The translations under genes were made by a program, and so were the position numbers. From Kiloniellales bacterium (GTDB lineage Bacteria; Pseudomonadota; Alphaproteobacteria; Kiloniellales; JAKSBE01): a stretch of 44,857 nucleotides of DNA. The DNA lies in contig JANQGU010000060.1 of assembly GCA_028282935.1 (NCBI GenBank), forward strand, positions 1-44,857, read 5' to 3'. Numbering within the stretch: position 1 is the first letter of the stretch; each line of letters opens with the position of its first letter. The notes beneath the pieces are model-generated. The model was given only the letters and a program-made list of their open reading frames with translations, had not been told where the DNA came from and searched no databases. Below are positions 1 through 44,857 of this stretch, piece by piece.

Positions 1-99
1 AAAGGCGAACGCGTCGCCCTCAGGCCAAACCAAAACGACGGTTGCTACGGCGTCTTCTTCGGCGCAACACGCATAGCAAACATCGACCTCAGAACCTAA
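1..99 (+). pseudogene. C-terminal end of an IS481-like transposase (5' part outside window)
   Basis: Frame 1 reads KGERVALRPNQNDGCYGVFFGATRIANIDLRT*, resembling IS481-family transposase C-termini; followed by IS481-like end sequence (ATCTCCCC-containing repeats). Confidence 0.6.
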
Positions 100-118
100 G
101 ACCCCGGAAATACACAAT

Positions 119-168
119 GTGTCAAGCATCTCCCCGAACACCTGTAACCTATCTCCCCAGACCGAACA
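119..168. mobile_element. Putative terminal region of the IS481-like element
   Basis: TGTGTCAAGCATCTCCCCGAACACCTGTAACCTATCTCCCCAGACCGAACA: two imperfect direct repeats (TGT..ATCTCCCC..GAACA) just downstream of the transposase stop. Confidence 0.5.
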
Positions 169-244
169 TCAAGCCCGGTGATGACAGCCGGTTGGAAACG
201 GACACCGAGGTCAGACCAGCCGACAGTGTCGGTGGCGCGGTTTT

Positions 245-1447
245 CTACAACCGGCTGATCCGCACCCGCGTCTCCTCCCGCTCGGCGACGTCCGCCAGCA
301 GTTTCATTCCCAGCCCCGGGCCGTCCGGCGCGCGGATCGTCCCCTTCTGGAGCGGCGGCGGCTGGTCGACGTAGTCGGCGTACCAGCCGTAGTAGAAGGC
401 GCGGGCGATCTCCTGCTCGGCGACGTTGGGGCAGGCGAGGGCGAGCTGGACCGAGGCGGCCAGGGTCACCGGGCCCGAGCAGTCGTGGAAGGCGACGGGC
501 AGGCCGGCGGCCTCGGCCAGGGCCGCCACCTTGCGCGCGAAGGTCAGGCCGCCGCCCCAGGTCAGGTCGACGATCGGCACCGAAAGGGCGTCCTGCGCGA
601 TCAGCTCCCGGAAGGCGCCGAGGCCGCCCAGGGTCTCGCCGCCGGCGATGGGGGCCGCGGTCGCGGCCGCCAGCTCGGCGATCTCGCGCGGGCGATCCAT
701 CCAGACCGGGTCCTCGATCCAGTCCATCTCCAGCGGCTCCAGCGCGGCGGCGATCTTCTTCGCCGCCGGCAGGCTCCAGAGGCCGTGCAGCTCCGCCTTG
801 ATCCGCATCTTGTCGCCCAGGGCCGCGCGCACCTTCTCGAAGGGCGCGAGGGCGCGGGCCAGGTCGGCGGCCGAGATGTCGAGGCCCGTGGCGGCGCCGG
901 CCGCGAAGTCGAAGGGCCAGATCTTCATGGCGCCGATACCCATCTCCAGCAGCTCGGCCGCCAGTTCGTCCGCGTTGTTCATAAAGGCGTCCAAGTCCTC
1001 GTAACGGCTGGCTTTCTCGGGGCCGGGCAAGCCGAAGTTCTCGGGCCGGACGGCGGAGGTCTTGGAGACGTAGTCCGGCCCGGCGCAGGTGTTGTAGACC
1101 GGGATCTCGGCCCGCAGCGGCCCGCCGAGCAGGGCGTGGATCGGCCGGCCGGCGGCCTGGCCGGCGAGGTCCCAGAGCGCCACGTCGACCGCCGAGAGGG
1201 CGCGGGTCTCGGCGCCGGTGCCGGCGAAGCCGACGTAGGGCTGCATCCGGCGGTTCAGCCGCTGGATTTCTCCGGCCGCCTCGCCCAGGATCAGCGGCGC
1301 GATGCGCTCGTGCAGGTCGGCTTCCACCGCCGCGGCGCCGAACCAGGTCTCTCCCAGGCCGACCAGGCCTTGGTCGGTGTGCAGGCGGAGCCAGATCACG
1401 CTCGGCCGGCTCTCGGGCCGGAGGGTCTCAAGCTGGGTGATCTTCAT
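245..1447 (-). CDS. Mandelate racemase/muconate lactonizing enzyme family protein (enolase superfamily)
   Basis: MKITQLETLRPESRPSVIWLRLHTDQGLVGLGETWFG..., ..WIEDPVWMDRP.., ..PIAGGETLGG.., ..VAFHDCSGP..; ATG at 1447 chosen over the longer ORF. Confidence 0.88.
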   Translation of the reverse strand: MKITQLETLRPESRPSVIWLRLHTDQGLVGLGETWFGAAAVEADLHERIAPLILGEAAGEIQRLNRRMQPYVGFAGTGAETRALSAVDVALWDLAGQAAGRPIHALLGGPLRAEIPVYNTCAGPDYVSKTSAVRPENFGLPGPEKASRYEDLDAFMNNADELAAELLEMGIGAMKIWPFDFAAGAATGLDISAADLARALAPFEKVRAALGDKMRIKAELHGLWSLPAAKKIAAALEPLEMDWIEDPVWMDRPREIAELAAATAAPIAGGETLGGLGAFRELIAQDALSVPIVDLTWGGGLTFARKVAALAEAAGLPVAFHDCSGPVTLAASVQLALACPNVAEQEIARAFYYGWYADYVDQPPPLQKGTIRAPDGPGLGMKLLADVAEREETRVRISRL

Positions 1448-1528
1448 CGGCTCCTTCTCCCTGGGGTCGCGCTTGTGCAGGTGGTGATTGGATTTGTCCC
1501 CCGATCCTACCATTCGGTTTCCCTCCTC

Positions 1529-1605
1529 TGTCATCACCGGGCTTGACCCGGTGATCCATAGTGCCGACGGCTCGATGGATGCCCGGGTCAAGCCCGGGCA
1601 TGACA
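1529..1605. repeat. 77-bp palindromic intergenic repeat, copy A
   Basis: TGTCATCACCGGGCTTGACCCGGTGATCCATAGTGCCGACGGCTCGATGGATGCCCGGGTCAAGCCCGGGCATGACA; matches copy B at 2971-3047. Confidence 0.85.
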
Positions 1606-1703
1606 GTGGAGAAGTGGGCTTGGCGCAGAGGAAGGCTGGCTGTCTCGATGCATTCGGCCATCGCCCGCTTTCGGAGCGGCGGGCGAAGCCCTAAGCTGGA
1701 GCC

Positions 1704-2393
1704 ATGAAACGCATCCTGGTCACCGGCGGCAGCAGCGGCATCGGCCTGGCGATCGCCAAGGGCTTCGCCGAGGCCGGCTGGCAGGTGACCGCGGCCGGTC
1801 TCGGGACCGAGGCCGCGGCGGCCGAGGGGCTTGACCTCGTCGAGCTCGACGTGACCCAGGGCGAGGCGGTCCGGGCCTGCCTGGCCGGCTTCGACCGCCT
1901 CGACGCCCTGGTCAACGCCGCCGGCGTGATCCGCCGCCAGGAGGAGCTGGAGCCGGAGGTCTTCGCGGCCGTGGTCGACGTCAACCTCAACGGCGCCATG
2001 CGCTGCTGCGCGGCGGCCAGGCCGCTGCTCGCCGCCTCCGGCGGGTCGATCATCAACATCGCCTCGATGCTCAGCTTCTTCGGCGGCGGCGTCGTGCCCG
2101 GCTATTCGGCCTCCAAGGGCGGGATCGCGCAGCTGACCAAGTCGCTGGCCATCGCCTGGGCGGACGAGGGCATCCGGGTCAACGCCCTGGCGCCGGGCTG
2201 GATCGCGACGCCGCTGACCCAGCCGCTGCGCGAGGACCCGGCACGGGAGGCGGCGATCCTGTCGCGCACCCCCCTGCGGCGCTGGGGCCGTCCCGAGGAG
2301 CTGGTCGGGCCGGCGCTCTTCCTGGCGAGCGAGGCGGCCTCCTTCGTGACCGGGGCGGTGCTGACGGTCGACGGCGGCTACTCGATCATGTGA
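1704..2393 (+). CDS. SDR family oxidoreductase
   Basis: TGGSSGIG cofactor motif, NAAGV, YSASKGG active site. Confidence 0.92.
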   Translation: MKRILVTGGSSGIGLAIAKGFAEAGWQVTAAGLGTEAAAAEGLDLVELDVTQGEAVRACLAGFDRLDALVNAAGVIRRQEELEPEVFAAVVDVNLNGAMRCCAAARPLLAASGGSIINIASMLSFFGGGVVPGYSASKGGIAQLTKSLAIAWADEGIRVNALAPGWIATPLTQPLREDPAREAAILSRTPLRRWGRPEELVGPALFLASEAASFVTGAVLTVDGGYSIM

Positions 2394-2426
2394 GACCAAG
2401 ACGACGAAGAAGAGGAGAGGTCGGAA

Positions 2427-2954
2427 ATGGGCCTGGTCAAGAAGGACGAGAACCCCCGGGTGCCCTACCAGCACCCCATGCCCAAGGAGGCGCAGCCGGA
2501 GATCGTCATCCCAGACGCGATCCCCAAGGACGAGCGGCTCTGGGTGCCGCAGGCCGAGAACGTCTGGTTCCGGCCGCTCTGCCTCAACGTCAGCCAGGGC
2601 TACTGGATGAACCTGCTGCGGGTCCGCAAGGCCGGCGTCCTCAGCCGCCACCGCCATCCCAACCCGGTGCACGGCTTCGTCCTCAAGGGCCGCTGGTACT
2701 ACCTCGAGCACGACTGGACGGCGGAGGAGGGCGGCTACGTCTACGAGCCGCCCGGCGAGACCCACACCCTGGTGGTGCCCGACGACGTCGCGGAGATGAT
2801 CACCTACTTCCAGGTCAACGGCGTGATGTACTACGTCGACCCGGAGGGCAACCACCTGGGCTACGAGGACGTCTTCACCAAGATCGACCTCTGCCGCCGG
2901 CACTACGCCGAGGTCGGCATCGGCGCGGACTACGTGGACCAGTTGATTCGCTAG
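2427..2954 (+). CDS. Cupin-domain protein, 2,4'-dihydroxyacetophenone dioxygenase-like
   Basis: SRHRHPNPVHGFVLKGRWYYLEHDW..YEPPGETHTLVV cupin motifs; GGAGAGG-type RBS upstream. Confidence 0.8.
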   Translation: MGLVKKDENPRVPYQHPMPKEAQPEIVIPDAIPKDERLWVPQAENVWFRPLCLNVSQGYWMNLLRVRKAGVLSRHRHPNPVHGFVLKGRWYYLEHDWTAEEGGYVYEPPGETHTLVVPDDVAEMITYFQVNGVMYYVDPEGNHLGYEDVFTKIDLCRRHYAEVGIGADYVDQLIR

Positions 2955-2970
2955 GAACCACCGCACTCGC

Positions 2971-3047
2971 TGTCATCCCTGGGCTTGACCCGGGGATCCA
3001 TGGTGCCGGTGGCTCGATGGATGCCCGGATCAAGTCCGGGCATGACA
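2971..3047. repeat. 77-bp palindromic intergenic repeat, copy B
   Basis: TGTCATCCCTGGGCTTGACCCGGGGATCCATGGTGCCGGTGGCTCGATGGATGCCCGGATCAAGTCCGGGCATGACA; same length and orientation as copy A. Confidence 0.85.
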
Positions 3048-3076
3048 GTGGAATTTAAGAAGCAGGCGTAACACAT

Positions 3077-3799
3077 TTGACCAGCTACGATTTCTCCGGG
3101 CAGGTCGCCGTCGTCACCGGCGGCGCCAAGGGCATCGGCAAGGCCATCGCCGAGGGCCTCGGCCGTTTCGGCGCCCGGGTCCGGGTCTGGGATCTGGAGG
3201 CGCCGGCGTCCGAAGACCACGTCGGGCAGGTCGTCGACGTCACCGATCCCGACAGCATCGCCGCCGCACGCGACGCTGTACTGGCCGGCGAAGGCCGGAT
3301 CGACGTCCTGGTCAACTGCGCCGGGATCGCCGGCTCGACCCTGCCGGTGGTGGAGACCGATCCGGCGGAGTGGCGCCGCGTGGTCGAGGTCAACCTCTTC
3401 GGCGTCTATCAGGTCAGCCGCCTGGTCGTGCCGGTCATGCAGAAGGCGGGCCGCGGCCGCATCGTCAACGTCGCCTCCCTGGCCGGCAAGGAAGGGACGC
3501 CCAACGCCTCGGCCTACAGCGCCGCCAAGGCCGGGGTCATCGCCTTCACCAAGTCCCTGGGCAAGGAGCTGGCGACGACCGACATCCGGGTCAACGCCAT
3601 CGCGCCCGCGGCGGTCAAGACGGCGATTCTCGACCAGATGTCGCCGGCCCACGTCGAGACCATGATCGCCAAGAGTCCGATGGGGCGCCTGGGCACGGTG
3701 GAGGAAGTGGCGGCGCTGACGCTCTGGCTCTGCTCCGAGGCCTGCAGCTTCAACAGCGGCGCGGTCTTCGACCTCTCCGGCGGCCGCGCGACCTATTGA
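3077..3799 (+). CDS. SDR family oxidoreductase (TTG start)
   Basis: VVTGGAKGIGKAIAEG, NCAGIAG, YSAAKAG motifs. Confidence 0.9.
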   Translation: MTSYDFSGQVAVVTGGAKGIGKAIAEGLGRFGARVRVWDLEAPASEDHVGQVVDVTDPDSIAAARDAVLAGEGRIDVLVNCAGIAGSTLPVVETDPAEWRRVVEVNLFGVYQVSRLVVPVMQKAGRGRIVNVASLAGKEGTPNASAYSAAKAGVIAFTKSLGKELATTDIRVNAIAPAAVKTAILDQMSPAHVETMIAKSPMGRLGTVEEVAALTLWLCSEACSFNSGAVFDLSGGRATY

Positions 3800-3808
3800 G
3801 GAGGACGT

Positions 3809-3944
3809 CCCCTCACCCAGCTCCGGCTAGAGCTCGGCTGTCGCCTCGCCAAGCCTGCGCATCCCTCTCCCAGGGGGAGAGGGACAGGAACCCTCTCCCT
3901 CTGGGAGAGGGTGGGAGCGGCGTAAGCCGCGAGCGGGTGAGGGG
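3809..3944. repeat. REP-like intergenic repeat (CCCCTCACCCAGCTCCGGCTAG...GGGTGAGGGG), copy 1
   Basis: Same termini and internal TCGCCTCGCCAAGCCT block as 15872-15984 and 23723-23836. Confidence 0.85.
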
Positions 3945-3977
3945 ATGGCTCGCAAGGCCCGCAGAATCAATCGTCAG

Positions 3978-5189
3978 TCACCCACGCGACAGGGTGAGGC
4001 GCAGATAGTTCAGCAGGCTGATCACTGCGAAGTTGCGCAGGCGGCGGCGATCGCCGGGGAGGGAGATGCGGGTCGCCCGTTCCGTCTCGGCGCTCGAGAT
4101 GGCCAGGGCCACGGTCTTGCTGGGCCCGGCCGCCTCGTCTTCGAGGTGAGGGGCGTCTTCGAGGTGAACGGCGAGGCCGAAGTCGCTGCCGAAGGCCTGA
4201 CGGGCGCCGCGGGCAGCGGCGAGGGCAGGCTCTTCGGCCGAGGTCCCGGAGGTCTCCGTCGGCGCCACCCTGGCACCGCGGAAGACCGTCATCTCCGGAT
4301 CGACCTCGCTCAGCCGCAGCGCCATGAGGCCGCCGGTCAGGCTCTCGGCGATCGCGAAGCTCTGGCCGCGCGCGCGCAGCAGCTCGACGACGACATGCTC
4401 CATAGTCTGGCCGTCGACGCCGAAGAAGATCTCGCCCAGCAGCGCGCGGATCCCGGCCTCCTCGGCGGCCAGCACCTCCTCGGCCGCGGCCTCGTCCTCG
4501 GCCTTGACCGTGATCCGGACCTTGATGCCTTCGATGCCGCTGGCCTGGAAGGCGAGGGTGGGGTTGCCGAGGTCGTCGAGCTCCTCGACCCTGGCGGCCA
4601 GCAGCTCGGCGAGGCCGGACTCGCTCTGCCCCCAGGTGCGCAGGACCCGGCTGCGGATCACCGCGGTCTGGCCGGAGCGCCGGCGCAGGTCCGGCAGGAC
4701 CGTCTCCCGCATCATCTCGTGCAGCTCGTAGGGCACGCCGGGCAGGGCGTAGATCACCTTGTCGCCGACCGGGCAGATCAGCCCGGGGGCGGTGCCGGGC
4801 ATCTGCGGGATGACCGTGGCGCCCAGGGGCACGTCGGCCTGGCGGCGGTTGTTGTCGGCCATGACCCGGCCGCGGGATTCGAACATGACGCGGATCTTCT
4901 CGACGATGGCCTCGTCGCGCCGCATCTCGACGCCCATGATCCGGGCGATCACGTCGCGGGTGATGTCATCCTGGGTGGGTCCCAGCCCGCCGCAGCAGAT
5001 CACCGCGTCACTGCGGTCCAGGGCCTGGCGCAGCGTGGCTTCCATGCGCGCGAAGTTGTCGCCGACCTTGACCTGGAAGTGCGAGTCGATGCCGGCCAGG
5101 GCCAGCTGCTCGCCGATCCAGGACGAGTTGGTATCGACGATTTGGCCGAGCAGCAGCTCGGTGCCGATGGCGACGACTTCGCAGCGCAC
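3978..5189 (-). CDS. cinA: CinA-family protein (molybdopterin-binding N-terminal domain plus diverged amidase-like C-terminal domain)
   Basis: RCEVVAIGTELLLGQIVDTNSSWIGEQLALAGID, CCGGLGPTQDDITRDV, ALPGVPYELHEMM; C-terminal AESLTGGL. GTG start at 5189 inferred. Confidence 0.83.
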   Translation of the reverse strand: MRCEVVAIGTELLLGQIVDTNSSWIGEQLALAGIDSHFQVKVGDNFARMEATLRQALDRSDAVICCGGLGPTQDDITRDVIARIMGVEMRRDEAIVEKIRVMFESRGRVMADNNRRQADVPLGATVIPQMPGTAPGLICPVGDKVIYALPGVPYELHEMMRETVLPDLRRRSGQTAVIRSRVLRTWGQSESGLAELLAARVEELDDLGNPTLAFQASGIEGIKVRITVKAEDEAAAEEVLAAEEAGIRALLGEIFFGVDGQTMEHVVVELLRARGQSFAIAESLTGGLMALRLSEVDPEMTVFRGARVAPTETSGTSAEEPALAAARGARQAFGSDFGLAVHLEDAPHLEDEAAGPSKTVALAISSAETERATRISLPGDRRRLRNFAVISLLNYLRLTLSRG

Positions 5190-5490
5190 GCTGGCCTTCC
5201 CATGCTTGAGCCGGGGTCTTATCCCGCGCCTCGGGGGGCTTGTCCAGACGGGGCCGGCAGCGCTTCCGGGAGCCGACCAGGGCGAGACGGACAGCCGCCG
5301 TCGGCGCTGCGTCAATTTTGTGTCATTGGAGAATCCGCTCCGGAAAGGACCCGGTTTGGGATTAGAATTAATCAAAAGAAAGACTAAGCCATTTGATACA
5401 CAACTTAAAAAAGATGCCAGGCTCCAAAACCACAACCATAAAGAACTGCGTCAGTGAAGCGCAGGTGACGAACGCGGGAGGTTGTTGGAA

Positions 5491-5823
5491 ATGCGGAATT
5501 TTGCAGGGTTGTGCAGTGTTCTAGTCCTCGGAACGGGCCTGGGGCTCGGGCTTTCGCAGCCATCGCCGGCTCAGGCCCAGGACTACTACACGAAGAAGTT
5601 CGAGTCCTTTCCCCAGTGCTGCCGGGTGTTGCGCGAGCATTCCAAACAGATGGGGGCCGAGGGCAAGCTCGCGACCAACGTCGTCGACAATCAGGCCCTC
5701 TTCGTCGGCATGACCTTTGAAGGCTTGCCGAAGGTCTACACCTGTACGCCGACAGCCGACGGGGGCGGAATTCTCGGCAGCAGCCACGCCGACGAGGCGC
5801 TGGGCCTAACCCCGATAGACTAG
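5491..5823 (+). CDS. Small secreted hypothetical protein
   Basis: MRNFAGLCSVLVLGTGLGLGLSQPSPAQAQ signal peptide with AxA-type site; conserved-looking mature domain YYTKKFESFPQCCRVLREHSKQ. Confidence 0.65.
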   Translation: MRNFAGLCSVLVLGTGLGLGLSQPSPAQAQDYYTKKFESFPQCCRVLREHSKQMGAEGKLATNVVDNQALFVGMTFEGLPKVYTCTPTADGGGILGSSHADEALGLTPID

Positions 5824-5964
5824 GCGCAGCGATCAGCGCCAGGGTCGCGCCCGTGGGGGGCGGGCGTGGCCTGGCGGCGCAGGGCCATGGCCGCGCTCAG
5901 GGTCGCGGCCTCGCATTCCAAGAACAAAGGCAAAGAACGTCCGACCAAGGGAGGGGGTCTTGAG

Positions 5965-7095
5965 ATGTCACGCAGTCTATCATCCTTTGTGATTTCGGCC
6001 GTCGTCTGCACGGCCGCACTGATCGGCTTCGCCGTCGTGGAGGACGGCGCGGCGGCCAGTGCCAAGAAGATCAGAGATCAAGTCAACCGCGGCACCGTCG
6101 GGGTGATCGCCGGCGACATGCACAGCGCGACGGTGCGCATGGCGAAGGATCTGGCGACGGTCCTGGACGACGGCGACAACCGTCGGGTCCTGACCGTGGT
6201 CGGCAAGGGATCCGTTCAGAACCTCCTGGACCTGCTCTACCTGCGCGACATCGACGTCGCGATCGTTCAGGCGGACGTCCTGGAGTACTTCAGGGCGCGC
6301 AGCGTCCATCCGAACGTCGAGAACTCGATCCGCTATGTCGCCAAGCTGCATAACGAGGAGCTGCATCTGCTGGTCCGCGACGAGGTCGAAGGCATCGAGG
6401 ACCTGGCCGGCAAGCGGGTCAGCTTCGGCGCCCTCGGAAGCGGCACCTACATCACCGCCTCGGTGCTCTTCGGCGCCCTCAAGGTCGGGGTCCAGCCGGT
6501 GATGCTGGATCAGGCCCTGGCTCTGGAGAAGCTGAAGGCCGGCAAGATCGCCGGTCTGGCCTACGTCGTCGGCAAGCCGGCGCGGCTCTTCACCGAGGTC
6601 TCGCGGGAAGACGGCCTGAAGCTGCTGCCGGTCCCCGTGCCGCCGAAGCTCCTGGAGGCCTACCTGCCGTCCAAGCTCACCAGCGACGACTACCCGGACC
6701 TGATCGCGCCGGACGCGCCGCTCGAGACCATCGGCGTCGGCAGCGTCATGGCGGTCTACAACTGGAGTCCCAAGAACTGGCGCTACGCCAAGGTCGAGAG
6801 GTTCGCCAAGGCCTTCGTCGAGGAGTTCGAATCGCTCCGCGGGCCGGGCCGCCATCCCAAGTGGGCGGAGGTCAACCTCGCCGCCGAGCTTCCCGGGTGG
6901 CAGCGCTTCGCGCCCGTGGCGCGCTGGCTGAAGGACCGGGAGCGCACGCGCAGCGTCGCGGTGGCCGAAGGCGAGCTCCTGTCCGAGTTCCAGCAGTTCC
7001 TTCGCCAGATCAACATCGGCGAGCTGCCGGGATCGCAGGAAGGGCGGGCCGCCCTGTTCGAGGAGTTCGAGCGCTGGCGGAGCGCCGGCAACTGA
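5965..7095 (+). CDS. TAXI-family TRAP-type solute-binding protein
   Basis: Signal peptide MSRSLSSFVISAVVCTAALIGFAVV; DIDVAIVQADVLEYFR; LAGKRVSFGALGSGTYITA. Confidence 0.8.
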   Translation: MSRSLSSFVISAVVCTAALIGFAVVEDGAAASAKKIRDQVNRGTVGVIAGDMHSATVRMAKDLATVLDDGDNRRVLTVVGKGSVQNLLDLLYLRDIDVAIVQADVLEYFRARSVHPNVENSIRYVAKLHNEELHLLVRDEVEGIEDLAGKRVSFGALGSGTYITASVLFGALKVGVQPVMLDQALALEKLKAGKIAGLAYVVGKPARLFTEVSREDGLKLLPVPVPPKLLEAYLPSKLTSDDYPDLIAPDAPLETIGVGSVMAVYNWSPKNWRYAKVERFAKAFVEEFESLRGPGRHPKWAEVNLAAELPGWQRFAPVARWLKDRERTRSVAVAEGELLSEFQQFLRQINIGELPGSQEGRAALFEEFERWRSAGN

Positions 7096-7114
7096 GCGGC
7101 GGCCGAAGGCGGCG

Positions 7115-7633
7115 TCACAGCCGCCGTCGCTGGCGTTCGGGGAAGACGTAGTCGGCGGGAAAGCCGGGAAAGAGGCTCTGGACGATCGCCTGGTTCAACT
7201 GGGAGCCCTCGAGGTAGGTCCAGCTCTCCGCCCCGGCCTCGAGGACGCCGAACTGGAAGTTCAGGCTCTCGACCCGCTGGCCGCGCATCCCGATGACCGA
7301 CCGCGTCGGGACGATCGCGAAGCGCCGCCCGCCGCCTTCGAGGAACTCCGGGGGCCTCGGGAAGGCGAAGGACTCGAGCGTGACCTCGTCGCTGATGAAG
7401 AGCTGTCGGCTCTCCTCCAGCTTGCCGCGCGCCGCCTCCCGCCCGCCCAGCATCCTGACGAGCGCGGGATGGGTGAGCTGAAGCACAGTGTCGACATCGC
7501 CGGCATAGGTCGCCTGCACGAGCCTCCGCACGTCTTCCTGCACCGCATCGCGGGGCGGCTCGGAAAGGCCCGGGGCTGGGTCGACGGCAAGCGCCGCCAC
7601 CAACAGGACGATCGGGGCGAGACGTCCGACCAT
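7115..7633 (-). CDS. Putative secreted hypothetical protein
   Basis: MVGRLAPIVLLVAALAVDPAPG signal-like N-terminus; at the end of the polyol operon strand. Confidence 0.6.
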   Translation of the reverse strand: MVGRLAPIVLLVAALAVDPAPGLSEPPRDAVQEDVRRLVQATYAGDVDTVLQLTHPALVRMLGGREAARGKLEESRQLFISDEVTLESFAFPRPPEFLEGGGRRFAIVPTRSVIGMRGQRVESLNFQFGVLEAGAESWTYLEGSQLNQAIVQSLFPGFPADYVFPERQRRRL

Positions 7634-7676
7634 CGCTCCGTTCCCTTCATCGCGAAGCCAAGACTGATGAAGGGTC

Positions 7677-8450
7677 TTACCAGCAGGTATAGCCGCCGTC
7701 GACCAGGACCACCGAGCCGGTCATCAGGCTGGCGGCGTCCGAGGCCAGGAACAGGACCGCGGAGGCGATCTCCTCGACCTCGCCCATGCGGCCCATCGGC
7801 GTGCTGGCCATCCAGACGTCGTAGAGCGCCGCGTCGTCCTTCGCGAAGGCGGTCAGCGGCGTGCTGATGTAGGTCGGCGCCACGGCGTTGACCCGGACGC
7901 CACGGCCGGCCCACTCGGCGGCCAGGGACTTGGTCAGGTGGTGCACGGCCGCCTTGGAGGCGTTGTAGTAGGACTGCTCCTGCGGCTTGTTGACGATGAC
8001 ACCGGACATGGAGCCGATGTTGACCACCGCGCCCTTGCCGGCCCGCAGCATGTGCCGGCCGAAGGCGCGGCAGCACCAGAAGACGCCGTTGAGGTTGACG
8101 TCGATGACGTTCAGCCAGTGTTCGTCCGTGACCGTCTCCGCCGGCGTCTCGCTGCGCGCGATGCCGGCGTTGCAGACCAGGATCTCGATCCCGCCGCGCT
8201 CGGCGGCGATATCCTCGGCGACCGCCGTGACCCGGTCCGGAGCGGTGACGTCCATCTCGACGATCTCCGGCAGGTAGCCCTTGCCGCGCAGGATGTCGCG
8301 GCCGGACTCGGCCTCGCCCATGTCGAGCTCGGCGATGACGACCTGCGCACCGGCCTCGGACAGGGCCTCGCAGCAGGCCAGGCCGATCCCCCGGCCGCCG
8401 CCGGTGACCACCGCCGTCCTTCCCGACAGGTCGTATTTCTCCAGGTACAT
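7677..8450 (-). CDS. SDR family oxidoreductase
   Basis: MYLEKYDLSGRTAVVTGGGRGIGLACCEALSEAG; YNASKAAVHH; ATG at 8450. Confidence 0.9.
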   Translation of the reverse strand: MYLEKYDLSGRTAVVTGGGRGIGLACCEALSEAGAQVVIAELDMGEAESGRDILRGKGYLPEIVEMDVTAPDRVTAVAEDIAAERGGIEILVCNAGIARSETPAETVTDEHWLNVIDVNLNGVFWCCRAFGRHMLRAGKGAVVNIGSMSGVIVNKPQEQSYYNASKAAVHHLTKSLAAEWAGRGVRVNAVAPTYISTPLTAFAKDDAALYDVWMASTPMGRMGEVEEIASAVLFLASDAASLMTGSVVLVDGGYTCW

Positions 8451-8467
8451 TCGTGTCTTCTCCCGGG

Positions 8468-9231
8468 TCAGCTCATCCAGTTGCCGCCGTCGACGTTCAG
8501 GGTCTGCGCGACCACGTAGTCGCTGTCCGCCGAGGCCAGAAAGATCGCCGCGCCGACATGGTCCTCGGGCCGGCCCATGCGCCCGAAGGGCACGACCTCG
8601 CCGACCAGGCGCTTCTTCTCGCCCAGGGCGCGGCCCTCGTACCTGGCGAAGAGGGCGTCGACCTCGTCCCACATCGGCGTGTCGACCACGCCGGGCGAGA
8701 TCCCGTTGACGTTGATCCCGTGGCGGATCAGGTCCAGGCCGGCCGACTGGGTCAGGCTGATGACCGCGGCCTTGCTGGCGCAGTAGACCGCGACCAGGGC
8801 CTCGCCCCGGCGGCCCGCCTGGGACGACAGGTTGATGACCTTGCCGCCTCGTCCCTGGGCGATCATCCGCTTGGCCACGGCCTGCAGGGTGAAGAGCAGG
8901 CCCTTGACGTTGACCGCGAAGACGCGGTCGTAGCTCGCCTCGGTGATCTCGACGATCGGCGCCATGTCGAAGACCGCGGCGTTGTTGACCAGGATGTCGA
9001 TGGGGCCCGAAGCGGTGGCCGCCTCGACCATGGCCTCGATCGAGCCCAGGTCGGTGACGTCGACGGGCACCGCGGACGCCCTTTCCCCGAGGTCGCGCGC
9101 GGTCGCGGCCGCCGCGTCGCCGTCGAGGTCGGCGACGACGACCGCCGCGCCCTCGCGAAGGTAGCCCTCCGCGATCGCGCGGCCGATGCCGCGGGCGCCG
9201 CCGGTGACGACGGCACGCTTGCCTTGCAGCT

Positions 9232-9235
<4 letters not shown>
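8468..9235 (-). CDS. SDR family oxidoreductase, sorbitol/galactitol dehydrogenase-like
   Basis: [40 protein letters not shown]..; [19 protein letters not shown]; start overlaps the upstream ATPase stop. Confidence 0.87.
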
Positions 9236-10236
<1,001 letters not shown>

Positions 10237-10248
10237 GGTCAGGTCTCC

Positions 10249-11079
10249 CTACTTGACGGCGCCGAAGGTGAGGCCGCGCACCAGCTGCTTCTGGCTGAAC
10301 CAGCCCATGACCAGGATCGGCGCGATGGCGAGCGTCGAGGCCGCCGAGAGCTTCGCCCAGAACAGCCCCTCCGGGCTGGAGTAGGAGGCGATGAAGGCGC
10401 TGAGCGGCGCGGCGTCGGCCGCCGTGAGGTTGAGGGTCCAGAAGGCCTCGTTCCAGGCGAGGATGATGTTGAGCAGCAGGGTCGAGGCGATTCCCGGCAC
10501 CGCCATCGGCGCCAGGATGTAGGCGATCTCCTTGCCGAGGGTCGCGCCGTCCATGCGCGCGGCCTCCAGGATCTCGCCGGGGATCTCTTTGAAGTAGGTG
10601 TAGAGCATCCACACGATGATCGGCAGGTTCATCAGCATGAGCACCATGACCAGGCCGATGCGGGTGTCGAGCAGGTCGAAGTCGCGGAACAGCAGGTAGA
10701 TGGGCACCAGCACCCCGACCGGCGGAAGCATCTTCGTCGACAGCATCCACATCAGGACGTCCTTGGTGCGCCGGGTCGGCGAGAAGGCCATGGACCAGGC
10801 CGCCGGGATCGCGACCAGCAGCCCCAGGCCGGTGGAGCCCAGCGAGATCACCACCGAGTTCATCGCGTGCTTGAGGTAGTCCGAGCGGCTCTGAACCTCG
10901 AAGTAGTTCTCGAAGGTCCACTGGAAGAACAGGAAGCTCGGCGGGGTGGCGATCGCCTCGCCCTCGGTCTTGAAGCTGGTCAGAATCGTCCAGAGGATCG
11001 GGAAGAACAGCGTCAGGCCGATCAGCCAGCCGATGACCGTGAAGGTGATCTTCCGCCTGCGTGTCACTTCGCGGGCCAT
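10249..11079 (-). CDS. Carbohydrate ABC transporter permease (MalG type)
   Basis: Multi-TM protein with EAA-like loop EAARMDGATLGKEIAYILAPMAVPGI. Confidence 0.92.
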   Translation of the reverse strand: MAREVTRRRKITFTVIGWLIGLTLFFPILWTILTSFKTEGEAIATPPSFLFFQWTFENYFEVQSRSDYLKHAMNSVVISLGSTGLGLLVAIPAAWSMAFSPTRRTKDVLMWMLSTKMLPPVGVLVPIYLLFRDFDLLDTRIGLVMVLMLMNLPIIVWMLYTYFKEIPGEILEAARMDGATLGKEIAYILAPMAVPGIASTLLLNIILAWNEAFWTLNLTAADAAPLSAFIASYSSPEGLFWAKLSAASTLAIAPILVMGWFSQKQLVRGLTFGAVK

Positions 11080-11083
11080 CGTT

Positions 11084-11956
11084 TCAGGTCTCCAGGTTCT
11101 TGCCGATCATGCGGATGAGGAAGATGGCGACGATGTTGGCGAGGATGATCGCGACCACGCCGCCGGCCGAGGCCCCGCCGACGTCGAACTGCAGCAGCGC
11201 CTGGGCGTAGATGAGATAGGAGATGTTGGTGCTTGCCGTGCCCGGTCCGCCGTTGGTGGTCACCAGGATCTCCGCGAAGACCGAGAGCAGGAAGATGGTC
11301 TCGATCAGGATCACCACGGTCAGCGCCCGCGCCAGGTGCGGCAGCGTGATGTAGAGGAAGATCGAGACGCTCCCCGCGCCATCCATTTCCGCGGCCTCCT
11401 TCTGCTCCTGGTCGAGCGACTGCAGCGCCGTGAGGATGATCAGGGTCGCGAAGGGCAGCCAGCCCCAGGCGACGATCATGGTGATCGAGAAGAGGGGAAG
11501 CACGGCGAGCCAGTCGACGGGCTCGAGACCGAAGCCGTGGGCAATCCAGGCGAAGAGCCCGTTGACCGGGTGCATGAACATGTTCTTCCAGACCAGGGCC
11601 GAGACCGTCGGCATGACGAAGAAGGGGGCGATCACCAGGAGCCTGACGATACCCTGTCCCCAGAAGGGCTGGTCGATCAGGAGGGCGAGGAAAGTGCCGC
11701 CGACCACGGTCACCAGCAGAACGCCGCCGACCAGCAGCAGCGTGTTGAAAAGCGCGTCCAGGAAGGCCGGATCGGTCAGGAAGAACTCGTAGTTTCCGAA
11801 GCCGGTGAACTCCTCCATGCCCGGCATCAGCAGGTTGTAGCGCAGGAAGGAGAAGTACAGGGTCATGCCGAGCGGAATGACCATCCACACCAGCAGCATC
11901 AACACGGCCGGCGACATCATCACGCGCGCGTTGGTCCGGGTGTGCAGGGTAGCCAT
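11084..11956 (-). CDS. Sugar ABC transporter permease (MalF type)
   Basis: Multi-TM protein with EAAEMDGAGSVSIFLYITLPHLARAL loop. Confidence 0.92.
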   Translation of the reverse strand: MATLHTRTNARVMMSPAVLMLLVWMVIPLGMTLYFSFLRYNLLMPGMEEFTGFGNYEFFLTDPAFLDALFNTLLLVGGVLLVTVVGGTFLALLIDQPFWGQGIVRLLVIAPFFVMPTVSALVWKNMFMHPVNGLFAWIAHGFGLEPVDWLAVLPLFSITMIVAWGWLPFATLIILTALQSLDQEQKEAAEMDGAGSVSIFLYITLPHLARALTVVILIETIFLLSVFAEILVTTNGGPGTASTNISYLIYAQALLQFDVGGASAGGVVAIILANIVAIFLIRMIGKNLET

Positions 11957-12063
11957 GATCTTTCCCTCTCAAGCGAGGCGGGCCTTCGCAGGGCCTTGTG
12001 GCGGTGAGAAGGGGGCCGCCCGCATCCGACTCGGTCGTAGGGGGCGGCCCGCCGAGGGGGGAG

Positions 12064-13374
12064 CTACTTGATGTAGCCGCCGCGCTTCATCTCGCGCGTG
12101 GTCAGGTTCTGCGCGTTCTGCAGCGCTTGCTCGACCGTGACGGTGCCGGCGAGCGCGGCGGAGAACTGCTGACCGACGGCGGTGCCGATGCCCTGGAACT
12201 CGGGGATCGCCACGAACTGCACGCCGACGTAGGGAACCGGATCGACCGCCGGCTCGGTCGGATCGGCCGAGTTGATGGATTGCAGGGTCATCTCGGCAAA
12301 GGGCGCGGCCTTCTGGTACTCGGGGTTGGCGTAGAGCGACTTGCGCGTGCCCGGCGGCACGTTGGCCCAGCCTTCCTTCTCCGCGACCAGCGCGAGGTAC
12401 TCCTTCGAGGTCGCCCAGGCGATGAAGGTCTGGGCCGCGTCCTTCTTCGCGGAACCGGCGGGCACGGCCAGCGACCAGGCCCAGAGCCAATTGCCCCGCT
12501 TGCCCAGCCCGTTGTCCGGCGCCAGAGCGAAGCCGACCTTGTCCGCGACCTGGGACTCGGCCGGGTTGGTCACGAAGGAGGCGGCCACGGTGGCGTCGAT
12601 CCACATGCCGCACTTGCCGGTCTGGAACAGGGCCAGGTTCTCGTTGAAGCCGTTCGACGAGGCGCCCGGAGGGCCCGCATCGTTCATCAGGTCGACGTAG
12701 AACTGCAGGGTGGTCTTCCACTGCTCACTGTCGAACTGCGGCTCCCAGTCCATGTCGAACCAGCGCGCGCCGAAGGAGTTGGCCGTCGCGCTGAGGAAGG
12801 CCATGTTCTCGCCCCAGCCGGCCTTGCCGCGCAGGCAGACACCATAGACCTCGTTGTCCTTGTCGGTGATCTTGCGCGCCGCATCGGCGACGAACTCCCA
12901 GGTGGGGGCGGGCGGCATCTTCAGGCCGGCGCTCTCGAAGAGATCCTTGCGGTACATCACCATGGAGCTCTCGCCGTAGAAGGGCGCGGCATAGAGCTTG
13001 CCGTCGATCGACAGGCCATCGCGGATCGCCGGCAGCAGATCGTCGACGTCGTAGTCGGCGCCGAGGCCGTCCAGGGCGACGAGCCAGTTCTGCTTGGCCC
13101 AGATCGGGACCTCGTAGGTGCCGATCGTCATGACGTCGTACTGGCCGCCCTTGGTCGCGATGTCGGTCGTGACCTTCTGGCGAAGGACGTTCTCCTCCAT
13201 CGTCACCCATTCCAGCTCGATACCCGGATGCTTGGCGGTGAAGGCCTCCGTCAGCTTCTGCATCCGGATCATGTCGCCGTTGTTGACGGTGGCGATGGTC
13301 AGCGTCTCCGCCGCGACGAGGGATGTCGAGCCGAGCAGGGCGCCGGCGGCGAGAGCGATTCGTATCGGCTTCAT
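12064..13374 (-). CDS. Polyol-type ABC transporter substrate-binding protein (SmoE/MtlE-like)
   Basis: MKPIRIALAAGALLGSTSLVAAETLTIATVNNGDMIRMQKLTEAFTAKHPGIELEWVTMEENVLRQKVTTDIATKGGQYDVMTIGTYE. Confidence 0.9.
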   Translation of the reverse strand: MKPIRIALAAGALLGSTSLVAAETLTIATVNNGDMIRMQKLTEAFTAKHPGIELEWVTMEENVLRQKVTTDIATKGGQYDVMTIGTYEVPIWAKQNWLVALDGLGADYDVDDLLPAIRDGLSIDGKLYAAPFYGESSMVMYRKDLFESAGLKMPPAPTWEFVADAARKITDKDNEVYGVCLRGKAGWGENMAFLSATANSFGARWFDMDWEPQFDSEQWKTTLQFYVDLMNDAGPPGASSNGFNENLALFQTGKCGMWIDATVAASFVTNPAESQVADKVGFALAPDNGLGKRGNWLWAWSLAVPAGSAKKDAAQTFIAWATSKEYLALVAEKEGWANVPPGTRKSLYANPEYQKAAPFAEMTLQSINSADPTEPAVDPVPYVGVQFVAIPEFQGIGTAVGQQFSAALAGTVTVEQALQNAQNLTTREMKRGGYIK

Positions 13375-13584
13375 TTGGGCTTGCCTCCCCAATATATGAG
13401 CATTCGCTCGTTAATTGAGCAGATGATCATACCTCCTGGATCGAGAGTCAAGAAATCTCTTCCGGGGTTTCGGCCGGAGGTTGCGCTGATCTTCGCTCTG
13501 TATCGGTCGATATCGGAGCTTTTAGCCTGAAACCGAGGGGCTTTAAGGCCAGGTTTCCGACCTCGGCGTGCCAGCCGCCGATGA

Positions 13585-13612
13585 TGTAATTGCCCAACAG
13601 TTGTGTAATTGC
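13585..13612. promoter_or_regulatory. Candidate operator: TGTAATTGC direct repeat spaced 19 bp
   Basis: TGTAATTGC at 13585-13593 and 13604-13612, immediately upstream of the SorC-family regulator. Confidence 0.4.
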
Positions 13613-13644
13613 TATCTTTCCGGATCGACAGACCTGGAGGTGAG

Positions 13645-14625
13645 ATGCCCCAGTCCTCGCTCAGCCCAGTGGACCGGCCGGTGGACAAGCGGCGCGACGA
13701 CGCGGCGCGGGCCGCATGGCTCTATTTCATCGGCGACCGCACCCAGGACGAGATCGCGGCCCAGCTCGACCTGTCGCGCCAGGCGGTTCAGCGCCTGGTC
13801 GCCTTTGCGGTGAGCGAGAAACTGATCAAGTTCCGTCTGGATCATCCCATAGCGTCCTGTACCGAGCTTGCGGCCAGGCTCGTCGGGCGCTACGGGCTCG
13901 AGTTCTGCGATGTCACCCCCAGCGACCCGGAGGCGCCGGGCTCGATCGCGGGGATCGCCGGGGCGACCGCGGCGCGCCTGCAGCGCCTTCTGGTGTCCAA
14001 GGCGCCGATGGTCGTTTGCGTCGGCACCGGCCGCACGCTGCGGGCCGCCGTGGAGGAGATGGATACGCTCGACCGTCCTCAGCACAAGGTCGTTTCGCTG
14101 GTCGGCGCCATGGCGGCCGGCGGGCACGCCAGTCCCTACGACGTGGTCATGCGGCTCGGCGACAAGGCCGGCGCGCAGCGCTATCCCATGCCGGCGCCCG
14201 TGCTGACGGAGACGGTCGAGGACCGGGAGGGGATCCAGAGCCAGCGCGCCTTCGCGGTGCTGCGGGAACTGCGCGCGCAGGCCCGTGCGAGTTTCGTCGG
14301 GATCAGCGAGATCGATTGGCAGTCCCCGGTCCATCGCGACGGCTTCATGACCGACACCGACATCTCGGCCCTGATCGAGGCGGGCGCCGTCGGCGAGATC
14401 ACGGGGTGGTCCTTCGACGCGGCCGGCCGGCCGCTCGACTGCCAGGTCAATCGGCGGATCGCCAGCCTGCCGCTCGAGAGTCCGCCCGAGCGCCTCACCG
14501 TGGTGGTCGGCGGCGGGCCGAAGAAGGTCGCGCCCCTGAAGGCCGCCCTGAAGGGCCGGCTCGCGTCGGCTCTCATCACCGACGAGGCAACGGCAGAGAC
14601 GCTCCTGTCGGACGCCGGCCAATAG
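13645..14625 (+). CDS. SorC-family sugar-binding transcriptional regulator
   Basis: Helix-turn-helix GDRTQDEIAAQLDLSRQAVQRLVAFAVSEKLI; sugar-binding domain VCVGTGRTLRAAVEEM; divergent from the polyol ABC operon. Confidence 0.9.
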   Translation: MPQSSLSPVDRPVDKRRDDAARAAWLYFIGDRTQDEIAAQLDLSRQAVQRLVAFAVSEKLIKFRLDHPIASCTELAARLVGRYGLEFCDVTPSDPEAPGSIAGIAGATAARLQRLLVSKAPMVVCVGTGRTLRAAVEEMDTLDRPQHKVVSLVGAMAAGGHASPYDVVMRLGDKAGAQRYPMPAPVLTETVEDREGIQSQRAFAVLRELRAQARASFVGISEIDWQSPVHRDGFMTDTDISALIEAGAVGEITGWSFDAAGRPLDCQVNRRIASLPLESPPERLTVVVGGGPKKVAPLKAALKGRLASALITDEATAETLLSDAGQ

Positions 14626-14634
14626 GATTCGGCG

Positions 14635-14684
14635 GGCCCCAAGGCGATCTCCTCCGGGCGCCTTGGACTCCGATCCGAGGGCCC
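14635..14684. terminator. Stem-loop between convergent SorC regulator and dhaK
   Basis: CCAAGGCG (14639-14646) pairs with CGCCTTGG (14659-14666), outer GGGCCC arms; no strong T-tract. Confidence 0.35.
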
Positions 14685-14704
14685 TTCAGCCGCGGGGGCG
14701 CGCC

Positions 14705-15697
14705 TCAGGCGCCCCAGCGCAGCGCCGCGGTATGCACCGGGGCGTCCCACAGTGCCTTCATCTCGTCGTCCAGGCGGGTCACCGTGATCGAGCAGCCGGC
14801 CATGTCCAGCGAGGTGCAGTAGTTGCCGACCAGGGAGCGGGCGATGGTCAGGCCCCGGGCTTCGCATTCGGCGGCCGCGGCCTGGTAGACCAGATAGAGC
14901 TCCATGAGAGGCGTGCCGCCCATCCCATTGACGAACAAAAGAACTTGCTGACCCTCCTTGGGCGCGAGGGTCTCGGAGATGGCGCCGACCATCTCGGCGG
15001 CGATCTCTTTGGCGGTTGCCAGGGCGACCCGGCGCCGGCCCGGCTCGCCGTGGATGCCGACGCCCATCTCCATCTCGTCCCCGCCGAGCTCGAAGGTCGG
15101 CTTGCCGGCGGCGGGCACGGTGCAGCTGGTCAGCGCCACGCCCATGGAGCCGGTCGCGGCGTTGACCCTTGCGCCCAGGGCCTGGCAGGTGGCGAGGTCG
15201 GCGCCGGCCTCGGCGGCGGCGCCGACGATCTTCTCGACCACCACGGTCCCGGCGACGCCGCGCCGGCCCTGGGTGTAGAGCGAGTCCTCGACCGCGACGT
15301 CGTCGTTGGTCAGCACGGTCGCGACCTCGCCGTCGAGCATCTCGGCGGCCATCTCGAAGTTCATCACGTCGCCGGAGTAGTTCTTGACGATGAAGAGGAT
15401 GCCGGCGCCGCCGTCGACCGCCTGGGCGGCGGCCAGCATCTGGTCCGGGGTCGGCGAGGTGAAGACCTCGCCCGGGCAGGCGGCGTCCAGCATCCCCTTG
15501 CCGACGAAGCCGGCGTGCAGCGGCTCGTGGCCGGAGCCGCCGCCGGAGACCAGGGCGACCTTGCCCTGGGCCGCACCGCCGGCGCGGGTCACGAACTTCG
15601 GCGCCAGGCTGACCGTGACCAGGTCGCCGTGCGCGGCGCCGAAGCCGCTCAGGCTCTCGTTCAGGATGTCGTCGACGGCGTTGATCAGCTTCTTCAT
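14705..15697 (-). CDS. dhaK: Dihydroxyacetone kinase subunit DhaK
   Basis: MKKLINAVDDILNESLSGFGAAHGDLV; VSGGGSGHEPLHAGFVGKGMLDAACPGEVFTSPTPDQM. Confidence 0.95.
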   Translation of the reverse strand: MKKLINAVDDILNESLSGFGAAHGDLVTVSLAPKFVTRAGGAAQGKVALVSGGGSGHEPLHAGFVGKGMLDAACPGEVFTSPTPDQMLAAAQAVDGGAGILFIVKNYSGDVMNFEMAAEMLDGEVATVLTNDDVAVEDSLYTQGRRGVAGTVVVEKIVGAAAEAGADLATCQALGARVNAATGSMGVALTSCTVPAAGKPTFELGGDEMEMGVGIHGEPGRRRVALATAKEIAAEMVGAISETLAPKEGQQVLLFVNGMGGTPLMELYLVYQAAAAECEARGLTIARSLVGNYCTSLDMAGCSITVTRLDDEMKALWDAPVHTAALRWGA

Positions 15698-15720
15698 CGC
15701 TTCTCTCCCCTAGGAGTCGG

Positions 15721-15829
15721 AAAAGGGGTCGGAGTCATTTATCTGCCTCGCTCGGCCCGAGTTGAGGGCTTCGTGCGAAGTCTCGTGAGATCGTGTTACT
15801 TGCGAAAAATGACTCTGACCCCTTTTTTT
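15721..15829. mobile_element. MITE-like element with ~20-bp terminal inverted repeats
   Basis: AAAAGGGGTCGGAGTCATTT (15721-15740) and AAATGACTCTGACCCCTTTT (15807-15826), 19/20 complementary, ~66-bp interior with no ORF. Confidence 0.65.
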
Positions 15830-15871
15830 GTGGCTCTCCTCATTCGGATCCTGCGGGCCGTGCTGCACTTT

Positions 15872-15984
15872 CCCCTCACCCAGCTCCGGCTAGGCTCGGC
15901 TCTTCGCCTCGCCAAGCCTCCACATCCCTCTCCCTCAGGGAGAGGGAGGGGCCCAGCGCCGTCAGGCGCTGGGAGGGTGAGGGG
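15872..15984. repeat. REP-like intergenic repeat, copy 2
   Basis: CCCCTCACCCAGCTCCGGCTAGGCTCGG..GGGAGAGGGAGGGGCCCAGCGCCGTCAGGCGCTGGGAGGGTGAGGGG. Confidence 0.85.
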
Positions 15985-16010
15985 ATTTCCTCGGAACACG
16001 TGATCAGACA

Positions 16011-16448
16011 TCACGACCGCTCGTTCTTGCTGGCGAGCGCGATCATGCGCCGGGCCAGTTCCTCGATGGCCTCGGCGACCTCGGCTTGGCGCTTCGGGTC
16101 GTCGAAGGCCGGGAGCTCGATCTGCAGGATGCGGCGGCCGGCGCTGGCGGCCTCCTCCGGGAAGACCGCCTGCTGCGGATGCGCCTTGCGGTAGGCGGCC
16201 AGGAAGGCGCGGCGCTCCTCCGGCGAGAAGTGGCAGATCTTCATGATGCTGGCCACGTGCTGCGCCGGCAGGGGCACCCGGTAGTTGGGATTGGTGATCT
16301 GCGAGACGAAGCTCTTGTGCGTGCCCAGGGCCTCGGCGATGCGCTGCCGGGTGCCGGAGGGCCGGCGCTCCAGGAAGGTCTTCAGCAGGCTCTTGTAGGC
16401 CCCGACCGCCTGGCCCGCGTCCGTCCGGTCCTCGGCGGCGTCGGTCAT
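16011..16448 (-). CDS. Small helix-turn-helix DNA-binding protein in the DHA/PTS operon
   Basis: YKSLLKTFLERRPSGTRQRIAEALGTHKSFVSQITNPNYRVPLPAQHVASIMKICHFSPEERRAFLAAY; 4-bp overlap with the EI gene. Confidence 0.72.
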   Translation of the reverse strand: MTDAAEDRTDAGQAVGAYKSLLKTFLERRPSGTRQRIAEALGTHKSFVSQITNPNYRVPLPAQHVASIMKICHFSPEERRAFLAAYRKAHPQQAVFPEEAASAGRRILQIELPAFDDPKRQAEVAEAIEELARRMIALASKNERS

Positions 16449-18097
16449 GGGCCCGCCGCCTTTCCGCGGTAGCCGCGCAGCGCCAGCTTGACCCGGCCGA
16501 GCTGGGCCGGCGCCACCGAGAGCGAGCGCAGGCCGCAGTCCAGCAGCAGCGGCACCGTGGCGGGGTCGCTGGCGAGGTCCCCGCAGAGCCCGATCTCGAC
16601 GCCGCGCGCCCGGGCCGCGGCGACGCTGCGTTGGATCAGCTCGATCACCGCCGGGTGGTCGGCGAGGGCGAGGCCGGCCAGCGCCGGGTTGTCACGGGCT
16701 GCGGCCATGACGTACTGGACCAGGTCGTTGGAGCCGATGGAGTAGAAGTCGGCCGCGAAGTCGCCGGCGGTCAGCGCGGCCGCCGGCACCTCGATCATGA
16801 TGCCGAGCGCCGGCCGGCCGTGCGCGACGCCCTCGGCGGCCAGCTCCGCCAGCACCTCGTCCAGCAGCCGTCGGGCCTGCGCGAGCTCGGCCGGCAGGGT
16901 GACCATCGGCAGCATGACCTTGAGCGGGCCCTCGGCGGCGGCCCGCGCCAGGGCGCGCAGCTGGACCCGGAAGACCTCGGGGTGGGCGAGGGAGAGCCGC
17001 AGGCCGCGCTGGCCCAGGAAGGGGTTGGGTTCGGCTTCCCTGGAGACGCCGGGGATCGGCTTGTCGCCGCCGGCGTCCAGGGTGCGGATGGTCACCGGCT
17101 TGCCCCCGGCCCAGGCCAGGATCCTGCGGTAGACCGCGAGCTGCGCCGCCTCGTCCGGCGGCTCCTCGCCGGCGAAGAGGAACTCGGTGCGGGTCAGGCC
17201 GATGCCGTCGCAATGCGCCGGGGAGAGGCCGTCCAGGATCGCCGGGTCGTCGACGTTGATCAGGACCTGGACCCTTTCGCCCTCGGCCGTGACCGCGTCT
17301 TCGGCGAGCGCTTCCGCGGCCGCCGCGTCGCCTTCGGCCCGGGCCTGGATGCGGCTCTGGACCTGCGCCAGGGTGCCGTCGCTGGGCGCCAGGATCAGCC
17401 GCCCGGCCTCGGCGTCGAGCACCGCCGGCGCGTCCGGCGCCAGGCGGTCGAGCTCGACCTCCAGGCCGACGATCAGGGGGATGCCGCGGGCCCGGGCCAG
17501 GATGGCGACATGGCTGGTCTTGCTGCCGCCGCGGATCGCGCCGCCGCCCAGCCGCTGCCAGTCGAGCTCCAGGAAGCGGCTCGGCGTCAGGTCCTCGGCC
17601 ACCAGGATCGCGCCCTCGGCGAGGGCCGCCTTCCCGTCGTCGCCCTCACCGGCCAGGGCGCGCAGCACGCGGCCCTTCAGGTCGGCCAGGTCGGCGGCCC
17701 GGGCCGAGAGGTACTCGTCCTCGCCGCCGCGGTACTCGGCGATCTCCCTGTCCAGGGCCTGGTCCCAGGCGCCCTGCGCGCTGGCGCCGGCCTGGACGGC
17801 GTCGAAGATCGGCGCCAGCAGGTCGTCGTCTTCGAGAAGCGCCTGTTGGAACTCCAGGATCTCGGCCGCCAACTCGTCCTCTCCGGCGATCAGCGCGTCC
17901 AGCTCCGCCTTGGCCTGCGCGACCGCGGCCAGCAGGGCGGCGCGCTCCTCGGCGCTGCTGCCGGCGCGGCGTCCGACCTGGTGCCCGGCCTGGTGTCCAC
18001 CCGGGTGCGTGCCGCCCTCGCGCGCGATGCGGCCGATCACCAGGCCCTCGGCGGCCGGGATCCCGGCGATCACCTGTTCCGCGGCGGGCTCAGCCAT
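16445..18097 (-). CDS. ptsP: Phosphoenolpyruvate-protein phosphotransferase (PTS enzyme I)
   Basis: GGSKTSHVAILARARGIP phospho-His region, RTEFLF, TIRTLDAGGDKP, NPFLGQRGLRLSL, FYSIGSNDLVQY, GLCGDLASDP. Confidence 0.93.
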   Translation of the reverse strand: MAEPAAEQVIAGIPAAEGLVIGRIAREGGTHPGGHQAGHQVGRRAGSSAEERAALLAAVAQAKAELDALIAGEDELAAEILEFQQALLEDDDLLAPIFDAVQAGASAQGAWDQALDREIAEYRGGEDEYLSARAADLADLKGRVLRALAGEGDDGKAALAEGAILVAEDLTPSRFLELDWQRLGGGAIRGGSKTSHVAILARARGIPLIVGLEVELDRLAPDAPAVLDAEAGRLILAPSDGTLAQVQSRIQARAEGDAAAAEALAEDAVTAEGERVQVLINVDDPAILDGLSPAHCDGIGLTRTEFLFAGEEPPDEAAQLAVYRRILAWAGGKPVTIRTLDAGGDKPIPGVSREAEPNPFLGQRGLRLSLAHPEVFRVQLRALARAAAEGPLKVMLPMVTLPAELAQARRLLDEVLAELAAEGVAHGRPALGIMIEVPAAALTAGDFAADFYSIGSNDLVQYVMAAARDNPALAGLALADHPAVIELIQRSVAAARARGVEIGLCGDLASDPATVPLLLDCGLRSLSVAPAQLGRVKLALRGYRGKAAGP

Positions 18098-18386
18098 CGA
18101 AGTCCCGTTCCACCAGGGCGACCAGGGCGGCGACCGCGGCGGCGGCGTCGCTGCCGCTGGCCCGGAAGCGGAGGGTCGCGCCGTGCCCGGCCTTCAGCTT
18201 CATGACCGCGTTGGGCGACTTGGCGTTGACCCAGTCGGCCTCCGCGCCGACCCGGACCTCGACCGCCGCCTGATGTGCCTTGGCGAGCTTGGTCAGCTTG
18301 ACCGCCGGCCGGGCGTGAAGCCCGGTCGGGTCCTGGATCACCGCCTCGCCGAGCGCTTCGGTCAGGTCCTTGGCCGCGTCGTTCAT
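18090..18386 (-). CDS. HPr-family phosphocarrier protein
   Basis: DPTGLHARPAVKLTKLAKAHQAAVEV with active-site His; KSPNAVMKLKAGHGATL. Confidence 0.9.
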   Translation of the reverse strand: MNDAAKDLTEALGEAVIQDPTGLHARPAVKLTKLAKAHQAAVEVRVGAEADWVNAKSPNAVMKLKAGHGATLRFRASGSDAAAAVAALVALVERDFDG

Positions 18387-18772
18387 GATAGGAACTCCTC
18401 GGCCGTGGCCCGCACCTCGGCCAGGGACGACCCGCCGGCGGCCTCGGTCGCGGCCATGACCGCGCCCTCGACGATGGGGGCGTTGCAGATCACGATCCTG
18501 TCCTGCATCTCGGCCGGCAGCATCTCGATGGCCATCTCGCTGTTGGTCTCGGCGCCGCCCAGGTCGATCAGCAGCGCCACCCCCTGGGGGCCGTAGACCG
18601 ACCGGATGGCCTCGATGATCGCCGGCACGTTGGTGCCCAGGCCGCCCTCCGGGTTGCCGCCGCAGTGGGCGACGCGGACCTCGTCGCCGACCATTTCCCG
18701 CACCATGTCGGCCGCGCCCTTCGCGACCTCCGCGGAATGCGAGACGATGACGATGGAGACGCAGTCGCTCAT
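18383..18772 (-). CDS. dhaM: PTS-dependent dihydroxyacetone kinase phosphotransferase subunit DhaM
   Basis: MSDCVSIVIVSHSAEVAKGAADMVREM; GGAETNSEMAIEMLP; PIVEGAVMAATEAAGG. Confidence 0.92.
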   Translation of the reverse strand: MSDCVSIVIVSHSAEVAKGAADMVREMVGDEVRVAHCGGNPEGGLGTNVPAIIEAIRSVYGPQGVALLIDLGGAETNSEMAIEMLPAEMQDRIVICNAPIVEGAVMAATEAAGGSSLAEVRATAEEFLS

Positions 18773-19377
18773 GCCTTGCCCTCGATGACGTCACAGACCG
18801 CATGGACCAGAAGCGCGGAGGAGCGTGCCCCCGGGTCCAGATGCCCGACCGAGCGCTCGCCCAGGAAGGAGGCCCGGCCCTTGGTCGCCAGCATGTCCTC
18901 GGTCGCGGCCAAGCCCCGGTCGGCCGCCGCCCGGGCCGCCGCGGTCAGGCCTCCGGGCTCGGCCGCGCGCAGGGCCTCCAGGACCGGGACCAGGACGTCC
19001 AGCATGGTCTTCTCCCCGGCCTCGGACTTGCCGCGCTTCTTCACCGCCGCGACGCCCTCGGCCAGCATCGCGGCGATATCCGGATCGCCGTCCTGGCCGG
19101 CGGCCTTGCCCAGGCCCATCAGCAGCGAGCCGTAAAGCGGGCCCGAGGCGCCGCCGACGTTCATGACCAGGGTCATGCCCGCCTTCTGCAGGGCGCCGCC
19201 CAGGGGCTGGGCGCCGATCTCCTCGGCGGCCGCGGCGATGGCGTCGAAGCCGCGCTTCATGTTGACGCCGTGGTCGCCGTCGCCGATCGCCTGGTCCAGC
19301 GTGGTCAGCTCCTCGGTGTGCGCGGCGATGGTCGCGGCGGTCGCCGCGATCAGGCGCGGCAGCAGGTCAGGTGCCAT
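18769..19377 (-). CDS. dhaL: Dihydroxyacetone kinase subunit DhaL
   Basis: LTTLDQAIGDGDHGVNMKRGFDAI; GGASGPLYGSLLMGLGKAAG; HLDPGARSSALLVHAV. Confidence 0.93.
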   Translation of the reverse strand: MAPDLLPRLIAATAATIAAHTEELTTLDQAIGDGDHGVNMKRGFDAIAAAAEEIGAQPLGGALQKAGMTLVMNVGGASGPLYGSLLMGLGKAAGQDGDPDIAAMLAEGVAAVKKRGKSEAGEKTMLDVLVPVLEALRAAEPGGLTAAARAAADRGLAATEDMLATKGRASFLGERSVGHLDPGARSSALLVHAVCDVIEGKA

Positions 19378-20467
19378 AGGCGGCCTCCGACTTCGATCCG
19401 GTTTTGGGCGATCCGGTTTTGGGCGATCCGGTTTTGGGCGATCCGGTTTCGGGTCCGGTGATCCTCCGGCCCCGCTCGTCGAAGAACAGGGCCGCGCCGG
19501 GGCGCACGGCGATCCGGGTCGCCTCGCCGATGGCCACGGGGGCGTGGCCGCCCAGCAGGGCCCGAAGGGTCAGGTCCTCGACCGAGAGCAGGACCAGGGT
19601 CTCGACGCCCAGGTGCTCCACCGCCAGGACCTCGGCGGCGACGCCGTCCTCGCGATGCAGCAGCACGTCCTCCGGACGGACCCCGACGGTCGTCGCGGCC
19701 GCGGGCCGTTCCTCGACGCCGAGGGTCCCGCTCGGCACCAGGTTGATCTGCGGGCTGCCCAGCCGCCGGGCGACGTCGATGTCGTTGGGCCGCTCGTAGA
19801 CCTCGCGCGGCGCGCCGACCTGGACCAGGCGGCCCTCCGCGAGCACGCCGATGCGGTCGGCGAGGGTCATGGCCTCGAGCTGGTCGTGGGTGACGTAGAG
19901 GATCGTGGCGCCGAGGTCGCGCTGGATGCGCTTCAGCTCGATGCGCAGGTCCTCGCGCAACTTGGCGTCGAGCGAGGAGAGCGGCTCGTCCATCAGGTAG
20001 ATCGAGGGCCGGCGCACCAGGGCCCGCCCGATGGCGACCCGCTGCATCTCGCCGCCGGAGAGCTGGGTCGCGCGGTTCTTCAGCTTGGACTCGATGCGCA
20101 GCAGGCGGGCGATCTCCTCCACGCGCGCCTGGATCTCGGCGGCCGGCCGCTTGCGGCCCGGCGCGCGCAGCGGGAAGGCCAGGTTGTCGAAGACCGTGTA
20201 GTGCGGATAGAGCGAGTACTGCTGGAACACGAAGCAGACGTCGCGCTCGGCGGGCGTGGTCTTGGTGACGTCGCGGCCGTCGATCTCGATGCGGCCCTCT
20301 TCCGGCCGCTCCAGGCCGGCGACCAGGCGCAGGGTCGTGGTCTTGCCGGCCCCGGTCGGGCCGAGCAGCACCACGAACTCGCCGTCGGCGATGGTGAGCG
20401 ACAGATCGGAGACGGCGAGCGTCTTGTCGAAGCGCTTGGTGACGCCGGTCAGCGCGACTTCAGGCAT
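19367..20467 (-). CDS. Sugar ABC transporter ATP-binding protein (second ATPase)
   Basis: [52 protein letters not shown]-terminal repeat (TGSPK)n. Confidence 0.94.
   Translation of the reverse strand: MPEVALTGVTKRFDKTLAVSDLSLTIADGEFVVLLGPTGAGKTTTLRLVAGLERPEEGRIEIDGRDVTKTTPAERDVCFVFQQYSLYPHYTVFDNLAFPLRAPGRKRPAAEIQARVEEIARLLRIESKLKNRATQLSGGEMQRVAIGRALVRRPSIYLMDEPLSSLDAKLREDLRIELKRIQRDLGATILYVTHDQLEAMTLADRIGVLAEGRLVQVGAPREVYERPNDIDVARRLGSPQINLVPSGTLGVEERPAAATTVGVRPEDVLLHREDGVAAEVLAVEHLGVETLVLLSVEDLTLRALLGGHAPVAIGEATRIAVRPGAALFFDERGRRITGPETGSPKTGSPKTGSPKTGSKSEAAYGT
19395..19454. repeat. Tandem 15-bp repeat, 4 copies, in the 3' end of the ABC ATPase gene
   Basis: GATCCGGTTTTGGGC x3 plus GATCCGGTTTCGGGT; encodes TGSPK TGSPK TGSPK TGS on the minus strand. 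Confidence 0.95.
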
Positions 20468-21569
20468 GCCCGCCTCCGGCGCCGGCTCCGGCGTAGAGCT
20501 CGCTCATCACCGCCCTGTCGCTCTCCGGATGGAAGACCACGAGGCGCTCGGTCTCGAAGTCGAGGCCTACGGTCTCGCCGTAGTCGACCCGCACCGTGTT
20601 GGGCGCCCGGATCTTGAGCCGGCCGGCATCGGTATCGACGGTGACCAGCTGCCGCGTGCCCATGTACTCGACGCCGAAGACCCGGCCGCGCAGCGGGCCG
20701 TCCCCGGCGATGCGGATGTGCTCGGGCCGGACGCCGAGGACCGCGTCGGCATGGTCCAGGGCCTCTTGCAGCCTCGGTACGGCGATCCGGCCGCCGTTGA
20801 CCTCGACGCCGCTGGCGCCGGCCTCGAGACCGCCCTTGGCCCGGAGGAAGTTCATCGCCGGGCTGCCGATGAAACCTGCGACGAAGCGGGTCGCCGGCCG
20901 TTCGTAGACCTCCATGGGCGGGCCGACCTGCAGCACCTCGCCCTGGTCCATGACGCAGATCCGGTCGGCCATGGACATGGCCTCGATCTGGTCGTGGGTG
21001 ACGTAGACGGTGGTCGCGCCGATGCGGTTGTGCAGCAGGCGCAGCTCCTCGCACATCAGCTCGCGGAACTCCGCGTCCAGGGCGCCCAGAGGCTCGTCCA
21101 TGAGGAAGGCCTTGGCCCGGCGGACGATGGCGCGGCCCAGGGCGACCCGCTGCCGGTCGCCGCTCGACAGGCCGCCGACCGGCCGGTTCAGCAGGTGGTC
21201 GATGCGCAGCAGCTTGGCGACCTCCTCGGTGCGCTCGCGGATCTCGCGGCGCGGCAGGCGCTGGATGCGCAGGGGAAAGGAGATGTTCTTGCGCACGTTC
21301 ATGTGCGGGTAGAGCGCGAAGAGCTGGAACACGAAGGCGATGTCGCGCTCGGAGCCGCGGTTGAAGGTGACGTCCTCGCCGTCGAGGAAGATCTTGCCGG
21401 CGCTCGGCATCTCCAGGCCGGCGATCATGCGCAGGGTCGTGGTCTTGCCGCAGCCCGAGGGCCCCAGCATGACGAAGAACTCGCCGTCGCGGATCGTGAA
21501 GGCGGAGTCCCGCACCGCGACGAAGTCGCCGAAGGCCTTGTGCAGATTCTCGATGCGGATCTCGGCCAA
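20460..21569 (-). CDS. Sugar ABC transporter ATP-binding protein (first ATPase)
   Basis: GPSGCGKTTTLRMIAGLE, LSSGDRQRVALGRAIVRR, LMDEPLGALDAEFR. Confidence 0.94.
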   Translation of the reverse strand: MAEIRIENLHKAFGDFVAVRDSAFTIRDGEFFVMLGPSGCGKTTTLRMIAGLEMPSAGKIFLDGEDVTFNRGSERDIAFVFQLFALYPHMNVRKNISFPLRIQRLPRREIRERTEEVAKLLRIDHLLNRPVGGLSSGDRQRVALGRAIVRRAKAFLMDEPLGALDAEFRELMCEELRLLHNRIGATTVYVTHDQIEAMSMADRICVMDQGEVLQVGPPMEVYERPATRFVAGFIGSPAMNFLRAKGGLEAGASGVEVNGGRIAVPRLQEALDHADAVLGVRPEHIRIAGDGPLRGRVFGVEYMGTRQLVTVDTDAGRLKIRAPNTVRVDYGETVGLDFETERLVVFHPESDRAVMSELYAGAGAGGGHA

Positions 21570-21573
21570 GGGG

Positions 21574-21774
21574 TCACTCCGGGAAATGGCTGACGATGAC
21601 GAAGCCGACGGTGCCGGCCAGGATCACGGCGAAGGAGTAGCCGAAGAGGGTCAGGGAGAAGGGCTGCATCAGCATGACCACGCCGGCCGCAATGGCGGCC
21701 GTCGCGGCGTTCTCCCAGGGCCCGCGGCGGAAGAAGCGGGCCAGGCCCACGCTCTGGTTCCGGGTTTCGCTCAT
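21574..21774 (-). CDS. 66-aa putative membrane protein in the ABC operon
   Basis: MSETRNQSVGLARFFRRGPWENAATAAIAAGVVMLMQPFSLTLFGYSFAVILAGTVGFVIVSHFPE; ATGA overlap with upstream permease; two hydrophobic segments. Confidence 0.75.
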   Translation of the reverse strand: MSETRNQSVGLARFFRRGPWENAATAAIAAGVVMLMQPFSLTLFGYSFAVILAGTVGFVIVSHFPE

Positions 21775-22724
21775 TTGCGCACCGCCCCGAAGGTGATGCC
21801 GCGCAGCAACTGGTTGCGCAGGACCACGGTGAAGAAGACGATCGGCAGCAGGAACAGGGTCGTGCCCGCGGCCACCGCCGGCCAGTCCAGGCCGCCCTCG
21901 CCGATGATCAGCGGGATGTAGGGCGGCGCGGTCTGGGCCTCGCCGCTGGTCAGCAGCAGCACGAAGGCGTACTCGTTCCAGGCGAAGATCAGGCAGAAGA
22001 TCGCCGTCGCCGCGATGCCGGTGCGGGCCTGCGGCAGCACCACCTTCCAGAAGGCCTGCAGGCGGGAATAGCCGTCGACCACGGCGGCCTCCTCGTATTC
22101 CCGCGGGATCTCGTCGATGAAGCCCTTCAGCAGCCACACCGCCAGCGAGATGTTGACCGCGGTGTAGAGCAGGATCATGCCCAGCGCGGTGTCCGAGAGC
22201 CCGAGGGTCCGGTACATCAGGTAGATCGGGATCGCCACCGCGATGGGCGGCATCATGCGGGTCGAGAGGATGAAGAACAGCAGGTCGTCCTTCAGCGGCA
22301 CCTTGAAGCGCGAGAAGCCGTAGGCCGCCAGGGTCCCCAGGAAGACCGCCAGGAAGGTCGAGCCGAAGCCGATGACGATGGAGTTGAGGTAGCGGTCGGC
22401 GAACTTCGACGGCCCGGCGATGACCATGTTCCGCTTGCGCACGATCTCGTCGTACCAGGTCTCGGGCGGGCCCAGGCTCTCGATGTACTCCGAGGTCTGC
22501 CGGGTGCGCGTGGTGAAGAGGTTCACGTAGCCTTCCATCGAGGGCTCGAAGAAGACCTTCGGCGGATAGGAGATCGAGTCCGGCGGCGACTTGAAACCGG
22601 TGAGGAAGATCCAGACCAGCGGGATCATGGTGACCAGGGCATAGACCACGACCAGGCCGCCGGCGAGCCACTTGCCGCCGCTGCTGGCCTCGACGACCGA
22701 ATGTGCCGTGCTCTTGGCGCTCAT
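21771..22724 (-). CDS. Carbohydrate ABC transporter permease (MalG type)
   Basis: MSAKSTAHSVVEASSGGKWLAGGLVVVYALVTMIPLVWIFLTGFKSPPDS; EEAAVVDGYSRLQAFWKVVLPQARTGI loop. Confidence 0.93.
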   Translation of the reverse strand: MSAKSTAHSVVEASSGGKWLAGGLVVVYALVTMIPLVWIFLTGFKSPPDSISYPPKVFFEPSMEGYVNLFTTRTRQTSEYIESLGPPETWYDEIVRKRNMVIAGPSKFADRYLNSIVIGFGSTFLAVFLGTLAAYGFSRFKVPLKDDLLFFILSTRMMPPIAVAIPIYLMYRTLGLSDTALGMILLYTAVNISLAVWLLKGFIDEIPREYEEAAVVDGYSRLQAFWKVVLPQARTGIAATAIFCLIFAWNEYAFVLLLTSGEAQTAPPYIPLIIGEGGLDWPAVAAGTTLFLLPIVFFTVVLRNQLLRGITFGAVRK

Positions 22725-23671
22725 TGCTTCACCCGATTGAGGGCCTTGACGTAGATGTTGCCCAGCCCGAAGACGGTGACGAAGAGGATCACCGCGAAGG
22801 CCGAGGAATAGCCGGTGCGCCAGCTCTCGAAGGCTTCGCGCTTGAGGTTGATCGAGGCCAGCTCGGTCGTCGAGCCGGGGCCGCCCGAGGTCAGCTCGAC
22901 CACCATGTCGAACATCTTGAAGTTCTCGATGCCGCGGAACAGCACGGCCAGCATGAGGAAGGGCAGGACCCGGGGCAGGGTGATGTGCCAGAACTTCTGC
23001 AGCGCGTTGGCGCGGTCGATCTCGGCGGCCTCGTAGAGGTACTCCGGGATCGACCGCAACCCGGCCAGGCAGAGCAGCATGATGTAGGGCGTCCACATCC
23101 AGGTATCGACGATGATGATCGACCATGGCGCCAGTCCGACCGAGCCGATCATGTCGATCGGGCCGAAGTCGCCGAAGAGGTTGAGGATATAGCTGAAGAT
23201 CCCGGTCTGCGGCTGGTAGAGGTAGGTCCAGAAGACGCCCACGACCGCCGGCGACAGCATCATCGGGATCAGGATCACCGTGGTCCAGAAGCCGGCGCCC
23301 TTGAAGTTGCGGTTGATCAGCAGCGCCAGTCCCAGGCCGAGCAGGACCTGCAGGGCCATGGTCCAGCAGACGAAGTGCGCCGTCGCCTGCAGGTAGCCCC
23401 AGATGTCCTCGCTGCCCAGCAGCCGCTCGTAGTTGCGGGTGCCGACCCATTCGATCGGCCGCCCGGGCCGGTTGGCGCGGTAGTTGGTGAAGGAGAGGTA
23501 GACCGTCCAGATCAGCGGGAAGATGTTGATCGCCAGCAGCAGGACGATGGTCGGCGAGATGAAGATCCAGGCGATGGCCCGGTCCGAGAGCCCGCGAAAG
23601 CGGGTCGCCAGGGGCTGCGGCGTGCCGCGCGCCACCTGTTCGGCCACTCCGTTGATGGGACTGTCCGTCAT
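22721..23671 (-). CDS. Sugar ABC transporter permease (MalF type)
   Basis: MTDSPINGVAEQVARGTPQ; EAAEIDRANALQKFWHITLPRVLPF loop. Confidence 0.93.
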   Translation of the reverse strand: MTDSPINGVAEQVARGTPQPLATRFRGLSDRAIAWIFISPTIVLLLAINIFPLIWTVYLSFTNYRANRPGRPIEWVGTRNYERLLGSEDIWGYLQATAHFVCWTMALQVLLGLGLALLINRNFKGAGFWTTVILIPMMLSPAVVGVFWTYLYQPQTGIFSYILNLFGDFGPIDMIGSVGLAPWSIIIVDTWMWTPYIMLLCLAGLRSIPEYLYEAAEIDRANALQKFWHITLPRVLPFLMLAVLFRGIENFKMFDMVVELTSGGPGSTTELASINLKREAFESWRTGYSSAFAVILFVTVFGLGNIYVKALNRVKQ

Positions 23672-23722
23672 CTCGCTGCTCGCCTAGCGGGGCCTTTGGA
23701 GCCGGGTTCAGCCTGAGAGTTG

Positions 23723-23836
23723 CCCCTCACCCAGCTCCGGCTAGGGCTCGGCTGGTCGCCTCGCCAAGCCTCCACAACCCTCTCCCCAGGGGAGAGGGAG
23801 GGGCCCAGCGCCCTTGGGCGCTGGGAGGGTGAGGGG
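23723..23836. repeat. REP-like intergenic repeat, copy 3
   Basis: CCCCTCACCCAGCTCCGGCTAGGGCTCGG..GGGTGAGGGG; lies between SBP and first permease genes. Confidence 0.85.
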
Positions 23837-23854
23837 ATCTTCATCGGACAAGCG

Positions 23855-25198
23855 CTACAGCTTGCCGTCGTCCTCGAAGGTCACGGTCCAGTCCTCGATC
23901 AGCTTGTCGAGGGCTTCCTGGGCCGTGCCCTTGTCGGCCACGACGTAGTCGTGCACGCGCTTCTGCATGGCCTGCATCAGCTCGGCGTAGGTCGGCTCCT
24001 GCCAGAAGTCCTGCACGCCCGACATGGCCTTCAGGAAGTCGGCCGCGAAGGGCGCCGTCTTGGCGAAGTCCGGATCGCCCAGGACTGCGGTGTGGCAGGA
24101 GTAGCCGCCCAGCGACCACCACTTCTTCTGGACGTCGGGCTTGGCGAACCACTTGATGTACTGCAGCGCCAGGTCCTTCTTGTCCGAGTAGGACACGACC
24201 GAGATGCCCTGGCCGCCGAGGGTCGAGGCCTCGATCTTCTGGCCGGGGTTGACGAAGAAGCCGGTCTTGTCGCCGCCCACGGCCTCGTCCTTGGCCAGGC
24301 CCGGGAAGAAGGCGAACCAGTTCATCATCATCGCCACCTGGCCCGACTTATAGGCGTCCAGGTTGGCGACCATGTAGGAATCGGAGTAGCCCGGCGGCGT
24401 GCAGCACTCGTAGATCGTCTTGTAGAACTCGAGCCCCTCGACCGCGTCGGCGGAGTTCACGAAGCCCTTCATGTCGTAGGGCTTTTCCGGGTTCTGGTAC
24501 TGGAAGCCCCAGGAGTAGAGCGCCGAGGTGACGCCCATGGTGATACCTTCCGAACCGCGCTCGGTGAAGATCGCGGCGCCGTAGACGGTCTTGCCGTCGA
24601 TCTCGCGGCCCTGGAAGAACTCGGCGACCTCCTTCAGCTCCGTCCAGGTCTTGGGCGGGGCGAGGTCGCGGCCGTGCTTGGCCTTGAACGCGGACTGAAG
24701 CTCCGGCTTGGCGAACCAGTCCTTGCGGTAGACCCAGCCGAGGGCATCGCCCATGGCCGGCAGGGCCCAGTACTCCGGGGCGCCCTTGGGCCAGGTCGAG
24801 TAGGCGTAGACCGTGGCCGGCAGGAAGTCATCCATCGAGATGCCTTCCTTGTCGAAGAACTCGTTCAGCTTGACGTAGTGGCCGTAGGTGGCGGAACCGC
24901 CGATCCACTGGCTGTCGCCGATCAGCAGGTCGCAGAGCTTGCCGCCGGAGTTCAGCTCGTTCAGGAACCGGTCGGCGAAATTGGTCCAGGGCACGAACTC
25001 GAACTTCATCGAGATGCCGGTCTCGGCGGTGAAGTCCTTCGACAGCTCGACCAGCGCGTTCGCCGGATCCCAGGCCGCCCAGCAGAGCGTGATCTCCTTG
25101 TCCTGGGCCAGGGCCCCCGTCGTGATCACCGTTGTGGCGCCGGTCGTGGCCGCGGCGGTCAACGCCGCGGCAGCCAGACACGCCTTCCATGTCCGCAT
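23855..25198 (-). CDS. Sugar ABC transporter substrate-binding protein
   Basis: Signal peptide MRTWKACLAAAALTAAATTGATTVITTGALAQDK; EITLCWAAWDPANALVELSKDFTAETGISMKFEFVPW. Confidence 0.92.
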   Translation of the reverse strand: MRTWKACLAAAALTAAATTGATTVITTGALAQDKEITLCWAAWDPANALVELSKDFTAETGISMKFEFVPWTNFADRFLNELNSGGKLCDLLIGDSQWIGGSATYGHYVKLNEFFDKEGISMDDFLPATVYAYSTWPKGAPEYWALPAMGDALGWVYRKDWFAKPELQSAFKAKHGRDLAPPKTWTELKEVAEFFQGREIDGKTVYGAAIFTERGSEGITMGVTSALYSWGFQYQNPEKPYDMKGFVNSADAVEGLEFYKTIYECCTPPGYSDSYMVANLDAYKSGQVAMMMNWFAFFPGLAKDEAVGGDKTGFFVNPGQKIEASTLGGQGISVVSYSDKKDLALQYIKWFAKPDVQKKWWSLGGYSCHTAVLGDPDFAKTAPFAADFLKAMSGVQDFWQEPTYAELMQAMQKRVHDYVVADKGTAQEALDKLIEDWTVTFEDDGKL

Positions 25199-25300
25199 GG
25201 CTTCCTCCCTAAAGAACGGCCGTTCTTCTTGTCGTCGGCACCCGCCGGAGCGGGGGCTCGCAACCGGCGAGAGCGAACGGCCTTCGGCTTGGGCCCGCCG

Positions 25301-25317
25301 GTTTAGTGATACTAAAC
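25301..25317. promoter_or_regulatory. Palindromic operator candidate GTTTAG-N5-CTAAAC (site 1)
   Basis: GTTTAGTGATACTAAAC; extra CTAAAC half-site at 25325-25330; upstream of the ABC/DHA operon. Confidence 0.7.
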
Positions 25318-25484
25318 TGGCTAACTAAACTCCTGTCAAGGGGCGACTGCCGGCCGGCGATAGATCATGAGCGTTTACAGGACAATTCCGGACATTTAGC
25401 ATCATCCGGAAAGCAATCGGCGCAGTATTATTGCTGCATCGCACCATCAGTTGTTGCGCCGCAAAAATCTGCAACCGGACGAAA

Positions 25485-25501
25485 GTTTAGTTCGCCTAAA
25501 C
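25485..25501. promoter_or_regulatory. Palindromic operator candidate GTTTAG-N5-CTAAAC (site 2)
   Basis: GTTTAGTTCGCCTAAAC; identical arms and spacing to site 1; 34 bp upstream of the amidohydrolase start. Confidence 0.7.
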
Positions 25502-25535
25502 CTCGGCCGAATCAGGGGGGAGAGGAGAGCAAGCC

Positions 25536-26811
25536 ATGGCAGACCTGCAATTCACCAACGTGCGCGTCCTCGACGGCAGCGGCACGGAGCCCTTCGAAGG
25601 CAGCGTCCTGCTGCGCGGCAACCGTATCGCCCAGATCGCCAAGGCCGGCGAGCCCCTGGACGGCAATGGCGCGGAGGTGATCGACGGCGGTGGGGCGACC
25701 CTGATGCCGGGGCTGATCGAGCCCCACGCCCACATCTCCTTCTGCGACACGCCGGATCTGGAAAGCCTGGGCGACATCCCGCCGGAAGAGCACACCTTGC
25801 TGACCATGAAGTACGGCCAAGAAGATGCTCGACCAGGGCTTCACGGCGATCTTCAGCGCCGCCGCCGCCAAGCCGCGGCTCGACGTCGTGATCCGCAACG
25901 CCATCGACGCCGGCGACATTCCGGGGCCGCGCATGCGCGCCGCCAGCCCCGAGCTGACCCCGACCAGCGGCCTGGGCGACGTGCGCCGCTGGCACATGCA
26001 CCGCGAGACCTTCGCCCTGACCTGCGACGGCGCCGACGAGTTCCGGAAGGTGGCGCGCATGATGGTGCGCGAAGGGGTCGACACCCTGAAGATGAATCCC
26101 TCCGGCGACGAGTTCATCCCCTGCGCCAGGGCCCACGAGACGGTCATGAACGAGGACGAGGTGGCTGCCGTCTGCGAGGTCGGGCGCAGCCGCGGCCTGA
26201 ACGTCGCGGTGCACACCCGCTCGGCCGAGAGCGTCAAGATGTCCCTGCGCCAGGGCGCCAACGTGCTCTACCACTGCACGCTTGCGGACGAGGAGGCCAT
26301 CGACATGCTGGAGGCCAAGAAGGACGAGATCTTCGTCGCGCCCACCGCCGGCATGGCCTACGTCACCTCGATCGGCGAGGGCCGGGACTACGGCATCGAC
26401 GCCGACCATCCGGTGGCGCAGTTCTTCGCCGCCGAGCTGGAGGCCGGCGCCGGGGCCATGAAGGAGCTCAAGAAGCGCGGCGTCCGGGTCCTGCCGGGCG
26501 GCGACTACGGCTTCGCCTGGAACCCCATCGGCACCAACGCCCGCGACATGGAGCACTTCGTCAACCTGCTCGACTACACGCCCCTGGAGGCGATCCGTGC
26601 CGCGACGCAGTACAGCGGCGAGCTCTTCGGCGAGGCGATTGGCCTGGTGCGGGAAGGCTACCTGGCCGACCTGATCCTGGTCGACGGCGACCCCTCCAAG
26701 GACATTTCGATCCTCCAGGACGCCGAGAGGCTGCTCGCGATCATGAAGGACGGCGCCTTCCACAAGGCCCCGGCCGAAGGCCTCGGCGCCGGGCGGGCCG
26801 CGGCGGAGTAG
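25536..26811 (+). pseudogene. Metal-dependent amidohydrolase family gene with an apparent +1 frameshift near 25815-25818
   Basis: N-terminal part MADLQFTNVRVLDGSGTEPFEGSVLLRGNRIAQI..LMPGLIEPHAHISF..EEHTLLTMKYG in one frame; continuation KKMLDQGFTAIFSAAAAKPRLDVVIRNAI..RAAAE in the next (ORF 25825-26811). Confidence 0.85.
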
Positions 26812-26911
26812 CGCCGCGCCGGCCGTCGCGGCGGTGGGGGCGAGAAATCTGCGTCCTTTGCGGGCCGGCTGCGTCTTATCCGACGAAAGCCACCCAGCAA
26901 GGAGAACGACC

Positions 26912-27349
26912 ATGCGCCTGCAACTGGCCCTGAACGTCCGGAACATCGACGAGGCCGTGGCCTACTACGGCAAGCTCTTCGGCGCGAAGCCGCACAAGCG
27001 GCGGCCGGGCTACGCCAACTTCGCCATCGCGACGCCGCCCCTGAAGCTCGTGCTCTTCGAGAACCCCGAGGCTGCGGAGCGCCTGCACCATCTGGGCGTC
27101 GAGGTCCTGGCACCCGGCGCCCTCGCCGAGACCCGCGGCCGTCTCGAGGCCCTTGGCCTCCTCGACGACGTGCAGCTCGAAGAGACCTGCTGTCACGCGA
27201 CCCAGGACAAGCTCTGGTCCCAGGAGCCCCAGGGCCTGCGTTGGGAGTGGTACCGCATCACCGACGATGCGCCGGCCAAGGAACGGGTCGAGGCGGCGCC
27301 GATCTGCTGCAGCGGCGACGCCCCGTCGCGGCCGGCAAGCGCGACCTGA
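26912..27349 (+). CDS. VOC-family protein, ArsI/CadI-like
   Basis: MRLQLALNVRNIDEAVAYYGKLFGAKPHKRRPGYANFAI..PPLKLVLFE..HHLGVEV..ETCCHATQDKLWSQEPQGLRWEWY. Confidence 0.85.
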   Translation: MRLQLALNVRNIDEAVAYYGKLFGAKPHKRRPGYANFAIATPPLKLVLFENPEAAERLHHLGVEVLAPGALAETRGRLEALGLLDDVQLEETCCHATQDKLWSQEPQGLRWEWYRITDDAPAKERVEAAPICCSGDAPSRPASAT

Positions 27350-27363
27350 AGGGCAGGGTCCCC

Positions 27364-27954
27364 ATGGCGGAGCGGGCGACCGCGGTCGAGCTTTCCTGGG
27401 CGGCCTTCGAGGCCCGGCTCCGCGCCTACGTGCGGCGGCGGGTCGAGTCCGCCGCCGTCGACGACGTGGTCGGCGACATCCTGCTTCGCCTGGTTCAGCA
27501 GCGCGCGGCCCTGGAGGCCGCCCGCAACCCCCTGGCCTGGATGCTCCGCCTCGCGGCCAATGCGGTCGCGGACCATCACCGCCGGCGCGACGTCGAGCGC
27601 CGCGCCTTGTCCCGGGCCCAGATGGAGGCGGGGGCCGGGACGGGGGCCTCGGGCCCCGAAGAGGACGGCACGGCGTCCGAGGAGATCAGCCATTGCATCC
27701 GCCCGCTGATCGAGGGCCTGCCGCAGCGCTACCGGGACGCCCTGCTCCTGACCGAGATCCGCGGCCTGAGCCAGGCCGAGGCGGCGCAGCGCCTGAACCT
27801 CTCGCGCTCGGGCATGAAGTCGCGGGTCCAGCGCGGCCGCGCCAAGCTGAAGCAGGCCCTGTTGCGCTGCTGCGACGTGCGGCGGGACGCGCGCGGCGGC
27901 GTGCTGGACTATCGGCGCCGGGGCGAAGCCTCAGGTCATTCACGGACGCCCTAA
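27364..27954 (+). CDS. sigZ: RNA polymerase sigma factor, SigZ-like
   Basis: AFEARLRAYVRRRVESAAVDDVVGDILLRLVQQ; LPQRYRDALLLTEIRGLSQAEAAQRLNLSRSGMKSRVQRGRAKLKQALLRCCDVRRDARGGVLDYRRR. Confidence 0.88.
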   Translation: MAERATAVELSWAAFEARLRAYVRRRVESAAVDDVVGDILLRLVQQRAALEAARNPLAWMLRLAANAVADHHRRRDVERRALSRAQMEAGAGTGASGPEEDGTASEEISHCIRPLIEGLPQRYRDALLLTEIRGLSQAEAAQRLNLSRSGMKSRVQRGRAKLKQALLRCCDVRRDARGGVLDYRRRGEASGHSRTP

Positions 27955-28118
27955 AGCCCGAATCCCGGGCGACTTCAAGAAATGGGTAAGTAAAAAGCGA
28001 AAATTCAAACGCGAAATCCTCAAGTATTTCTGTTATTTGCAGGGAAAAGCCGGATTCTTCATGATTGCTTAAGGGCCAGGGCGCACCGTTCCCGGGCTGG
28101 ACTCTTGAAGCCGAGGGG

Positions 28119-28163
28119 CCTGCCTCCGCCAGTACTTGAGCTGTGCCAAGAGCCGGAGGCAGG
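28119..28163. promoter_or_regulatory. Long stem-loop in the leader upstream of the MHYT gene
   Basis: CCTGCCTCCG (28119-28128) pairs perfectly with CGGAGGCAGG (28154-28163). Confidence 0.4.
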
Positions 28164-28276
28164 CGGGCGAGACAGCCGTCTTCGGACAGGTCGGAGGGGC
28201 GCCAGCGACGGCGGGGCCGGACCTGCAGCGTGATCATGGCCCCCAATTGGCGAGAGTGAAACGGGGGATCTGTTAC

Positions 28277-29122
28277 ATGTTCTCGGAGTTTTTCGTAACG
28301 GAGCAGCACGCCCAGTTCTACGACGTCGAGCAGAGCTACACCTTCTGGCTGGTGCTGGTCTCCTATGCGATCGCCGCCTTCGCGGCCTTCGTCTCCTTCT
28401 ACGTGGTCGAGCGCGTCGTCGCGGCGCCGACCCCCAACGCCCGGCTTCGCTGGCTGGCGACCGGCGGCGCGGCGATGGGGGCCGGCATCTGGTCCATGCA
28501 CTTTTCCGGCATGATGGCACTGGAGATGCCGGCTTGGCTCTGCGGCAACGCCAACGGCGACATTCATTACGATCCGACGCTGACGGTCGTCTCCGCCGTC
28601 TTCGCCATGCTGGCCAGCGGCTTCGCCTTCTACTTCGTCAGCAAGCAGTCGAAGAAGCTTGGCTCTCTGCTGGTCGCCGGCGTGATACTCGGTGGCGGTA
28701 TCGGGCTGATGCACTACACCGGCATGGCGGCGATGCGGATGTACGCGATCATCCGCTACGACCCGGTCTGGTTCGCGGTCTCGATCCTGGCCGCCGTGGT
28801 CCTGGCCAGCTACGCGCTCTGGCAGATGTCCTACACGCTGGAAGCCCGGCGGCAGGAGCGCAGCAACAATCGCGGCGTGGCGGCCCTGATCATGGGGCTC
28901 GCGATCACCCTGATGCACTACGCGGGCATGGCGTCGACCCACTTCCTGGCCGTTTCCGGTGAGGAGGCCAAGGAGCCGCTGGGCGGCATCGCCCTCAACG
29001 GCACCGTCGTCGGCGTGGCGATCACCGCCGTCGCCGTCGTGATCCTGGGCATGGCGCTCTTTGCCGCCAACAAGGAAGCCCAGCGGCAGTCGCAGCCGCT
29101 TCCGGCCGCCCAGGGCGGCTGA
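28277..29122 (+). CDS. Stand-alone MHYT-domain membrane sensor protein
   Basis: Three MHYT-type motifs (MHFSGMMAL, MHYTGMAAM, MHYAGMAST) in a multi-TM protein; no output domain. Confidence 0.9.
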   Translation: MFSEFFVTEQHAQFYDVEQSYTFWLVLVSYAIAAFAAFVSFYVVERVVAAPTPNARLRWLATGGAAMGAGIWSMHFSGMMALEMPAWLCGNANGDIHYDPTLTVVSAVFAMLASGFAFYFVSKQSKKLGSLLVAGVILGGGIGLMHYTGMAAMRMYAIIRYDPVWFAVSILAAVVLASYALWQMSYTLEARRQERSNNRGVAALIMGLAITLMHYAGMASTHFLAVSGEEAKEPLGGIALNGTVVGVAITAVAVVILGMALFAANKEAQRQSQPLPAAQGG

Positions 29123-29170
29123 TCCCGGCGGCATCCGCCCTTCTGCGCGTATTTCTGGGGGACTCGTTTC

Positions 29171-29208
29171 GGGCGGCGGCCTTCGGGCCGCCGCCCGTCT
29201 CGTTTTTG
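29171..29208 (+). terminator. Intrinsic terminator-like hairpin after the MHYT gene
   Basis: GGGCGGCGGCC TTCG GGCCGCCGCCC followed by GTCTCGTTTTT. Confidence 0.75.
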
Positions 29209-29271
29209 TAGGGGGCCTCGGTCGATGCCGGTCGATCCGCGCCCGATTGAACCCGAAAGGGCGCCGTCTCT

Positions 29272-30276
29272 CTAGTCGGCCCCAACCTCGAGCGGCGCCT
29301 CGAGCAGCGCCTCGACCAGCCTCTGCACGGCCAAGCCGTCCCTCAGCGCCGGCAGCGGCGAGGCCGCGCCGTCGAAGCGCAGCGCCGCGGCGTCAAGGTT
29401 GCGTCTCTTGTCCTCCGCGCCGAGGTCGTCGATCTCGGACAAGGTCTCGCGCCAGGGCCCGCCGTCGCTCGCCAGCAAGCCGCCGCCGCTGTGCAGGCGG
29501 AAGCTGATGTCGCGGCCCCAGAGCGTGTATTCCGTGCCGATCGGCCCGGCACCGCCGCAGCCGGCGTTGATCACCACCGGAACGCCGCCGAAGTCGAGCT
29601 CGGCGAGCAGCCGGAGCTCGGCCAGGGCCGGGTCGGCGGGGAAACGCGGCAGGCTCCACAGAATCCGTCCTTCGCCGAGCAGCCGGCGGGTCAGATAGAG
29701 CCAGTGCGAGATCATCTCGCGGGTGAAGCCGCCCTGGGCGCGGCCGGCCAGCCAGGCGGCGTGGCTCTGGAAGGGCCGCGGCCAGGCGACCAGGTGGATG
29801 AAGATGTCGACCTTCGCGACCTCGCCCAGGGCGCCCGACGTCAAGGCCTCCTCGACCCGGGTGCTGGCGAGGGCGTTGCCGTGGTTGAAGTTGATCGCGT
29901 TCGCAAGGCCCGCCGCCTCGACGGCCGCGACCGCCGCCTCGCTCTCCGCGATGTCCACGCCCAGCGGCTTCTCGCAGTAGATCTTCTTGCCGGCCTCGGC
30001 GGCGGCCCGCAGATAGGCGGCGTGGCTGGCCGGAGGGCTGGCGATGTAGACCACCGAGACCCCGGGGTCCCGGATCAGGGCCTCGGCGCTCTCCGCGAAG
30101 ACGAGGCCGGGGTCTTGCTCCTTGGCCCCTGCGCAGGCTGCGCGGTCCGGATCCCAGGCCAGCAGCGGCCGGAACCGGGGATGTGCCGCCATGGCCTCCA
30201 GCATCGCCCGTCCCATGGCCCCCAGGCCGATGAGCCCGGTCCCGTAGATCTCCACCTCGCCATCCTCCCTTGCCAC
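29272..30276 (-). CDS. Gfo/Idh/MocA family oxidoreductase
   Basis: GTGLIGLGAMGRAMLEAMAAHPRFRPLLAWDPD; VVYIASPPASHAAYLRAAAEAGKKIYCEKPLG. Confidence 0.9.
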   Translation of the reverse strand: MAREDGEVEIYGTGLIGLGAMGRAMLEAMAAHPRFRPLLAWDPDRAACAGAKEQDPGLVFAESAEALIRDPGVSVVYIASPPASHAAYLRAAAEAGKKIYCEKPLGVDIAESEAAVAAVEAAGLANAINFNHGNALASTRVEEALTSGALGEVAKVDIFIHLVAWPRPFQSHAAWLAGRAQGGFTREMISHWLYLTRRLLGEGRILWSLPRFPADPALAELRLLAELDFGGVPVVINAGCGGAGPIGTEYTLWGRDISFRLHSGGGLLASDGGPWRETLSEIDDLGAEDKRRNLDAAALRFDGAASPLPALRDGLAVQRLVEALLEAPLEVGAD

Positions 30277-30632
30277 CTACGCCTGCGGCCACGCTAGCGG
30301 CTTTCGGACCCTGGTCAAACGCGCGCTTCGAGGCGGGCAGGAGGCGGCCAAGCCTCCGCATTTCGCATGGATAAAAAATTCTACTATAAGTAGTAGTTAT
30401 GGAGATCCAGGCCCCGCCCTGCGGATCGTGAAGCGAAATCGGCCGGGGATTGGCCCGACCGCGGGCCTATGCGTAAAGCGAATAGATTTTCGAATTTTTA
30501 TAACAGGATGTAAGAGATCAAAGCCCACCGCCGACTGGGCTTGCGGCACCCGATCGATCCGGATCGCTCCTTGATGGCCGGCTGTGACCGGAATCCGGAT
30601 CCCGATGTGTCGAAATTGGCTCTTCTGTGATC

Positions 30633-30649
30633 TGCACGTGTCACGTGCA
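30633..30649. promoter_or_regulatory. 17-bp perfect palindrome TGCACGTG-T-CACGTGCA upstream of the carbonic anhydrase gene
   Basis: Read directly; about 185 bp upstream of the CDS at 30834. Confidence 0.45.
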
Positions 30650-30833
30650 ATAAATCGACCCCTGCCGCGTTGTCCCAATATCCCTCGGCGGCGTCCGCCG
30701 GCGAGAGAGGCAGAAACTCCGCCAGAGCCGCGGCGTCCTCAAGGGCCGTCGCGCGAGGCGCTGGCGGAGTCCAGGAGGCTGGCGTGCAGGTTTCCTTTTC
30801 CAATCGATCCGGTCTTACTCGGAGGGACCCATC

Positions 30834-31490
30834 ATGAGTGTAGGAATCGAGAGCGTCATAGACGGCGTCAGGCTCTTCAAGCACGAGGTGTTCGACAGCC
30901 GTAAGGAACAGTTCTCCGCCCTCGCACAAGGTCAATCGCCTCAGGTCTTGTTTGTGACCTGTTCCGATTCACGCGTCGTGCCGCATCTGATCACGCAGAC
31001 CCAGCCCGGCGACCTCTTCGTTCTGCGCAACGCCGGCAACATCCTGCCGCCGCACGGGGCCAACCACGGCGGTGAAGAGGCCACCATCGAGTACGCCGTC
31101 ACCGCCCTCGGTACCCGGCACATCGTCATTTGCGGCCATTCCCACTGCGGCGCCGTCAAGGGCTTGCTCTCGGCCCCTGAGGACCTGGCCGGGATGCCCT
31201 CGGTCGCCGACTGGCTCGTCTACGCCGAGGCGACCAAGCGCGCGATGACCGAGACGCACGCCGGCCTGGAAGGGGAGGCGCGGCTGCTGGCGGCGATCAA
31301 GGAGAACGTGATCGTCCAGATCGCCAATCTTCTGACCTATCCGGCGGTCTTCGCCAGGCACGCCCGGGGCGAACTGATGATCCACGGCTGGGTCTACTTG
31401 ATCGAAACCGGCGAGGTCCTGGCCTACGACTGGAAAAGCCGGACCTTCCGCGGCCTGGCGCGGCCCGTCGCCGAGGGCTCGAGCGCCTGA
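30834..31490 (+). CDS. Beta-class carbonic anhydrase
   Basis: VTCSDSRVVPHLITQTQPGDLFVLRNAGNILPP; HIVICGHSHCGAVKGLL. Confidence 0.95.
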   Translation: MSVGIESVIDGVRLFKHEVFDSRKEQFSALAQGQSPQVLFVTCSDSRVVPHLITQTQPGDLFVLRNAGNILPPHGANHGGEEATIEYAVTALGTRHIVICGHSHCGAVKGLLSAPEDLAGMPSVADWLVYAEATKRAMTETHAGLEGEARLLAAIKENVIVQIANLLTYPAVFARHARGELMIHGWVYLIETGEVLAYDWKSRTFRGLARPVAEGSSA

Positions 31491-31550
31491 GCCGAGCCAA
31501 GCATCCAAGACACAGCGGCCAAGCAAAACAAAGCTACTGGAGAAGTTGCA

Positions 31551-33266
31551 ATGAAATCCGCGTCTTTCGAGCCGGGCACGCGCCGGGAAGACCCGGCGCC
31601 GGGCGGACCGAACTTCGGTCGCGAAGCCGGCTGGAAATCGGAACTGCTGTCCCACATCGGCCCGATCCACAAGCACCTCGGCTCCGATTTCCTGGCCTCC
31701 GTGGTCGTGTTCCTGGTCGCGCTGCCGCTCTGCATGGGCATCGCCATCGCCTCCGGGGTCCCGCCCGCGCTCGGTATCGTCACCGGCATCGTCGGCGGCA
31801 TCGTCGTGACCGTGCTGTCGGGCTCGCCGCTCCTGGTCAGCGGGCCCGCCGCCGGCCTCGCGGTCATCGTATGGGAACTCGTGCAGCAGCACGGCCTGCC
31901 CATGCTCGGCCCGGTGATCCTCATCGCCGGACTGATCCAGATGGCGGCGGGCACCTTTGGCATGGGGCTGTGGTTCCGGGCGGTGTCGCCCGCGGTGATC
32001 CACGGCATGCTCGCGGGAATCGGAATCTCCATCGTCGCCAACCAGCTCTACGTGATGATGGACTTCAAGCCGCTCGGGCATGGCCTCAAGAACCTCATGC
32101 TCTACCCGGCGCATCTGGAGATCATCTTCGAGCAGCTCGCCGTGGTGCCGTCCTCGCAGTGGCTGGGTCCGATCGACGGGCAGGTCGCGCATCTGGCTTT
32201 CGGGATCGGTTTCCTGACCGTGGCGATAATCATGTTCTGGACCAAGCTGGTGCCGAGCTGGCTGCGCGGCGTTCCCGCGGCCATCGTGGCCATCGTCCTC
32301 GCCGCCGCGGTGGCCTGGGTGTTTCAGATGCCGATCCAGTACGTTTCCGTGCCGTCGAATCTCTTCTCCGACATCGAGGTCGTGTCCTTGGACAGCGTCG
32401 GCAACATGTTCCACGGCGCCACCTTCACGGCGGCCGTGGCGATCGCCTTCATCGCCAGCGCGGAAACCCTCTTGAGCGCCGCGGCCGTGGACAAGATGCA
32501 CAACGGCCCCTCGACCCGTTACAACAGGGAACTCTTCGCTCAAGGCGTCGGCAACTCGATCTGCGGCTTCCTCGGATCCTTGCCGATGACGGGGGTCATC
32601 GCCCGCAGCAGCGCCAACGTCATCGCCGGCGCCAAGACCCGGGCCTCGGCCTTCATGCACGGGGTCTGGCTGCTGGTCTTTGCCGGGCTCTTCGTCTTCC
32701 TCCTGGAAAGAGTCCCCATGGCCGCGCTCGCCGGCGTGCTGGTGGTGGTCGGGATCAAGCTGATCGATCCGACCCACATCCGCCATCTCCGCGAGGTCGG
32801 CAAGGGCGAGATCTACATCTATTGGATCACCCTGGGCACCATCGTGGCGACCGACCTGCTCGACGGCGTCCTCATCGGCATCGCGCTGGCCTTCGGCAAG
32901 ATGCTCTACGACCTGCTCCACCTCGAGACCGAGATGGACTTCGATCCCGACCGGAAGCGCGCCAGCCTCAAGCTCCGCGGTGCCGCGACCTTCATCCAGC
33001 TTCCGAAGATCGCGCGGCGGCTGGACGAGGTTCCCGCCGACTGGCATCTGCACGTCTCGATCCAGGACCTGACCTACATCGACCATGCCTGCTTCGACCT
33101 GCTGGAGAGCTGGGAGGAGCAGCACAAGGCGAAGGGTGGCCAGGTGACCATCCGGGACCTCAAGCAGAAGTGGATGATTCAGGGCAAGCCGGGCGAGTCG
33201 GCCGAAGCGCCGGCGGCGCCCGAAAGCGTCGCCCCGATACAGCAGCAGGCCGGTCAATCGCAGTGA
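31551..33266 (+). CDS. SulP-family inorganic anion transporter with C-terminal STAS-like domain
   Basis: SDFLASVVVFLVALPLCMGIAIASGVPPALGIVTGIVGG; AETLLSAAAVDKMH; C-terminal HVSIQDLTYIDHACFDLLESWEEQHKAKGGQVTIRD. Confidence 0.93.
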   Translation: MKSASFEPGTRREDPAPGGPNFGREAGWKSELLSHIGPIHKHLGSDFLASVVVFLVALPLCMGIAIASGVPPALGIVTGIVGGIVVTVLSGSPLLVSGPAAGLAVIVWELVQQHGLPMLGPVILIAGLIQMAAGTFGMGLWFRAVSPAVIHGMLAGIGISIVANQLYVMMDFKPLGHGLKNLMLYPAHLEIIFEQLAVVPSSQWLGPIDGQVAHLAFGIGFLTVAIIMFWTKLVPSWLRGVPAAIVAIVLAAAVAWVFQMPIQYVSVPSNLFSDIEVVSLDSVGNMFHGATFTAAVAIAFIASAETLLSAAAVDKMHNGPSTRYNRELFAQGVGNSICGFLGSLPMTGVIARSSANVIAGAKTRASAFMHGVWLLVFAGLFVFLLERVPMAALAGVLVVVGIKLIDPTHIRHLREVGKGEIYIYWITLGTIVATDLLDGVLIGIALAFGKMLYDLLHLETEMDFDPDRKRASLKLRGAATFIQLPKIARRLDEVPADWHLHVSIQDLTYIDHACFDLLESWEEQHKAKGGQVTIRDLKQKWMIQGKPGESAEAPAAPESVAPIQQQAGQSQ

Positions 33267-33298
33267 ACCGGCCTGCCTTCGGGCCAGGAGCCGCCGCT

Positions 33299-36200
33299 CT
33301 ACTCGGCCGGCGAGGGGGACTCGCCCTTCGCCGGCTTTGAGAGGCGGAACTCGCTCAGCCGCTGCATCACCAGGTAGAAGACCGGGGTGAACAGCAGCGA
33401 CATCAAGGTGGCCGCGGCCATGCCGCCGACCACGGCGGTGCCCACCGCCTGGCGGCTGGCCGCGCCCGCGCCGGCGGCGATGACCAGCGGCATGAAGCCG
33501 GCGATGGAGGAGATCGCGGTCATCAGGATCGGCCGGAAGCGGAGCTTCGCCGCCTCGGCCGCGGCCTCCAGGATGCCCCTGCCGCTCTCGCGCTCCGCCT
33601 TCGCGAACTCCACGATCAGGATGGCGTTCTTGCTGGCCAGGCCGATCAGCAGGACGATGCCGATCTGGGTGTAGACGTTGTTGTCGAACTCGCGGGCGAT
33701 CAGCGCGGCGACGGTGCCGAGCACCGCCAGGGGCACGACCAGGATGACCGCGGCGGGGCTGGTCCAGCTCTCGTACTGCGCCGCGAGCACGAGGAACACC
33801 AGCAGGATCGCCAGCGCGAAGATCATCAGGGCTTCGTTGCCGACCTGCTTCTCCTGAAAGGCCACGCCGGTCCAATCGAAGCCCATGGTGGGGGGGAACT
33901 TCTCCCGCGCCATGTCCTCCATCAGGTTCAGGGCCTGCCCGGAGCTGAAGCCGGCCGCCGCCTGGCCGGTGATCGACGCCGTGGGATAGAGGTTGTGGCG
34001 CAGGATCGTCTGCGGGCCGGTGACGTAGTCGACATCGACCAGGGTCCCGATCGGCACCATCTGCCCGGCCGCGTTCCGGACCTCGAGCTGCCGGATGTCC
34101 TCGGGTTTGAGCCGGAAGCTGTGATCGGCCTGGACCTTGACCTGCCAGGTGCGGCCGAACCTGTTGAAGTCGTTGACATAGGCCGAGCCGAGGTAGGCCT
34201 GCAGCGTGCCGAAGACCTCGTTCAGGGAGACCCCGAGCTTCTTGGCCTGGGTGCGGTCGACTTCGGCGAAGAGCTGCGGCACCTCGGCCCGGAAGGTCGT
34301 GTTGAGGTTGGTGAGCCCCGACTGGGCGTTGCCGTCGGCGATGATCTCGCGCGCCATCTTGCCCAGCTCGACCAGGCCGACGCCGCCGCGGTCCTGAAGC
34401 TGGAACTGGAAACCGCCGGCGACGCCGAGGCCGCTGATCGCCGGCGGCGGGAAGGCGAAGACGATCGCCTCCTGGATGGCGGCGAACTGGGCCTGCAGCC
34501 CGCCCAGGATCGCGGCCTGGCTGAGCGAGGGATCGCTTCGCTCCTCCCAGGGCGTCATGGTGAGGAAGACGGCGGCCGCGTTCGATGCGTTGGTGCCGTC
34601 GATCAGGGAATAGCCGCCGAGGGTCACCCAGTCCTGGATGCCCGGCGTGCCGTCGACGATCCGGTCGATCCGGTCGAGCACCTGCTGGGTGCGGCTGAGC
34701 GAAGCGCCGTCCGGAAGCTGAACGCTCGCGATCAGGTAGCCCTGGTCCTCCTCGGGCAGGAACCCGGTCGGCAAGCGGCCGAACTGCCAGCCCGTCAGCC
34801 CCGCGAGCGCGACGAAGAGCAGCATCACCAGGGCCGCCCGCCGAAGCAGGCTCAGGGACACCGCGGCGTAGCCGGCGCCGACCTTGGCGAAGGCCCGGTC
34901 GAACCCACGGAAGAAGGCGTTCTTCTTGCCGCTCTGCGGGCGCAGGAGCAGGGCCGAAAGGGCGGGGCTCATGGTCAGGGCGTTGATGGTGCTGAAGACC
35001 GTCGCGACGGCGATGGTCAGGGCGAACTGCCGGTACATCTCTCCGGTCACGCCCGGCAGGAAGGCCGAGGGCACGAAGACCGCAAGCAGGACCAGCGTCG
35101 TCGCGATCACCGGGCCGGCGACCTCGGACATCGCCTTGATCGCGGCCTCCCTCGGCTTCAGGCCTTTCTCGATATGCACCGTGGTCGCCTCGACGATCAC
35201 GATGGCGTCGTCGACGACCACCCCGATCGCCAGCACCAGGCCGAAGAGGGTCAGCATGTTGAGCGAGAAGCCCAGCGCGCCCATGACCGCGAAGGTGCCG
35301 ATCAGGGAGACGGGGATGGTCACCCCGGGCACCAGGGTCGCGCGCCAGTCCTGGAGGAAGATGAACAGGACCAGGAAGACCAGGGCGGCGGCCTGGAACA
35401 GTGTGACGTAGACCTCGGTGATCGAGGCGTCGACGAAGAGCGTGGTGTCGTAGGGCACGTCGTACTCGATGCCCCTGGGCAGCAGGGCGGCGAGTTCCTC
35501 CATCGTCGCGCGCACGTCGGTGGCCACCTGGAGCGCGTTGGCGCCCGGAAGCTGGTAGATCAAGGCGGCCGCGGAGGGCGCGCCGTTGAGCCTCGAGGTC
35601 AGGTTGTAGTTCTGGCCGCCGAGCTCGATCCTGGCGACGTCGACCAGCCGCACGATCCGGCCGTCCTCCGTCGTCTTGACGATCATCTCCTCGAACTGCT
35701 CGATCTCGCTCAGGCGGCCGAGCACGTTGACCGAAAGCTGGAAGCTCTGCGAGGCCGGCGCCGGCGGCTGGCCGATCTGGCCCGCGGCGACCTGCACGTT
35801 CTGCTCGCGGATCGCGGCCACCACCTCGGCGGTGGTGATGCCCCGGGACCTGAGCTGCTGCGGATCGAGCCAGACCCGCATGCTGTAGTCGCTCGCCGGG
35901 AAGATCGTGACCTCGCCGACGCCGTCGATGCGGCTCAGGCTGTCGCGAAGCTGCAAGGTGGCGTAGTTGCTGAGGAAGATCTCGTCGTAGCCGCCCTCGG
36001 GCGCGGAGAGGGTGATGATCAGGACGATGTTGGTCGACTGCTTCTTGGTGTTGACGCCCTCGCGCTTCACCTCCTCGGGCAGGCGGGGCTCGGCCAGGGC
36101 GACCCGGTTCTGAACCAGGATCTGGGCCAGATCCAGGTCGGTCCCGACCTCGAAGGTCACCGTCAGGTTGTAGGAGCCGTCGCTGGCGCTGGTCGACGAC

Positions 36201-36436
36201 ATGTAGATCATGCCCTCGACGCCGTTGACCTCCTGCTCGATCGGCGCCGCCACGGTCTCCGCGACCACGCTGGCGCTGGCCCCGGGGTAGACCGCGCTCA
36301 CCGAGACCGTCGGCGGCGTGATCTCGGGATACTGTGCGATCGGCAGGACGCTCAAGGTGATCAGGCCGGCGATGACGATGATGATCGACACCACGCTGGA
36401 GAAGATCGGGCGCTCGATGAAGAACTTGGAGAACAT
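33299..36436 (-). CDS. RND efflux transporter permease (AcrB/MexB-type)
   Basis: MFSKFFIERPIFSSVVSIIIVIAGLITLSVLPIAQYPEITPPTVSVSAVYPGASA..; GVVVDDAIVIVEATTVHIEKG; GLASKNAILIVEFAK. Confidence 0.96.
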   Translation of the reverse strand: MFSKFFIERPIFSSVVSIIIVIAGLITLSVLPIAQYPEITPPTVSVSAVYPGASASVVAETVAAPIEQEVNGVEGMIYMSSTSASDGSYNLTVTFEVGTDLDLAQILVQNRVALAEPRLPEEVKREGVNTKKQSTNIVLIITLSAPEGGYDEIFLSNYATLQLRDSLSRIDGVGEVTIFPASDYSMRVWLDPQQLRSRGITTAEVVAAIREQNVQVAAGQIGQPPAPASQSFQLSVNVLGRLSEIEQFEEMIVKTTEDGRIVRLVDVARIELGGQNYNLTSRLNGAPSAAALIYQLPGANALQVATDVRATMEELAALLPRGIEYDVPYDTTLFVDASITEVYVTLFQAAALVFLVLFIFLQDWRATLVPGVTIPVSLIGTFAVMGALGFSLNMLTLFGLVLAIGVVVDDAIVIVEATTVHIEKGLKPREAAIKAMSEVAGPVIATTLVLLAVFVPSAFLPGVTGEMYRQFALTIAVATVFSTINALTMSPALSALLLRPQSGKKNAFFRGFDRAFAKVGAGYAAVSLSLLRRAALVMLLFVALAGLTGWQFGRLPTGFLPEEDQGYLIASVQLPDGASLSRTQQVLDRIDRIVDGTPGIQDWVTLGGYSLIDGTNASNAAAVFLTMTPWEERSDPSLSQAAILGGLQAQFAAIQEAIVFAFPPPAISGLGVAGGFQFQLQDRGGVGLVELGKMAREIIADGNAQSGLTNLNTTFRAEVPQLFAEVDRTQAKKLGVSLNEVFGTLQAYLGSAYVNDFNRFGRTWQVKVQADHSFRLKPEDIRQLEVRNAAGQMVPIGTLVDVDYVTGPQTILRHNLYPTASITGQAAAGFSSGQALNLMEDMAREKFPPTMGFDWTGVAFQEKQVGNEALMIFALAILLVFLVLAAQYESWTSPAAVILVVPLAVLGTVAALIAREFDNNVYTQIGIVLLIGLASKNAILIVEFAKAERESGRGILEAAAEAAKLRFRPILMTAISSIAGFMPLVIAAGAGAASRQAVGTAVVGGMAAATLMSLLFTPVFYLVMQRLSEFRLSKPAKGESPSPAE

Positions 36437-36454
36437 GGCCCGCCCTCCGCCCGA

Positions 36455-37714
36455 TCAGTCCGTCGCCGGGGCGGCCGCGTCGAGGCCCGTGGCGCCTGTC
36501 GGCTGCTCGCTCGTCTGCTCCGGCGTCACGCTGGCCTCGATCGCCGAGGCCGTCAGGCTCGCCATGTCGATCTCTTCGGCCTGCACCGCGGCGCCGTCGC
36601 GCACCCTTTGGAGTCCGTTGACCACGATCCGGTCGCTCGGCTCGATGCCGCCGGTCACGGCGCGCAGGCCATCGACCAGGGTGCCGAGCGTGACGTTGCG
36701 CTTCTCCACCAGGTTCTCGGCGTTCACGACCAGAACGTATTGGCCGCTCTGGTCGAAGCCGATGGCGCGCTCGGTGACCAGCGGCACGTCGGGGCGGGTG
36801 TCGAAGGGCAGGCGGACGCGGACGAAGAGGCCGGGAAAGAAGACCGGGTTCCGGCCCGGGTTCTCGACGATGGCGCGGACCCGGATCGTCCCTGTGTCCG
36901 GGTCGACCTGGGATTCGGCGAAGTCGGTCGTGCCGCTGTGCGGGAAGCCTTCCTCGTTGGCCAGACCGACCTCGATCGGGCCCGAATCGCGCTTGCCCGC
37001 CGGTCCGTCGTCCGGCCCCTGCTCGCGGTTCTTCGTCAGGTAGCGCAGGAGGTCGCGCTCGTTGACCTCGAAGTAGATGTACATCGGGTCATAGGTCGTG
37101 ATGTCGGTCAGGATCGTCGCCTCGCCCTGGCCGACGAGGTTGCCGACGTCCACGAGGTTGCGCCCGACGCGGCCGGAGATCGGCGCCGTCACCTCGGTGT
37201 AGCCCAGGTTGATCCGGGCCTGGGTGAGGTTGGCCTGGCGGACCAGGATCTCGGCCTTGGCCGAGAGGAAGTCGGCCCGGGCCTCGTCGACCTTGGCCTG
37301 TGCGATGTTGCCGCGCTTGATCAGCGTCTCAGCGCGCTCCAGGGTCTTGGCCGTCTCGGTCCGGCGTGCCTCCGCCCGGGCCAGCTCGGCCTCGGCGGCC
37401 TGGACCTGGGCCTCGTACTCCACCGGATCGATGGTGAACAGCGGATCGCCGGCGTTGACCGGCGTCCCGGGCTCGAAATGCAGGCTCTGGAGGACGCCCG
37501 GGACCCGCGCCGGAACCTCGACCCGCGCGTAGGCGACCGTCGTTCCGGTGAACTCCAGGTACTCGGTGACGTCCTGGACCAGGGGCCGCGCGACCGAGAC
37601 CTTGGGCGCCGGCGGCGCGACGTAGGTGTTCTGGTCTTCGCAGGCGAGCAAGAGCGGGGACAAGCCGAAGACAGCGAGCAAGGCCAGAGCCGGCCCGCGC
37701 CGTTTGCTGAGCAT
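36455..37714 (-). CDS. RND efflux periplasmic adaptor subunit (lipoprotein)
   Basis: MLSKRRGPALALLAVFGLSPLLLACEDQ lipobox; EVPARVPGVLQSLHFEPGTPVNAGDPLFTIDP; TEVTAPISGRVGRNLVDVGNLV. Confidence 0.95.
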   Translation of the reverse strand: MLSKRRGPALALLAVFGLSPLLLACEDQNTYVAPPAPKVSVARPLVQDVTEYLEFTGTTVAYARVEVPARVPGVLQSLHFEPGTPVNAGDPLFTIDPVEYEAQVQAAEAELARAEARRTETAKTLERAETLIKRGNIAQAKVDEARADFLSAKAEILVRQANLTQARINLGYTEVTAPISGRVGRNLVDVGNLVGQGEATILTDITTYDPMYIYFEVNERDLLRYLTKNREQGPDDGPAGKRDSGPIEVGLANEEGFPHSGTTDFAESQVDPDTGTIRVRAIVENPGRNPVFFPGLFVRVRLPFDTRPDVPLVTERAIGFDQSGQYVLVVNAENLVEKRNVTLGTLVDGLRAVTGGIEPSDRIVVNGLQRVRDGAAVQAEEIDMASLTASAIEASVTPEQTSEQPTGATGLDAAAPATD

Positions 37715-37885
37715 AAAGTCCTCCCTACCCACGGCACGATTTCTGTATGACTGCGCCTTCCGGGACTGTAACGCCGGAGCGGCCGCATTGCCATGACATC
37801 CCGGAGACATGACAACCCGGAGCCAGGACCCGCAGGGCGGCCGGCGACGACCCGGTCGCCCCGCGGTCCCGCTTGCCCCCGGGGC

Positions 37886-38731
37886 CTAGTTCGGCGTGGC
37901 CTCGCGAACCACGATCAGGGCCCGACGGTTCATGGCCTCCGGCGCGCGTTCCGGATTGGCCACGCTGGGCGCCTGGTCGCCGCGGGCGAGGACGGCATCC
38001 GGCGTGATCCCGTTGGCCTCCAGCTCCTTGGCGACGGCCTTCGCCCGGCGTTGGGACAGGTCGAGGTTGTAGTCGGTGGCGCCGACCTGATCGGCGTTGC
38101 CGAGAACGGTGACGACCGGCTTCTCGTAGGAGCGCGTGATCTCGGCGATGGCCGCGAGATGATCCTTGGCGACCGCGCTCAGCTCGTCCTTGTCGAAATC
38201 GAAGAAGACGTCGAAGACCAGGCGGTCGTCGGTCACGCCCCGGAAGGGCTCCCCAGGCGCGAAGGCCGCGTCGATGCGCTTCATCGCCGTCTCGAAGCCT
38301 TCGCGGCAAGCGGCGATGTCGTCCGGCTGGAAGTTCTCTTCCTGCTCCTGCATCCAGCAGTCGAAGCGGACCTGCGCTTCCGCCGAGACCCGCGGCAGCT
38401 TGTTGACCGAACCCCGGTAGACCGCGGTGATCACCTTGCGGCGCGCCGAGGCCATCTCGTTCAGCTTGTCGGCCGGCAGGTCGCGGGCGCTGATCAGTTG
38501 CGGCTCGAACTTCTGGTCGGCCCCGGCCAGCATCGCGCGCTCCGCGAAGTAGTCGGAGTCCCGGTAGTCGCCTTCGTCGAACTCGAGCTTCGACAGCCCG
38601 AGATAGCCTTCGTAGAGCGCCTCGCCATGCTCGTCGGTCGCCGGCGCGGCCTGCTCGGCTTCCTGAAGCTGCAGGCCGCAGGCCGCCAAGGCGAGCGCGC
38701 AGAAAAGGGAAAGTGGTGCCTTCGGACTCAT
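37886..38731 (-). CDS. OmpA-family lipoprotein
   Basis: Lipobox LALAACG; FDVFFDFDKDELSAVAKDHLAAIAE..VLGNADQVGATDYNLDLSQRRAKAVAKEL. Confidence 0.9.
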   Translation of the reverse strand: MSPKAPLSLFCALALAACGLQLQEAEQAAPATDEHGEALYEGYLGLSKLEFDEGDYRDSDYFAERAMLAGADQKFEPQLISARDLPADKLNEMASARRKVITAVYRGSVNKLPRVSAEAQVRFDCWMQEQEENFQPDDIAACREGFETAMKRIDAAFAPGEPFRGVTDDRLVFDVFFDFDKDELSAVAKDHLAAIAEITRSYEKPVVTVLGNADQVGATDYNLDLSQRRAKAVAKELEANGITPDAVLARGDQAPSVANPERAPEAMNRRALIVVREATPN

Positions 38732-38942
38732 GAGTATCCTCCCGCCGTTTTTTGATCCGCCCCCGTCGTATGACCTCCGTGTTCATCATCCGCCGGAGAC
38801 CGGTATATGCAACAAAACTATGTCGCATTACGTATAACTTTACTACGGCTGACACCCCATTAGGGTGATTCCGGTCAAAGGTCTCGGGATCTCGGGACGG
38901 GGAGGGGCGATTCGGCCGGCGGCGGCGGCCCGGCGAAGAGCG

Positions 38943-40127
38943 CTACAGGGGCTCTTCCGACATTTCCAGGTGCAGGGCGTCGTCGTCGTAAGGATGCCGG
39001 GCGGCAACCTCCTCGTCCAGTTCGACGCCGAGGCCCGGGGCGTCGGGCGGGATGACGTAGCCGTCTTCCCAGCGGATCGGAGTCTTGAGGATCTCGGCGT
39101 GGAAGCCGCCCCAGGTCTGGATGCTCTCCAGGATCAGGAAGTTGGGCGTGCAGGCGCTGATCTGGATGTTGGCGGCGCCGACCACCGGTCCGCAGTAGAG
39201 GTGCGGCGCGATCTGGGCGTAGCGCGTCTCTGCCATGCCGGCGATCTTCTTGGCTTCCAGCAGGCCGCCGACCCGGCCCAGGTTCATCTGCAGGATCGAG
39301 GCCGCGCCGCAGTCCAGGACCCGGGCGAACTCGTACTTGGTGGCCAGGCGTTCGCCGGTGGCGACGGGGATCGAGGTTCCGGCGGCGACCTTGGCCATCT
39401 CCTCCGGCATCTCCGGCGGGGTCGGCTCCTCGAACCAGAGCGGGTCGTAGGGCTCGATCCGCCGCGCCAGGCGGAGCGCGCCGCTGGCGGTGAACTGGCC
39501 GTGGGTGCCGAACAGCAGGTCGGCCCCGCTGCCGACCGCCTCGCGCAGCTTTTTCACGAAGAGCTCGGAGCGGTCCAGGGCCTCCAGGTCCGGCTGGCGG
39601 CCGTCGTAGACCGTGTAGGGCCCGGCCGGATCGAACTTCACGGCGGTGAAGCCCTGGGCGACGCAGGCCGCGGCCCGCTCGGCGGCGAGGTCGGGGTCGC
39701 TGTAGACGGTCTCGTCCTCGCCCGGCTCCGGGTAGAGGTAGGTGTAGCTGCGCAGCGTCTCGCGAACGCGGCCGCCCAGCAGCTCGTAGACCGGCTTGTC
39801 CAGCGCCTTGCCGACGATGTCCCAGCAGGCCATCTCGATGCCGCTGAGCACGCCGACCAGCGAGAGGTCGGGCCGCAGGCTGTAGCCGCGGCCGTAGACC
39901 GCGCGCCACAGCCTTTCGATCTTGAAGGGATCGGCGCCGATGACGTGGCGTTCGCAGACGTCCTCGATCATGCGCGCCAGGGTGTGCGGGCCGAAGGTGG
40001 CGGCGTAGACCTCGCCGATGCCCTCGACGCCGCCGTCGGTCGTCAGCTTGACGAAGACGAAGTAGCGGCCGCCGAAGTGCGGGGGCGGGTTGCCGACGAC
40101 GAAGGTCTTGGCCTCGGTGATCTTCAT
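38943..40127 (-). CDS. Mandelate racemase/muconate lactonizing enzyme family protein (sugar-acid dehydratase-like)
   Basis: GIGEVYAATFGPHTLARMIEDV; AVKFDPAGPYTVYDGR; WFEEPTPPEMPEEMAKVAAGTSIPVATGERLATKYEF; APHLYCGPV. Confidence 0.9.
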   Translation of the reverse strand: MKITEAKTFVVGNPPPHFGGRYFVFVKLTTDGGVEGIGEVYAATFGPHTLARMIEDVCERHVIGADPFKIERLWRAVYGRGYSLRPDLSLVGVLSGIEMACWDIVGKALDKPVYELLGGRVRETLRSYTYLYPEPGEDETVYSDPDLAAERAAACVAQGFTAVKFDPAGPYTVYDGRQPDLEALDRSELFVKKLREAVGSGADLLFGTHGQFTASGALRLARRIEPYDPLWFEEPTPPEMPEEMAKVAAGTSIPVATGERLATKYEFARVLDCGAASILQMNLGRVGGLLEAKKIAGMAETRYAQIAPHLYCGPVVGAANIQISACTPNFLILESIQTWGGFHAEILKTPIRWEDGYVIPPDAPGLGVELDEEVAARHPYDDDALHLEMSEEPL

Positions 40128-40156
40128 GGCGCCTCGCTCCCTTGCGCTTCGTCGCC

Positions 40157-41335
40157 TCAGGCCATGGCCATGACCGCGGCGGCGAAGCGGTCGATGTCGT
40201 CGTCTTCGACCTTACGGGCGGAGGACTCCAGAGAGAAGGCGGTTTCCGGCGCCCGCATCTCCCGGGCCAGGTCGGCCGCGCCGAAGGCCTTGAAGGCCTC
40301 GGGCAGGCGCCGCTCGACCCCGCAGCGGTCGAGGAGATCGGCGTACCAGTCGCTCAGCGCGCGCGCGTCGGCCGCCAGGCCGCAGGCCTGCGCTGCGGCG
40401 GCGAAGGGCCCCTGGTCGGCCTCGGCCTGCCAGGGCAGCACGGCGGCCAGGCCCAGGGCCGTCGCCAGGCCGTGATGGACCGGCGCCAGCGCCGCCAGGG
40501 CGTGGGAGATGTTGTGGGCCATGGCCACGTTGCAGTTGTCGATGGCGATGCCGGCATAGGCCGAGCCGAGCAGCATCCGCCCGCGCGCCTGCAGGTTCTC
40601 CGGCTCCGCGACCGCGCGTTCCAGCGCGCCGGCGATCAGCGCCAGGGCCCGATGCGCATAGAGGTCGTTGGCCGGCTGGCGCCAGACGTTGCTGCAGGAC
40701 TCCAGGGCGTGGACGAAGGCGTCGAGGCCGGTCCAGGCGGTCAGCCGCGGCGGCAGCGAGGTCGTCAGCTCCGGGTCGAGGATCACCGTGTCGGGCTTGC
40801 TCCGGGTGCTCCAGATCCAGACCTTCTTGCCGTTCTCGCCGTGGAAGATGTTGGTCGAGGAGAGCTCGGAGCCGGTCCCGGCCGTGGTCGGGATGCAGAT
40901 CTTCGGCAGGCCCGGCCCGGGCAGGGACTCCGCCTTCATGGCGAAGTCAGCCGGGCCCTGGCCGGTCGGCGCGACGCAGGCCGCGATCTTGCCGATGTCC
41001 AGGGCCGAGCCGCCGCCCAGGCAGACCACCAGGCCGGCGTCCCGCGCGCGGAGGAACTCGGTGGCCGCCTCGACCTGGGCCTGTTTGGGCTCGCCGGAGA
41101 TCTCGGCGAAGACCGCGACCGCCAGGCCGGCCGCCTCCAGGCCCTCGGTCACGCCCGCCGCGAGGCCCAGCTCTTGCAGGGTGCCGTCGACGACCAGCGC
41201 CGCGGCCTTACCGGGCAGCGCCAGCGCCGCGGCATCTTCCCCGATCCGCCGGGCGCGCCCGGCGCCGAAGTGGATCTGCGGGACGGGCCTGAGGGTGAAG
41301 TCTGGAAGCGCGGTTTCCATCGCCGGTTCTGTCAT
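40157..41335 (-). CDS. Iron-containing alcohol dehydrogenase
   Basis: PQIHFGAGRARRIGED; CLGGGSALDIGKIAA; PTTAGTGSELS; MAHNISHALAALAPVHHGLATAL. Confidence 0.92.
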   Translation of the reverse strand: MTEPAMETALPDFTLRPVPQIHFGAGRARRIGEDAAALALPGKAAALVVDGTLQELGLAAGVTEGLEAAGLAVAVFAEISGEPKQAQVEAATEFLRARDAGLVVCLGGGSALDIGKIAACVAPTGQGPADFAMKAESLPGPGLPKICIPTTAGTGSELSSTNIFHGENGKKVWIWSTRSKPDTVILDPELTTSLPPRLTAWTGLDAFVHALESCSNVWRQPANDLYAHRALALIAGALERAVAEPENLQARGRMLLGSAYAGIAIDNCNVAMAHNISHALAALAPVHHGLATALGLAAVLPWQAEADQGPFAAAAQACGLAADARALSDWYADLLDRCGVERRLPEAFKAFGAADLAREMRAPETAFSLESSARKVEDDDIDRFAAAVMAMA

Positions 41336-41541
41336 GGCCTGGGGGTTCTTCTTGAGGAGGAACGACCTGGCTCGGGATCGTTTCGAGCCGTCGGAGCGCA
41401 AGCGGGCGCAGCTTAGGCAGCTTCGCCGCCGCCGGATAGAGCCAGGGCGTCGTTATTGTCCCAAAGGCGCCGCCTCTTTTCCCCGGGGGCGGCATCCCCG
41501 GGCTTGCCAGCGGCACGGCCCGCGGCGATCCTCGGCGTGCC

Positions 41542-41898
41542 ATGACCAGCGACCTCGAAGACCTCCTGCAGCGGATCACCGGCGCGACCGGCGCCGACGG
41601 CGAACTGGACCGGCTGATCGCCGAGCGGCTGGAGCCCTCGGACCCGCCCCAGGCGGTGCCGGACTACACCGCCTCGGTCGACAGCTGTCTCGGCCTCATC
41701 GCCCGGGTCCTGCCGGGCTGGGCCTGGCATGTCGGCTTCGGCCCCCGGGGCATCTTTCCCTACGCGACCCTGCAGGATGACCGCGACCGCTTCGAGGCCC
41801 TGGCCCCGACGGTGCCGCTGGCGCTGCTGCAGACGGCGGTGCAGGCTTGCCGGGCGCTCGCGCTTCGCGGCGAGGGTCGGCCCAGGCCCTCGGGGTGA
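41542..41898 (+). CDS. Hypothetical protein, possibly phage ABA-sandwich-domain-like
   Basis: PDYTASVDSCLGLIARVLPGWAWHVGFGPRGIFPYATLQD; domain assignment from memory only. Confidence 0.5.
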   Translation: MTSDLEDLLQRITGATGADGELDRLIAERLEPSDPPQAVPDYTASVDSCLGLIARVLPGWAWHVGFGPRGIFPYATLQDDRDRFEALAPTVPLALLQTAVQACRALALRGEGRPRPSG

Positions 41899-41911
41899 TC
41901 GGGCGCCGGCT

Positions 41912-42568
41912 TCAGCCGTGCTGCGCGGCGATCTCGGCGATCAGCGCTTCGCCCTCGCGCTGCCGGCAGTAGCCCTTGATCGTGCGCAGGCTGTTCTCGT
42001 GGCGCTCGGGGGTCATGCTGGTGCAGCCGTCGGTCACCAGGGTCACCAGGTAGCCCAGGTCGCAGGCGTCGCGGACCGCCGACTCGACGCATTGGTCGGT
42101 CAGGCAGCCTACGACGATCAGGTGCCGGACGCCGAGGTTGCGCAGCAGGTAGTCGAGGTTGGTCGAGATGAAGACGCTGGACGAGCTCTTGGGCAGGACG
42201 ATCTCGTCCCCCGTGGGAGCGATCTCCTCCAGAACCTGGGCGTCGCGGCTGCCGCGCGGCACGTTGAAGCCGGTGATCTTGTAGTCCAGGCTGCGGTCGC
42301 GGCCGTTCTGGGTCAGGCTCTCGATGACGGTGAAGATCACCTCGATGCCCTGGGCCCGGCAGGCCTCCTGCAGGCGCCGGATCGTCGGCAGCGTGACCTC
42401 GGAGAGCTGCCGGAAGAAGTAGCCGCAGTCGCGCTCGATCTCGGCCGTGGAGAGCTCGGCGAACTGGCCGCCGTCGGGGCGGCAGAAGTAGGTCTGGATG
42501 TCGATGACCAGCAGCGCCGTCGCGCCCGGCGTGATCGGCACCTCGCGGCTGAGTTCCCCGCTCCGCAT
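41912..42568 (-). CDS. Isochorismatase-family cysteine hydrolase
   Basis: TALLVIDIQTYFCRPDGGQF; DEIVLPKSSSSVF; HLIVVGCLTDQCVESAVRDACDLGYLVTLVTDGC. Confidence 0.92.
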   Translation of the reverse strand: MRSGELSREVPITPGATALLVIDIQTYFCRPDGGQFAELSTAEIERDCGYFFRQLSEVTLPTIRRLQEACRAQGIEVIFTVIESLTQNGRDRSLDYKITGFNVPRGSRDAQVLEEIAPTGDEIVLPKSSSSVFISTNLDYLLRNLGVRHLIVVGCLTDQCVESAVRDACDLGYLVTLVTDGCTSMTPERHENSLRTIKGYCRQREGEALIAEIAAQHG

Positions 42569-42654
42569 CGCTTCATCCTGCTTGGTTTCCGCTCGGCGAC
42601 CAGCCCTATCACGCTTCCGGGCGGGCGCAAAGGGCCCGGGGCTTCCTCCCGAGG

Positions 42655-43524
42655 CTAGTCGTAGGCCAGGGACCAGCCCCGGCCCCTGAGCCAGCAGCGC
42701 TCCTCCGGAAGCTCGGCGCTGCGGTAGAGGCGGGTGACCTGCTTCCAGCCCTCGTTCTCCAAGGCGGCGGCCAGGACGGACTCGGACTCCGGCTCGCGCA
42801 GGCTCTTGCAGGGGAAGATCGCGACCGAGGAGATCCAGCGCGCGCCGAAACCCTCGCCGTCGCGGGTGACGAGGAAGATGGCGCCGCGTCGCACCATATC
42901 GTCGGGCGTGCCCTGGTTGAAGTTCCTGTCGGTAGTCAGCGGCATGACGAGCCGGCCGCCGTCCCGCAGCCGGTCGAGCCAGCTCTCGGCGGGGCGGGTC
43001 ACACCGGCGTTGACGTAGATGACGTCCGCCGGGTCGAAGGGGAGGGTGGCGCCGTCGCCCTCGAGCACCGAGACGTTGCCGGCGGCGGCGAGGTTCGCCT
43101 TCGCCCGCTCTGCCAGCTCGGGCTCGAACTCGATGGCCGTCACCCGGCCCGAGGGACCGACCATCTCCGCCATGACCGCGGAGTAGTAGCCGACCCCGGC
43201 ACCGACGTGGACGACATGCTCGCCTTCGCGCGGTGCCGCCTTGGACAGCAGGAAGGCGTGAAGGGAGGGCTGGCCGTTGTTCAGGTGATCCTCGGGCCGA
43301 ATCCCGACGAGATTGTCGGTGTAGAGGTAGACCGGGTCGGCGCTTGGCGTGGTCACGTAGCCGCGCCCGAACCGCAGGATCGGCCAGGGGCCGGGGCCGA
43401 GAAAGTCCTCCCTCGGGACCTCTGCAAAGGCGGCTTCGACGCCTTCGTCCTGGGCCTCGAAGGCGGCCATGATCTGCTTGGCATAGGCCCGGCGCAGGAT
43501 CTTCAGCTCGTCATCGCTGGTCAT
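42655..43524 (-). CDS. Protein-L-isoaspartate O-methyltransferase-like protein
   Basis: FAEVPREDFLGPGPW; HVVHVGAGVGYYSAVMAEMVGPSGRVTAIEFEPELAERA; ATG at 43524. Confidence 0.85.
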   Translation of the reverse strand: MTSDDELKILRRAYAKQIMAAFEAQDEGVEAAFAEVPREDFLGPGPWPILRFGRGYVTTPSADPVYLYTDNLVGIRPEDHLNNGQPSLHAFLLSKAAPREGEHVVHVGAGVGYYSAVMAEMVGPSGRVTAIEFEPELAERAKANLAAAGNVSVLEGDGATLPFDPADVIYVNAGVTRPAESWLDRLRDGGRLVMPLTTDRNFNQGTPDDMVRRGAIFLVTRDGEGFGARWISSVAIFPCKSLREPESESVLAAALENEGWKQVTRLYRSAELPEERCWLRGRGWSLAYD

Positions 43525-43654
43525 TGTCGCTCCGTGGAATTGGCGTGGCACTGCTTCACCAGGGAAGGCGAGCGTGACGTCGCCTTGCGGACAATGGAAA
43601 AAAATATCTCGCCGCTGTCCGCGCGGGTGATGATCCTGCGCATAGGACTTCGAG

Positions 43655-44275
43655 GTGAATCAAGCCAAAGAGTCGTGGAGCATGGAGAGCTTTCGGAGTT
43701 TTTGGGACCTTGCTGCCCAGCGCCTTGAGCCGGAGCCGCCACGGGACGTCGCCCGCGCGATCGCGGAGCTGACCGAAGGCGACCTGCTGCGTCTCAAGGT
43801 CCTGGCGCGCCTGCGCGTTCGCGGGCTGCCCGGTGGGATCGGCTGGACCGACCTGCTCCACGAGACCATCCTGCGGGCCCTGAGCGGCGCCCGGCGTTGG
43901 CCGGCGGGCGTGCCGCTGATGGCCTTTCTGGCCGGGGTCATGCGCAGTGTCTGCAGCGAGCACTGGCGCCGGGCGCGGCGCGAAGGGCAGGTCCTGGTCG
44001 TGGCCGAGGCCGGCGTCGAGGCGGCGGATACCTCCCCGGGCGCGGATCAGGAGCGCCAGGTCGCGGCGGCCGAGGCCCTGGCCGCGATCTACCGCCACTT
44101 CGCCGAGGACGCGACGGTCCTGAAGATCATGACGGGCCTGGCAGAGGGCCTCTCGGCACGCGAGATCCGCCGCCGGCACGACCTCACGCAGACCGAATAC
44201 GATACCGCCCGAAAGCGTCTGCGCCGCGCCGTCCTACGGGGCGGCCTGAACGGCCCGGGATGCCTGGAAGGATGA
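43655..44275 (+). CDS. Sigma-70-like RNA polymerase sigma factor family protein
   Basis: WTDLLHETILRALSGARRWPAGVPLMAFLAGVMRSVCSEHWRRARRE; GLSAREIRRRHDLTQTEYDTARKRLRRA. GTG 43655 or ATG 43682 start. Confidence 0.75.
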   Translation: MNQAKESWSMESFRSFWDLAAQRLEPEPPRDVARAIAELTEGDLLRLKVLARLRVRGLPGGIGWTDLLHETILRALSGARRWPAGVPLMAFLAGVMRSVCSEHWRRARREGQVLVVAEAGVEAADTSPGADQERQVAAAEALAAIYRHFAEDATVLKIMTGLAEGLSAREIRRRHDLTQTEYDTARKRLRRAVLRGGLNGPGCLEG

Positions 44276-44520
44276 CGATCTGGTGTCCCGATTGGGAGTT
44301 GGAGCGGCTGCTGCAGGCGCTCGAGCAGGAAACCCTGGCGGCGGACGAAGATGATCTCAAGAAGATCCTCTCCGAGTCCGGGCTGCCCAAGGCCGAAGGC
44401 CTGGGTCAGGTCGTGCGCGTCGTGCGAGCCGCTGCGGCCGAGTACGAGGAGCCGACCGCGGAGGCGCCGCAGGCCGCTGCCGGCGGGCTTGGCGCTGATC
44501 AGGCGCGCTGGCCGCACTGA
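44272..44520 (+). CDS. 82-aa soluble acidic hypothetical protein translationally coupled to the sigma-like gene
   Basis: MTIWCPDWELERLLQALEQETLAADEDDLKKILSESGLPKAEGLGQVVRVVRAAAAEYEE..; ATGA overlap with preceding stop. Confidence 0.7.
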   Translation: MTIWCPDWELERLLQALEQETLAADEDDLKKILSESGLPKAEGLGQVVRVVRAAAAEYEEPTAEAPQAAAGGLGADQARWPH

Positions 44521-44558
44521 GCCGGGTTGGGCGGCCCGGCGCTTGAGTCCGCGAGGAC

Positions 44559-44857
44559 TCAGCCCGCCACGCCCTTCCCTTCCAGGAAGGCGGATACGAT
44601 CGGGTTGATCAGGTCGGGCCGGGTCAGGGGGGCCATGTGTCCGCCGTCGGCGACGTCCCGGAAGCGCCAGGTCGGGCAGGCCTCACGCATCAGTTCGACG
44701 ATCTCGCGGATCGGCCGAAGGGTTTGCCGCGCCGAGACCACCAGGGTCTCGCGCGGCGGGGCCTCCGACCATTCGTCCAGGGTCGTGGTCTCGCCCAGGA
44801 CCGCGTCCCACTCGTGCAGGTTCGGCTTCAGACCCTCGACGAAGCTTGCCCGGCGCG
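44559..44857 (-). CDS. Alpha/beta hydrolase, C-terminal part (truncated by window end)
   Basis: Open to the window edge; ..ETLVVSARQTLRPIREIVELMREACPTWRFRDVADGGHMAPLTRPDLINPIVSAFLEG, catalytic-His-like GGHMAP. Confidence 0.7.
   Translation of the reverse strand, partial: RRASFVEGLKPNLHEWDAVLGETTTLDEWSEAPPRETLVVSARQTLRPIREIVELMREACPTWRFRDVADGGHMAPLTRPDLINPIVSAFLEGKGVAG

Follow-up and report, generated by a model that had tools for sequence, protein, structure and literature searches.

The GTTTAG half-sites found upstream of an ABC transporter/dihydroxyacetone kinase operon in a Kiloniellales genome are, with a probability of about 0.8 for pairing and repression taken jointly, the operator of a small helix-turn-helix (HTH) protein encoded within that operon, which would act as an autorepressor. 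This reading, drawn from comparative sequence analysis, proposes a regulator for an importer/kinase operon that is widespread, and would give a conserved "hypothetical protein" a probable function and a DNA target. No published description of the operon, the motif or the regulator was found in the open-access literature.

Organisation of the operon

The window, i.e. the whole stretch of 44,857 nucleotides that was analysed, carries on its minus strand an operon starting with the genes for an ABC substrate-binding protein (23855-25198; Pfam SBP_bac_1), two ABC permeases (22721-23671 and 21774-22724; both Pfam BPD_transp_1) and two ABC ATPases with a TOBE domain (20460-21569 and 19367-20467). 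These are followed by the genes for a DhaL-type kinase subunit (18769-19377), a DhaM/HPr-type phosphocarrier region (18090-18803), an Enzyme I (EI)-type PEP phosphotransferase (16445-18097), the proposed regulator (16011-16448), whose start overlaps the EI gene by 4 bp, and the DhaK kinase subunit (14705-15697). Together, the second set forms a PTS-dependent dihydroxyacetone kinase module (DhaK-DhaL-DhaM/HPr-EI), with DhaK (TIGR02363), DhaL (TIGR02365) and EI (TIGR01417) above the curated cutoffs, the HPr domain recognised by TIGR01003 and the DhaM part assigned by analogy with loci L103 and L106. The candidate regulator gene, lying between those of EI and DhaK, is thus inside an operon that carries the candidate operator upstream of its first gene, in the window as well as in relatives.

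Beyond DhaK, a second, polyol-type transporter operon is present (8471-14625), encoding a binding protein, two permeases, an ATPase and a short-chain dehydrogenase; a SorC-type regulator gene (13612-14625) diverges from it, and the arrangement resembles polyol uptake operons. On the other side, a glyoxalase-fold ORF (26801-27346, plus strand) overlaps the end of the divergent amidohydrolase gene.

Palindromes and half-sites

In the original prediction, two GTTTAG-N5-CTAAAC palindromes and an extra CTAAAC half-site were described between the operon and the amidohydrolase gene, and their matched arms with different spacers were taken to indicate a protein-binding site. The two putative palindromic operators do lie at 25301-25317 (GTTTAGTGATACTAAAC, transporter side) and 25485-25501 (GTTTAGTTCGCCTAAAC, amidohydrolase side), with perfect arms and at a distance of 184 bp, and the third half-site is present at 25325-25330 (GTTTAG on the minus strand). 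They bracket the gap as proposed: the binding-protein start (25198) is preceded at 103 bp by the first cluster, and the amidohydrolase ATG (25536) at 34 bp by the second. With up to two mismatches allowed, the window contains two palindrome matches vs. 0.07 expected in shuffles. As for the genome assembly (5.2 Mb in 460 contigs, 81% complete), exact copies occur at these two places only, which is not the picture of a frequent and randomly placed motif, and a reversed control pattern gave no match.

The pattern GTTTAG-N(0-30)-GTTTAG has a single occurrence in the genome, formed on the minus strand by the extra half-site and the first palindrome (GTTTAG-N7-GTTTAG, halves 13 bp apart). Direct repeats of 12-13 bp recur in relatives and, judged from this conservation, the extra half-site, mentioned only in passing in the original prediction, belongs to the core of the motif.

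Between the palindromes (25360-25480), degenerate half-sites (GTTTAC, ATTTAG) are kept in the sister species (G002). The same interval holds TGC-rich stretches that resemble PhaR-type sites and show mild enrichment in some relatives.

Conservation in related genomes

The transporter-side block reads GTTTAGTTCAACTAAACCTATTTACTAAAC in the sister species vs. GTTTAGTGATACTAAACTGGCTAACTAAAC in the window; both spacers have changed, whereas the three arms are all kept. In a same-genus genome without the operon (G001), the motif was not found. On a broader scale, the comparison took in 80 loci that encode a binding-protein relative; 60 of them have the HTH gene, and the window was added to these. Of the resulting 61 HTH-bearing loci, 60 (59 of the 60 relatives, plus the window) carry at least one exact half-site in the 350 bp upstream of the operon, the remaining one, L030, having the HTH gene and no exact half-site; among random stretches of the same loci, 4.4% contain a half-site. 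The 6-mers with the strongest enrichment upstream are TTTAGT and GTTTAG.

A second sample, drawn independently of the binding protein, comprised 385 alphaproteobacterial genomes, of which 13, including that of the window, possess the HTH gene. The binding protein is likewise encoded by ten of the 12 others, each of them with at least one half-site, although some of these ten may duplicate organisms of the first set. The half-sites are, on these comparisons, a phylogenetic footprint conserved upstream of orthologous operons. The strict pattern GTTTAG-N13/14-CTAAAC-N6/7-MTAAAC matched a single, unrelated place in the 385 genomes and none in those bearing the HTH gene, being too strict to be informative. 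A search for GTTTAGT-N(0-22)-ACTAAAC in 11 genomes, ten of which are HTH-bearing and one of which, G132, is not known to have the HTH gene, returned four places, three at the operon promoter and one elsewhere, in genome G311 (C3:707756-707775, GTTTAGTCAGATTACTAAAC); the latter, outside the operon, is a possible further regulon member.

Retention of the arms despite spacer change, rarity in the genome and conservation upstream of orthologues give the protein-binding-site reading strong support at the level of sequence. GTTTAGT can act as a -10-like element, so that the palindromes might be a chance or structural feature (a promoter spacer or a hairpin) with no dedicated protein; yet the genome contains no further exact copy, the spacers have changed and the arms have not, the motif is conserved across Proteobacteria and it is absent where the HTH gene is absent, all of which makes this explanation extremely improbable.

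Association of the motif with the HTH gene

The sites and the HTH gene dissociate from the transporter genes in both directions. In a Roseibium/Hwanghaeella clade of nine loci, the ABC genes are kept and the HTH gene is absent, not only from the loci but from all nine genomes searched (0/9); the DhaL, carrier and EI genes are also missing in the four loci examined. Eight of the nine have no half-site, and L072 has one. Conversely, in genome G402 the kinase module and the HTH gene occur without the ABC genes, and TTGACATGTTTAG precedes the first gene of the module. Because of this two-way dissociation, the motif is seen to follow the HTH-kinase module. Hahella, an apparent exception, carries its HTH gene elsewhere in the genome. 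On the binding-protein tree, the HTH gene was lost only twice and the motif is absent both times; the Fisher value for the co-occurrence (3.7e-8) is inflated by relatedness, and the strength of the association resides in these two independent loss events.

A regulator encoded elsewhere, e.g. of the LacI, SorC or ROK type, might bind the sites instead, the HTH gene then having another job. Upstream LacI genes do occur in 18 loci, with GTTTAG sites present in four of these (L015, L028, L029 and L031), and the window itself contains the SorC-type gene. Against this, the LacI gene adjoins the binding-protein gene in the Roseibium/Hwanghaeella loci, and the four Roseibium promoters that were read (L041, L047, L056 and L062) share a perfect palindrome, TGACATACGTATGTCA, and no GTTTAG, for which LacI was rejected as a general reader of the motif; the SorC gene was rejected too, since it borders the other operon, where no GTTTAG pair is present. 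No other regulator tracking the motif as the HTH gene does was found among the loci compared, and a reader encoded elsewhere is considered unlikely. The LacI gene with TGACATACGTATGTCA upstream of the Roseibium binding-protein gene looks like a regulator swap.

Promoter anatomy and proposed mechanism

On the minus strand, a candidate -35 box of the transporter/kinase operon (TTGACA, 25334-25339) is followed 3 bp behind by a half-site. A 17-bp spacing from this box places the candidate -10 element (TTTAGT, 25316-25311) on the second half-site, where it is overlapped by the GTTTAGT half of the first palindrome, and the GTTTAG-N7-GTTTAG direct repeat sits within the promoter spacer. The same TTGACA-N3-GTTTAG phase, with at most one mismatch in the -35 box, is common to ten loci, the window included, and a half-site lies within 14 bp of an exact TTGACA in 15 of the 61 loci vs. 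2.7 expected. Half-sites between the -35 and -10 elements fit a repressor and, given their start 3 bp behind the -35 box, autorepression by the HTH protein is the likely mechanism. Some loci have half-sites with no preceding TTGACA-like box, so that the sites might lie upstream of the promoter and the HTH protein might bind them as an activator; their position in the window and at least nine other loci is, however, one typical of repressors, as far as the predicted promoter elements indicate, and activation appears quite improbable.

As an autorepressor, the HTH protein, probably as a dimer, would bind two or three half-sites between and over the -35 and -10 elements and block RNA polymerase at the transporter promoter. 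Since it is encoded in the operon that it would control, it would also limit its own level. We infer that its signal probably comes from an operon partner, e.g. DhaK, DhaL or the phosphocarrier proteins, because no ligand-binding or sensor domain was recognisable in it.

The divergent amidohydrolase

A gene of the amidohydrolase superfamily (25536-26811, plus strand) is divergent from the operon. Its frame is split by one base at 25816-25817 in the window and is open over 424 aa in the sister species, the frameshift being either an assembly error or a recent decay. Divergent orthologues are found in G002, L027, L018 and L026 (apparently identical with contig G014). In L023 and L033, an amidohydrolase relative is located on the operon side, about 10 kb further along. 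Among the five divergent cases, four (the window, G002, L027 and L026) have an exact half-site no more than 75 bp from the amidohydrolase start and L018 has none, while the full palindrome on this side is present in the window only, its left arm alone being intact in G002.

The original prediction had one repressor acting on both units. A candidate for it has been found, the HTH gene of the operon, and the link with the amidohydrolase turned out weaker, with a half-site in four of five genomes and the full palindrome confined to the window. Co-control of the amidohydrolase with the operon in this lineage, for which the second palindrome would serve, is nevertheless plausible and somewhat favoured by the conserved half-sites. 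The amidohydrolase-side palindrome could also be an auxiliary looping operator for the transporter promoter, with no control of the amidohydrolase, as the eroded right arm in G002, the lack of a site near the gene in L018 and the 184-bp distance suggest; this is a possibility of some weight, though not the expected one, the half-sites near the amidohydrolase start in four of the five divergent genomes speaking against it.

The HTH protein and site geometry

The HTH protein, annotated as "hypothetical protein" also in public plasmid records, has 145 residues. Orthologues are encoded in laboratory strains that possess the operon, namely Sinorhizobium fredii NGR234 (pNGR234b, near 414.3-414.7 kb) and Pelagibius litoralis DSM 21314 (L015). 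The AlphaFold model of the protein (mean pLDDT 89) predicts a five-helix HTH domain over residues 3-89, followed by a strand-like segment with LP at its end and by a long C-terminal helix. The Pfam HTH_31 match is below cutoff, and the NCBIfam search gave nothing useful. Fold matches are lambda-repressor-like, a phage 186 regulator included, none with an E-value under 0.1; the best in the PDB is 3kz3, a lambda repressor fragment (probability 1.00, E = 0.11, TM 0.68 by target). Against viral and PDB structures, only generic HTH matches were obtained, and none of the libraries searched contained a match to the C-terminal part. The recognition helix, [KT][NH][RK]SF[VI][ST]Q, is nearly invariant, with Q50 in 44 and R/K45 in 43 of 45 HTH proteins; L055 and L129 have P at position 45 and L033 has H at position 50, and half-sites are still present in all three.

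A 12-13 bp direct repeat is found with regulators that have T at position 43, and a 19-21 bp inverted pair with non-T regulators, where an additional repeat of 12-13 bp often occurs on the other side. Subtype and geometry agree in 45 of 49 scorable loci, with only two independent contrasts on well-supported branches and nearly always the same direction. In these loci, half-site geometry follows the predicted regulator subtype, which would make a case of one regulator family using direct or inverted half-sites by subtype. The spacing varies beyond what most dimeric repressors tolerate, which counts against the sites being the operator of the HTH protein.

Comparison with known systems

In the DhaR/DhaKLM system of Escherichia coli, a dedicated regulator is encoded next to a PEP-dependent dihydroxyacetone kinase module, the kinase subunits serving as sensor. 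The operon described here has a module of the same type and, by the present proposal, a dedicated regulator, and DhaKLM offers a precedent for sensing through kinase subunits; DhaR, however, is a large activator, whereas the HTH protein is small, has no recognisable sensor domain and is encoded inside the operon. Lambda-repressor-like proteins (Cro/C1, XRE) provide the best fold matches and the weak HTH_31 hit, but the protein is below every curated cutoff and its C-terminal part is unmatched.

ArdK of plasmid R388, a member of the KorA family, binds direct and inverted repeats (PMC9723621). One HTH dimer thus reads both arrangements with variable spacing, as would be needed here, although the ArdK half-site is TTGACA, its setting is a plasmid, and membership of the HTH protein in the KorA family is not supported.

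KorA (TrfB) of plasmid RK2 binds the operator TGTTTAGCTAAACA (PMC11790492), in which the half-site GTTTAG/CTAAAC is identical to that of the operon, and in both cases the operator is near promoter elements. Both proteins are small and share an N-terminal HTH, a strand-like segment that ends in LP and a C-terminal helix. The base-reading residues of KorA are Q53 and R48 (PMC4889941), with which Q50 and R/K45 of the HTH protein are in register through an alignment of 6% probability; given the exceptions in L033, L055 and L129, the parallel is not strict. Unlike KorA, the HTH protein stands in a chromosomal metabolic operon instead of plasmid control, its half-site spacing is variable, and the fold search favours lambda-repressor-like domains. 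There is no significant sequence relationship: no KorA match was found in Pfam, NCBIfam or PDB sequence searches, and KorA/TrfB family membership was not supported (hhalign probability 6% over 22 columns only). In L024, L025 and L045, the exact KorA operator core, GTTTAGCTAAAC, is located upstream of the binding-protein gene of the chromosomal operon.

It is a speculative and rather doubtful extension that small HTH repressors of chromosomal origin form an undescribed family, widespread in Alphaproteobacteria and present in Beta- and Gammaproteobacteria, which reads the KorA half-site, tolerates direct and inverted arrangements and may take its signal from kinase or phosphocarrier proteins, not from a small ligand. 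If so, dihydroxyacetone kinase operons and IncP plasmids could share an operator code, and cross-talk of KorA on the exact KorA sites of these three loci would become testable. The half-site held in common with plasmid KorA turns regulatory cross-talk between plasmids and chromosomes into a concrete question.
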